Part shown: piece after piece, positions 1 through 47,521 of the stretch
How the letters are laid out: each line of letters starts with the position of its first letter
Position numbering within the stretch: the stretch's first letter is position 1
Virus record (IMG/VR): IMGVR_UViG_3300008448_000153
Span: 1-47,521 of that record
Origin: a virus
DNA length: 47,521 nucleotides
Reading direction: 5' to 3' (one strand)
Notes under the pieces: model-generated
What the model saw: only the letters and a program-made list of their open reading frames with translations
The model's database searches: none
Told to the model about the DNA's origin: nothing
Translations under genes and position numbers: made by a program

Positions 1-161
1 CCAATAGAAATTCGTGTATATAATTAATATAAAATAAATAAAAGTTTTAGATTATAGCTCTATAATCCAATGCTTAGCTGTTTGTAGAAAAATATTTTAA
101 ATTTTTATAGTTTAAATTCGTATATTTTTAGTGTAGAGATTTAATCAAAAAACCAACATTT
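1..161 (+). promoter_or_regulatory. AT-rich leader upstream of the scaffold-like gene
   Basis: No open frame is supported here. The stretch is strongly AT-rich and holds a perfect palindrome at 50-67 (GATTATAG, two central bases, CTATAATC), which could fold as a small hairpin and end an upstream transcript. An AATTCGT element occurs near both ends (about 9-15 and 116-122). Bases 149-158 carry AAAACCAACA three bases before the ATG, a motif shared by several other starts in this window. Promoter activity is inferred, because no -35/-10 pair is clear. Confidence 0.45.
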
Positions 162-1436
162 ATGGCTGATAATCAAAGTAATGTACAGACTTCTGTACAA
201 CAAGTAGATTTAGATATTGATAGTTTGTTTGCTGGAGCTCCTGGGGCAGAGAGTTTAATTGTTCCCACCCAAGCAGAGGCTGACACAAAACCTACTATTT
301 TTTCTAAAAAAACTACTGATCTAGAGTTTTTAGATAAGGAAGATTCTGAAGACTCTTCTGCACAAAAAGCAACCCCTGCTTTTAAAGAACCAGAAGAGGT
401 TAAAAAAGAATTAGAGGATATTTTAGATTCTGATGTTTCTACAGAGGAATCATCAGAAGAAGAAACTAAATCTAAGGGTGGTAGACCTAAAACAGAAAAG
501 TCTGGTCTTGTAGAGTTTCTAAAGAAACGTATTGAGACTAATGAAATGTTTGCTTTTGATGACTATGATGAAAGCAAAGAATCATTAGATGATTATCTAG
601 GCAGACTTGGTGAAAAAGATGTAGAAGAACTTTGGCAAGCTAACATTAATAATATTAAAGAAGAAGTTGCTTCTCAAACTCCTCAAGAGTTTTTTCAAAG
701 TCTTCCCCAAGAACTTCAATATGCTGCTAAGTATGTAGCAGATGGAGGACAGGATCTTAAAGGACTTTTTCAAGTTTTAGCTCAGGTAGAACAAGTTAAA
801 GAATTAAGTCCTGCTGATGAGAATGATCAAGAAGCTATTGTTCGTTCTTATTTACAGGCAACTAACTTTGGTGATTCTGATGAAATTGAAGAAGAAATTG
901 CTAGTTGGAAAGACATTGGATCTTTAGAAAAGAAAGCTAAGCAGTTTAAACCTAAGTTGGATCAGATGCAAGAGCAGATTGTTCAATCTCAACTTGCTGA
1001 ACAAGAACAACGTAGACAACAACAAGAGGCTGCTGCTGAAGCTTATATGCAAAATGTATTTGAGGCTCTTAGACCTGCAGAGATTAACGGTATTAAGTTG
1101 GATAAGAGAACTCAAGCTCAATTATATAGTGGATTAGTTCAACCTCAATATCCTTCTATTAGTGGTAAACCTACAAACTTGTTAGGACATCTTTTAGAAA
1201 AATACCAGTATGTTGAACCTAATTACGGATTAATTGCTGAAGCTCTTTGGTTGTTATCTAATCCTGATGATTATCGTCAGTCTCTTATGAAACAGGGTAA
1301 GAATCAACAAGTTGAAAAAACAGTGAGACAATTAAAAACTGAACAGTCTCGTAAAAATATTTCTACGTATTCAGAAGAAGAAGAGACAAGCAGACCTAGA
1401 AAAATTGCTCGTCCTCAAAACATATTTAAAAGATAA
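162..1436 (+). CDS. scaffold-like acidic coiled-coil protein
   Basis: This 424-aa protein is very rich in Glu, Asp, Gln and Lys. The first ~120 residues look disordered, with acidic patches and a GGRPKTEKSG stretch. The middle (about 250-300) is a Gln/Glu-rich predicted coiled coil, and the tail is basic. It lies 35 bases upstream of the major capsid gene, the usual place for the scaffold or head-core protein that organises capsid assembly and is then lost or cleaved. The start is the first ATG after the AAAACCAACA motif. I see no protease signature. The scaffold role is inferred from position and composition; an internal head protein is the alternative. Confidence 0.6.
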   Translation: MADNQSNVQTSVQQVDLDIDSLFAGAPGAESLIVPTQAEADTKPTIFSKKTTDLEFLDKEDSEDSSAQKATPAFKEPEEVKKELEDILDSDVSTEESSEEETKSKGGRPKTEKSGLVEFLKKRIETNEMFAFDDYDESKESLDDYLGRLGEKDVEELWQANINNIKEEVASQTPQEFFQSLPQELQYAAKYVADGGQDLKGLFQVLAQVEQVKELSPADENDQEAIVRSYLQATNFGDSDEIEEEIASWKDIGSLEKKAKQFKPKLDQMQEQIVQSQLAEQEQRRQQQEAAAEAYMQNVFEALRPAEINGIKLDKRTQAQLYSGLVQPQYPSISGKPTNLLGHLLEKYQYVEPNYGLIAEALWLLSNPDDYRQSLMKQGKNQQVEKTVRQLKTEQSRKNISTYSEEEETSRPRKIARPQNIFKR

Positions 1437-1445
1437 TTTAATTAC

Positions 1446-1467
1446 TTAACCCTTTAAATTTTAAAAG
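1446..1467 (+). promoter_or_regulatory. capsid-gene leader element, near-identical to that at 7113-7134
   Basis: This 22-base leader begins TTAACCC and runs through an AAATTT core to AAAAG, four bases before the capsid ATG. It matches the leader of the 7137 gene at 20 of 22 positions. It probably acts in translation initiation or as a promoter end for the most highly expressed virion genes. Confidence 0.55.
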
Positions 1468-1471
1468 CCCT

Positions 1472-3091
1472 ATGGCAACTCCAGTTTTAAACAATGGTAT
1501 ATTCCTACGTGACAACCAGTATCAGACTAGTTCTCATGTGGATTCTTACCACCTCTCTAACCTCCTAAAGTCTGCTGAACCCACTGACCTGGGTCCTGTA
1601 GATCTTTGGGCTATGGCACAGAAGGTAGAAATGCCTCTGTACCAAATGTCTAGTTTTGGTGGAAAGAACGTGATTATGGTTGATAATGCACGTGGTGAAT
1701 ATAAATGGCAGATTCCTGTAGCTCAGGATCTCCCCTACATCGTTGAAGATATTGAACCAGGTAACGAAGCAAAAGGCGTTGATGGTCAAACCTTCAAAAT
1801 TAAATTAAACAAGCGTACTTTTGGTCATGGTGATATTATCACTTATGACAAGTACAATGGTGTTGAAATGTACATCACTCAAGATGACGTAGTTCCTGTT
1901 GGTGATGGTTTCGTTTACACTGTTCAGCTTGTAAACAATGACAATAATAAGTTCTTGGATAACAAGTACTTAACTATTGGTACAAAGGTATTCCGTAAAG
2001 GTTCTGCCCGTGGTGAGTATGGAGAGCGTTTCTCTGACCTGGGTAATGTATCTGCAGGTTTCCGTGAGTTCTACAACTACGTAGGTGGTGCAGAAGCTCA
2101 CGTACACTATTCTATCTCTTCTCGTGCTGACCTGATGATGAAAGGTGGTATGAAAGCTGATGGAACTGTTCCTGTAATTGAACTGTGGAGAAACTTTGAC
2201 AAATCTCTGGACCCTTCAATCACCAACTTGGAAACAATGGCTGAGAAGATGGGTAAGGACTATGTAAAGAAAGCTTACCAGTCTGGTCAACTTTCTCGTT
2301 CTTTCTTAACTACTTTGGAAGCAGCTCACCTGACCAAAATTGCTAATGATATTGAAACCTACCTCATGTGGGGACAGGGTGGACGTATTAGACAAGACGG
2401 TCCAGATGATATTCGTCTGTCTGTAGGTTTGTGGAAGCAGCTTGACAACTCTTACAAGCGTATCTACAACCGTGGTAGCTTTACTTTGGATCTGTTCAAA
2501 TCTGAGATCTTCAACTTCTTCAATGGTCGTGTGGAGTTCAAAGGACCTGATCCTCAGCGTGCTTTGGTTGTTCAAACCGGTTTGGGTGGTATGAAGCTGG
2601 TTAACGAAGCTATCAAGCGTGAAGCTGTTAACTCTGGTTTGGTTCTGAATGCTCATGAACTTGGAGCAGTAACTGGTAAAGGTATGGACCTGAACTTTGG
2701 GTTTGCTTACACCAGCTACATCATCCCGTTCTTGGCTAACGTTAAGTTTGTACTGAATCCTGCATTTGATAACGTACACACTAACGATATTGAGAACCCA
2801 ATTATTGATGGTTTCCCTCTGTCTTCTTACAACTTCATTATCTTTGATATCACTGATAACACTAACGACAATATCTTCTTGCTGAAACTCAGCTGGGATA
2901 ATCAACTGAAGTGGTTCTATCAGAATGGTACTATGGACTACATGGGTCGTACTCAAGGCTTCCAGTCTTCTGGACAATTCAACGGTTATCGTGTGTTCAT
3001 GACTCAAACAATGCCTGCTATCTGGGTTAAAGACCCAACCAAGGTGTTGAAGATTGTTATGAGAAACCCGATCACTGGTGGTTCATTCTAA
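1472..3091 (+). CDS. major capsid protein
   Basis: This 539-aa protein is the probable major capsid protein (HK97-like fold expected for tailed phages). Support is its position right after a scaffold-like gene, its size, and its codon choice, which is distinct from most neighbours: frequent CTG, CGT, AAC, TAC and ACC codons inside an AT-rich genome, as expected for the most abundant virion protein. The sequence is globular, mixed alpha/beta, without Thr runs or coiled coils. It is followed by a strong UUCG hairpin at 3103-3129, consistent with its own transcript end. I identify it from context and general resemblance to capsid proteins of large Bacteroidota phages, not from a diagnostic motif. 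Confidence 0.75.
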   Translation: MATPVLNNGIFLRDNQYQTSSHVDSYHLSNLLKSAEPTDLGPVDLWAMAQKVEMPLYQMSSFGGKNVIMVDNARGEYKWQIPVAQDLPYIVEDIEPGNEAKGVDGQTFKIKLNKRTFGHGDIITYDKYNGVEMYITQDDVVPVGDGFVYTVQLVNNDNNKFLDNKYLTIGTKVFRKGSARGEYGERFSDLGNVSAGFREFYNYVGGAEAHVHYSISSRADLMMKGGMKADGTVPVIELWRNFDKSLDPSITNLETMAEKMGKDYVKKAYQSGQLSRSFLTTLEAAHLTKIANDIETYLMWGQGGRIRQDGPDDIRLSVGLWKQLDNSYKRIYNRGSFTLDLFKSEIFNFFNGRVEFKGPDPQRALVVQTGLGGMKLVNEAIKREAVNSGLVLNAHELGAVTGKGMDLNFGFAYTSYIIPFLANVKFVLNPAFDNVHTNDIENPIIDGFPLSSYNFIIFDITDNTNDNIFLLKLSWDNQLKWFYQNGTMDYMGRTQGFQSSGQFNGYRVFMTQTMPAIWVKDPTKVLKIVMRNPITGGSF

Positions 3092-3102
3092 TTAATATAA
3101 AA

Positions 3103-3129
3103 CCTGGGTGGCTCTTCGGAGCCCCCAGG
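3103..3129 (+). terminator. strong GC-rich hairpin after the capsid gene
   Basis: CCTGGG pairs with CCCAGG and GGCTC pairs with GAGCC, closing a TTCG tetraloop, with one bulged T. This gives 11 base pairs in an otherwise AT-rich region 12 bases after the capsid stop. No clean U-run follows (ACTTATATATTT), so it may be a weak terminator or an mRNA-stabilising or processing hairpin that sets capsid mRNA abundance. Confidence 0.7.
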
Positions 3130-3170
3130 ACTTATATATTTATTAACTAAAACCAATAAAAAACAAAAAA

Positions 3171-3338
3171 ATGGCTGGAAATCCTAAAACTCCCAAATCT
3201 GTAGCTCCTAAGGGTGCACAAATGAAACCTGGTTCTAAAGGTGTAATGGTTGGTAAAAACTCCAAAGCAGCTCTTGGTAAATCAGGTGGTAAGTATGCTA
3301 CCCAATCTACTGCAGTAATTGGTAAGAGTAAAAAATAA
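3171..3338 (+). CDS. small basic Gly/Lys/Ser-rich protein
   Basis: This 55-aa ORF starts at an ATG preceded by AAAACCAATA (3149-3158) and an A-rich stretch. It is rich in Lys, Gly, Ser and Ala, with no acidic residues, and looks disordered. It sits between the capsid gene and a structured intergenic RNA region. A second small Lys/Gly-rich protein of similar style lies at 5199. It could be a DNA-binding or capsid-lining protein, but no family is recognised. Confidence 0.6.
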   Translation: MAGNPKTPKSVAPKGAQMKPGSKGVMVGKNSKAALGKSGGKYATQSTAVIGKSKK

Positions 3339-3347
3339 TCCCTTCTT

Positions 3348-3405
3348 AACCTGTTGTATGCACACCGTGCTGATCACACGAAGAGTTTGCAACTCTTATC
3401 AGGTT
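3348..3405 (+). ncRNA. possible three-way-junction RNA element
   Basis: The gap between 3338 and 3419 can fold into a three-way junction. AACCTG (3348-3353) pairs with CAGGTT (3400-3405). Inside are two hairpins: GCAC-ACC-GTGC (3360-3370) and AAGAGTT-TGC-AACTCTT (3381-3397). Its 3' end is 14 bases before the ATG at 3419, so a role in translation control or mRNA processing is possible. It is not a tRNA: no D or T arm can be drawn. Function is unknown. Confidence 0.35.
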
Positions 3406-3418
3406 CTATAGTGTAACA

Positions 3419-3871
3419 ATGATTAGTTTAAAGAAACTTATACAACTTCCCGGGTCTCCTGACATTGGACTTAAACAACAATGGAAGGATGCTGAAGCAG
3501 CACCTGCTAGGTTTGCTCATGTAAATAGACTGTCTAGAGATATCTATGATATTCTAACATATCATGTAGACATGGAAGGTGGAACTACTGTAACTGTTAA
3601 AATAGATTCTAAGAAAGGAATTTTAGATATTGAAAATGCAGATGCTGGAGAAACTAGTTTATTTATTTATTTAGACAATTCTGAAATTACTTTAGATAGA
3701 ACAAAGTTTTACACTCAGTTCTCTGTGTATACTACGAACCCTGCAGTTACTCCAATTGTAATTGGAAGGGGATTTGCTCCAACATCACTTTTAATTGAAA
3801 TTAAAAATCTTGATGTTGCTGCTGACTGGACTAATTTATATGTTTATTATGAACTTGTAAAAATTGATTAA
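3419..3871 (+). CDS. small virion protein, probably head-associated
   Basis: This 150-aa protein has a helical first third (LKKLIQLPGSP, then a helix around 25-50) followed by alternating hydrophobic/polar stretches typical of a beta sandwich. Position after the capsid gene suggests a head decoration or head-completion protein. Its stop overlaps the region just before the next start at 3873, so the pair is probably translated together. No family signature is recognised. Confidence 0.55.
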   Translation: MISLKKLIQLPGSPDIGLKQQWKDAEAAPARFAHVNRLSRDIYDILTYHVDMEGGTTVTVKIDSKKGILDIENADAGETSLFIYLDNSEITLDRTKFYTQFSVYTTNPAVTPIVIGRGFAPTSLLIEIKNLDVAADWTNLYVYYELVKID

Positions 3872-3872
3872 T

Positions 3873-4103
3873 ATGGCAATTGAAATCTTCACAAGACTAG
3901 GTAGACTTGTTAGAGTTAAAAACACTAACAAAAAGGGTTATAGTGGTGAACGTGAAGATTTTATTGCAGTGTGGGTGAAGGGTAAAAATGGAGCTAAGTG
4001 TCTTCTTTTTACAGATGGGGAGATTGAAAGAGCAGAAGCTAGAGCTGCTAAAAATCCAGAAGATCTTACAAAGAGAAGCTGGATTTCTGAGATTTTAGAT
4101 TAA
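3873..4103 (+). CDS. small hypothetical protein
   Basis: This 76-aa protein starts at the ATG one base after the preceding stop. The in-frame TTG at 3864 lies inside the upstream gene and is unlikely to be used. The protein is basic in its first half and has an Arg/Glu/Ala-rich helix near residues 50-65. Tight spacing ties it to the head-protein operon. No family is recognised. A hairpin at 4106-4130 follows directly. Confidence 0.6.
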   Translation: MAIEIFTRLGRLVRVKNTNKKGYSGEREDFIAVWVKGKNGAKCLLFTDGEIERAEARAAKNPEDLTKRSWISEILD

Positions 4104-4105
4104 TC

Positions 4106-4130
4106 AGTTGTCAAGGTATTCTTGACAGCT
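4106..4130 (+). terminator. 10-bp hairpin after the 3873 gene
   Basis: AGTTGTCAAG and CTTGACAGCT form a 10-bp stem (one G-T pair) around a GTATT loop, two bases after the stop codon. The trailer is TATTATATAA rather than a pure T-run, so termination is probably partial and the hairpin may instead be a processing site. Confidence 0.5.
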
Positions 4131-4155
4131 TATTATATAAACAAAAAAACCAAAT

Positions 4156-5172
4156 ATGTCTAATGTAGTAATGGTGGAGAAGTATCCACAAAACAAAAAA
4201 TCTAGTATTGCAATTCGTCCTTTTTTTGATCCTATTGTAGATAATATGGGATTACAGAAATACGGATTAAGTCTTTTTGATGGTGCATTTCATGAAGAGA
4301 CAATTGCATGTTTAGAAATTAACGGTATTAAAAGATACCTTACAGGATTAAATGAGTTTGCTCCAGATGTCAAACTTCTTCCTTTAGAAGAACAAGAGGC
4401 TAAGATTAAGCAGATTCGTGCAGTGGTTGCTCAGTTAGAAAAAGAACTTGCAGCTAATGTAATTGATCCTACCGATGAACAGTTTTGGAATAAGGTAAAA
4501 CTTCTTAAACCTGACAATACTGAGTTTTGGGATAGAATTAAGATTAGATGTAGTAATGACCCTGTACATTTAGATCCTGAGAAAGATCCATATGATTTGA
4601 TTAGACTCTATGCAATTGAAGCTGGAGGATTTTCAATTGTAGCTAAATCTTTGGAACAGGCTCGTAAGATGCCTACTCCTCCTAAGTTTTATTTAGATAG
4701 AGTTGAAGATAGTGCCTCTTTGAATACAGAAGTTAAGAAGCTTAGAAACAAAGCTTTGGCTGAACTTCAAAAGCTCTTTGATAAAAATACCAATAAGCTC
4801 TTCTATATTGCTAAAGTACTTGATCCTAACAGTGCACAATATAAAAGATCTACTCCTACAGATATTATCTATGATAACATGGATAAGTATATCAACGGAG
4901 ATTTGATGGAGAAGAACAAAAGAAATACAGCTAAAAACTTTTTGGATACAGCTACTTTAGACATGGAAACTTTAAAAATCCGTGCAATTGCTAAAGAAGC
5001 ACACTTCTACAAGTTTATTGCTGCAAAAGCTGACGGGTTTATTTATCATATGAGAACAACTACTATGATGGGCAGAAACATCAGTGACGTTGTAGAATAT
5101 CTTAAAAATCCTTTGAATGAGGAAGTTTTAATAGATCTTACAAAAAATGTAGAGGTGTATTGGAATCAATAA
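4156..5172 (+). CDS. structural protein of unknown role
   Basis: This 338-aa protein begins at an ATG directly after AAAACCAAAT (4146-4155). It is mostly helical: a Glu/Lys-rich helix at about 75-100 and long charged helices in the C-terminal half, with a beta-rich N-terminal region. It contains no enzyme motif I can see. Its place between capsid and neck genes suggests a head-completion, portal-adjacent or tail-core protein. I do not recognise the family. Confidence 0.55.
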   Translation: MSNVVMVEKYPQNKKSSIAIRPFFDPIVDNMGLQKYGLSLFDGAFHEETIACLEINGIKRYLTGLNEFAPDVKLLPLEEQEAKIKQIRAVVAQLEKELAANVIDPTDEQFWNKVKLLKPDNTEFWDRIKIRCSNDPVHLDPEKDPYDLIRLYAIEAGGFSIVAKSLEQARKMPTPPKFYLDRVEDSASLNTEVKKLRNKALAELQKLFDKNTNKLFYIAKVLDPNSAQYKRSTPTDIIYDNMDKYINGDLMEKNKRNTAKNFLDTATLDMETLKIRAIAKEAHFYKFIAAKADGFIYHMRTTTMMGRNISDVVEYLKNPLNEEVLIDLTKNVEVYWNQ

Positions 5173-5198
5173 TTGTTAAACCTTCTAAATAATATATT

Positions 5199-5369
5199 GT
5201 GAAAAAAGGTGGAAAAAGAGCTTCAAGTACTAAGCAACCTGCAACAGGATCTGGTAATAAGGGTATTGTTGCATATATGGCAGGTAAAAAAGATGCTAAG
5301 GCTGCATTTGTAAAACTTGGTAATAACAAACCTGCAATCGGAACTAAGTACGGAAAAGGTAAAAAGTAA
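5199..5369 (+). CDS. small Lys/Gly-rich protein with GTG start
   Basis: This 56-aa ORF opens with GTG 26 bases after the previous stop and ends six bases before the next ATG. It is highly basic, with KKGGK at the N-terminus, a conserved-looking VAYMAGKKDAKAAF core, and a KYGKGKK tail. It forms a tight trio with the 53-aa and 84-aa basic proteins that follow. The role is probably structural or DNA-binding inside the virion. The non-ATG start and small size limit certainty. Confidence 0.55.
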   Translation: MKKGGKRASSTKQPATGSGNKGIVAYMAGKKDAKAAFVKLGNNKPAIGTKYGKGKK

Positions 5370-5374
5370 AAACC

Positions 5375-5536
5375 ATGGCAGGTAAGAAATGGATTCAGAA
5401 AGCTACAGCTTCAATTAAACGTAGAGGTACAGAAGGAGTTTGTACTGGATCTAAGTTTGGATCTAAATCATGTCCTCCTGGTTCTAAAAGATATAACCTT
5501 GCTAAGACTTTTAAGTCTATGGCTAAAAAGAAGTAA
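5375..5536 (+). CDS. conserved small basic phage protein (RGT-GVCTG / CPPGSKRYNLAKTFK type)
   Basis: This 53-aa protein contains an RRGTEGVCTGSKFG block (17-30) and a CPPGSKRYNLAKTFK block (33-47). I recognise this combination as a short conserved protein found widely in large phages, but its function is not known. The charge is strongly positive with two cysteines. It begins at ATG after AAAAACC, six bases after the preceding stop, and is followed by another conserved basic protein one base later. Nucleic-acid binding is plausible but unproven. Confidence 0.7.
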   Translation: MAGKKWIQKATASIKRRGTEGVCTGSKFGSKSCPPGSKRYNLAKTFKSMAKKK

Positions 5537-5537
5537 T

Positions 5538-5792
5538 ATGGCAAAGAGTCCAGCTTGGCAAAGGAAGGAAGGAAAATCACCCAGTGGTGGTTTAAATGCT
5601 AAAGGTAGAGCTTCTTATAATAGAGCTAACCCAGGCAAACCTGGATTAAAAGCTCCTCAGCCTGAAGGTGGTCCTAGAAAAAAATCTTTCTGTGCTAGAA
5701 TGGAAGGTATGAAAAAGAAGTTGACAAGTGCTAAAACTGCTAGAGATCCAAATAGTAGAATTAATAAGTCTCTTCGTAAATGGAAGTGTTAA
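5538..5792 (+). CDS. DUF6321-like small basic phage protein
   Basis: This 84-aa protein matches the conserved phage pattern W-R-EGK-PSGGLN (6-19), SYNRA, KSFCARMEGMKKKL (47-60) and DP-SRINKSLRKWKC at the end, which I associate with DUF6321. The correct start is the ATG at 5538, one base after the previous stop. An upstream in-frame ATG at 5457 lies within the 53-aa gene and would add a non-conserved segment. The next gene begins immediately after its stop. The protein is highly basic; function unknown. It is found in virion-gene clusters of large phages. Confidence 0.75.
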   Translation: MAKSPAWQRKEGKSPSGGLNAKGRASYNRANPGKPGLKAPQPEGGPRKKSFCARMEGMKKKLTSAKTARDPNSRINKSLRKWKC

Positions 5793-6491
5793 ATGACTAA
5801 TGCTGCTTTACAAATAAAAGTTAAGCAGAGGCTTAATAAATTAGCCTCTTTGGATTATGACAACATTCAATGTTGGCAGATCCAAGAAGCTTTTAATAAA
5901 GCTCAGTATGAGTGGACCAGAAGACAGGTTCGTGGAGTAAACATTAAGAAAGAAGGTGCTGAACAGTCTACAGTGCTTACAGATGATCTTCAAAGATTAA
6001 TGACTCATGTTGGTTTGACTATGACTCCTGGAGATATTTTTGACTCTTCTGCACTTCCTTCTAATTACTTATATTATGTAAGAACAGATGTTTTTGCTAA
6101 AAGTAAGTGTTGTCCTGAAAGAAGAATGACAGTATACGAAGTTGAAGAGTCAAACATTAGTGTTATTTTAAATACTGATGACAAAAAGCCAAGTTTTGAA
6201 TGGGCTGAAACAGTATCTACACTAATGAACAACACTCTTAAGGTGTATACAAATGGTGAGTTTAACATTACCCAGTGTCATCTTATTTACTTTAGAAAAC
6301 CAAGAGAGGTACAGTTTAATGGTTGTGTAGATGTTAGCACTGGTGTAACATTTACTGCTGATCAAACATGTGAGTTTAATGATGATGTTGCAGAAATACT
6401 TGTGGATCAAGCAGTTGCAATTTTAGCAGGTGATATAGCTGACACTTTACAATATCAGAGAGAACAACAAGCAGTACAATCAAATAGTTAA
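5793..6491 (+). CDS. neck/ring-type virion protein
   Basis: This 232-aa protein begins directly after the preceding stop (TAA-ATG). The N-terminal helices include DYDNIQCWQIQEAFNKAQ (21-38) and an EWTRRQVRG segment, a pattern I recognise from conserved structural proteins of crAss-like and related Bacteroidota phages. A cysteine-bearing beta domain occupies the middle (CCPERR near 106) and a helical acidic tail ends it. A role in the neck, as an adaptor between portal and tail, is inferred from family resemblance and position. No catalytic motif is seen. Confidence 0.6.
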   Translation: MTNAALQIKVKQRLNKLASLDYDNIQCWQIQEAFNKAQYEWTRRQVRGVNIKKEGAEQSTVLTDDLQRLMTHVGLTMTPGDIFDSSALPSNYLYYVRTDVFAKSKCCPERRMTVYEVEESNISVILNTDDKKPSFEWAETVSTLMNNTLKVYTNGEFNITQCHLIYFRKPREVQFNGCVDVSTGVTFTADQTCEFNDDVAEILVDQAVAILAGDIADTLQYQREQQAVQSNS

Positions 6492-6493
6492 AA

Positions 6494-7093
6494 ATGGAAA
6501 TCAAAAAAATATCAAGACCTAGTGTTTTAAGTAGTAAAGGACCAGTTAGTACTGAACCTATTAAAACGGGAATTAAAACAGCGTCTACTAAAGGTAAAAA
6601 TCCTTTAATTGATGAATCTTGTATTAGTTTCTTAAACTATCGTGCTCAACAAGAAGATCAATCTTCCCGTATTTATCTATCAATGTCTCTTTGGTTAGAT
6701 AACAATGGGTATGTAAATGCTTCTAAACTTTGGAAGAAATACTCTGATGAAGAAAGAGGACATGCTGATATTGCTCGTACCTATTTATTAAACATGGGTG
6801 TTCAACCTGCAACAGCTTCTTTAGAACAACCTGAAGAAGAGTATGATGGGCTCCCTGAAATTATTAAATTATCTTATCAGCATGAAATTGATATTACTAA
6901 TCAATGTTCTGATTTAGCCACTCATGCTTTAAAAGATGGTTCTCATATGCTGTATGAACTTGCTCTCCATTACTTAAAAGAACAAAATGAAGAGCATGGT
7001 AAAATGCAAAACTGGGTAGATCAGTTAAAAGCATTTGGAGAAGATAAGATTGCTATGAGACTTTTGGATCACGAAATCAAAGACTATTTATAA
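6494..7093 (+). CDS. ferritin-like diiron protein
   Basis: This 199-aa protein has a ~40-residue basic/Ser-rich N-terminal extension followed by a four-helix ferritin-like domain (about 41-180). Helix A carries E54 and Y61, spaced as in bacterial ferritins. Helix B has the SDEERGHA motif with E87 and H90. Helix C contains H130-E131, and helix D has EQNEEH (163-168). Together these could supply all ferroxidase-centre ligands. Ferritins oxidise and store iron. The gene sits two bases after a neck-type gene and 43 bases before an abundant structural gene, so it is likely a virion component or expressed with virions. The extension could be a docking tail. Confidence 0.8.
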   Translation: MEIKKISRPSVLSSKGPVSTEPIKTGIKTASTKGKNPLIDESCISFLNYRAQQEDQSSRIYLSMSLWLDNNGYVNASKLWKKYSDEERGHADIARTYLLNMGVQPATASLEQPEEEYDGLPEIIKLSYQHEIDITNQCSDLATHALKDGSHMLYELALHYLKEQNEEHGKMQNWVDQLKAFGEDKIAMRLLDHEIKDYL

Positions 7094-7112
7094 AAATATT
7101 TTTCTTTATTTT

Positions 7113-7134
7113 TTAACCCCTTAAATTTAAAAAG
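7113..7134 (+). promoter_or_regulatory. leader element shared with the capsid gene
   Basis: This 22-base element (TTAACCCC, then TTAAATTTAAAAAG) ends two bases before the ATG at 7137. It matches 1446-1467 before the capsid gene at 20 of 22 positions. The two genes it precedes share codon usage unlike that of their neighbours. Confidence 0.55.
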
Positions 7135-7136
7135 TC

Positions 7137-8417
7137 ATGTATTTTAATCATGCGTTTAGAATGACCCTCCTCGGAAAAGATGATGAAGGGTCATTACTTA
7201 GAACAACAACTGGTAGCACAGCAGACCTTATTGCTGGTGAGGTAGGTTTATTTGATGCAAAGACCTATCAAGCTTTTGGTGGCACTAACAATGGTCAACC
7301 GTTCATTCTTGCTCAAGGTAGTTACTTTACCAAAGACAAGATTGGTCCGTTCCATGGTGGTTATCAAGAGTCTGTAAAAACTAAAGTGATCAACCCTAAG
7401 TACATCACTCGTGTATTTACAGCTTGCTCTACCCCTGCTCAAAATCAGATTGATGATGTTTGTGTTTGTAACTTAGAGTGTGGTAAAACCTACAACCTCC
7501 GTTTGGATCTGAAAGGTTCTCCTGCTCTGCGTTTCTTAAGCCACAACATCTACAAAACTTTGGCTGCTTATACTGGTTGCTGCACAGATGACTGTTCTGC
7601 TACCTGTACTGGAGCTTTAGTTGACCCAACTACAGTTATCATTAACTGGGCTAAGCAAATTGCTCAAGATCCATTCTTGCCAAGTTTCATCCACGTTGCT
7701 GTTACAGACTTCAATGGTGATCCTGTTGCTGACCAAGATGATTTTGACACTATTGCTGAGTTTGTAGCTGCATTGGATGCTTACAGTCCTACTCCAGCTT
7801 GGGACCCTGCTGCAACAGATGCAGCTGAACTTCAAGCTTGTTTGACTATTAAGGTTGCTTACATTGACACTAAGTTTGGATATTGCACCTTCACTCCTAC
7901 AGATTTCTACGAACTTCAGCCTTTGAAGCTTCTGGAATCTATGACAGATGAAACTGGTGATCCTTGTAACGTTCAGTGTTTTGAGATTAACCCTGTACAA
8001 ACAGCTGTTCAGGCTCAAGGTGTTGGTGAAACTGTTCTTCGTGAGTTAATTCTTGCAGGACGTTACCGCCAAGAGGCTTATCCTGATAGCTCTCGTGTAG
8101 AAAGTCTTCGTATGAGAGAAATTGAGGCTAACCCTGTGCTGGCTACTGTAGACCGTAATGGTTTCTACAACTCTATTAACATTCTGCACAGTGTTCCTCG
8201 TTTCAACAACCCTACCGGTACATTTGACAATGATCAGTATTTGATCACTCTGTATATTCCGTCTGGTACAAACGGAGATGCTTTGTTGACTCAGATTCAG
8301 GCTATTTTGGATCATTGCTGCCCTGGTTTGGATATTGAACATTTCTCTGCTGATGGAGATTCTGCTTGTATTAATGTTACAACCAGTACTACTACTAGCA
8401 CTACTACTACTGCTTAA
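7137..8417 (+). CDS. abundant structural protein with Thr-rich tail
   Basis: This 426-aa protein uses the same G/C-ending codon preference and the same leader as the capsid gene, so it is probably made in large amounts. The fold appears mixed beta/alpha, with a cysteine cluster at about 105-160 (CVCNLECG, GCCTDDCSATC). The last 12 residues are nearly all Thr/Ser, like the runs in the 15152-18153 proteins. A strong terminator follows. It could be a tail tube or sheath, a capsid decoration protein or a head fibre; the sequence alone does not decide. No enzyme motif is visible. Confidence 0.6.
   Translation: MYFNHAFRMTLLGKDDEGSLLRTTTGSTADLIAGEVGLFDAKTYQAFGGTNNGQPFILAQGSYFTKDKIGPFHGGYQESVKTKVINPKYITRVFTACSTPAQNQIDDVCVCNLECGKTYNLRLDLKGSPALRFLSHNIYKTLAAYTGCCTDDCSATCTGALVDPTTVIINWAKQIAQDPFLPSFIHVAVTDFNGDPVADQDDFDTIAEFVAALDAYSPTPAWDPAATDAAELQACLTIKVAYIDTKFGYCTFTPTDFYELQPLKLLESMTDETGDPCNVQCFEINPVQTAVQAQGVGETVLRELILAGRYRQEAYPDSSRVESLRMREIEANPVLATVDRNGFYNSINILHSVPRFNNPTGTFDNDQYLITLYIPSGTNGDALLTQIQAILDHCCPGLDIEHFSADGDSACINVTTSTTTSTTTTA
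8379..8414 (+). repeat. Thr/Ser codon run at the 3' end of the 7137 gene
   Basis: Twelve codons, ACN mixed with AGT/AGC, encode a Thr/Ser tail. The synonymous codons vary, so selection appears to act on the amino acids and not on a DNA microsatellite. Confidence 0.85.
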
Positions 8418-8436
8418 TAATAGTAGACTAATACTT

Positions 8437-8471
8437 AAAAGGGGAGAGGAATTATATTCCCTCCCCTTTTT
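8437..8471 (+). terminator. rho-independent-type terminator
   Basis: AAAAGGGGAG, a bulged A and GGAAT pair with ATTCC, CTCCCC and TTTT, giving a ~15-bp stem with a TAT loop and a T-run at 8467-8471. It lies 20 bases after the stop of the 7137 gene and is one of the two clearest terminators in the window. Confidence 0.85.
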
Positions 8472-8477
8472 ATTTAC

Positions 8478-8505
8478 CCCAAAACCCACGTAATTTAGTT
8501 TTGGG
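8478..8505 (+). promoter_or_regulatory. inverted repeat after the terminator, upstream of the 8584 gene
   Basis: CCCAAAAC (8478-8485) is perfectly complementary to GTTTTGGG (8498-8505) across a 12-base loop. It begins seven bases after the 8437-8471 terminator and ends 79 bases before the next probable ATG. It could be a backup terminator, an operator or a 5' UTR hairpin. Confidence 0.4.
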
Positions 8506-8583
8506 CAAGTGCTCAAAAAATCTTATATTATTATTGAAGGGTCTGGATTAAAAAATTTTAATAACTTTATAAAGTTTAATATA

Positions 8584-9135
8584 ATGGCTAGTAAACACCA
8601 ATTAAGTTTAGATATACCTGAAACTAGTAGTTGTAATTTATTTCGTGTTATTGACAGCAGTATTTATTCAGATTTATTAGATGTTACATGTTTGTCTTTA
8701 TTAATTAAAGTGCCTGGCTTTAATGAATACACTTCAATTACTGTAGTTCCTGCGTTTAATTTAACTTTAAATGCATGCAGTCTTGGTATTCAAACATCTG
8801 ATTGTGGTACAACTAGTCTTAAATTACCAGATGGAATTTACAATGTAAAATATTCGGTATCACCTAATGATAAGGTATTTGTTGAATATAATTATTTAAG
8901 AGTTTGTCAAATACTGAGTAGATATTATGATCAACTTTGTAAATTAGAAATGGCTGCATGTGAGCCACCTGCTGATGTAAAAGCAGATTTAGATGAGCTA
9001 AGACTTATAAAAAGCTTTATTGATGCTGCTAAAGTTAAAGTAGAAGTTTGTAATAGTCCTGATGAAGGAATGGATTTATTAAATTACGCACAGAAAAGAT
9101 TAGATAAATTTACAGGAAACTGTCATAGCTGTTAG
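8584..9135 (+). CDS. hypothetical virion-associated protein, Cys-containing
   Basis: This 183-aa protein starts at ATG with MASKHQLSLD. A GTG at 8509 in the same frame would add 25 residues, but these are low-complexity Ile/Asn/Phe-rich sequence spanning the AT-rich leader, so the ATG is preferred. The N-terminal ~100 residues look like a beta sandwich. The C-terminal ~80 form charged helices ending in CHSC. It opens the fibre cluster, which suggests an adaptor or fibre-base protein. Family unknown. The stop is TAG. Confidence 0.6.
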   Translation: MASKHQLSLDIPETSSCNLFRVIDSSIYSDLLDVTCLSLLIKVPGFNEYTSITVVPAFNLTLNACSLGIQTSDCGTTSLKLPDGIYNVKYSVSPNDKVFVEYNYLRVCQILSRYYDQLCKLEMAACEPPADVKADLDELRLIKSFIDAAKVKVEVCNSPDEGMDLLNYAQKRLDKFTGNCHSC

Positions 9136-9158
9136 TAACTTTTTTAAAACCAACATAT

Positions 9159-9302
9159 ATGAATTGCCTTAATTGTAATTCTAAAATTACTTGTGGATGC
9201 CAAAAGAGAATTGCTTCTAATGGAAAACAAGTTTGTGTAAATTGTTTAACTTCTTATGAAAACAAGTTAAAAGAATTAAAAAAAGAAAAGAAAAATGAGT
9301 AG
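9159..9302 (+). CDS. 47-aa zinc-ribbon-like microprotein
   Basis: ATG follows AAAACCAACA (9146-9155), the strong start motif of this phage. Six cysteines form CLNC, CGC and CVNC, spaced like a small treble-clef or zinc-ribbon, followed by a Lys/Glu helix. The last eight bases overlap the start of the next gene (ATGAGTAG), implying translational coupling. Zinc binding is inferred from cysteine spacing. It may be a regulator or a folding aid for the fibre gene next door. Confidence 0.6.
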   Translation: MNCLNCNSKITCGCQKRIASNGKQVCVNCLTSYENKLKELKKEKKNE

Positions 9303-9831
9303 TTGCAATATGACAGTAGATTGTAAAGATTTTATACCTAATCAAGATAGGTATTATAAGAATTTTGCAGATGCTATTTATGTAGAGTTTCGTAGACTTC
9401 GTTATGGTATTAAGTCTTGCAAAAAAGATTTAACAGCTTTACAATTAGACATAATTCGTAAAGAAATCTTGGATTGGCAACTACTTAAAGCTGATTGTAC
9501 AGTGAATGTTGCCACTGAAGATATTTCTATTGTAGCACCTCCAACAGCTTCTGTAGACATAAATTTAAATTCTTCAAGCGGAACAATATATGTAAATATG
9601 GGTGGATGTGATGTAGCAATTAATGTTACATCAAAATCTGATAATTACACTCATGTTCAATCAACACCTTCTACTACATGGGTGATTGTCCACAATTTAG
9701 GATATAATCCTGTGGTTAGAACAGAAGATTCTTTAGGTGGTGATATGGAAGGAGTTATTACACATGATACGTTAAATCAGCTTACTATTTTATTTTCTGA
9801 ACCTATTTCTGGAACAGCATATTTATCATAA
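9295..9831 (+). CDS. fibre-like protein with C-terminal beta domain
   Basis: This 178-aa protein has an alpha-helical N-terminal half containing Cys residues and a linker (VAPPTAS). From about 118 to 178 there is a domain I recognise in phage fibre proteins: Q-S-P-STTW-I-HNLGYNP, then D-GG-M, and a final F-EPISGTAYLS strand. It overlaps the zinc-ribbon gene at its start, and its stop shares one base with the next ATG (TAATG). This is likely a short tail or head fibre, or an adaptor for the large fibre that follows. Confidence 0.6.
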   Translation: MSSCNMTVDCKDFIPNQDRYYKNFADAIYVEFRRLRYGIKSCKKDLTALQLDIIRKEILDWQLLKADCTVNVATEDISIVAPPTASVDINLNSSSGTIYVNMGGCDVAINVTSKSDNYTHVQSTPSTTWVIVHNLGYNPVVRTEDSLGGDMEGVITHDTLNQLTILFSEPISGTAYLS

Positions 9832-12074
9832 TGGCAACACCAAAAAGATATTTGCATGATATTGATTTAGCTAAAAATAAGCTAATTAATGCCAGAATCC
9901 AGCCTGTTACAACAGCTGAAAGAACCTCCTTATCTTATACAGCAGCTGATGAAGGGATACAAGTTTATGATACAGATCTTGATAAACAATTTTATTGGAA
10001 TGGTTCTGCGTGGGTAGAGGTAAGTACACTTACAAGTGTTGGATTATCAATGCCAACTGCTTTTAATGTAGCAAATAGTCCTCTTACAGCATCAGGTACA
10101 ATTTCTGTAGCTGGTGCAGGATCTATTTCCCAATATGTTCGTGGTGATGGTACACTAGCAGATTTTCCTGGTGGAGGTGGAGGTTCTTCAGTTTCTTATT
10201 ATTTAAACGGCAGTGTAAACCAAGGAACAATAAGTGGTGACACTTATTATGAAATGAGTAAAACTCCAGTGATAGGTGGTGGCACAACATTTTCTATTGC
10301 TTCTAATGGATATATAGCTCAATTTGTAACAGGTGCGGGTGATCCAAATCTTTTAAATATTCCTGCTGGTAGTTGGAATATTCAGTTTTATGTAAATGCT
10401 GACTCAGCAGGCGGTTCTCCTAATTTTTATGTTGAGCTTTACAAATATGATGGTGCTACTCTCACTTTATTAGCATCTAGTTCTTCAAGTCCAGAATTTA
10501 TTACAGGAGGTGCTAGTATTGATTTATATTACACTTCACTATCTGTTCCTGCCACTACACTAGTTTTAACTGATAGATTAGCTATAAGAGTATATGTAAA
10601 TAATAGTGGTAAAACTATTACATTACATACAGAGGGTACAAGATTAGCTGAAATCATCACTACATTTTCTACAGGACTTACAGCATTAAATAGTCTTACA
10701 AATCAAGTACAATTTTTAGCAACAGGTACGAGTGGTACTGATTTTAACATTAGTTCAGTTACATCCACTCATACATTTAATCTTCCTGACGCATCTTTAT
10801 TAGCTAGGGGTGTTATTACAACAGGTGCTCAAAATATTGGAGGAATTAAATCATTTAATTCTAGTATATATCAAATTAACTTAGGTGAAGGAACTTTTTT
10901 AGGGTTTGAAGCTGGACTAAATGATGACTTATCTACAAATGCAAACACCTATCTAGGATATCAAGCAGGTAGAGCAAATACTACAGGATCTGATAATGTT
11001 GGTGTAGGACGAGGTGCTTTGTTAGTAAATACGACAGGAACAGAAAATGTGGCTGTTGGTAGAAGTGCATTAGCAAATAGTACAAATACAGGAAACACTG
11101 CTGTTGGTAGATCTGCGTTAGCATCTGCTACATCTGGAGCTAATAACACAGCAATTGGTAGAAGTTCTCTTAGTGCTTTAACTACTGCTTCAAATAATAC
11201 AGCTCTTGGTCAAGATGCTGGTAAATTAATTACTTCTGGTTCAAATAATACAACAAGTAATAATTCACTTTATTTAGGTGTAGATGCTAGACCAAGTTCA
11301 AATGGTAATACAAACGAAATTGTAATTGGATATCAATCAAGAGGAAATGGATCAAATACAGTAACTCTTGGTAATACATCAATTTCAACTAGTATTTTAC
11401 AGGGTAGTGTGGGTATTGCAACAACAAGCCCACAAAGAAGTTTGCATGTTGGATCTTTAGCTAATTTAACTCCTAATATTAGAATATCAGGATTTGATAA
11501 TAGCACTGCTGGATATTTAGAAATTTGCACACTTAACGGGACAACTGTTAATTATCAGCTTTATGCCACTACAAGTGGAGCTATTTTAAGTACAGCTGGT
11601 ACACAAGGTATATTTAATTTTGGATATTCAGGTGGGGCGGGTATTGCAGCAACAATTGCTGGAAAAGTTCTTGCGTCGTCTACAGGTTTATTTTTACGTG
11701 GAGAATCTGGTTTAGATTTAAACTTAGGAAGTAACAACTCTAATAATAGATTAATAATCAAATCAGCAACATCAAACGTATTAATAAGTACTAGTGTAGA
11801 TGCTGGATATAGATTAAATGTAAATGGAACAGGATATTTTTCAAGTAGTCTTTATGGTGCTACAAATTTTGGTTTAGGCACGGTGACAATAGATCCTTCT
11901 GCTAAATTGCAAGTGGATAGTGTAACACAGGGTATATTAGTTTCAAGAATGACAAATGCTCAAAGAACGGCTATTGTTACTCCAGCTGTGGGACTTCTTG
12001 TATATCAAACTGATGGAACAGAAGGATTTTATGTAAACACTTCAACTGGTTGGAAATCATTAACAATGGTATAA
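9831..12074 (+). CDS. large trimeric-type fibre with YadA-like repeats
   Basis: This 747-aa protein begins with an attachment region (1-60, including the YDTDLDKQFYWNGSAWV pattern common in Bacteroidota phage fibres) and a Gly-rich hinge near 115. A probable jelly-roll domain spans about 120-290. Residues ~372-473 hold five ~16-residue repeats of the N-T/V-A-V/I-G-x-S/G-A type, as in YadA/Hia heads, which fold as left-handed beta-rolls in trimers. The end carries the RTAIVTPAVGLLVYQTDG motif also present in the next gene. The role is inferred to be a receptor-binding fibre. No peptidase S74 signature is obvious. Confidence 0.75.
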   Translation: MATPKRYLHDIDLAKNKLINARIQPVTTAERTSLSYTAADEGIQVYDTDLDKQFYWNGSAWVEVSTLTSVGLSMPTAFNVANSPLTASGTISVAGAGSISQYVRGDGTLADFPGGGGGSSVSYYLNGSVNQGTISGDTYYEMSKTPVIGGGTTFSIASNGYIAQFVTGAGDPNLLNIPAGSWNIQFYVNADSAGGSPNFYVELYKYDGATLTLLASSSSSPEFITGGASIDLYYTSLSVPATTLVLTDRLAIRVYVNNSGKTITLHTEGTRLAEIITTFSTGLTALNSLTNQVQFLATGTSGTDFNISSVTSTHTFNLPDASLLARGVITTGAQNIGGIKSFNSSIYQINLGEGTFLGFEAGLNDDLSTNANTYLGYQAGRANTTGSDNVGVGRGALLVNTTGTENVAVGRSALANSTNTGNTAVGRSALASATSGANNTAIGRSSLSALTTASNNTALGQDAGKLITSGSNNTTSNNSLYLGVDARPSSNGNTNEIVIGYQSRGNGSNTVTLGNTSISTSILQGSVGIATTSPQRSLHVGSLANLTPNIRISGFDNSTAGYLEICTLNGTTVNYQLYATTSGAILSTAGTQGIFNFGYSGGAGIAATIAGKVLASSTGLFLRGESGLDLNLGSNNSNNRLIIKSATSNVLISTSVDAGYRLNVNGTGYFSSSLYGATNFGLGTVTIDPSAKLQVDSVTQGILVSRMTNAQRTAIVTPAVGLLVYQTDGTEGFYVNTSTGWKSLTMV
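10944..11250 (+). repeat. YadA-like 16-17-residue repeats
   Basis: At least five consecutive units share N-[TV]-[AG]-[VI]-G-R, then a small/Ala-rich turn and a Thr/Asn-rich loop. They diverge at DNA level, so they are old protein repeats and not recent tandem duplications. Confidence 0.75.
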
Positions 12075-12075
12075 T

Positions 12076-14034
12076 ATGGCACTAGCTAATATTTTAAATA
12101 ATATTCTTACAGACACTGGTGTAGATGTTACATCTTTACAACCATTGTTAACAAACCCAGTAACCGGGACTGGTACTACCAACTACGTACCTAAGTGGAC
12201 AGGTTCAACTGCATTGGGGAACTCATTGCTTACTGATGTCAGCAACGCATTAACTTATGAAGCATCATCAGGCAATGCTGCGTTCAATCTTAAAAGTCCT
12301 TCAGGTTATTACTATCCAGCAATTAGTCTCTTTTCTAATGGTGCATTTTCAGGTTCATTATATTCTTATCTGAGTAGAATGTACTTGACTGCAAATGGTG
12401 GTGGATTATGGTTCGGTAATGCTACTACTACGCAAATGGTTCTAACTAATAGTGGGCGAGTTCTCATCGGAACAACTACCGAATCTACTTATGAGTTAGA
12501 CGTAGTGGGAGATATCCGTTCTACCTTAGATGCCAACATAAACGGATTGACAGTAGGTAAAGGAGGTGGAAACAATGCTAACAATACCGCTTTTGGAGTT
12601 AGTGCTTTAGGTTCAAATACAACAGGCACTCAAAATGTTGCAATCGGAGTCAATGCATTAGGGAATAACACTACTGCAAATTTCAACGTAGCAATTGGAT
12701 TTCAGGCTGGTCAGTTAATCACACAGAATAGCAATACTGCGGTCGGTTACTATGCTGGCTATGCAAACAATACTGGCTATGAAAATACCGCTATCGGTTC
12801 ACTATCTCAAAGGTTTTGTGCGAGTGGATATCAAAACACAACTGTTGGTGTAAATTCGGGATACGGAATTACATCGGGAAATAGGAATACATTTTTTGGA
12901 ACTAATTCAGGTTATGACATTACTACGGGAACATTTAACACGATGGTTGGTTCGGGGGCAGCAGGTAACGGAATTACCACAGGCTCATTCAACACAATCA
13001 TAGGTTCTCAAGTTTCTGGTCTATCCTCTTCCCTCTCCAATACAATCATATTAGCAGATGGACAAGGGAATCAGAGGTTGTATATTAACTCAAGCGGTAA
13101 CGTAGGAATTGGTAGCACAAACCCAGCCTCAAAACTCACATTGAATCAAGCCGCAACAGGTGAACAAAAAATATCTTTCACACTTACAGGAACTGAATAC
13201 GGTTATTTTTTAGTAAATACATCAGCTGGAAGCGTACAATTAGGATCTGCAACTTATGCAGCACAATATTATGGAACTTCACACAGTTTCAATAATACTA
13301 TTAACTTAAATACTACAACATTTACTGGACAAAATCCCAAAATAAACATTGCTGGATATGGATCAATATACGTGAATTGGGATAGTCCTTCATTAAATAT
13401 AGAATCTTCAAGTAATACGCTTTATTCAATACGTTTTAACACAGCTGGAGGAACGGAGCGTATGCGAATTTTTGGAGCAACCGGAAACTTAGCCATCGGC
13501 ACAACCACAGATGGGGGGGAAAAGCTTCAAGTCAACGGAACTGCGAGAGTGAGTGGGAATTTTACAGTCAGTGGGCCAAGTGGAAGTGTGACAAATCTTG
13601 ATATTTTTGGAGGCACTACTGGTGGAAGCGGTCAGACTTTAAGAATATACGGTTCAACACCAACTACGCAAGGTTTGTTTTTGACTTACACAACCGCAAC
13701 GGCTGAAAGTTTTATAGATGCTGGGTATCACACAACATCAAGCGGAGCGTCATTTGGTGATATCATATTTCGCAGCAAAAAGAATGCAACGAATACACTT
13801 GCTGAGAATATGCGTATTCGTGGATTTGATGGAAATGTTTTGATAGGGACATCAACTAACGATGCAAGTGCAATCGTAAACATCTCAAGCACCACAAAAG
13901 GTTTCCTACCTCCGAGACAAACTCAAGCACAACGCACCGCCATAACTTCCCCTGCGGTTGGTTTGATTGTATATCAAACGGATGCGACTGAAGGTTTGTA
14001 TATTTACACCTCAACAGGATGGGTTCAATTATGA
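12076..14034 (+). CDS. second large fibre, paralogous architecture, GC-shifted
   Basis: This 652-aa protein starts one base after the previous stop. It has an N-terminal segment with TGTGTTNYVPKWTGS, around ten YadA-like repeats (about 170-325), a GNVGIG-TNP segment typical of phage fibres, and the same C-terminal QAQRTAITSPAVGL-VYQTD ending as the gene upstream. It appears to be a paralogue or alternative receptor-binding fibre. Base composition is visibly richer in G+C than its neighbours: hand counts of 60-base lines gave 25/60 at 12541 and 31/60 at 13501, against 21/60 at 10921. The endonuclease start overlaps its stop. Confidence 0.75.
   Translation: MALANILNNILTDTGVDVTSLQPLLTNPVTGTGTTNYVPKWTGSTALGNSLLTDVSNALTYEASSGNAAFNLKSPSGYYYPAISLFSNGAFSGSLYSYLSRMYLTANGGGLWFGNATTTQMVLTNSGRVLIGTTTESTYELDVVGDIRSTLDANINGLTVGKGGGNNANNTAFGVSALGSNTTGTQNVAIGVNALGNNTTANFNVAIGFQAGQLITQNSNTAVGYYAGYANNTGYENTAIGSLSQRFCASGYQNTTVGVNSGYGITSGNRNTFFGTNSGYDITTGTFNTMVGSGAAGNGITTGSFNTIIGSQVSGLSSSLSNTIILADGQGNQRLYINSSGNVGIGSTNPASKLTLNQAATGEQKISFTLTGTEYGYFLVNTSAGSVQLGSATYAAQYYGTSHSFNNTINLNTTTFTGQNPKINIAGYGSIYVNWDSPSLNIESSSNTLYSIRFNTAGGTERMRIFGATGNLAIGTTTDGGEKLQVNGTARVSGNFTVSGPSGSVTNLDIFGGTTGGSGQTLRIYGSTPTTQGLFLTYTTATAESFIDAGYHTTSSGASFGDIIFRSKKNATNTLAENMRIRGFDGNVLIGTSTNDASAIVNISSTTKGFLPPRQTQAQRTAITSPAVGLIVYQTDATEGLYIYTSTGWVQL
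12583..13050 (+). repeat. YadA-like repeats in the second fibre
   Basis: About ten units of ~16 residues have the pattern N-[TV]-[AFM]-[IVF]-G followed by a Ser/Gly/Thr-rich turn. The array has roughly twice as many units as in the upstream fibre. Confidence 0.75.
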
Positions 14035-14591
14035 TAGGGATATATAAAATAACATTTTCAAACGGTCATTATTATTATGGTCAAGCCATTAATATAAATA
14101 GACGTTTTTCTCAACATAAAAGAGAATTAAAGAAAGGACTTCATACAAATAGTAGGATGCAAAATTGCTACAAAAAATATGGTGATCCTGTTTATGAAAT
14201 TGTTATTGAATGTAAAAAAGAAGAATTAAATAAAATAGAATCAGAACTTTTATTTAAGCATATTGATAATCCTATGTGTTGCAATATGTGTAGAGAAGGA
14301 AGAAGTGCTAAAGGAATAAAAAGAACTAAGGAGTTTAATAAAAAGATAAGTGATTATCAAAGATTAATAGGGAAGGTGAAGCCTGTATATATGTTTAGCA
14401 GAGATAATATGGATATGCTCGCAAAATATGATACAATTCGTGATGCAGAAAAAGCTATTAATGCTGGACAAAAAGAAGTACAAAAATCTTGTAAATCAAA
14501 TGGTAAATATAATGTTAGAGGTTACAAGTTTATGTATGCTCAGCCTATTGATAATTTATTAAATCATATTTCTAAAATCGTAAAATTCTAA
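14031..14591 (+). CDS. GIY-YIG homing endonuclease
   Basis: This 186-aa protein opens MIGIYKITF and continues to YYYGQA, the two halves of the GIY-YIG nuclease motif. R22 in the NRRFSQHK segment is the expected catalytic Arg position, and an acidic residue follows in the ELNKIESELL helix. The C-terminal third (about 115-175) with YDTIRDAEKAI looks like a NUMOD1-type DNA-binding repeat. The start at 14031 overlaps the previous stop (ATGA) and gives the family's usual N-terminus; an ATG at 14019 is in frame but less likely. Free-standing genes of this type cut related genomes and drive their own spread. Confidence 0.85.
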   Translation: MIGIYKITFSNGHYYYGQAININRRFSQHKRELKKGLHTNSRMQNCYKKYGDPVYEIVIECKKEELNKIESELLFKHIDNPMCCNMCREGRSAKGIKRTKEFNKKISDYQRLIGKVKPVYMFSRDNMDMLAKYDTIRDAEKAINAGQKEVQKSCKSNGKYNVRGYKFMYAQPIDNLLNHISKIVKF

Positions 14592-14601
14592 AATAAAACA
14601 A

Positions 14602-14877
14602 ATGAAAACAATTCAACCTGTAAACGCATGGCAGAACGGACAAGTAAAATCTGCTACTAAATTTAATATGAACTCTATCTTCGACAACTTAGAAGATTCA
14701 GCTACCTTCTATTATGAACTCTTATCAGCGAGTCAAGATGGAGAAGGTAATGAAGTTCTGACTCAAGTTGCTCAGGGTAATTTAAGTATGAATGGTCAGG
14801 AGTATCAAGATTGGAATGGTTCTAATGATGCAGCTTATACTTGGGGTGCAACTCAGTTGAGCCTGACAATTATCTAA
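14602..14877 (+). CDS. small acidic virion-region protein
   Basis: This 91-aa protein begins with MKTIQPVNAWQNGQ and is rich in Asn, Gln, Asp and Thr, with a predicted small beta domain at the end. It has no Cys and no enzyme motif. The start ATG lies ten bases after the endonuclease stop, downstream of the fibre block, so a fibre-assembly or minor structural role is possible. Family not recognised. The 106-base gap after it is AT-rich, with a weak AATTTC/GAAATT hairpin at 14904-14918. Confidence 0.55.
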   Translation: MKTIQPVNAWQNGQVKSATKFNMNSIFDNLEDSATFYYELLSASQDGEGNEVLTQVAQGNLSMNGQEYQDWNGSNDAAYTWGATQLSLTII

Positions 14878-14983
14878 GTTTACCTATAGAATATAATTTT
14901 GGAAATTTCTTAGAAATTATATATATTATATTGTAAGGTAGTGCAAGTCTACTAATTTCTAATCAATTAAAAACCAATAAGTT

Positions 14984-15139
14984 ATGCAAATTGTACTTGA
15001 TCAAAAAGCTTTGTCTGAATTAAACAACTTTATCCAAGAACTTCCTTTAAAGTATGGATTACCTCTTGTAAACTTTATTAATCAAAAAATTAAAGAACAA
15101 AATCAACAAGAGGAGATTATTGCAGAGGAAAATAAATAA
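14984..15139 (+). CDS. 51-aa helical microprotein
   Basis: ATG follows AAAACCAATA (14970-14979). The predicted product is almost entirely helical with a hydrophobic N-terminal half and a Gln/Glu/Lys-rich tail (EQNQQEEIIAEENK). It ends 12 bases before the first Thr-rich structural gene. The start motif argues that it is genuinely translated. Function unknown. Confidence 0.5.
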   Translation: MQIVLDQKALSELNNFIQELPLKYGLPLVNFINQKIKEQNQQEEIIAEENK

Positions 15140-15151
15140 ATAAATAATATT

Positions 15152-16378
15152 ATGAATCCTGTTAGATCTAGCAGTAACAGTGAAAACTGTGTTCCTATTT
15201 CGTCAAACTGTGTGGTTTGGCAGGGACCAGATTTACCGTGTTTACACCTCTGCAAAGGTGATAGTGTATCTGATGTAGTATACAAGGTTGCCGTTGAAAT
15301 TTGTAATTTTAAAACAGACCTAGGATTATCTGATGTAGACATTCAATGTTTGCTTACAGTATGTGAAACTACTCCAGAACCACAGATTACTTTAGCTAAT
15401 ATTTTACAACTTCTTGTAGATAAGGTGTGCTGTTTATCTGACCTTATAAATAATAATCCAACTCCAGACGGATGTTGTTATACAGAACCTATTCTTACTT
15501 TACCAGAGTGTTTATATGTACCAGATGGCGTAGGTGGGTTTATTACAGAACTTTCTCTTAGTGAATATGCACAAAGAGCTGCTTTTGTTCTTTGTCAAAT
15601 TAATTCTATTGTTACAGATCACACTGCTGAATTAGCTAATCATGAAGCTAGAATTACAGCATTAGAAAATGCAACAACTCCTGCACTTTCTGTATACAGT
15701 TGTTTATCAGGTTCTGTGCAGGATATTCAAACTGTTGTAGAAGATGTGGCTAATGCATTGTGTAGTTATATCAGTGCATTAGGTACTGTATCAGATTTAA
15801 CAATTGCTCAGGCTAGACAATGTATTACAGGAGCAGATGCTTCTTTAAGTACAGCAGGTACAATGTCCTCTCTTCCTGGATGGAATAATACTGTAAATAA
15901 TCTTGGACAGTCTATTCAAAATCTTTGGATTACAGTTTGTGATATTAGAGATGCTGTAGAGCAATTAAAGAATTGTTGTGCTGTAGATTGTACTCAGTTT
16001 ATCTTAGGATTTAATGCAGCACAAGATCCTACAAGACAGTTAATTACATTAACATTTAATGCTCTTACAACTATTCCTTCTGGATTTAGCAACTGCCCTT
16101 TACTTTCTACTGTAACAATTACAGATGGTGCTGGACATATTTATTCTAACACGTTTGATCTTGTAACCGAAGCAACTGATCCTTCTGGAATTACATTTGA
16201 TATTAGTACAGCTGGATTTGATACATCAACAGCTTATAGTATTACAGTAGATGGTTGTATTACAAAAGATGGTTACACTTGTCAAAATACTGCTACAGGT
16301 GGGTTAGCTGCTCCAACTACCACAACTACTACGACAACTACTAGCACCACTACCAGTACAACTACTACACCTCCTTAA
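15152..16378 (+). CDS. Cys-containing fibre/structural protein with Thr-rich tail
   Basis: This 408-aa protein carries near its N-terminus (about 18-45) the motif C-V-x-W-x-G-x-x-L-P-C...KGDSVSDVV, related to segments in the next two genes. The middle is helical (about 150-290, with a heptad-like HEARITALENA stretch suited to trimerisation). A beta domain follows at about 290-385, and the last ~20 residues are Thr/Ser ending in PP. It is probably a fibre or baseplate appendage. The Thr tail is a candidate O-glycosylation site, given the glycosyltransferases downstream. Family otherwise unknown. Confidence 0.6.
   Translation: MNPVRSSSNSENCVPISSNCVVWQGPDLPCLHLCKGDSVSDVVYKVAVEICNFKTDLGLSDVDIQCLLTVCETTPEPQITLANILQLLVDKVCCLSDLINNNPTPDGCCYTEPILTLPECLYVPDGVGGFITELSLSEYAQRAAFVLCQINSIVTDHTAELANHEARITALENATTPALSVYSCLSGSVQDIQTVVEDVANALCSYISALGTVSDLTIAQARQCITGADASLSTAGTMSSLPGWNNTVNNLGQSIQNLWITVCDIRDAVEQLKNCCAVDCTQFILGFNAAQDPTRQLITLTFNALTTIPSGFSNCPLLSTVTITDGAGHIYSNTFDLVTEATDPSGITFDISTAGFDTSTAYSITVDGCITKDGYTCQNTATGGLAAPTTTTTTTTTSTTTSTTTTPP
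16316..16369 (+). repeat. Thr/Ser codon run ending the 15152 gene
   Basis: Eighteen codons, all ACN, AGC or AGT, encode a Thr/Ser tail before a final Pro-Pro. Codons are mixed (ACT, ACC, ACA, ACG), arguing for protein-level selection. Confidence 0.85.
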
Positions 16379-16388
16379 TCAATAGTTA

Positions 16389-17849
16389 ATGTCTTGTAAC
16401 TGTAATACAGCTTCTAGGACTTGTGATCCTTGCATGTTTTGTACCCCTCCGGGAGTTACAGGGCTTACTACATGTCAACCTGTAGATCCTTGTGAGGAAA
16501 AGATTGACGCTTGCTGTGTTTTATATTCTGGAGAAACAAATCCTTGTTTACCAGTAACTAAAGGAGATAAGCTTTGTGAGGTGTTACATGATTTAGTAGT
16601 AGCTTATTTTGGTGAAAATTGCACTACAACTACTACAACCAGTACCACAAGTACAACAACTACTGCACCTCCTACTACCACTACAACTACGACACTAGCT
16701 CCTTGTGTTTGCTATACATATGTTGTACAAAATATTACAGGTTATATTCAGTATATAGGTTATAATAACTGCAATAGAGTTTTTCAATCGGGTGTTCCTG
16801 TACCAGCAAATTCTCAAATTACAATTTGTGTTTGCAACAATGAGATTTATTATAACAGCAAATCTATAATTGTATTTCAAGGAGGAACTGGTTGTAATAC
16901 TACAACAACTACTTCTACAACTACTAGCACTAGTACTACTAGTACTACCAGTACTACAACCACTAGTACAACTACCACTACCACTACAGTTAATCCTTGT
17001 TCTAATTGTAGAGACTATGAGATCTTTAATCTTAGTGGAGGATCTGTAAGTGGAACATATCGTCAATGTGTAACGGGAACGGTTATTCCCATTACGTTAT
17101 TAAATGGTCAAAGTACAGCAGTTTGTGCATGTCAGAATTCAGTTTCTATTATTCCTGTTCCAGGCTTAACAATTATCGATGAAGGTTTCTGTGGAACAAC
17201 TACAACTAGTACTACCACTACAGAACCTCCTTGTGTCTGTTATCAAATTGGTTGGGTGGGATCAGCTACAAACTATCTTTCTTATACAAACTGCTATGGT
17301 GAGGGAGTAGTTACTGTAAATACGCCTGAAGTTTCTTTACCACTTTATATTTGTGCAATACAGGGAACTGTACTTGCTACAGGTCTTTCTGTAGCAAATG
17401 TTTCTTCTGAACTATGTGCAAGTGATTGTATAACAACAACTTCTACAACAACTACTAGTACCACTTCTGCTCCTGCTGAATGTGCAACATATGATGTAAC
17501 AGGAGGAACAGGTGGTGGTTCTTGGTCAGCACAATTATGTGGTGGAACTGCTGAACCTATTGCTGGTATCGTAGCTCAAGGAGTTACCATAGATACAGGA
17601 TGTATTGTTGTTGGCTCACTAGTTTTAACAAATGCATCATCTGCTAATGAAGCAATGTGTACTACACCTTGTGTAGAATATACGTTGCAAACAGACGGTA
17701 GCCTTGCATCTATTGAATACTTTCAATGTGGAGGATCTTATACCACTGTAAGTTTCTTAACAACTATTACAATTTGTACTGACGGTACAGGATATACAGT
17801 TACTTCTGGTAATGTAACTTTAAATAATACAACTACTTGCGGACTTTAA
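16389..17849 (+). CDS. mucin-like multi-domain protein: Cys domains joined by Thr/Ser linkers
   Basis: This 486-aa protein has a Cys-rich head (1-78, including CCVLYSG and KGDKLCEVL, shared with both neighbours). Thr/Ser linkers at 79-102, 171-200, 270-278 and 349-360 separate about five similar ~60-65-residue beta domains, each with a Tyr, then a Cys, then a C-x-C or single-Cys strand (C-V-C-Y at 106, CRDYEIFN near 206, CVCY near 282, CATYDVTGG near 366, C-V-E-Y near 430). The architecture resembles an extended glycosylated stalk. It lies ten bases after a related gene and upstream of glycosyltransferases. A role in host or mucus binding is inferred. Confidence 0.65.
   Translation: MSCNCNTASRTCDPCMFCTPPGVTGLTTCQPVDPCEEKIDACCVLYSGETNPCLPVTKGDKLCEVLHDLVVAYFGENCTTTTTTSTTSTTTTAPPTTTTTTTLAPCVCYTYVVQNITGYIQYIGYNNCNRVFQSGVPVPANSQITICVCNNEIYYNSKSIIVFQGGTGCNTTTTTSTTTSTSTTSTTSTTTTSTTTTTTTVNPCSNCRDYEIFNLSGGSVSGTYRQCVTGTVIPITLLNGQSTAVCACQNSVSIIPVPGLTIIDEGFCGTTTTSTTTTEPPCVCYQIGWVGSATNYLSYTNCYGEGVVTVNTPEVSLPLYICAIQGTVLATGLSVANVSSELCASDCITTTSTTTTSTTSAPAECATYDVTGGTGGGSWSAQLCGGTAEPIAGIVAQGVTIDTGCIVVGSLVLTNASSANEAMCTTPCVEYTLQTDGSLASIEYFQCGGSYTTVSFLTTITICTDGTGYTVTSGNVTLNNTTTCGL
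16623..17468 (+). repeat. four Thr/Ser-rich linker runs
   Basis: Runs of ACN and AGT/AGC/TCT codons lie at 16623-16694, 16899-16988, 17196-17222 and 17433-17468. The longest encodes 30 residues, nearly all Thr or Ser. They alternate with folded domains, so they act as spacers. Confidence 0.85.
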
Positions 17850-17862
17850 AAAAATTATAAAA

Positions 17863-18153
17863 ATGTCTTGTTGCTGCAATAATTATATGTATGGTTTACC
17901 TTGCTGTTGTCCTGAGACAATAACAACCAGTACTACAACAACTACTACCACCTGTGAAGGAGCAGAACCTTGTGATGCTGCTTATCAATCTGATTGTGTA
18001 ATTTATACAGGATCAGATTTAGCATGCTACGGTATTATAGCAGGTATGTCAGTGACAGAGATTATTGAAATTTTAATTGCTCAACTTCCTCAATGTACAA
18101 CAACAACTACTACTACGACTAGTAGTACAACAACAACTACTACTCTCCCTTAA
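17863..18153 (+). CDS. short Cys/Thr-rich protein sharing the head motif
   Basis: This 96-aa protein has an N-terminal cluster of cysteines (MSCCCNN, CCCPE), a Thr run at 19-30, a head motif at about 41-76 (CVIYTGSDLACYGI, then MSVTEIIEIL), and a terminal Thr/Ser run. The head motif aligns with those of the two preceding genes, so it looks like a minimal paralogue lacking the repeat domains. It is the last structural gene before the glycosyltransferases. It could be a decoy, a cap or a glycosylation acceptor. Confidence 0.6.
   Translation: MSCCCNNYMYGLPCCCPETITTSTTTTTTTCEGAEPCDAAYQSDCVIYTGSDLACYGIIAGMSVTEIIEILIAQLPQCTTTTTTTTSSTTTTTTLP
17917..18144 (+). repeat. two Thr/Ser codon runs in the 17863 gene
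   Basis: Runs lie at 17917-17952 and 18097-18144. Both are almost pure ACN with a few AGT and one ATA codon. Confidence 0.85.
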
Positions 18154-18181
18154 AAATAGCTTTTAATTAAAAACCAACATA

Positions 18182-19102
18182 ATGAAGTTTATTTGTGCAC
18201 AACCTGCTACAATAGATTATTATACCTGGCAGGTAGAGGTAATGATTAATAACTTTATCAAAAACGGAGTCAATCCTAATGATATTATTATATTAGGAGC
18301 AATTAATAATGACTTTATTCCTGAAAAGTGGAAAAGGTTAGCCGCTCATTATAATAATGTACAGTTTCATTTTTATAATGATAAACGTGTAAAACCTTCA
18401 TATATATCTAGTGTAAGATTAGACCTTCTTTATCAGCATTGGTTAAAGTATCCTGAGATGGAAAAAGAAACCATCTTTTATCATGACTGTGATATTGTAT
18501 TTACAAAATCTGTAGATTTTGATGTTTTTTTAAATGACGAGATCTGCTACGTAAGTGACACAGTTTCTTACATTGGAGCTGAATATATTGCTTCAAAAGG
18601 AGAACACTATCTTGATCTTATGTCAAGAATAGTAAACGTAAATAAAAAATTCATAAGATTAAATCAAGCAGATAGTGGTGGAGCACAGTATCTTTTAAAA
18701 AATGTTCCCACTGAGCTTTGGAAAAAAGCTTACTATGATGCTGAAAGTCTTTATAGAATAGTGAATCATCAAATTAGAGAAGATAAACCAGAACACCCAA
18801 TACAAATTTGGTGTGCAGATATGTGGGCTGTTTTATGGAATCTTTGGTTCTTTGACAAAATTGTAAAGGTGTCTACTAAGTTATCATTTGCTTGGGCTAC
18901 CTCCCATGTCAATGAATGGGATAAACATTTAATCTATCATAATGCTGGTGTAGTAGATGGAAATCAGGGTATGTTTTTTAAAGGACAATATCAGCAAGCA
19001 CTTCCTTATGATATTAAGTTAGAAGACTTTAAGACAGATAAGTGTTCTATTAAATATGCAGAAGAAATATTAAAAACCAAGGAGGTAACATGTCTGAGAT
19101 AA
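18182..19102 (+). CDS. GT-A-type glycosyltransferase-like protein
   Basis: This 306-aa protein starts three bases after AAAACCAACA (18170-18179). FYHDCDIVF (99-107) provides a DxD motif (D102, D104), the metal/nucleotide-sugar site of GT-A enzymes, after a beta-alpha start (NDIIILGAINND). Later Trp-rich segments (WCADMWAVLWNLW) and a terminal HNAGV motif suggest an acceptor pocket. It would transfer a sugar from a nucleotide donor. Given its position right after Thr-rich virion proteins, the acceptor may be those Thr/Ser runs, but host surface glycan or DNA are alternatives. Its 3' end contains the ribosome-binding site of the next gene. Confidence 0.7.
   Translation: MKFICAQPATIDYYTWQVEVMINNFIKNGVNPNDIIILGAINNDFIPEKWKRLAAHYNNVQFHFYNDKRVKPSYISSVRLDLLYQHWLKYPEMEKETIFYHDCDIVFTKSVDFDVFLNDEICYVSDTVSYIGAEYIASKGEHYLDLMSRIVNVNKKFIRLNQADSGGAQYLLKNVPTELWKKAYYDAESLYRIVNHQIREDKPEHPIQIWCADMWAVLWNLWFFDKIVKVSTKLSFAWATSHVNEWDKHLIYHNAGVVDGNQGMFFKGQYQQALPYDIKLEDFKTDKCSIKYAEEILKTKEVTCLR
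19079..19086 (+). promoter_or_regulatory. canonical Shine-Dalgarno sequence
   Basis: AAGGAGGT lies three bases upstream of the ATG at 19090, inside the end of the previous gene. It is the clearest Shine-Dalgarno site I noticed in the window; most other starts rely on A-rich leaders. Confidence 0.7.
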
Positions 19103-19866
19103 GTTATCCTTTGATATCTGCAAAATGTATAACATATGGGCGTGTAGATACGCTTGAAGAAAGTTTATACTCTTTTATTAATCAAGACTATCCTGGAAAA
19201 AAAGAATTAATTATTGTAAATGATTATCCTCTTCAGGAACTTGTATTTGATCATCCAGATGTAAAAATCTATAATCTAAAAGAAACTTTTTCTACAATTG
19301 GAGAAAAAGAAAACTTTGCAATTAGTAAATGTTCTGGTGATATAATTGCTGTTTGGGATGACGATGATGTTGCTTTACCTAATCATTTGAGTAATATTGC
19401 AAAATACTTTAAAGAAGATACAGATCTTCTTCATTGGCATAGGGGTGTATTTTTTAACAATAAGGAAATTACTTCAATTACAGGATTAGGTAATTCTGGA
19501 ATTGTTTATAGTAAAAGAATATGGAAAAAGCTTGGTGGGCACCCTTTAGAAAATGCTGGTTATGATATGACATTTGTTATGAGTATTAGACACAACTCAC
19601 AAAATGTTGTATTTGCTGCTCCTTCCGATGATGAAGTAAGTTGGTTTTATATGTGGGGAGGAAGATCTTATCATATGAGTGGACAAGGAACAGATGATAA
19701 TAAAAGACCAAATGTTATAGTGAGACATAGTGAACATATAGAGTCTTTAAGAAAAAATGGTAAAATTCCAACAGGACGCATAGAGCTTAAACCAAAGTGG
19801 AAAGTCGATTATAAACAACAGTTAATTGATTTTAATGGAAAAAATAAAAGCTCTAATCGTAAATAG
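19090..19866 (+). CDS. family 2-type glycosyltransferase
   Basis: This 258-aa protein has the classic GT2 layout: an N-terminal strand with ITYGRVDTLEESLYSF (14-29), ELIIVND (39-45), GEKENFAISKCSGD (71-84), then the WDDDD metal site (89-93) and ALPNHL. A C-terminal region with GGRSYHMSGQGTDD may close the active site. The reaction is transfer of a nucleotide-activated sugar to an acceptor. It overlaps the previous gene by 13 bases and the next by 32, so the three enzymes form one coupled unit. A Shine-Dalgarno sequence precedes it. The stop is TAG. Confidence 0.85.
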   Translation: MSEISYPLISAKCITYGRVDTLEESLYSFINQDYPGKKELIIVNDYPLQELVFDHPDVKIYNLKETFSTIGEKENFAISKCSGDIIAVWDDDDVALPNHLSNIAKYFKEDTDLLHWHRGVFFNNKEITSITGLGNSGIVYSKRIWKKLGGHPLENAGYDMTFVMSIRHNSQNVVFAAPSDDEVSWFYMWGGRSYHMSGQGTDDNKRPNVIVRHSEHIESLRKNGKIPTGRIELKPKWKVDYKQQLIDFNGKNKSSNRK

Positions 19867-21151
19867 AAATCTTCTAACCACTTTAAAAAACACAATAGAG
19901 TTTTTAAAAAAAGAAGATAGAGTTGAAATATGGGTACTTGATCAAGAATCAACCTACCCACCTTTGTTAGAATATTATAAAACAAATCCTTGTAATATAT
20001 TTTATTCTAAAAACGAAGGACCTAATTCATGCTGGAACGGTAGATACAATAAGATTAAAGGAAGTGAACCCTTTATAGTAGCAGATTCAGATTGTATATA
20101 TGATGGAGTTCCTTCTGATTGGTTAGATAAAATGCTTGAAGCATTAGATAAATCTGGTAAAAATAAAGTTGGTTTTTCTTTAAGAATTGATAATTTACCA
20201 GATAGTAAAATAGGTAAACAAGCAAGACTACATGAGTCTAAATATTGGGTAAATAAAACTAAGTATGGTTGGGATGCTGATGTAGATACAACATTTGCAT
20301 TATATAAAGCCAAATCTGGTTTTTCTTATAGTGCTCTTAGATTGGATGAACCTTACACAATAAAACATGTTCCATGGTATTTAGATGAAAATAGTTTAAC
20401 AGATGAGTGGAGGTACTACTTAAAAGAAGCTGTTTCATTTTCAACCTGGGGAGATAAAATAAAGAAGTTATATATGGATGATATAAAAAAGATGAATAAA
20501 AGTGGAGTGAGTTTTGATGTAATAAAAACTTCTTTAAATTCTAAGTTTTGGGATGATCATTATTCAGGTTGGGAAAATTCAACATTTGATTTTATAGTTC
20601 CAAGATTAAGTAAAGAAAAAACATTTATTGATATAGGAACTTGGATTGGCCCAATATCACTAGTTGCTTGTCAATACTCTAAACAATGTATCTGTTTTGA
20701 ACCAGATCCTGTAGCATTTAAAGAACTTTCTCGTAATGTACAGTTAAATGAGTTTAAGAATATTTGTTTAGAAAATAAAGCTGTCTCTTCAAAAAGTCAA
20801 ATAACACTTGGATCGGGAGTTCTTGGTGAGAGTATAACTAGAGATTCTTGTATAGATAATGCAATTACAGTTGACTGTTTAACAGTTAAACAAATTTTAG
20901 AAAAATACAGTCTTAAACAAGAAGACATATCTGTTATAAAGATTGATATAGAAGGACATGAACAAGACTTGTTGAAAGAACATTCTATACTTTGGGATTT
21001 AAATATACCAATGTATATATCATTCCATCCTGGTTGGAGAATAGACAAGGATAAATATTTTAAAGATATTATTCCTTTTTTATTATATAAAAAAATAGAT
21101 GTAGCTAATATTCAAAATAGAGGTAACTTTTTTGATATAGCTGTAAAATAA
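19835..21151 (+). CDS. glycosyltransferase-FkbM methyltransferase fusion
   Basis: This 438-aa protein starts at ATG inside the previous gene; the TTG nine bases earlier is less likely. Residues 1-~200 form a GT-A-like domain with KALIVNRNLLTTLKNTIEF and a D84-S-D86 site. Residues ~248-438 form a FkbM-type SAM-dependent methyltransferase with FIDIGTWIG (264-272), CFEPDP (287-292), KIDIEGHE (369-376) and a final FFDIAVK strand. FkbM enzymes O-methylate sugars or polyketides. Fusion to a glycosyltransferase suggests transfer and methyl-capping of the same glycan. It ends the glycosylation operon before a strong terminator. Confidence 0.8.
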   Translation: MEKIKALIVNRNLLTTLKNTIEFLKKEDRVEIWVLDQESTYPPLLEYYKTNPCNIFYSKNEGPNSCWNGRYNKIKGSEPFIVADSDCIYDGVPSDWLDKMLEALDKSGKNKVGFSLRIDNLPDSKIGKQARLHESKYWVNKTKYGWDADVDTTFALYKAKSGFSYSALRLDEPYTIKHVPWYLDENSLTDEWRYYLKEAVSFSTWGDKIKKLYMDDIKKMNKSGVSFDVIKTSLNSKFWDDHYSGWENSTFDFIVPRLSKEKTFIDIGTWIGPISLVACQYSKQCICFEPDPVAFKELSRNVQLNEFKNICLENKAVSSKSQITLGSGVLGESITRDSCIDNAITVDCLTVKQILEKYSLKQEDISVIKIDIEGHEQDLLKEHSILWDLNIPMYISFHPGWRIDKDKYFKDIIPFLLYKKIDVANIQNRGNFFDIAVK

Positions 21152-21153
21152 AA

Positions 21154-21180
21154 GTCAGGTTTTGTTGGTTTCATCCTGAC
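21154..21180 (+). promoter_or_regulatory. hairpin preceding the terminator
   Basis: GTCAGG (21154-21159) pairs with CCTGAC (21175-21180) around a 15-base T/G-rich loop, two bases after the 21151 stop. It stands just before the main terminator and may help processing, or be a small attenuator. Confidence 0.4.
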
Positions 21181-21186
21181 AAACAA

Positions 21187-21221
21187 AGCCCTGACGTTTC
21201 CACGTTGGGGCTCTATTTTTT
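21187..21221 (+). terminator. rho-independent terminator ending the glycosylation operon
   Basis: AGCCCTGACG and CGTTGGGGCT form a 10-bp stem (two G-T pairs) with a TTTCCA loop, followed by CTA and six T's. It separates the glycosyltransferase genes from the next transcription unit. Confidence 0.9.
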
Positions 21222-21300
21222 AATGTTAATAACTTGTGTATAGAATTTAAAACTTTTTGCTTTAATTTTATACACCATATACTAACCTATAAAATTTTTT
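21222..21300 (+). promoter_or_regulatory. intergenic promoter region with inverted repeat
   Basis: This gap lies after a terminator and directly before the phosphoesterase gene, so it must contain the next promoter. GTGTATA (21236-21242) is complementary to TATACAC (21269-21275), with further AATT/AAA pairing inside, forming an imperfect inverted repeat. It could be a protein-binding operator or an mRNA hairpin. I cannot assign exact promoter elements. Confidence 0.45.
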
Positions 21301-22512
21301 ATGAGTCTAATTAACAGGGTATATGGGACACTCAGATGGAAAAAGTCTGATGAATATTGTTCTGCAAAGTTAGGAATTCCTATAGAAAAGTACAGAGAAT
21401 TAAAACAAGAAATTTTAAATTCTCCTGATCCTTCTTATTTCTATCTAAATCCACCTCCTAAATTTAACGATTCTGTAGTCAAGTTTAGTGAAAACTTAGA
21501 CAAGGGTACAGCTGAGATTGTGGGTATATCTACATCAGAACCCTGTGGTCCTGAAGACATTATTAAAATCCTTAAGATAGATACAAAGAAATGGAGACTA
21601 TCTTCTTATTGGAATAAACAGCAGAATGACCGTTGGCTTGTTTCAGCCATGGTTACCCAGATTAAAGATACTCCTGATAATGCTCTAGCTGAAGTTATAA
21701 AGAACTTCAATCCTCTTACACAGCCTTTGCCACTACCTATTATTAATGACAAGTTTATTAATGATGTAGTGGCTATTTTATCTGTACAAGATCTTCATTT
21801 TGGTAAGGAGGATAATGATACAGTGGTACAAGACTTTAGAAGTGCTGTAACTAATCTTGTACATAGAGCATATGCTTCCAACTGTTTGTCTAAGATTGTA
21901 TTTGTTTTTGGTGGTGATATCTTAAACATGGATACCTTTAATGGTACAACTACCAGTGGAACTCCTGTAGATAATAGTATGAGAGCCCAAGAAGCATATA
22001 AGGATGCTTTTGAATCCATCTACTGGGCTGTTAACTACTTAGCTCAATTTACCCAGGAATTACATGTTATATATCTTCCAGGTAACCACGATAGACTAAG
22101 CTCCTACCATTTGGCTCATGCTATCTCTAAGTCTATAAAGGACGAAAGAGTAATATTTGATGTAGAGTATTCTGAAAGAAAAGTAATTACTTGTGGTAAT
22201 AACTTCTTTGGTTTTGAGCACGGGGATGTAACTAAAAAGAATACCCCTCTTGTTTATGCTACAGAGTTTGCAAAAGAGTGGGGATCAACTATTTATAGAA
22301 CTTGTTATACAGGACACTTCCATTCTAAGAAGACCACTGAATACATCAGTGAAAATGAGTTTAACGGGTTCTCTTTGAAACATCTTCCTAGTCTTTCCAA
22401 ATCTGACTATTGGCACTACCATAACAAATTTGTAGGGTCTAAGCGTCAGGCTATTATGGAACTTCATGACTTTGAAAAGGGTAAGATTTCTGAACTTATC
22501 TATACTGCTTAA
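21301..22512 (+). CDS. calcineurin-like metallophosphoesterase
   Basis: This 403-aa protein has an N-terminal ~145-residue region (possible DNA-binding helices at 15-40) followed by a complete metallophosphoesterase domain: D164-L-H166, GGD206, G-N262-H-D264, EHGD (306-309), and GHFH (338-341). These residues bind two metal ions and hydrolyse phosphodiester or phosphomonoester bonds. Relatives in phages are annotated as nucleases or phosphoesterases of unknown substrate. It heads a transcription unit of virion genes; a role in genome end processing or nucleotide scavenging is possible but not shown by the sequence. Confidence 0.85.
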   Translation: MSLINRVYGTLRWKKSDEYCSAKLGIPIEKYRELKQEILNSPDPSYFYLNPPPKFNDSVVKFSENLDKGTAEIVGISTSEPCGPEDIIKILKIDTKKWRLSSYWNKQQNDRWLVSAMVTQIKDTPDNALAEVIKNFNPLTQPLPLPIINDKFINDVVAILSVQDLHFGKEDNDTVVQDFRSAVTNLVHRAYASNCLSKIVFVFGGDILNMDTFNGTTTSGTPVDNSMRAQEAYKDAFESIYWAVNYLAQFTQELHVIYLPGNHDRLSSYHLAHAISKSIKDERVIFDVEYSERKVITCGNNFFGFEHGDVTKKNTPLVYATEFAKEWGSTIYRTCYTGHFHSKKTTEYISENEFNGFSLKHLPSLSKSDYWHYHNKFVGSKRQAIMELHDFEKGKISELIYTA

Positions 22513-22573
22513 ACTATTAAAGTTTAAGTGGGAAACTTCATAAATTTTCCGTAAATTATTAATGTAGACAGTC

Positions 22574-23161
22574 TTGCCTAAAGCTTATAAAAAACCAGAT
22601 CTTAACGCCCCAAGATTTAGACCTAAAAAGCTGAATCTCACTAACGTAGAATTCTATAATAAGTTTTTGGAAGATAATCCCAAAAGTGACACAATAACTT
22701 TAGATCAGTTTAAGGACATTATAAAATCCTTTAACGGAAAAATCTGGCAAAAGGTTGTTGAAGAACGAGATGGGATACAGCTTCCAGAACAACTGGGATA
22801 CTTATTTATAGGTACGTGTCCTAGAAAAATTGGTGAAAACACTGATTATAAGAAGAGTGAATACTATGGGGTAAAGATTCAAAATAAAAACTTTGAATCA
22901 GATCAATACGTAGCTAAAATATTCTACACCAACTTTGAGACAAAGTACAGGTTTAAGAACCACGAGTTGTGGGGATTTACCGGTGTAAGAGATTTTAAAA
23001 GAACAATAGCTAAGGTGTACCCAGTTGAGTGGAAGAAGTATATTCAAGTGGATAATAAGCTTAAGATAAGTCGTCTATTTAGAACACAGAAGTTTAAACA
23101 GTTTAAAACAGAAGAAACTGCTGAACTTTTAAAACAGTATGACGAATTTAACTTAGATTAA
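22574..23161 (+). CDS. conserved basic protein of unknown function, TTG start
   Basis: This 195-aa reading frame has no ATG near its 5' end; TTG at 22574 gives MPKAYKKPDLNAPRFRPKK, a plausible N-terminus. The protein is basic with aromatic-rich strands (KSEYYGVKIQNKNF; YRFKNHELWGFTGVRD) and a charged helical tail. It ends one base before the next ATG. Position directly before the ring/neck genes suggests a tail-assembly or completion protein. No family is recognised with confidence. Confidence 0.55.
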   Translation: MPKAYKKPDLNAPRFRPKKLNLTNVEFYNKFLEDNPKSDTITLDQFKDIIKSFNGKIWQKVVEERDGIQLPEQLGYLFIGTCPRKIGENTDYKKSEYYGVKIQNKNFESDQYVAKIFYTNFETKYRFKNHELWGFTGVRDFKRTIAKVYPVEWKKYIQVDNKLKISRLFRTQKFKQFKTEETAELLKQYDEFNLD

Positions 23162-23162
23162 A

Positions 23163-23837
23163 ATGTCTAAACTAAGCATTGGTGATGTAATTTCTAGAGT
23201 GCGTATCCAAATAAAAGCTGTCCGTCAGGATTCTTTTATTACGGATAGGACGATATATACATTTATTCTTAAGCACGCTAAGTGGTTAATGAAACGTGAG
23301 GATGGTAAAAACAAACTCATGAACTTTACTAGTGTAATCCAAACACTAGATTTTGTAGAACTTATTGAGGTGGATAAAGTAGAAGCATGCTGTACAGGTA
23401 TTAGATCTGATTGCACTATTAAACGTACAGAGAAAAAGCTTCCTGTTTTTTTACAAGGTTATCACGGTCCTCTTATCCGTAGTGTTACATCTTTAGATGG
23501 TTCAGAAAGACTTCAGCCAACTCTTCCTACTACATATCTTGGTATAGCAAACTCTAAGAACTTTAAGTATAATAAATCAAAGTACTACTGGTTTCTGAAT
23601 GATTACTTATACTTTCCTAATCTAGAGTGGGATGCAGTACGTATTGAAGGAATTTTTGAAGATGACATCAGTGAGTTTACTTGTGATGAGGATAGTTGTA
23701 AGGTGAGACAAGATCAGTCTTTTAATGTTCCTGATTATTTATTGGGAGAGTTAGAAGCACAAGTATTAAAAGACTTTTTGGCTCTTTATCAAATTCCTAC
23801 TGATCCAACTAGTGACAAACAAAATACAGCTCGTTAA
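23163..23837 (+). CDS. ring/neck-type tail protein
   Basis: This 224-aa protein begins MSKLSIGDVISRVR and has the helical N-terminus (about 1-45, with RTIYTFILKHAKWLMKRE) plus a central beta domain and CC/C pairs (74-83) of a crAss-like ring or stabilisation protein, a family that stacks between portal and tail muzzle. The evidence is resemblance and the order ring, ring, HExxH protein, muzzle. Five bases separate it from the next gene. Confidence 0.6.
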   Translation: MSKLSIGDVISRVRIQIKAVRQDSFITDRTIYTFILKHAKWLMKREDGKNKLMNFTSVIQTLDFVELIEVDKVEACCTGIRSDCTIKRTEKKLPVFLQGYHGPLIRSVTSLDGSERLQPTLPTTYLGIANSKNFKYNKSKYYWFLNDYLYFPNLEWDAVRIEGIFEDDISEFTCDEDSCKVRQDQSFNVPDYLLGELEAQVLKDFLALYQIPTDPTSDKQNTAR

Positions 23838-23842
23838 ATCCC

Positions 23843-24748
23843 ATGAATACTGAACTTAAATATAGAACCTTTAATGAGCTTCTAAGTGAGGTAGGAGCTG
23901 ACTTAATCATGTATAACAATGAGAACTTGATTGAGCCTTCACAGCTTATCAAAGTTGCTCAACGTGTTAACTATGATTTAGGACTTAGGATTAATGGAAC
24001 TAAGAATGTTATTTTAGATGTAGAGAACTATAAAGTAAAGCTTCCAGATGATTTCTATGTCATCAACTATGCTTACCTGTGTATCAATTGGGAAACCTGC
24101 TATCCAGCAATGTCTGGAAGGCACACTGAAAATGTAATTGTCAATCCTGAAAACCCTTGTACAAAATGCTGTCAAACAGATTGCAACTGTGAATTTACAT
24201 ATGTACAAGAGTGTCAGAATGGTGAAAAGATATTTGTACAGGTTATAGAAAAAAGAAGAACAGAGGTAAGGGTTTACCGTTCTTTTAGAAAAGTAGAAAT
24301 TGCTACAAGCACAGATAAGTGGAGTGCCTTAAATACACTTGCTCCTTTAGAAGGTATCTATGAAGATCCTTGGAGAGAGTCTGGGTTTAGGATATATATA
24401 AGGAACGGATTCCTTTATACAAACTTTGAGAAGGGTAAACTTTATATGTCCTATCAAGGTGCCTTAGAAGATAATGAAGGAAACTTATTGGTTTTGGATC
24501 ATCCAATGATTAATGAATACTATGAGTATGCAATTAAGCAAAGGGTGCTTGAAAACCTATATATGAATGGTGAAGATGTTACACAGAGAATGCAGCTTAT
24601 TGAGCAAAGACTTAGAGCTGCAAGAAACAATGCTTTGACTATTGTTAATACTCCAAACTTTAGTGAAATGTACCAGCTTTGGAAAACTAATAGAAAAGCA
24701 ATGTATAGTAAATATTATGACATGTTTAAAGCTGCCCCTGGCTGGTAA
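23843..24748 (+). CDS. second ring/neck-type tail protein
   Basis: This 301-aa protein has an N-terminal helix with FNELLSEVGADLIMYNNENL, a beta-rich centre with a Cys cluster CTKCCQTDCNC (108-118), and a long C-terminal helix (EYAIKQRVLENL; QRMQLIEQRLRAARNNAL). The domain order resembles the preceding protein on a larger scale. The Cys cluster may bind metal. It shares its last base with the next ATG (TAATG). The ring/neck role is inferred from neighbours. Confidence 0.6.
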   Translation: MNTELKYRTFNELLSEVGADLIMYNNENLIEPSQLIKVAQRVNYDLGLRINGTKNVILDVENYKVKLPDDFYVINYAYLCINWETCYPAMSGRHTENVIVNPENPCTKCCQTDCNCEFTYVQECQNGEKIFVQVIEKRRTEVRVYRSFRKVEIATSTDKWSALNTLAPLEGIYEDPWRESGFRIYIRNGFLYTNFEKGKLYMSYQGALEDNEGNLLVLDHPMINEYYEYAIKQRVLENLYMNGEDVTQRMQLIEQRLRAARNNALTIVNTPNFSEMYQLWKTNRKAMYSKYYDMFKAAPGW

Positions 24749-25110
24749 TGTACAAAACACAGACTACGATAAAACTTGTTACTTATGACTGCCAGTTTAC
24801 TTGTATAATTACAGACAGTTTAAACGAGCAGGTAAATAGGATATATAAAAAACACAAGAGTAGTTATAGATTTATAGATTCGGCAGAGGGTGTTTTATTT
24901 TCACTAGACATTGATAAATATTATTTAGTAATAGATAAAAAGTATTTAACTCATAATACAATAGCTCACGAGATATTTCATGCAGCTTGTAGAATCACAA
25001 AAGATAGAGGTATAAAAGATGAAGAGGCTCAAGCTTGGCTTTGTGGACATTTGTCAAGAGTTATATATAAGTTTTTGAATAAAAAGAAGTTTGTAATCAA
25101 ACATGGCTGA
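24748..25110 (+). CDS. small HExxH putative zinc metallopeptidase
   Basis: This 120-aa protein has a single-domain layout ending in HEIFH (74-78), the zincin active-site helix, followed 15 residues later by DEEAQAW, which can supply the third zinc ligand (E92 or E93). The spacing resembles ImmA/IrrE-type minimal metallopeptidases. It is coupled by one-base and eight-base overlaps to the ring gene before and the muzzle gene after, so it may process a tail or cargo protein during assembly. Catalysis is inferred from the motif alone. Confidence 0.65.
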   Translation: MYKTQTTIKLVTYDCQFTCIITDSLNEQVNRIYKKHKSSYRFIDSAEGVLFSLDIDKYYLVIDKKYLTHNTIAHEIFHAACRITKDRGIKDEEAQAWLCGHLSRVIYKFLNKKKFVIKHG

Positions 25111-28100
25111 AAACTCACAACAAGGTGGTGGCGGTGTAGTGACTAATAGCTTTAACAAGGGAATGGTCAAGGACTACAATGATACATTTGTAGGAGATGG
25201 CTTATATACCCATGCAAGAAATGCTGTTAATAACTCACACGACGGTCAAGTTGGTGTTATTGGTAATGAGCCAGCAAATCTGTTTTGCGTTAATCTTCCT
25301 TATACACTTATTGGTGCTATTCATACTATTGGGGATGAATGGGTAATTTTTACAACAGACGATACCAATTCTGAAATTGGTTTGTTTGATGAGTCAGCAT
25401 GTACTTATACAAAGCTGGTAAATGCACCCTGTTTAAATTTTAAAAGATCTAATCTAATCACAGGAGCATACAGAGAAAAGTTTGACTGTGAAAGAATGGT
25501 ATATTTTGATGATGGATTGAATCCTACAAGGGTTTTAAATATTGATAATATTCCATTTAAATTTACAACAACAATTATAAATGGTTGTGTTACATTTAAT
25601 TACACAAACCAATTAGATTGTGAAAAGATTAGAATTGCTCCTTTAGTTACACACCCTTGTATTACAATTGCTAAGGGAAATATTGCAGGCACTCTTCCTA
25701 ATGGATCATACCAAGCTTGTATAGCTTACACTATAAATCAAGTAAAGGTAACCGACTATATTGGACTCTCTGAAGTACAGGGACTGTTTCAAAATGAGAA
25801 CGTAAGTTCATCTTTGATTCTTACAATAAATAATATTGATACAAGTTTTGAAGAATTTGAGCTTGTTATTCTTAGCAATATTAATGGACAAACTACCGGT
25901 AAAAGAATTGGCTTTTATCCCACAACCCAGGGTACAATTTATATAGATAGATGGGACCCTGAGTATCCTTCTGTTTCAGTTAGTCAAATAGTTCTTAGAA
26001 CAGAACCTATTGAAAAGTCTGACGCAATGTACATGGTAAATAACTATTTACTACGTACAGGTGTATACAGTAAGTTTAAGTTTAACTATCAGCCTCAAGC
26101 AAATAACATCCAAGCTAAGTGGGTGGCTGTAGAGTATCCAGCTGATTATTATGTAAAGGGTGGTAACAATACAGGTTATCTTAGAGATGAACAGTATGCC
26201 TTTTTTATCAGATGGATTTATAATACAGGAGAGAAGTCTGAGTCTTATCATATTCCTGGTAGAGCCCCTCTTCCTGGAGAAAGAGCTAATGTGACAGGAG
26301 GAGATGCTTTTGAAACAGCTAGTGGTATCACCAGACAACTTTGGCAAGTACAGAATACTGGTATTTTAGATTCTTTAACTACATCAACTCTTTCTGATGG
26401 AGGAGTTGTTATTGCTAAAGGTAGAATGGGATTCTGGGAAAGTACAGAGTTATATTCTGCTACACGTCCTGATATTTGGGGGAACCTTTGTGGTCAACCT
26501 ATTCGTCACCATAAAATGCCTGATGTCACTGTTAATAATATAGTAAGTCATTTTAGAAATAACGGTGATAAGATTGTTTTATTAGGTGTACAGTTTGAGG
26601 GAATTACACATCCTCTAGATCTTAATGGAAATCCTATCACTTCTGTTGTAGGATATGAAATTTTAAGAGGATCTAGAGAAGGAGCTAAATCTGTTGTTGC
26701 TAAGGGACTCGTTAATAATATGAGGGAATATGTAAATCCCTCACAACCTGGAATTACGGGGCTCTATCAAAACTATCCTTATAATGATTTAAGACCAGAT
26801 AAGTATCTAACTTCTCAAGAGCAAAATGGAGAAAATGGTGTAGGTAGTGTTAGTAATTTTTCACCAACACCTTTAACAGGTTATAGAAAAGATATATTCT
26901 CTTTTCATAGTCCTGAGACAACATTTTCTACTCCATTTTTAAATGCTAATGAACTTAAGGTATATCAAGAACTTACAGGAGTAACTGATGGATTTTTTGA
27001 GACTCCATATAAGCATCCTAGATTTAGACAAATTACAGCTGGGGTAGATACTGGGTTTGATATATTTATTATTGGTTGGACTACTATTTTAACAACAGCA
27101 TTGTTTGCAGGGGCAACAGTTGATATAAAAGCAGGAGCTAGTAAAGATTTACCACCTGTTAGTTTGACTACTGGTTCAGTGGTAGCTGAGGCAAATGTTT
27201 TTGGAACAAGTACTGTTGGTACAATTGCTGCAGCAGCTTCAATAATTTTAAACCAAAGTGTTGCTTTATATTATGGTATATTTATTCAACCAAGAATTTT
27301 AAAACAACAACTGTTAGATACCGTATTTGCTCTTATTCCTTTTAGACAGTATGCTGCTCAGTATAACTCTCATGGTTTCTATAAAACTAATGGAGCTATT
27401 GCAACTATTGGAAATAGAAGAAGAGAAATTACGGATGCTAGTTATGTAAAAGGAAATGTACAACAATTTACAGGAGCATTTCAAGTTAATAACACTAACA
27501 GAAATAGATTTGTCTGTGTAAAAACTAGTGCAACATTTCCTGATCCAGTGAGTGTTGATAATAGCCGAGTTACACTTGGTGATGTTGGGGGTGTTCCTGG
27601 TCAATCTATTACTACAAATATTTCTTCTTATTATGGAGCTATAAAGATTCCAATCAGTAGTCAGTATGGACAACTTGAGTCCATCAAGCAGATTCCAATA
27701 TCTAATTGTGTTGAACCTACTCCAGGAGTAAAAGGTTTACAACTTACATCTTCTGTAACATTTGGAGGTGATATTTATATCAATAGACATACTGAGAAGA
27801 ACTCAATGGTTTTCTTTAATACATTTTTACAAGGAGAACCAGATGATGTTCAATTTGACTACACATTGTATGCAAATATTCCTTATCCCAGATATTGGAT
27901 TAACAATAAAAAGTATATTGGAATTTTAGCTCAGTCTCCAAACGATTATAGAAATCTGGACAGATTCCAAAACGGAAGTATTTTTTATGTAAACAGAGGA
28001 TACTTTTATTTATTTAATTCTGGGGTGAGAGACTTTTTTGTAGAGTCAGAAGTAAACCTAGCTTATAGAGATTGGGAGGAGATTGGGTCTAAGCAGCACT

Positions 28101-29656
28101 ATGATCCATATAGATATACAAACTTAAGTTTACTATTTAGAAGTGACTATGTTAAGGATGGTAATTTTTATAAATACGACTACTCACTTAGTGTATCTAA
28201 ACTCGTAAACAGCCAGATAACTTGGGGTAACTTACTACCAAGAGACTATGATCCAAACGTAGCAGCTACTTGTTATACATATAGACCAACCCGTGTAATC
28301 TATTCTCTGCCTCAGCAAGATGAGGGCAAGAAGGATTACTGGAGAGTATTCTTGGCAAACAACTATAATGAGTTTCTAACTCCTGTTACAGCAATTAAAC
28401 CTGTAAATAAAACAGGTGCATTATTCTTAATGCAATCACAGGCCCCTCTTCAATTCTTGGGAGTAGAAGAGTTAAAGCTAGATGCTACAGGAACGAAAGT
28501 TACAATTGGGGACGGTGCTTTATTTAGTGGACCTAACCAATTACAGTCTGTTATAAACGCAGATGATCCTTATGAGTATGCTTCTAGTCAAAGCAGATAT
28601 GCTGTAATTAATACTTCTAAAGGGGTATTTTGGGTTAGTCAAAACCAAGGTAAGATTTTTCAATATGCGGGTGGGTTAAAAGATATATCATCTCTTGGTT
28701 TGAGATGGTGGTTTGCTAAGTATCTTCCATCTGAACTTCTTAAAGTATATCCTAATTATCCTTTGTACGATAACCCTGTAAAAGGGGTGGGTGTACATAT
28801 GATATATGATAATACAAATGAAATAGTTTATATTTGTAAAAGAGACTATAAGCCAAAGGTTAGCAATTTAACATTTGATGCATCCGGTAATTTCTTTTTA
28901 GGATCTACCCCTGTAGCATTAACAAATACTAACTACTTTGAATCTGCATCTTGGACAATAAGTTTTGATACTAAGTCTAACACTTGGATTAGCTATCACG
29001 ACTGGATTCCAACTTTCTTATTACCTGGTAGAACTCACTTTATGAGTGTAAACGGTAATAGTATTTGGAAGCACAATGTAAGATGTGATCTGTTCTGTAA
29101 CTACTATAATCAGAACTATCCTTGGGAAGTTGAAATTGATTCTGTTACAGGACAACAAGTAAACACTATTAGAAGTGTAGAATACTTACTAGAGGGTTAT
29201 AAATACTTTAATGACTGCCGTGATAGATTTCATATTTTAGATGCAAACTTTGATGAGGCAATGGTTTATAACTCAGAGCAGATTTCTGGAATACTAAATC
29301 TTGTATTACCTTCTAAGTCTAATCCTTTAGATATGCTTACATATCCTAGGATAAACCCAACATCAATAGATATTAATTTCTCTAAAGAAGAACAGAAGTA
29401 TAGATTTAACCAGTTCTGGGATATTACAAAAGATCGTGGTGAATTTAGTGGAGCTCAGATTCCTCTAGTTTTAACACAACCTAATGGTTATCAATACACT
29501 GTAAACCCTGCTGCTGTTAGTTATTCTAAAGCTGCTTTACAACGTAAAAAGTTTCGTCATAATGTAAACAGGGTTTGGATGAGAAAGAATGTTAGTGGAA
29601 GTACTAAGTTTTTATTTAAACTGTCTAATAAAAAGATTCAGCCTTCTTACAGATAA
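25103..29656 (+). CDS. tail muzzle-like protein
   Basis: This 1517-aa protein opens with a Gly-rich stretch, then FNKGMVKDYND and a YTHARNAVNNSHDGQ segment (43-57) that I recognise from muzzle/tail-hub proteins of crAss-like phages. The body is beta-rich with many Tyr/Asn. Two hydrophobic stretches, at about 651-674 and 700-728, could contact membrane during DNA delivery. It starts inside the end of the HExxH gene and its stop overlaps the next ATG. It is probably the distal tail tube that gates the ejection channel. Confidence 0.65.
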   Translation: MAENSQQGGGGVVTNSFNKGMVKDYNDTFVGDGLYTHARNAVNNSHDGQVGVIGNEPANLFCVNLPYTLIGAIHTIGDEWVIFTTDDTNSEIGLFDESACTYTKLVNAPCLNFKRSNLITGAYREKFDCERMVYFDDGLNPTRVLNIDNIPFKFTTTIINGCVTFNYTNQLDCEKIRIAPLVTHPCITIAKGNIAGTLPNGSYQACIAYTINQVKVTDYIGLSEVQGLFQNENVSSSLILTINNIDTSFEEFELVILSNINGQTTGKRIGFYPTTQGTIYIDRWDPEYPSVSVSQIVLRTEPIEKSDAMYMVNNYLLRTGVYSKFKFNYQPQANNIQAKWVAVEYPADYYVKGGNNTGYLRDEQYAFFIRWIYNTGEKSESYHIPGRAPLPGERANVTGGDAFETASGITRQLWQVQNTGILDSLTTSTLSDGGVVIAKGRMGFWESTELYSATRPDIWGNLCGQPIRHHKMPDVTVNNIVSHFRNNGDKIVLLGVQFEGITHPLDLNGNPITSVVGYEILRGSREGAKSVVAKGLVNNMREYVNPSQPGITGLYQNYPYNDLRPDKYLTSQEQNGENGVGSVSNFSPTPLTGYRKDIFSFHSPETTFSTPFLNANELKVYQELTGVTDGFFETPYKHPRFRQITAGVDTGFDIFIIGWTTILTTALFAGATVDIKAGASKDLPPVSLTTGSVVAEANVFGTSTVGTIAAAASIILNQSVALYYGIFIQPRILKQQLLDTVFALIPFRQYAAQYNSHGFYKTNGAIATIGNRRREITDASYVKGNVQQFTGAFQVNNTNRNRFVCVKTSATFPDPVSVDNSRVTLGDVGGVPGQSITTNISSYYGAIKIPISSQYGQLESIKQIPISNCVEPTPGVKGLQLTSSVTFGGDIYINRHTEKNSMVFFNTFLQGEPDDVQFDYTLYANIPYPRYWINNKKYIGILAQSPNDYRNLDRFQNGSIFYVNRGYFYLFNSGVRDFFVESEVNLAYRDWEEIGSKQHYDPYRYTNLSLLFRSDYVKDGNFYKYDYSLSVSKLVNSQITWGNLLPRDYDPNVAATCYTYRPTRVIYSLPQQDEGKKDYWRVFLANNYNEFLTPVTAIKPVNKTGALFLMQSQAPLQFLGVEELKLDATGTKVTIGDGALFSGPNQLQSVINADDPYEYASSQSRYAVINTSKGVFWVSQNQGKIFQYAGGLKDISSLGLRWWFAKYLPSELLKVYPNYPLYDNPVKGVGVHMIYDNTNEIVYICKRDYKPKVSNLTFDASGNFFLGSTPVALTNTNYFESASWTISFDTKSNTWISYHDWIPTFLLPGRTHFMSVNGNSIWKHNVRCDLFCNYYNQNYPWEVEIDSVTGQQVNTIRSVEYLLEGYKYFNDCRDRFHILDANFDEAMVYNSEQISGILNLVLPSKSNPLDMLTYPRINPTSIDINFSKEEQKYRFNQFWDITKDRGEFSGAQIPLVLTQPNGYQYTVNPAAVSYSKAALQRKKFRHNVNRVWMRKNVSGSTKFLFKLSNKKIQPSYR

Positions 29657-32600
29657 TGAAAAGGAGAGATTCCATATTACAGAACTACTACATGTCCAAG
29701 CTTCCGAAGTTTGACGTTGGCTCAGAAATTGAACCTGATCCAAAGAAGAAACGTCGTGTTCCTAGTCCTCTTCCTGCATTTGGACTTTTAGCTGGAATTG
29801 CTCAACAGGGTAGATTTCAAGGATCTGAAAAAGATAAAAATATTCTTCAGCGTAACATTAATAAAAACTTATATCCTGTATCATATCGTAATCCTTTTAT
29901 TAGAACTGTTGCTGCTGTTTTAGGACTGCAAGATCCAAATAGACAAGAGTTTGAAGAAGATGTCAAAACTGGTTATGCAAAAGAAACAAATAAATGGCAT
30001 CGTGCTAAAATGAATAGAATGGATGCCTTTAATATGTATCAAGGCTATCCTCAAAGATTTAATACTTTCTCAATTTCACAATATACTCCATCTGAATCAG
30101 AAAATCCATATGCTGTTTATTATAAAATAAATGACCCCAATAGCCAAAGTCAACTATTAAAGATGGTTAAGGTTGTTGACGGTAAAGAGGAATTAACAAG
30201 TCTAGGTAACGATAGACAATTTAGATTATATGATCGTCGTAGAAAAGGCACCTTCATTGATAGATTGAATAATGTAATGGGTAATTACAAGGTATCTTTG
30301 GGAGAAGATGAAAAAGGTAAATATCTTTCTTATTATGACTTGTGGGATATAGCTCCTTTACAAGATTACGGTGTAGATCTTCCTGTAAACTTTGGTAGAC
30401 CCTATGAAATTTATGATAGGGTGTATTATAAAAATGTAGACGGAAATATTGTTCCTTTAGAAAGAGATCGTTCTCCTTTAAAAATGGAAATTAAAAGGAC
30501 TCTTTCACCCATAAAGAAAAAAGCTGATGGAGGATGGTTGAATGAATATGAACTTCCTAAAGCTCAAACAGGTTTTCCATCATCTGAATTATTAAATTTT
30601 TTAGCAATTGATCAACGTGAAAGAAACAGACAAAATTTATATAATTGGACATCCACTGGTGCTAAACAAGCTAATCGAAATATAAAAGTACAACCGTATC
30701 AACAGTCAAAAGAATATAAACAAGCTGTTTCCAACCTTCCTAAAAAAACTAAAGAAGGTCCTTCTGTTAAAGCTCAGGATATGAGTCGTGAAGCTGTTAG
30801 ACTTCGTGAAGAAGCTGCAGCTAATTATAGAAAACAGCAAGCTATACAAAATTCTGCTTTGGCTCAAAGCTTTGGAGCATTAACTCCTGGTGGTTATAAT
30901 CCTGGTGCAGGGACAATTGGTGCTGAGACATTTATAAATATAAATCCTATTACAGCACCTGCTATGTCTGCATCAAGACTTACTCAGCAAGCACTTGGTC
31001 AAAATCCTTATGGTTTTGGTGATGGGTTTGGATCAAATGCTTTAGCTACTTTAGGATTAGTAGGAGATGTTGCTGGTGTAGGTTCAGTAAGCTTACTGCC
31101 TGGATCAACAGGTATTACAACACGAACTCCTCTAAAAAACATCTATAAAATAAATCCCGCTTCTGGAAAAATTCCAATGGTTGGGGAAAAACCAAATTGG
31201 TTAAGAGGATATTCAAAAGACTATAGTGATCCTACAAAAATAGACTTTTCAGGGATATCTAAATTTAGTGATCAAGTATCTAAGTCTGCTGTAAAAAAAC
31301 TTAATAAACTTGATGATGATTGGAGAGCTTTGTCACAAGCAGAAAGAGATACTCCTGAAATATATAATCAATACTATCAAGCTAAACAAAAATTACTAAT
31401 AGGTAATAAATTACAAAATACAGGTTTAGGAAAATTATTTAATGTTGATGATGTGATGGGGGCTGGTTCGTATTCTGAATTTGTATCTCCGTTAAAATAT
31501 AGTCCTGATGTTGTTTTAAAATACTCAACAAAAGAACCTTTTGAAGGAGCAACACGTAGTTTGTTTGAAGCAGGAAAATCTATAAGAGATCCTCAAATTG
31601 GACTTCCTTTTCATCTTCAGGAACTTGGTGCAAATAAAAATGTTACATTAACTCCTAGAATGCAGGGTAGCACTTTTGGTCTTGCTCAACGTTCTGCTGA
31701 ACCAATTTCCAGAACTGCTGCAGCTGAAATGGCTCTTAAACTTAGACAACTAAATAAACAAGGAATCTATCCTGATTGGCAAGGATATAACTTTTTAAGA
31801 AATCCAGAAACAGGAGGAGTATCTGTAATTGATTTAAACACACTTCCTGGATCTGGTGTTGCTAGAGCTTTTACTGAAGGAAATAGAATTGGTCAAAACC
31901 CTGCAACAATTATAAAGCAGAATTGGAATCTTAAACCAAGACTTCGTTCAACTAAAGGGGTAGATGACTTAGGTCCATATACAGAAAGAGGTGGTAATAA
32001 ATTTTATGATTTAGAAGGTGGATATACAGATGAACTTTCTAAGTTATCTGATGAAGAATTTGCAAAATATGTTTCTGGTCTTTCTGATGCTGAAAAGCTT
32101 GCCTTATATGGATTAGAATCTGAAAGAAGAACTCCTTATGTAGTAAATGAACTTAAAAAACCTATTAATGAGTTAATAGATACCCGTAGTAAAGCTGTTA
32201 CCTTACCAATAACAACACAGGAAAGAATAAATACATTTCTTAATTATATAACAAATCCAATAAAGCAAAATAAACAAGGTGGTCCGTTAGTAAATAATAA
32301 TGGATACAAAGATGGTAGACCCCCTAAAGGATCTAATTGGAGAATAACTGGAGACACTGTATATAATCCTACTGGTGAAACTATTTTAGCTAAAGCTAAT
32401 ACAGGAGAACAGGCTATCTTACAACCTTATGATAAAAGTTCTATAACCTTTCAAGATGCTGATTATATAGATGAATATCATCTTACATCTAAAACAGATA
32501 ATTGGTTAGATGATTATAAAGCTAAGCTAGGTGGTCCGTATAATTCTAGTTGGATGCTTACAAATCCTAAACCTAAACCTGTACATGTTCCTAAAATGCA

Positions 32601-33444
32601 ATTTGCTGGAACTACTCAACAAGTTGGTATTCAATCCTCTGCTGATAGTGTTAGACATCAAGCTAATAAAATATTACAATATGAACAGCTAAGAGGTGGT
32701 CCAGGTGGAACTCCTTTACCATACTATAGTGACCCTAAGTATATGAATATGCTAATGGGAAATATATATCCAGAAGTAAAAAAGATACTACCTAACGCTA
32801 GTGCAATGGAAGCTGGCGAAGCTATGGATTTTATCTTTAATGCTGGTTGGGATCAGGCTAATAGTAAAATACTAAAAGATCCTAGAGCATATGCTTTACA
32901 GGAATATTATAAAAAGTATGATCCTTCAAAACTAGATACAGAAGGAAAGTGGCCTGGTAGAAAAAATGCAGCATATTCATTTGATCAAGAATATAATGCT
33001 ACAATAGGAAAGCTCCCAGAAAACGAGAGAAGAATACTGATGAATAAAGGAAGAGATTGGTATTATAGAAATATTAATAATCCAGCTCCAGGAGTTCCTA
33101 GTAGTAATTATTATGATACTTGGTATGGTCGTATTTGGAATACCAATGATTACCAACCATTTAATCCAAATAATCCAAAGTTTATTCCTAAAAAGAAACA
33201 AGGTGGACAACACGGTGGATTGGACAGATGGTTTGCAGAAAAGTGGGTGGATATTAAAAGTGGTAAACCATGTGGTAGACAAGAAGGAGAGAGTAGAGCA
33301 TATCCTGCTTGTAGACCTTCTAAAAGAGTATCTTCTAAAACACCTAAAACCTCATCAGAGTTAAGCTCAGAAGAAAGATCTAAATTTAAATCATCTAAAA
33401 CAAGTAGTCAAAGAATACCTTATTCTCACAATAGAAGAAAATAA
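29656..33444 (+). CDS. giant cargo protein with protein-kinase-like and lysozyme-like domains
   Basis: This 1262-aa protein has LPKFDVG at 16-22, a region at ~195-260 conserved in phage internal proteins, and GGWLNEYELPKAQTG (292-306). Residues ~598-740 resemble a protein-kinase fold: glycine loop GAGSYSEF (602-609), VLK with K622, helix Glu E638, YPDWQGYNF giving D707 and N712 (D+5, as in kinases), and VID with D726. Residues ~990-1140 resemble a phage peptidoglycan hydrolase (GEAMDFIFNAGW at 1054-1065; GRKNAAYSFD). The C-terminus (1192-1221) has WFAEKWVD, CGR and YPACRPS, a DUF5872-like ending. It is probably ejected into the host. Confidence 0.65.
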   Translation: MKRRDSILQNYYMSKLPKFDVGSEIEPDPKKKRRVPSPLPAFGLLAGIAQQGRFQGSEKDKNILQRNINKNLYPVSYRNPFIRTVAAVLGLQDPNRQEFEEDVKTGYAKETNKWHRAKMNRMDAFNMYQGYPQRFNTFSISQYTPSESENPYAVYYKINDPNSQSQLLKMVKVVDGKEELTSLGNDRQFRLYDRRRKGTFIDRLNNVMGNYKVSLGEDEKGKYLSYYDLWDIAPLQDYGVDLPVNFGRPYEIYDRVYYKNVDGNIVPLERDRSPLKMEIKRTLSPIKKKADGGWLNEYELPKAQTGFPSSELLNFLAIDQRERNRQNLYNWTSTGAKQANRNIKVQPYQQSKEYKQAVSNLPKKTKEGPSVKAQDMSREAVRLREEAAANYRKQQAIQNSALAQSFGALTPGGYNPGAGTIGAETFININPITAPAMSASRLTQQALGQNPYGFGDGFGSNALATLGLVGDVAGVGSVSLLPGSTGITTRTPLKNIYKINPASGKIPMVGEKPNWLRGYSKDYSDPTKIDFSGISKFSDQVSKSAVKKLNKLDDDWRALSQAERDTPEIYNQYYQAKQKLLIGNKLQNTGLGKLFNVDDVMGAGSYSEFVSPLKYSPDVVLKYSTKEPFEGATRSLFEAGKSIRDPQIGLPFHLQELGANKNVTLTPRMQGSTFGLAQRSAEPISRTAAAEMALKLRQLNKQGIYPDWQGYNFLRNPETGGVSVIDLNTLPGSGVARAFTEGNRIGQNPATIIKQNWNLKPRLRSTKGVDDLGPYTERGGNKFYDLEGGYTDELSKLSDEEFAKYVSGLSDAEKLALYGLESERRTPYVVNELKKPINELIDTRSKAVTLPITTQERINTFLNYITNPIKQNKQGGPLVNNNGYKDGRPPKGSNWRITGDTVYNPTGETILAKANTGEQAILQPYDKSSITFQDADYIDEYHLTSKTDNWLDDYKAKLGGPYNSSWMLTNPKPKPVHVPKMQFAGTTQQVGIQSSADSVRHQANKILQYEQLRGGPGGTPLPYYSDPKYMNMLMGNIYPEVKKILPNASAMEAGEAMDFIFNAGWDQANSKILKDPRAYALQEYYKKYDPSKLDTEGKWPGRKNAAYSFDQEYNATIGKLPENERRILMNKGRDWYYRNINNPAPGVPSSNYYDTWYGRIWNTNDYQPFNPNNPKFIPKKKQGGQHGGLDRWFAEKWVDIKSGKPCGRQEGESRAYPACRPSKRVSSKTPKTSSELSSEERSKFKSSKTSSQRIPYSHNRRK

Positions 33445-33449
33445 TTTGT

Positions 33450-35177
33450 ATGGCAAACAAACCTAACAATCCCTCACTGTGGTCTAAAGCTAAGTCTTTA
33501 GCTAGACAAAAATTTGATGTATACCCATCTGCATATGCAAACGGCTGGGCTGCTAAATGGTATAAAGGTAAAGGTGGTACTTGGCGTAAAGCTGAGTATG
33601 GTATGGAAATGCCTTTATATAAAGCTGAGACAGGTTTTCCTGGAGAAACTCCTGGCTTAACTCCAAGAGAAATGGAGGAGTGGAACCGTCTTATAGACTT
33701 TGCATCTCAGAAAGGTTTATCTGGAAGTAGAACATTAGACAATAGATCAAAGAACCTAGGAAGAGGTTTATTTGATGAATATAGACAAATGTATCCAGAT
33801 ACAGTCATAAACTATGATATTGTTCCAAGAGCTCAGAGAGAGTTTTTAGAGTTTCAGAAAAATAATCAAAAGTTTAAAGATGAAAGAGGTATAAAAAGAA
33901 AAGATCAGTTTGATAATCTTTCTGCTGAAGATGGTTGGTTTGGATCTTTTACATCTAAGCAGAAGTTTGTTCCTTTAATTGAAAGAATTGTTGATGAGTC
34001 AGGTAGGGAGATTAGTAGAATAGATATGGGACTTATGAATCGTGAAGGTATACCTAGTTCTAGAAGAACTGCTTCTGGTTCTTTAAAAGGATTTATACCT
34101 CCTCCTGGAGCTGATATTCAAACATGGTCTGATGGTAAAAATTATATAATAGACCCAAACTCTGGTGATGCTGTAGAGGTGGGTCAGTTTGCAAAACAAG
34201 GAAATAGATTTTTAAAAAATGGTGGTGAATCTAATAATAATCTTCCTAAAGCTGCATTTGGAATGTTGTTACTTCCTGGTATGATGAATAGAGTTAATAA
34301 AGCAAAGGAAACTATAAAGGATAATCCACAACTTCTTAATCTAATAGCACCCGGTGCTGGAAGTATGGGGAGCATGGCAGGTATGATGCAAAAAGGTGGT
34401 GAAGCTGACGGAGGAATGGCTTTGCAACAGATGAGTGCTGTAATGGATAAGCTTGGAAAGCTACGTAAGTTTATTAAGCCTAATTCAGATTTAGAACCTT
34501 GGATTAGTTCTAAGCTTGCTGTAATGGATCACTATGCAGATGCTGTATCAGATTATATGACTTATGGTGACCAGTATCAAGATGGAGGAGACGTTGTAAA
34601 TGAATACTCTCCAAACCTTCCCCAAATGCAAGGTGGAGGACAATGTCCAGAAGGTTTTGTATTTTTGGAAGAAGTAGGAGATTGTGTACCTATGGATATG
34701 TTTGGTCCTGAGGTAGCTCCTACAAGAGGAAATACAAGAACTGGTATTGAACTTAGCTATCCTAAGTTTAGTTTAGGGTATAACTACTCTACAGATCCAT
34801 TTGGAAGAAAAACTCACGATATGAGATTTTCTCTTCCAGAAGTTTTTCGTAAAAGAGGTTCATTAAATCTTTCTGGCAATTATGTTCCTGGACAAAGCTG
34901 GGCAGCAAATTTAGATTCTGATTTTAGATTTGGTAAACGTGATGCAGAGAGAGCTCCTAGACTTACATTAAATGCTTCTGTAGATAAATTCTTTGGAGAT
35001 CCAGAACTTTCTGAAATGAGTAGGATGGAAAGACTATTACCTCCTCAAAAAGCATTAAATTATAATATAGAGGCTGGCTTAAATATTCCTATGAGAAAAC
35101 AGGGTAATTTAAAAATAAGTGGTTCTTATGGTAAAAGAGCAATGCAAAGAGGTGGTTGGTTAAATGAATACAAATAA
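33450..35177 (+). CDS. cargo protein with basic N-terminal micro-domain and beta-rich C-terminus
   Basis: This 575-aa protein begins with a conserved short domain (8-46: LWSKAKSLARQKFDVYPSAY, then WAAKWYKGKGGTW) that recurs in large phages, often next to the DUF5872-like ending seen in the preceding gene. LPKAAFG (265-271) and NEYSPNLPQMQGG (384-396) are motif copies, followed by a Cys pair (CPEGF, DCVP). The last ~145 residues alternate polar and hydrophobic residues in strand-length blocks, like an outer-membrane barrel, ending GGWLNEYK. A virion-internal or channel-forming role is inferred. Confidence 0.55.
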   Translation: MANKPNNPSLWSKAKSLARQKFDVYPSAYANGWAAKWYKGKGGTWRKAEYGMEMPLYKAETGFPGETPGLTPREMEEWNRLIDFASQKGLSGSRTLDNRSKNLGRGLFDEYRQMYPDTVINYDIVPRAQREFLEFQKNNQKFKDERGIKRKDQFDNLSAEDGWFGSFTSKQKFVPLIERIVDESGREISRIDMGLMNREGIPSSRRTASGSLKGFIPPPGADIQTWSDGKNYIIDPNSGDAVEVGQFAKQGNRFLKNGGESNNNLPKAAFGMLLLPGMMNRVNKAKETIKDNPQLLNLIAPGAGSMGSMAGMMQKGGEADGGMALQQMSAVMDKLGKLRKFIKPNSDLEPWISSKLAVMDHYADAVSDYMTYGDQYQDGGDVVNEYSPNLPQMQGGGQCPEGFVFLEEVGDCVPMDMFGPEVAPTRGNTRTGIELSYPKFSLGYNYSTDPFGRKTHDMRFSLPEVFRKRGSLNLSGNYVPGQSWAANLDSDFRFGKRDAERAPRLTLNASVDKFFGDPELSEMSRMERLLPPQKALNYNIEAGLNIPMRKQGNLKISGSYGKRAMQRGGWLNEYK

Positions 35178-35195
35178 TCTTTAATAAAAAATAAA

Positions 35196-35945
35196 ATGGT
35201 AAAACAATTCTTAAAAATTGCAGGGGTTAAAACTGAAAAAGACTTTTATAAAAAGTACCCTACTAAACAATCTTTCTTTAAAGCTCACCCTGATGCAGAA
35301 ATGTTGGAGATGGCTATGTATGGGGGTGCTTATATGTATGGTGGGGATACCTCTATTCCTACTATGCAGATGGCTGGTCAAATGATGCAGCAACCTGCTC
35401 CACAGCAAGGTGGTGGAGGTCAAGAAGAACAGATTATTCAGTTTATTGCTCAAGCTTTACAACAAGGAGCAGATCCTCAAGAAATCTTACAGCAACTTGT
35501 AGAAGCTGGTATCCCTCAGGATCAAGGAACACAGTTGATTCAGGCTGTTGCAGAACAAATGCAACAGATGATGGCTCAGCCTCAACAAGGACAACAACCT
35601 ATGATGAGAATGGGTGGAAAGCCTTGTTATGGTTGTGGAGGTAAAATGGCTTATGGTGGACCCACTAAAAATAACTCTACCTATTCAGCTGGAGTATCAT
35701 ATGCTAGTGGTGGTTATGTACCTCTTTATGCAGACTCTGCATACAATCCAGCAGTAATGTTTGAAGCTGGCGGTTCTTTTGACAACCCTGGTTTTAGAGC
35801 TCTCCCTGAATTTGTACAACAGAAGATTATGTCTTCTAGTAAAAAAATGGTAGGTGGAGATTTGAAAGTGGGTGGTGAGTATGAAATGAGTGAAGAAGAA
35901 ATTAAAAAGTTAAAGAAAAAAGGTTATAAAATTCAATACCTTTAA
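35196..35945 (+). CDS. Gln/Met/Gly-rich cargo protein
   Basis: This 249-aa protein has an N-terminal helix FLKIAGVKTEKDFYKKYP, an IPTMQMAG motif copy (54-61), then a low-complexity Gln/Met/Gly/Pro section (62-145) that encloses a helical segment. A CYGCGG pair follows, and the C-terminus is a Lys-rich helix (EEEIKKLKKKGYK). It lies in line with three cargo genes. It may be a disordered internal head protein or a chaperone for cargo loading. No family is recognised. Confidence 0.55.
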   Translation: MVKQFLKIAGVKTEKDFYKKYPTKQSFFKAHPDAEMLEMAMYGGAYMYGGDTSIPTMQMAGQMMQQPAPQQGGGGQEEQIIQFIAQALQQGADPQEILQQLVEAGIPQDQGTQLIQAVAEQMQQMMAQPQQGQQPMMRMGGKPCYGCGGKMAYGGPTKNNSTYSAGVSYASGGYVPLYADSAYNPAVMFEAGGSFDNPGFRALPEFVQQKIMSSSKKMVGGDLKVGGEYEMSEEEIKKLKKKGYKIQYL

Positions 35946-35947
35946 TC

Positions 35948-38776
35948 ATGCCTAAGATTAAAATTACAGGGCTTCCTCAAATGCAATTTGCAGGTGAATG
36001 TCCTTATGGAGAAATTTTTGATCCTGTGTTACAACAGTGTGTCCCTGATATTAACTATAAAGGGTCTAATACAGTTCAACAATCAGCAGCACCTGCTGCT
36101 GAGCAGTATGACTTATATGGCTGTGTAATAGGAAAAGAGACATGGAGTGTTGGAGATCAGAAATGTGTTCCAAATGAACAAGTGGAGCCTCAGAAGTTTA
36201 ATACAAATGCAAAACTTTCTGGAGGAACTCCAAAGACAGGACCTGGTACAGGTGTTAATCCTGCTGCTAATACTGCCGGAGATAGCAAAGCTCCCAAATG
36301 GACACAAGATGTATTTAAATTAAATGCTAGTTTAATGGGTGCTGCTAATGCACTTAGTGCTGCAGCCAAGTTTAAAGAAAACAGAAGAGTTAAAAGAGAG
36401 TTTGATAGAGCATTTAGAGAAGCTAATTTTAATCCTGTAGTTGAGCAGGGTCGTAATTTAGGCAATGTAGAAACTAATACAGGTGTTCAATTTCCTAACA
36501 TGTTAACTCCCATAAATGAAGGGATGTTTATAACACAATTTGGAGGAAACCTTATGGCAAAAGATACAGACAAAATTAAGATTCGTATTGTAGGAGGGCC
36601 TCAAGAAATGAAATACGGAGGTCAATCTGGATATAGTTTAGATCTTGGTTGGAAGAAGTTTTATACAGATATGAGTAAAACTACTGCTGATCATTATACA
36701 AATACTATGTCTGAAGATAAGAGTGACGATGCAGCTGAGCCTGTAATTGAAGCAGAAGGTGGTGAAACATTTATTAGACCTGAGGCTGATGGAAGCAACA
36801 GTTTCTTTGAGCTTGAGGGTAAACGACATACAGATGGTGGTCTTCTTTTAACAGCAGAACAGATTGAATCTGCTGATCCTAAGACACCTTCATTTATGTT
36901 TAGTGATACAAAGGCTCTTAAAATTAAAGATCCTGCAATCCTTGAAATGTTTAATGTTCCAAAAGCTTTATGGAAGAAGGGTGTTACACCGGCTAAAATT
37001 TCTAAGAAGTTTAAGCTTAATGAATACAATGCTATTATTAAGGATATAAATAGTGATCCTTTACAGAAGTCTACTGCTCAGATGATGCTTGACAAAAATG
37101 AAGGTATGCTTGCAAAGCTTGCTGCTGTTCAAGAGTCAATGAAGGGCGGTCAGCTTCCAATGTTTGCTCAACAGAAACTTATGGGCAAAGCTAAGGGTGG
37201 GGGTCCTCTTCCTAAATTTCAAAAAGCAGGTGAAGCAACTTGGAGCAAAGACTTTGAAGAATTTAAAACTTTATTCACCGCCCCTGAAACAGCTGACTTA
37301 AGAACGGCTCTTTATCAAAAATATAAATCTGAAAGAGGTAAAAGTGATTCTGTTACAGAAGAGCAATATATCAATAGTCTTTTAGAAGGCCAGCGTCAAA
37401 AATATGTTATTAATGAAAAACTTGCTGGTACTCCTGAGCTTATTACTGAAGAATGGGACAAGGGGGGTGCTAATACTTACTACAATAAGATTGCAAAGAA
37501 GTTAGGACTGACTCCTCAATCAGGACAAGATATTAGAAGAAGTCAGCAGGCTTTTCTTGATATGTATGATCTTCTTTCTTCTGATCCTGATTTTTCTAAA
37601 AAATATGGATCTCTATTTGCTATTGAGTATAAAGGTGTGCCTGAACCTAAGGGTAGTGGATATTCAAAAGAACCTACAAGAAGAATTACTAAAGCTGATG
37701 ATTGGAGAGGTAATACAGATATAGGTCAATTAATTAAACTTGCTGGTAAACCCAAGCAACCTGCTCCTCCAAATATTCAAATGCCTCCTGGAAAACCTCC
37801 TGGGCCTGGTGTTAATACAGAAACTAGATACGTATGTGCTCCTGATCCTGCTAATAAAGGAAAGTATATTGCTAAACCTGTGAGTGTTTCTGCAGGAGCT
37901 GGTGGATTTAGAACAGCAGAAGAAGCAATGGCTTTCTGTAATAGAGGGTCTAGTGAAACTCCATTTGGATATACAGCTCCTGATGCTTACAATATGTTTG
38001 CATCTAGTGCAGTGTTTCCTAGATTAATCATGCCTTTTGTTCCAACTCCAGAGTATGAAAAGGCACCTTTATATTTAGAAGATCCTAGAGCAAGAGTGGC
38101 TTCTAGACAAGGTCTCTTTAACACTCAGGCTAATATTCTTGGAGCATACACTGCACCACAAGGGTTATCTGCTAACTTATCTAATGCAGCTGGTCAGGTG
38201 GCTGAAGGAGCTGTTCAAGATATTGCTAATGTTGTTGGTAATAATATTAACAGAGGTAATGCTTATGAGTCTCAAGAAGTTAGAAGAAGAGATGCTATCA
38301 GAGCTCAACGTGCTGCAGCAATGAAAGAACTTTGGGCAGGCAATGCTGTAGCTTTACAGCAGTATGACAATGCTATTAGAGGAATGCTTAAGGATACTAG
38401 TAAAGCATTTGATAGAGCTTGGAATAACAGACAGAAGTTTGGAGATATTAATGCTACAAACACACATTTCTTTAAAGATCCTTGGACGGGTAGACAAATC
38501 TTTAAACCAAATACCGCAGGATTTGCTGGTCTTGGATATGGTAGTAGTAACTCTACAGGATCTGATTTAGCTGCATTAGGATCTGCTTTTAACTCATACT
38601 ATAACACTTACTTAGAATCTTTAGCTGGAACAGATTTGTCAGATGAAAAGAAAAAAGAGAGAGCATCTGACTTAGCTATGTTGGCAATTAGATCGGGTAG
38701 AGAAACTCAGAGAACAGATAAGTATGGTAATCCTGTAGGAGGTTCTAGTACCAGTTTTGATTTAGATGGTGATTAA
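35948..38776 (+). CDS. large cargo/structural protein
   Basis: This 942-aa protein begins with LPQMQFAG (9-16) and a two-Cys segment (CPYGEIFDPVLQQCVP), followed by a second such segment. Residues ~275-400 carry a domain common in Bacteroidota phage internal proteins: GGETFIRP, EGKRHTDGG (where L-L-T follows), and SFMFSDT. LPKFQKAG lies at 421-428, and a Pro-rich linker (KQPAPPNIQMPPGKPPG) at about 600. The C-terminal third is helical. It starts two bases after the previous stop. The role is inferred as an ejected or internal core protein. Confidence 0.6.
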   Translation: MPKIKITGLPQMQFAGECPYGEIFDPVLQQCVPDINYKGSNTVQQSAAPAAEQYDLYGCVIGKETWSVGDQKCVPNEQVEPQKFNTNAKLSGGTPKTGPGTGVNPAANTAGDSKAPKWTQDVFKLNASLMGAANALSAAAKFKENRRVKREFDRAFREANFNPVVEQGRNLGNVETNTGVQFPNMLTPINEGMFITQFGGNLMAKDTDKIKIRIVGGPQEMKYGGQSGYSLDLGWKKFYTDMSKTTADHYTNTMSEDKSDDAAEPVIEAEGGETFIRPEADGSNSFFELEGKRHTDGGLLLTAEQIESADPKTPSFMFSDTKALKIKDPAILEMFNVPKALWKKGVTPAKISKKFKLNEYNAIIKDINSDPLQKSTAQMMLDKNEGMLAKLAAVQESMKGGQLPMFAQQKLMGKAKGGGPLPKFQKAGEATWSKDFEEFKTLFTAPETADLRTALYQKYKSERGKSDSVTEEQYINSLLEGQRQKYVINEKLAGTPELITEEWDKGGANTYYNKIAKKLGLTPQSGQDIRRSQQAFLDMYDLLSSDPDFSKKYGSLFAIEYKGVPEPKGSGYSKEPTRRITKADDWRGNTDIGQLIKLAGKPKQPAPPNIQMPPGKPPGPGVNTETRYVCAPDPANKGKYIAKPVSVSAGAGGFRTAEEAMAFCNRGSSETPFGYTAPDAYNMFASSAVFPRLIMPFVPTPEYEKAPLYLEDPRARVASRQGLFNTQANILGAYTAPQGLSANLSNAAGQVAEGAVQDIANVVGNNINRGNAYESQEVRRRDAIRAQRAAAMKELWAGNAVALQQYDNAIRGMLKDTSKAFDRAWNNRQKFGDINATNTHFFKDPWTGRQIFKPNTAGFAGLGYGSSNSTGSDLAALGSAFNSYYNTYLESLAGTDLSDEKKKERASDLAMLAIRSGRETQRTDKYGNPVGGSSTSFDLDGD

Positions 38777-38780
38777 ACTC

Positions 38781-38804
38781 TTAAAGTTTAGTTTTAAACT
38801 TTAA
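38781..38804 (+). terminator. AT-rich hairpin after the 35948 gene
   Basis: TTAAAGTTTA and TAAACTTTAA form a perfect 10-bp stem with a GTTT loop, five bases after the stop codon, followed by AAATTTTAG. The stem is pure A/T apart from two G-C pairs, so it is a weak terminator or a processing site. The following 30 bases may hold a promoter for the last genes. Confidence 0.5.
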
Positions 38805-38834
38805 AAATTTTAGACTATATTATTATTGTAAGCT

Positions 38835-40256
38835 ATGGCAACATTTATACCTGGAATGACTGATGTGTTCCCTTCGTCTGGGCAGTTTGATCCTGACTTT
38901 AACAGGATTGAACGAATGCTCAAACTAAGGGAGTCTATGTATCAGCAGGGTGCAAAGAAAGTAAAGTCTTTGTATGACTCTATATTTTCTTCTGCTATGA
39001 TGAGAGATGATAATATTGAGAAGAGAGATGCCTATCTTAAAACTATTACAGAAAGTCTAAACTCAATTAGTGCTTTAGACTTCTCAATGCCTCAGAATCA
39101 ACAGATTGCGACTAGTTTGTTTGATCCTATTACAACGGATAAAACTATTGTAAAAGATATTGCTTACACTAAAAACTACATGTCTGAAGTTGGCAGAGCT
39201 GAAAAGCTTAGAACTTCTTTAGATGAGAAGACAAGAAAGATGTATTGGGATGTTGGTAGAAAAGCATTAGACTATCAAGCCCAAGAGTTTAGAAATGCTG
39301 ATGCTGAAACTGCCTTAAGCATGTCAGCTCCTAAGTATACTCCTAATGTAGATGTTTTTACACTTGCTAATAAGTTATATAAAGATGCTGGTATTAGTGT
39401 AAAGCAAGATAAAATGGATGGTAGTTATATCTGGACCCAAAAAAATGGTGAACTTGCTTTTCCAATATCTCAAGCCTTTGTAAATAATTTGCTTAATCAA
39501 GATCCAGCTGTTCAACAAATGCTTAGAACTCAAGCATATGTAGAAAGAAAAGATTTTATAAAACAAAATGCTGGTGTTTACGGAGGGGAAGATAAGGCTG
39601 AAGCTGTCTATCTTACCACTGCTATTAGAAAACTTGGACAGGATTCTCAGAAGCAAGTAGATCAGTTTGATGCATCTATCAGCACTCTAAGACAAAAAGT
39701 TGAGTCTTGGGATAAGCTTATTAGAACTAAAGGAATTGTTCCTAGTATGAACAATCCTGACTATGTTCAGTATTTACAAGATGTTAGTAATCTTCAACAA
39801 GCTGAGGAAGCTTCAAAAGCATTAAGAGATAATATTATTCCTCTTAAAGATATTCAGTATGACAACATTGAAGATATGAGAGCTGCAGCAGATAGATATG
39901 TAACACTGTCTAACTATAATCTTATATCTAATGCAGTTGCTAAAACTTTAGCATATAAAAATGCTGAGGAAACTGTTAAGGTGAATCCTTTATCTCTTGC
40001 TGAACTTCGTTCTCAGCTTCAGTTTGGAGTACAAAGTAAAATGGAAAGTATTAGACAATCAAATAGAATTAAAGCATTAGAAAAAAGAAAAGAACTTGGT
40101 CTTACAGGTAAAGATGATAATGAGAAAGAAGATGCAGAACCACCTAAACCTGGGGAAATTCCAACACCAAATACTAATGCTCCTAGTAAGAAGACTCCTT
40201 TTTTTAAGGAAGAAAATTTAAATGACGTTATAAATAAAGCTAGAGGAAAGGGTTAA
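38835..40256 (+). CDS. helical cargo protein
   Basis: This 473-aa protein is predicted mostly alpha-helical, with long charged helices (about 25-130, 270-330 and 380-420) and a disordered Glu/Pro-rich linker near 425-455. The start is an ATG 15 bases after a TATTATTATTG stretch. It contains none of the LPxxQ motif copies seen upstream. Position among large internal proteins suggests an ejection-apparatus component. Function otherwise unknown. Confidence 0.55.
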   Translation: MATFIPGMTDVFPSSGQFDPDFNRIERMLKLRESMYQQGAKKVKSLYDSIFSSAMMRDDNIEKRDAYLKTITESLNSISALDFSMPQNQQIATSLFDPITTDKTIVKDIAYTKNYMSEVGRAEKLRTSLDEKTRKMYWDVGRKALDYQAQEFRNADAETALSMSAPKYTPNVDVFTLANKLYKDAGISVKQDKMDGSYIWTQKNGELAFPISQAFVNNLLNQDPAVQQMLRTQAYVERKDFIKQNAGVYGGEDKAEAVYLTTAIRKLGQDSQKQVDQFDASISTLRQKVESWDKLIRTKGIVPSMNNPDYVQYLQDVSNLQQAEEASKALRDNIIPLKDIQYDNIEDMRAAADRYVTLSNYNLISNAVAKTLAYKNAEETVKVNPLSLAELRSQLQFGVQSKMESIRQSNRIKALEKRKELGLTGKDDNEKEDAEPPKPGEIPTPNTNAPSKKTPFFKEENLNDVINKARGKG

Positions 40257-40266
40257 TTTTTAAATT

Positions 40267-42297
40267 ATGGCACTAATCTCTGAAAACTTTTTACAAGATA
40301 TGTTTGATCCTATGCCTAGTCCACAGGATCAAACTACTGCTCAACCACAAGGTCTTGAGTTTGAACAAAACAACCAAGCTCCTGTCGTTACAGCTAATAC
40401 TGTTGATACAACAACAACCGCTCCTCCACAACCTCTTCCTCCTACAATTCCAGGATATAAAGGAAGTTTTGAAGGAGCTGTTGCTGGTGGGCAAGAAAAG
40501 CAAGAGTATAGAAAGGAGGACATGTTTGATTTAAATACTAATTATTTAACTAAAATTCAAGATCAGGTTACTCAGTTAAATACTGAATATGCCACTACTA
40601 TATTTCAAACATTAGGTAAGCTCCCATCTATAAATGGAAGGCAAATCCCTCTATCAGAATTTTCTAAAATATTTAAAGAAGATAAAAAGCAGGCTAAACA
40701 ACTATTAGAACAGGCTGCTCAATTTGAAGACGATCCAAATCTTGATGCAGAAACAAGTTGGAACTTAAAAATGAATAATTATAATTCATTAGAACTATCT
40801 GCAAAGTATAATGTTCAAAAAAATAAATTTGATAATAACTTTAGAGAAATGGCTGTTGGAGCTGATGCTAATACAGAAAATCCATATGATTATGAGTTTA
40901 ATTTTCATCAAGCTTTATTTGATGAAAAAGGTAACTTAAGAACAAAAGAACAGTTTGATAAAGTTATTAAACAGAAATATGAGGATATAAGAACAAAAGG
41001 TTTTTTAAGTGATTTAACCAAGTTAAGAAACACTCGTGTATATCTTCCGTCACAAAGAAGATTTGTAGATGAAACTGAATTGCAGGCTGATCAACGTGAA
41101 ATAAACAGACAGCTTGCTCAGGGTAATCCTTTGTTAGATTCAAACAGTCTTTACAATCGATTTTACGGACAAACCACTAAAGGAATAAGGCAAGGTTATG
41201 CAGGTGGTAATGATAATAGACCTGTTTGGTCTCTTAACACTAGAGAAGATTTTGAAGAATATCAATCTCTTCTTAATAAACAAAAGAAACTTGACAAAGC
41301 AGTTAAATCTAATTCATACGAAAGTGTGCTAGGTAATTTAAAGAAGTATTATAATGAAGAAAAAACTAAAAGTATTTATATTGGTGCAGATGAAGAGGGA
41401 ATGTTAACTAGTCAGAAAGGTGGTGATAAACAAAGTCCTACAGGAGCTTTTGATTTTAACTTTTCTGATATGAAGTGGAAAGACAGAAGTGGTAACATTG
41501 TTTTTAAACCTCAGATTAGAGAGTTTATAACACTTGCATCCTTAATGACTGATCCTGAGAGTGGTGCAACAGCTAGCTTTGGAAAAGTTGGGGGAGATGT
41601 TCCTGATTCTGATAGTGAAAAAGAAGCTATAGCTGAAGTGATGAAACTTGTTTTAGAAGATATACAAATACCTGGTGAAAAGTATACAGATGCTCAAAAA
41701 AGACATAAGTCACATAAGTTTGCTGGTAGTGTATCTTTTCAGGGAATTGTCGGTGGAGAACAAAAATACCATGCTTTCCATATAAAAATTACTAATGACT
41801 ACTTTAATCAAAGTAAATATAGTGGCGGTACTAAAGGTGAGGATGGTAAAATTGTTAAAGAAAATCCAGAGATTGCAACAGATGGGTTTACAATATATAT
41901 TCCTGCAAATCTTAGTTCTAAGAAAACTAACTTAGGAATTAAATTTAAAGAGTCAACAACCGTATCTGGTGTTGAATCTCTTTTAAATATGAACTCAGAT
42001 GTCACCCTACCTTTTAAAGGAGCAGGTAATATTGAACTTACTAAGCAAGCAGATGATAGTGTTAGAGTGGCAGGTTATGTAGTTAACTTTAGACCTGATA
42101 CTTATAACTTTGATACTATTAGTCTAAAGCCAAAAGTATTTAAATATGACAGAGCTACAGATATTGACGGTTATCTTAGAGAACAAATCTTACCAGTACT
42201 ACAGCAAAATTATATTTTAAACAAACAGCTAAAAGAAGCTGTTGATGCAATGAGAGCTGTTAAAGATCCTGCTAAATTACAACAACCCCAAGAGTAA
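40267..42297 (+). CDS. large cargo protein, disordered N-terminus
   Basis: This 676-aa protein starts with a disordered Pro/Thr/Gln-rich region (to ~75, including VDTTTTAPPQPLPPTIPGYK). A helical section follows at about 90-330 and a mixed alpha/beta region at about 340-640. No enzyme motif is visible. The stop overlaps the next ATG (TAATG), so it is coupled with the giant protein that follows; they probably travel together in the virion. Confidence 0.55.
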   Translation: MALISENFLQDMFDPMPSPQDQTTAQPQGLEFEQNNQAPVVTANTVDTTTTAPPQPLPPTIPGYKGSFEGAVAGGQEKQEYRKEDMFDLNTNYLTKIQDQVTQLNTEYATTIFQTLGKLPSINGRQIPLSEFSKIFKEDKKQAKQLLEQAAQFEDDPNLDAETSWNLKMNNYNSLELSAKYNVQKNKFDNNFREMAVGADANTENPYDYEFNFHQALFDEKGNLRTKEQFDKVIKQKYEDIRTKGFLSDLTKLRNTRVYLPSQRRFVDETELQADQREINRQLAQGNPLLDSNSLYNRFYGQTTKGIRQGYAGGNDNRPVWSLNTREDFEEYQSLLNKQKKLDKAVKSNSYESVLGNLKKYYNEEKTKSIYIGADEEGMLTSQKGGDKQSPTGAFDFNFSDMKWKDRSGNIVFKPQIREFITLASLMTDPESGATASFGKVGGDVPDSDSEKEAIAEVMKLVLEDIQIPGEKYTDAQKRHKSHKFAGSVSFQGIVGGEQKYHAFHIKITNDYFNQSKYSGGTKGEDGKIVKENPEIATDGFTIYIPANLSSKKTNLGIKFKESTTVSGVESLLNMNSDVTLPFKGAGNIELTKQADDSVRVAGYVVNFRPDTYNFDTISLKPKVFKYDRATDIDGYLREQILPVLQQNYILNKQLKEAVDAMRAVKDPAKLQQPQE

Positions 42298-45200
42298 TGG
42301 CTTTAGAGAATACATTTGGTTTAAACGATCAGACTGTTTCTAATGACTTTGAAGCTGCTAATCAAATGGTGGCTTCAGAAGTTGAGAATAGTCAAGTAAA
42401 TGGTGCAGAGCTTGACTTTAGCACTGCTGAAGATCCTTTTGGAGATTTGGCTGGTTTTAATGTAGACAACATTAAAAAAACTCCTGAAAATAATACAGGA
42501 ACGTCTATTAGTAATCAAGGTGGGGGACCTGGTGATCCTGTCCCTGCACAGAAGCCTAAAATGACAATGAATGATCTTGTAAACTTGTCAAATAAACAAA
42601 GACAAAGTTTAAAAAATTTTAGTGAAACTGCCCCCGCTAAAGTTGAAAGTTATAGAGATCCAATGCTTGCTTATGGAGCTTATACATTTGATCAATACAC
42701 TAGTAATGTAGACAGATATAGAGGATATGGACAAAGTACATTTAATAAGATTGGTTTCAACCCATTAGAAAATAACGAAGAAAGATTTAATGAGAACACT
42801 ACTGGGTGGCAGGATTTTAAAAGAATGACTGGTCAATGGGGAAGTTTATTTGGATCAGCTTTTGTAAGTAACTATAGAACAATTAGTAATTACTTTACAG
42901 GAGAATCAGGACTTTTTGATCCTGATCGAGAAGCTGCTCAACAGTATGAAAAGGCCATGAGCCTTGGCATGTCTTCAAAAGAAACAGCCATGGGGAAAAT
43001 ATCTAACTTTTCTCTAAACATGGCTTATTCAATTGGTATTGTTGCAAACGTCTTAGCTGAAGAATTTGCTTTAGGTTTAATAACAACTGCTACAGGTGGT
43101 GGTGCAGGTGGTGCAGCAGCTGCACGTACTGGAACAAACATAGCAAGAGCTGGAGAACGTTTAAGTGCTTTACGTAGAGCAACAGAAGTTGCTAAAGCTG
43201 GTCTTAGACAAACCTCTCTTGGTGGTGGTGCACAAGTACTTAAGGGTGGGTTTGGTATTCTTAAGTCTTTTAAGGATATAAACAACGCTAGAAAATTTTA
43301 TACAGGTGTAAAAACCGGAGGTTTACTTCTTGGAAAAGGTGCAGTTAATATTGTAAATCCTTTTAGAGGAACTACAAAAACTCTATCCGAGATTGGACAA
43401 GGGACAGGTACATATGCTAATTTAAGTAACTTTGCTAAAGCATCTAGTGCTTTTGGTAGCTTCTATAGAGATATAAGAGAAGGATTATTTGCTGTTAGTG
43501 AAGCTCAGTTAGAAGGTGGTGGAGTGTACAATCAAGTGCTTGACGAGCAGCTTGACTACTATATGAAGACTCATAATGGTCAATTACCTGATCAAAACGG
43601 ATGGGCTACAATCTATCAGAATGCTGAAAAAGCAGGTAAGCTAGACACTCTTGTAAATGTACCTATCATTTATCTTTCTAACAGATTGGTATTTGATGGG
43701 CTGTTTAAGTTTAGAGCGTTAGATAATGCATTAGATGCTGCAGAACAAGCAACTAGAAAATCAGTAGCTAAACAAATATCTTATGACGCTGCTAGCAGAA
43801 CTTTCTCAGAATCCGTTCAAGGTTTTGCTTCAAGAGCTAAAGGATTAATTAAAACTCCAAAAGCATACTTAGGAAACTTTATTAACTACACTAAAGCAAA
43901 TTTTGCAGAAGGTGTACAGGAAAGTTTACAAGAAACTGCAGGAGCATCTATTGCAAACTACTACAATAATGTATATAAGAACCCTGCATTAGGTGGGGAA
44001 GACTATGCAAGAAGTATGGTGTGGGGTGCTGCTAAAGAAAACATCTGGTCTCCACAAGGAGCTGAGATTTTCTTAAATGGTTTCTTGATGGGAGGAGGTA
44101 CAAAACTTGTACAGAATACTATTTTTGGTACTGTGAATGGATTAGGTAGGATGTACAACCAGAAGTTTAGAAAAGAAAGATATGATGCATATCTTAAACA
44201 GAAAGCCACTTTAAAGACAGATGCCATAAATGCAATAAATGGAATTATGGCTGACCCTGAAAAGTTCTTTTCACGTAGAAAAGAAAGTGTGGTTAATCAG
44301 TACAGAGCAAACTTAAACATGTCTGAGGCTGAGTTAAATGATGATGATAAAACTTTCTATGACTCTAAAGATGAGAAAACGTTTGATCACATTTTTACAG
44401 CATTAGATACTAAGACCTTTGATTTAGTTATTAATGCATTAGAAGATATGGGTAAGCTTTCTGATGTAGAGCTTGCCTCAGCCTTTAACTTACAAGATGG
44501 TACTAAAGCTAAAGATAAACTAAACGAATATATAACTAGGGCTAACGAGATTAAGGATGTATATGGAAAAGTAAATTCTCAATTCTCTAATCCTTTTAAC
44601 CCTAAGAAATATAAAAAGACAAACGGGGACAAGTATGTAAATGAGGTGTTAGCTTATAAGGCTTATGAAGATGCTAAGAAGTTAATCATTGCTTCACAGT
44701 TTGGATTTAACAGAGCTACACAGAGATTACAAGGTTTGATGTCAGACTTGTCTACAAATAGACCAGTTGCATCTGCTTCTGCTACAGACATCACAGTATT
44801 ACAAAATAATGATCTTATGAATAATGAGATCAAGATTCTTGGTGATGAAATAAAAATGTTAGAGCAGTCTGATGACCCTAAACAAAAAGAACTTGCTGCT
44901 AAAAAAAGAACTAAGCTAGAAGCTTTAGTTAAATACTCTAATGCATTAGAGAGATATCAAGCTGGATTAAAGAGTCAGACTAACGTAAATGAAAACGGAC
45001 AGTTTGAAATTCCTTTTAATGAGGAAGCTATAGCACCGTTACGTGATGCTTATAAAGAATACCTAAAAGCAATTGCTAACATTAACAATGATGCATATGT
45101 TTTTGAAGGTAAGATAGATGACTCTTTCAAAAAAATATTAGACATTTATAGTTTAGGTAAGGATGCTCAGAATTATTTACAGAATGTAAATGGACTGACC

Positions 45201-47521
45201 AATCCTGAAATGTTTGCTAGACATGCTACAATTATAAATGAGACATACAGAAACATGTATGAGCAGAGAGAAAAGTTAATGGCTAATGCTTTTGATGAAT
45301 TTCTTTCTATTAATGAATTTAATAAGCTCACAGAGTATATTGCTCAACTTGGAGTAAAGTTGACAGATGAGGAACTTCAAGCAATGGTTTTTGAAGGAGC
45401 TTCTCCTACACAGTTTTTAGATTTAGTGAGCGGAGAACCTTTGAGTGAAACAGATCCTAGAGTGGAGAAGGCTAAAGATGCTATTGAGATATTTGTTAAA
45501 CTTAGACAGGATAAGTTAGCTGAACAAGAAGCTCAAGAACAAGCTCAACAGGATGAAGAAGAGAAGAAAAAAATAGCTGAGCAACAGATTCAGCCTGAAG
45601 AAGAAAAACCTGAGGAGAAAAAAGCTAAGAAGAAAGAAGTAGTACCTGCAGATTTAGCTTCTAGACTTGAGGCTGCTTATAATGAATACATAGATAATAA
45701 TCCTGAGGCTGATATTACATATGATGAGTATGTAGAGACATCAGCTAAGGCTGCTAATATTAAAGCTCAGTATGAAGCTGAGCAGAAGAAGGGTGCTGCT
45801 GCTGTTACACCTGCTCCTGCTATTAAACCAGCAGAACCTACTCCAACACCTGCTCCCACACCAACAGCTCCTGTTTCTACAGATGGTGCTAAAGCTAATG
45901 TTATTTTACCCATAGGAACTTCTGGAAGTGGAAAATCTACTTTTATAAAAAGTTTACCTCAAGAAAATTTAGTAATCATTTCTCCTGATGACATGAGAAT
46001 TGAGTTTACAGGAGATATAAATGATAAATCTAAAGATAAGGAAATTTATATTGAAGCTGCTAAAAGAGCAATAGAAGCTGTAAAGAATGGTAAACAGGTA
46101 GTCTTTGATACCACCAATTTAACTAAAGAAAAAAGAAGACCATTTATAGAGGCTATTAAAAAAGCAATACCTGGTGCTAATATTCAGTATAAGCTAATGC
46201 CTTTAAATGTTGAATTGGCTAAACAAAGAATAAAAGCGGATATTGCAGCAGGAGTTAACAGGGCAAATGTATCTGATGAAACAATAGATAGGCATGCTGC
46301 ATCTTATCCACAGATGCTAGAAGATATTAAGAAAGAAGATATAACAGAGTATAAACCCGTTAGTGTTTCTACAGATGCTAGAGCTGATATAGAAAGAAGA
46401 AGAAAAGAAGAGTTAGATCAAAACTTCAGTAAGGAACAATTAAGTTATTACAAAGATAGTGGATATGCTAGTCCGAATGATCCAGTAGCAAAAAGACAAC
46501 CTTATTTTAATTTTGATAGAAATGGGGAGGTAGCAGAAAAAGCTAATCTTTTTAACCAGATTAATGCTAAATATGATGCAGAACTAACTGCTTTAGAAGG
46601 AGCTAAACCTGCTGAGCCTACTGCAACCCCTACACCTACTGGTCCTATTGAACTTGTAATTCCAGAGTTTTCTACTTCTTCAAAAGAAGAATCTTTTGCT
46701 AAGATGATTCCATTTCTTAAAGCATTAGAGGACGTTGAAGGAAAAATTCTTCTTGCACTGGATAAACCTGACTATAAAGAACAGATTACTAAAATTATCA
46801 ATGAGTTTAATCAATCTACAAAAATAATTAACGGATGGAGATTATCAATAGGTATTGAAGATAAAGGTATAGAAAGACTTCGTAAGGAAGAACGTCAAGA
46901 TAGAATCTATACAGTAGGTAACATTAATACTATTAACTATGTTCCTGTTGATAATCCGTCTTATATACCTGCTACTAAAAAAGGTAAGAAAATTGATATG
47001 ATGGTTGTGTCTGAAACACTAGAGTTTAGAGTACCTGCTGTATATAATAGAGATATTGAAGATGAGAAGTACAAAAAATTTTCAGCTTATTATTTAGAAC
47101 GTTATAATGTAATTACAGATCTTATTATAAAAGAAGGTAAAGTAACTCCTCCACCTGCTCTTGCAAGTGTAGATGATTTATTTACTTTAGAAAAAGCTCA
47201 GCCCACTGTAGCTGCAACACCTGTTACTCTTGAAACAGAAGAAATTGATAGTGTAGAAGAAGTACAAACTAGATTAAATGAAGATCTTGGTATAACATCT
47301 AATATACGTATAGATACTTATTTAAGCGGATTACATTATGTGCAAACAGAAGATGGTAAATATTATGTAATTCCAGATTCTAATGCTCCTGGATATGGTG
47401 ATGTATCTGCTAAGGAAGTTACAAAAGAGCAAATTATAAAACCATTTAGAACAGAAGCTGAATGGAGAAAAGTTGGAATAGAAGTAGCTCCTATTACTAT
47501 AGATCGTAAAACAGAAATACA
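42297..47521 (+). CDS. giant cargo protein with polynucleotide-kinase-like domain (3' end beyond window)
   Basis: At least 1741 residues are visible without a stop before the window edge. The ATG at 42297 overlaps the preceding stop. A hydrophobic stretch lies at about 238-275 (NMAYSIGIVANVLAEEF, then Gly/Ala-rich), suggestive of membrane insertion. Long helices and Lys/Glu/Gln-rich linkers follow. A P-loop kinase domain spans ~1200-1350: GTSGSGKST (1207-1215), SPDDMR (1229-1234, the DxxR of T4 Pnk-type enzymes), and VFDTTNL (1269-1275). Pro-rich linkers flank it. It is probably ejected with the genome, where it could phosphorylate nucleic-acid ends. Confidence 0.7.
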   Translation, partial: MALENTFGLNDQTVSNDFEAANQMVASEVENSQVNGAELDFSTAEDPFGDLAGFNVDNIKKTPENNTGTSISNQGGGPGDPVPAQKPKMTMNDLVNLSNKQRQSLKNFSETAPAKVESYRDPMLAYGAYTFDQYTSNVDRYRGYGQSTFNKIGFNPLENNEERFNENTTGWQDFKRMTGQWGSLFGSAFVSNYRTISNYFTGESGLFDPDREAAQQYEKAMSLGMSSKETAMGKISNFSLNMAYSIGIVANVLAEEFALGLITTATGGGAGGAAAARTGTNIARAGERLSALRRATEVAKAGLRQTSLGGGAQVLKGGFGILKSFKDINNARKFYTGVKTGGLLLGKGAVNIVNPFRGTTKTLSEIGQGTGTYANLSNFAKASSAFGSFYRDIREGLFAVSEAQLEGGGVYNQVLDEQLDYYMKTHNGQLPDQNGWATIYQNAEKAGKLDTLVNVPIIYLSNRLVFDGLFKFRALDNALDAAEQATRKSVAKQISYDAASRTFSESVQGFASRAKGLIKTPKAYLGNFINYTKANFAEGVQESLQETAGASIANYYNNVYKNPALGGEDYARSMVWGAAKENIWSPQGAEIFLNGFLMGGGTKLVQNTIFGTVNGLGRMYNQKFRKERYDAYLKQKATLKTDAINAINGIMADPEKFFSRRKESVVNQYRANLNMSEAELNDDDKTFYDSKDEKTFDHIFTALDTKTFDLVINALEDMGKLSDVELASAFNLQDGTKAKDKLNEYITRANEIKDVYGKVNSQFSNPFNPKKYKKTNGDKYVNEVLAYKAYEDAKKLIIASQFGFNRATQRLQGLMSDLSTNRPVASASATDITVLQNNDLMNNEIKILGDEIKMLEQSDDPKQKELAAKKRTKLEALVKYSNALERYQAGLKSQTNVNENGQFEIPFNEEAIAPLRDAYKEYLKAIANINNDAYVFEGKIDDSFKKILDIYSLGKDAQNYLQNVNGLTNPEMFARHATIINETYRNMYEQREKLMANAFDEFLSINEFNKLTEYIAQLGVKLTDEELQAMVFEGASPTQFLDLVSGEPLSETDPRVEKAKDAIEIFVKLRQDKLAEQEAQEQAQQDEEEKKKIAEQQIQPEEEKPEEKKAKKKEVVPADLASRLEAAYNEYIDNNPEADITYDEYVETSAKAANIKAQYEAEQKKGAAAVTPAPAIKPAEPTPTPAPTPTAPVSTDGAKANVILPIGTSGSGKSTFIKSLPQENLVIISPDDMRIEFTGDINDKSKDKEIYIEAAKRAIEAVKNGKQVVFDTTNLTKEKRRPFIEAIKKAIPGANIQYKLMPLNVELAKQRIKADIAAGVNRANVSDETIDRHAASYPQMLEDIKKEDITEYKPVSVSTDARADIERRRKEELDQNFSKEQLSYYKDSGYASPNDPVAKRQPYFNFDRNGEVAEKANLFNQINAKYDAELTALEGAKPAEPTATPTPTGPIELVIPEFSTSSKEESFAKMIPFLKALEDVEGKILLALDKPDYKEQITKIINEFNQSTKIINGWRLSIGIEDKGIERLRKEERQDRIYTVGNINTINYVPVDNPSYIPATKKGKKIDMMVVSETLEFRVPAVYNRDIEDEKYKKFSAYYLERYNVITDLIIKEGKVTPPPALASVDDLFTLEKAQPTVAATPVTLETEEIDSVEEVQTRLNEDLGITSNIRIDTYLSGLHYVQTEDGKYYVIPDSNAPGYGDVSAKEVTKEQIIKPFRTEAEWRKVGIEVAPITIDRKTEI

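What the first reader, a model, noticed from the sequence alone, without database searches (positions are those of the whole stretch)
6494..7093. Ferritin-like protein encoded within the capsid/neck operon
E54, Y61, E87, H90, E131 and E163-E167 fit the ferroxidase pattern of bacterial ferritins. The gene is packed between neck and abundant structural genes and has an extra ~40-residue N-terminal tail. Possible roles are iron carried in virions for receptor mimicry (iron-uptake systems as entry points), protection of DNA from oxidative damage, or a structural reuse of the four-helix fold.
Basis: partly seen in the sequence, partly recalled or inferred. Interest (0 to 1): 0.75.

Follow-up and report, generated by a model that had tools for sequence, protein, structure and literature searches.

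The report
Swappable iron cage with shared tag
A crAss-like phage carries a working-looking bacterial ferritin (an iron-storage cage) among its particle-building genes; its relatives repeatedly swap it for a different iron cage (Dps-type) in exactly the same place while keeping the same short N-terminal tag, which suggests the tag attaches an iron-detoxifying cage to the virus particle or its assembly site.

Summary
ORF 6494-7093 encodes a genuine non-heme (FtnA-type) ferritin: Pfam Ferritin 2.8e-19; AlphaFold model over V. cholerae ferritin at Z 23.3, 1.3 A, 162 residues. The diiron residues are intact and, with one deviation at E86, invariant in 62 distinct crAss-like phage homologues; body dN/dS is about 0.07-0.23. 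The gene sits between a tail-barrel ring-protein gene and the next virion-module gene.

The larger finding lies outside the given coordinates. In related contigs anchored on the ring gene, the same slot holds a Dps-type mini-ferritin (72 of 99), this ferritin (12), both (1), nothing (13) or another gene (1). On the ring tree the two types interchange at least 14 times. Near-identical phages differ almost only in this slot. Yet both cage types share a short N-terminal tag (K-[IL]-x-R-P / LKR). Other genes' N-termini, ferritins outside the slot (all but one of ten), cellular ferritins and T4-like/Kuttervirus Dps proteins lack it.

Best reading: an iron/ROS-detoxifying cage, interchangeable in type, carried on a conserved N-terminal docking tag resembling T4 capsid-targeting sequences. 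Catalytic competence and tag-plus-swap are well supported by sequence; packaging into virions is inferred. Receptor mimicry has no support; inert structural reuse is contradicted.

The parts
6494..7093 (+). FtnA-type ferritin gene, 199 aa
6494..6607 (+). N-terminal tail (residues 1-38): disordered, basic, absent from cellular relatives
   Evidence: residues 1-24 pLDDT <50; nearest Flavobacteriaceae ferritins have only a short leader before the domain
6506..6520 (+). Shared tag core K5-I6-S7-R8-P9 (family pattern [KR]-x(0-2)-[IL]-x-[RK]-[P/N/D])
   Evidence: shared with Dps-type occupants of the same slot; several codons used per residue
6608..7090 (+). Ferritin body (residues 39-199): four-helix bundle plus short C-terminal E helix; ligands E54, Y61, E86, E87, H90, E131, E163, Q164, E166, E167
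   Evidence: model helices H41-70, 74-100, 120-148, 151-181, 185-198; ligand conservation
5793..6491 (+). Ring (tail-barrel) protein, left border of the slot
   Evidence: profile top PDB hit PhiCrAss001 gp34 E 0.0059; homologue annotated 'ring protein' in csAssE-Sib; phrog_15924 / phrog_29507
7137..8417 (+). Right border of the slot: conserved Cys-containing virion-module protein with Thr-rich C-terminus, function not assigned
   Evidence: syntenic in nearly all relatives; phrog_15060 unknown function; no PDB sequence match
1472..3091 (+). Major capsid protein (Crass_capsid PF23898), identifies the phage as crAss-like
   Evidence: E 4.5e-32, phrog_11589 6.3e-33

Best explanation
The gene makes a catalytically competent FtnA-type ferritin, probably a 24-subunit cage, that is co-expressed with the ring protein late in infection. 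It removes Fe(II) and the oxidants that react with it, at the site of particle assembly or in the particle. The body was most likely acquired from Bacteroidota-type cellular ferritins. What is specific to the slot is a short basic N-terminal tag in front of the body, which would be displayed on the outside of the cage and act as a docking or targeting peptide for a virion or prohead component, in the manner of the T4 capsid-targeting sequence. Because the tag does the docking, the phages can exchange the cage behind it (FtnA-type for Dps-type) and have done so many times. Shown: intact and conserved ferroxidase residues, conserved position, repeated interchange with a Dps-type protein, shared tag on both bodies. 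Inferred: cage assembly, late expression, docking, packaging, and the protective purpose.
For: Fold and site; all ligands invariant in 62 distinct phage ferritins except E86 (61/62), and H48, H60, D75, E79 (Dps H51, H63, D78, E82) invariant in 105 Dps-type occupants. Body dN/dS 0.07-0.23 where computable. Slot census on ring-anchored contigs: 72 Dps, 12 ferritin, 1 both, 13 empty, 1 other; 53/9/1/7/1 after clustering at 95% ring identity. Dps identity of the alternative: phrog_858 up to 4.6e-26, DUF5856, profile to Dps/NAP structures 1.6e-6. Interchange: 21 parsimony changes on the ring tree, at least 14 forced by well-supported branches. Mutual exclusion in large contigs: 0 Dps in 15 ferritin phages, 0 ferritin in 18 others (positive controls in 78, 82). 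Swap seen in DNA: L088/L243 are 83-89% identical across flanks on both sides, but the slot body differs; in L039/L275, L261/L159, L072/L263 and L058/L160 identity runs 27-31 nt into the ORF, stops, and resumes at or shortly after the stop codon. Shared tag: mean best score of ferritin tails to Dps tails 34.5, against 14.0-22.5 to N-termini of other genes and at most 25.8 for shuffled tails; not leftover DNA, because the motif uses several codons and in L088/L243 the tags differ in DNA but keep [IL]LKR. Negative controls without the tag: 9 of 10 out-of-slot ferritins, cellular ferritins, T4-like and Kuttervirus Dps. The CTS precedent (first 10 residues suffice, bodies diverge) is PMC9026906. 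Dps or ferritin-like proteins have been detected in other phage preparations: Privateer (PMC7881722), SU10 (PMC4281155), Sajous1 (PMC10892097).
Against: No proteomic, structural or biochemical data were found for any phage of this clade, so virion association is unproven. Tag similarity correlates with ring similarity (rho 0.38), which linkage and recombination next to the ring gene would also produce. Nine of the ten examined ferritins elsewhere in virion modules do without the tag, so the tag is not needed in every crAss-like phage. A Lys/Arg-rich N-terminus could instead bind DNA, as in Dps. Some contigs have an empty slot (13 of 99), so the cage is dispensable.
Confidence: 0.5

Rival explanations
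1. Host-cell helper: the cage acts only in the infected cell as a late-expressed auxiliary gene that stores iron and limits Fenton damage while DNA is replicated and packaged. The basic tail keeps it near DNA, or reflects no specific partner, and it is not part of the virion.
For: Phage Dps and catalase genes have been interpreted this way (PMC8008677). The tails are basic (mean net charge +3.7 for ferritin, +2.1 for Dps), and T4-like and Kuttervirus Dps-type genes lie outside virion modules.
Against: It does not explain the fixed position behind the ring gene, nor why a specific short motif is shared by two different bodies and missing from their out-of-slot relatives. Generic DNA binding would not need the [IL]-x-[RK] core.
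Confidence: 0.33
2. Recombination by-product: the shared N-terminus is only the conserved start of the slot, used as a homology arm when cassettes are exchanged next to the ring gene. The peptide has no function of its own.
For: DNA identity runs 27-31 nt into the ORF in several swap pairs; tag similarity follows ring identity.
Against: The motif persists at the amino-acid level with different codons, in pairs whose tags are not DNA-homologous (L088/L243), and FER-DPS tag similarity stays above shuffled values even at ring identity under 50% (14.5 vs 12.0). N-termini of neighbouring genes show nothing comparable.
Confidence: 0.1
3. Receptor mimicry: the virion displays iron-loaded ferritin to enter through iron-uptake systems (the 'Ferrojan horse' idea).
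For: A ferritin-like protein was reported in the Kuttervirus Sajous1 proteome and interpreted so (PMC10892097).
Against: Same study: TonB- and FeoB-deficient hosts were infected with similar efficiency. Bacterial uptake systems recognise siderophores, heme and similar ligands, not ferritin cages (general knowledge). Interchange with Dps gives no obvious shared receptor.
Confidence: 0.04
4. Inert structural reuse of the four-helix bundle as a capsid or neck part.
For: Position in the virion operon.
Against: Metal ligands invariant in 62 homologues; the slot can be empty (13 of 99) or filled by a differently built protein.
Confidence: 0.03

Closest known systems
Bacterial non-heme ferritin FtnA (V. 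cholerae 3qz3, E. coli 1eum, Flavobacteriaceae ferritins)
   Same: Fold, five helices including the E helix, complete diiron and third-site ligand set; cellular Flavobacteriaceae relatives are 43-48% identical.
   Different: Adds an N-terminal tail (mean about 35 residues) with a conserved tag; lies in a phage virion operon.
Phage Dps-type proteins, PF19174 DUF5856 / phrog_858 (T4-like rI.-1, Kuttervirus)
   Same: The alternative occupant of the same slot belongs to this family and keeps the Dps-type metal ligands (Asp67 position mostly Asn or Gly).
   Different: The T4-like and Kuttervirus members examined lack the tag and lie outside virion modules.
T4 capsid-targeting sequence (internal proteins IPI-IPIII)
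   Same: Short N-terminal peptide, about 10 residues, shared by proteins with diverged bodies.
   Different: Unrelated sequence; protease cleavage and delivery into the head are known for T4 and untested here.
Encapsulin-ferritin cargo systems
   Same: A ferritin-superfamily cargo carrying a short peptide that docks to an HK97-fold shell; proposed for this phage by analogy only.
   Different: Encapsulin tags are mostly C-terminal and the typical cargo is the two-helix EncFtn; here the tag is N-terminal on a full FtnA body.
PhiCrAss001 cargo proteins (gp45, gp46, RNA polymerase subunits)
   Same: Proteins carried inside the virion of a crassvirus (PMC10172136).
   Different: The passages read report no ferritin or Dps there; the ring genes in the named outgroups examined (L126-L128) have no recognised ferritin-superfamily neighbour.

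Membership tests
FtnA-type bacterial ferritin | Sequence homology to Ferritin family PF00210 | tested here: met
   E 2.8e-19, 69.9 bits over cut-off 24.5
FtnA-type bacterial ferritin | Four-helix bundle plus C-terminal E helix | tested here: met
   Predicted helices and Z 23.3 to 3qz3; a prediction, not an experiment
FtnA-type bacterial ferritin | Ferroxidase ligands E17, E50, H53, E94, E130, Y24 and third-site E49, E126, E129 (E. coli numbering) | tested here: met
   E54, E87, H90, E131, E167, Y61, E86, E163, E166 present; invariant in 62 homologues except E86 61/62. E. coli numbering from general knowledge
FtnA-type bacterial ferritin | 24-mer assembly and iron mineral core | not testable with these tools
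   needs the purified protein
Dps mini-ferritin (window protein) | Dps-type sequence with ligands in the H..H..D..E pattern and no E helix | tested here: not met
   Window protein matches FtnA, carries an E helix and FtnA-type ligands
Dps-type / PF19174 (alternative slot occupant) | Homology and Dps-type metal ligands | tested here: met
   phrog_858 up to 4.6e-26, PF19174, Dps structures 1.6e-6, four ligands invariant in 105; D67 position mostly N/G
Dps-type / PF19174 (alternative slot occupant) | Dps fold | tested here: inconclusive
   Model pLDDT 79.8; best Z 13.4 to Dps-like PA4880, at the level where helical bundles can match by arrangement
Encapsulin cargo ferritin (EncFtn) | Two-helix subunit with C-terminal targeting peptide | tested here: not met
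   Full four-helix subunit, N-terminal tail
T4-type capsid-targeting sequence | Short N-terminal peptide shared by proteins with different bodies | tested here: met
T4-type capsid-targeting sequence | Directs the protein into the head; removed by the prohead protease | not testable with these tools
   no virion data for this clade
Order Crassvirales (the phage) | Crass-type major capsid protein and ring-type virion genes | tested here: met
   PF23898 4.5e-32; ring homologue; family rank not tested

The most novel reading that the evidence does not exclude
These phages run a modular 'tagged iron-cage' system: a conserved N-terminal docking peptide loads an interchangeable ferritin-superfamily cage (FtnA or Dps) onto or into the crAss-like virion, so particles carry their own iron/peroxide detoxifier, a phage counterpart of encapsulin cargo loading.
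Probability: 0.4. Interest if true: 0.87.

Novelty: new variant of a known kind. Interest (0 to 1): 0.72.

Why it matters
Ferritin-like genes in phages are usually treated as scattered auxiliary genes. Here one fixed position in the virion operon is filled, in most of the related phages sampled, by one of two different iron cages behind the same short tag, with at least 14 interchanges. That points to a selected, probably particle-linked need for iron or peroxide control in environmental crAss-like phages, gives a concrete candidate for a cargo-docking peptide in Crassvirales, and gives a function to two families labelled otherwise (phrog_16594 'unknown function'; DUF5856/phrog_858 'transcriptional regulator'). 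It turns a loose idea (iron in virions) into specific tests.

Tried and rejected
Reverse-strand reading: full of stops. Inert structural reuse: rejected on ligand invariance. Ferrojan horse: no support. Classification of the window protein as Dps or EncFtn: not met. Host-family search through the genome tool was not possible (virus record has no relatives), so the cellular origin rests on one genome-contig scan. Sequence search found no solved structure for the right-hand neighbour 7137-8417. The tag was sought on other genes of these phages: only isolated matches, the most notable being L019 6442-7239 (MLKRIPRPGYFG), not a general cargo tag. Literature searches for ferritin or Dps in crAss-like phages found no paper describing this arrangement in the library held; subscription journals are mostly absent. 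The motif pattern used for counting was chosen after seeing the tails; the alignment-score comparison was not. Foldseek alone gave no significant match for the Dps-type model (best E 0.015). I suspected that Sajous1 gp217 is a member of the same Dps-type family as the Kuttervirus genes found, but could not confirm that it is the same gene.

Full report
WHAT IS THERE. The ORF at 6494-7093 (+) is real and 199 aa long. It matches Pfam Ferritin at 2.8e-19, V. cholerae ferritin 3qz3 at 1.3e-18 over residues 39-195, and its AlphaFold model (mean pLDDT 82.8, built on 19 homologues) superposes on 3qz3 with Z 23.3, rmsd 1.3 A over 162 residues. The model has the four long helices and the short fifth helix of 24-subunit ferritins. 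Residues 1-24 have pLDDT below 50. The contig is from a crAss-like phage: the gene at 1472-3091 is a Crass_capsid major capsid protein (4.5e-32), and the gene just upstream of the ferritin is a ring (tail-barrel) protein (weak PDB profile hit to PhiCrAss001 gp34, E 0.0059; a homologue is annotated 'ring protein' in csAssE-Sib). The ferritin ATG follows the ring stop by 2 nt.

IS IT AN ACTIVE FERRITIN? The ligands E54, Y61, E87, H90, E131, E163, Q164, E166 and E167 are invariant in 62 distinct crAss-like phage homologues; E86 is kept in 61. Pairwise body dN/dS, where it could be computed, is 0.07-0.23. This is what selection on a working ferroxidase centre looks like, and it argues against reuse of the fold as a mere building block. 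Activity itself is not shown.

WHERE IT OCCURS. Scans of IMG/VR gave 28 close relatives with the single protein and 153 confirmed with the alignment, of which the best 80 were kept. In most, the gene order capsid, (338-aa gene), ring, ferritin, next virion gene is the same. In a few phages the ferritin lies elsewhere but still around the late module: after the presumed portal gene (L019, L091), in tandem with a Dps-type gene between portal and head genes (L055), after or near the muzzle gene (L024, L027), upstream of the presumed terminase gene (L051, L084, L086, L087), or between very large genes (L029) (portal and terminase there are assigned by size and order). The nearest cellular sequences found are Flavobacteriaceae ferritins at 43-48% identity with no tail; L279, binned as Tissierellales, looks like a phage contig.

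THE SLOT IS SHARED WITH A SECOND CAGE. Anchoring on the ring gene instead of the ferritin, 99 loci with an uncut slot held: Dps-type 72, ferritin 12, ferritin plus Dps 1, empty 13, other 1; clustered at 95% ring identity: 53, 9, 1, 7, 1. The ring scan keeps only the best-scoring loci, so these are proportions in the window's neighbourhood, not in all crAss-like phages. The Dps-type proteins belong to PF19174/DUF5856 and phrog_858, match Dps structures by profile at 1.6e-6, and keep four Dps ligands in 105 of 105 (the Asp67 position is mostly Asn or Gly). Their predicted fold is compatible with Dps (Z 13.4) but that value alone would not prove it. In three more distant named phages the slot holds no recognised cage: in Fpv4 and csAssE-Sib the next structural-size gene follows the ring directly, and in cr50_1 other annotated genes do. 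On a tree of the ring proteins the two types change 21 times by parsimony, at least 14 of them forced by well-supported branches (FastTree, so branch support is approximate). In 15 large ferritin-bearing contigs there is no Dps-type match, and in 18 large Dps-type or empty-slot contigs no ferritin match; the same queries do find their targets in control contigs. Tandem carriers exist (L007, L071, L081, L055), so exclusion is a tendency.

THE SHARED TAG. The first 16 residues of slot ferritins resemble those of slot Dps-type proteins: MQKIARPTIFSTKG against MQKLSRPSIFSSKP, MEKPRILKRPE against MEKPRMLKRNPE, MAEQPRNLLKRE against MAEAPRNLLKRD. The mean best local alignment score of ferritin to Dps tails is 34.5; to N-termini of ten profiled neighbouring gene families and all other ORFs it is 14.0-22.5; with shuffled Dps tails at most 25.8 in 40 shuffles. 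A motif pattern chosen after inspection occurs in 44 of 56 ferritin and 96 of 105 Dps tails, and in 45 of 1372 control N-termini. Ferritins outside the slot (one exception, L024, in ten), cellular ferritins, and the T4-like and Kuttervirus Dps-type proteins lack it. Tail similarity between ferritin and Dps carriers follows ring similarity (rho 0.38, none of 2000 permutations as high).

HOW THE SWAP HAPPENS. L088 (ferritin) and L243 (Dps) are 83-89% identical in DNA on both flanks over several kilobases and differ in the slot body (with a few smaller differences upstream). In L039/L275, L261/L159, L072/L263 and L058/L160 the identity runs 27-31 nt into the ORF, stops, and resumes close to the stop codon. 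So the body can be exchanged behind a retained start. The tag is not simply leftover DNA: its residues use several synonymous codons, and in L088/L243 the two tags are not alignable as DNA yet both read R-[IL]-LKR-[PN].

MECHANISM. Most likely a tagged iron cage: the body oxidises and stores Fe(II) and so limits Fenton chemistry; the tag, which by analogy with solved ferritins and Dps would lie on the outside of the cage, docks it to a component of the assembling or finished particle. T4 capsid-targeting sequences provide a proven precedent for a 10-residue N-terminal peptide shared by proteins with divergent bodies (PMC9026906); encapsulins provide one for ferritin cargo in an HK97-type shell (PMC11202242). 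Dps or ferritin-like proteins were found by mass spectrometry in preparations of Privateer, SU10 and Sajous1, so presence in or with particles is plausible. The PhiCrAss001 tail barrel has constrictions under 50 A (PMC10172136), so an intact ferritin cage (about 12 nm, general knowledge) could not be ejected through such a tail; if packaged inside it would stay behind or have to come apart (inference). The main rival is a host-cell helper with a basic tail and no particle role.

LIMITS. Everything here is sequence and prediction. No cultured member of this clade, and no analysis of its virions, appeared in the sources I could reach. The literature library is partial.

Noticed in passing
window 15152-18153 and 18182-21151: Several putative tail/fibre proteins (also 7137-8417) carry long Thr/Ser runs, and right downstream lie a GT2 glycosyltransferase (19090-19866), a GT2-FkbM methyltransferase fusion (19826-21151) and a further unassigned gene: possibly a cassette that glycosylates the virion.
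   Followed up: partly
window 14019-14591: GIY-YIG endonuclease gene inserted between fibre-like genes, likely a homing endonuclease.
   Followed up: no
L019 6442-7239: In a phage whose ferritin follows the presumed portal gene, the gene before the ring starts MLKRIPRPGYFG, resembling the slot tag; the tag may sit on another protein there.
   Followed up: no
phrog_16594; PF19174 / phrog_858: phrog_16594 ('unknown function') is an FtnA-type ferritin family; phrog_858 ('starvation-inducible transcriptional regulator') and DUF5856 are Dps-type metal proteins.
   Followed up: yes
L279: Contig binned as a Tissierellales MAG carries a crAss-type ferritin plus phage-like fibre and glycosyltransferase genes; probably a phage contig.
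   Followed up: partly
L125 8795-9268: The slot in this phage holds an unrelated 157-aa protein (no Pfam or PHROG match), while its ferritin sits after the muzzle gene on the same contig (L024).
   Followed up: partly
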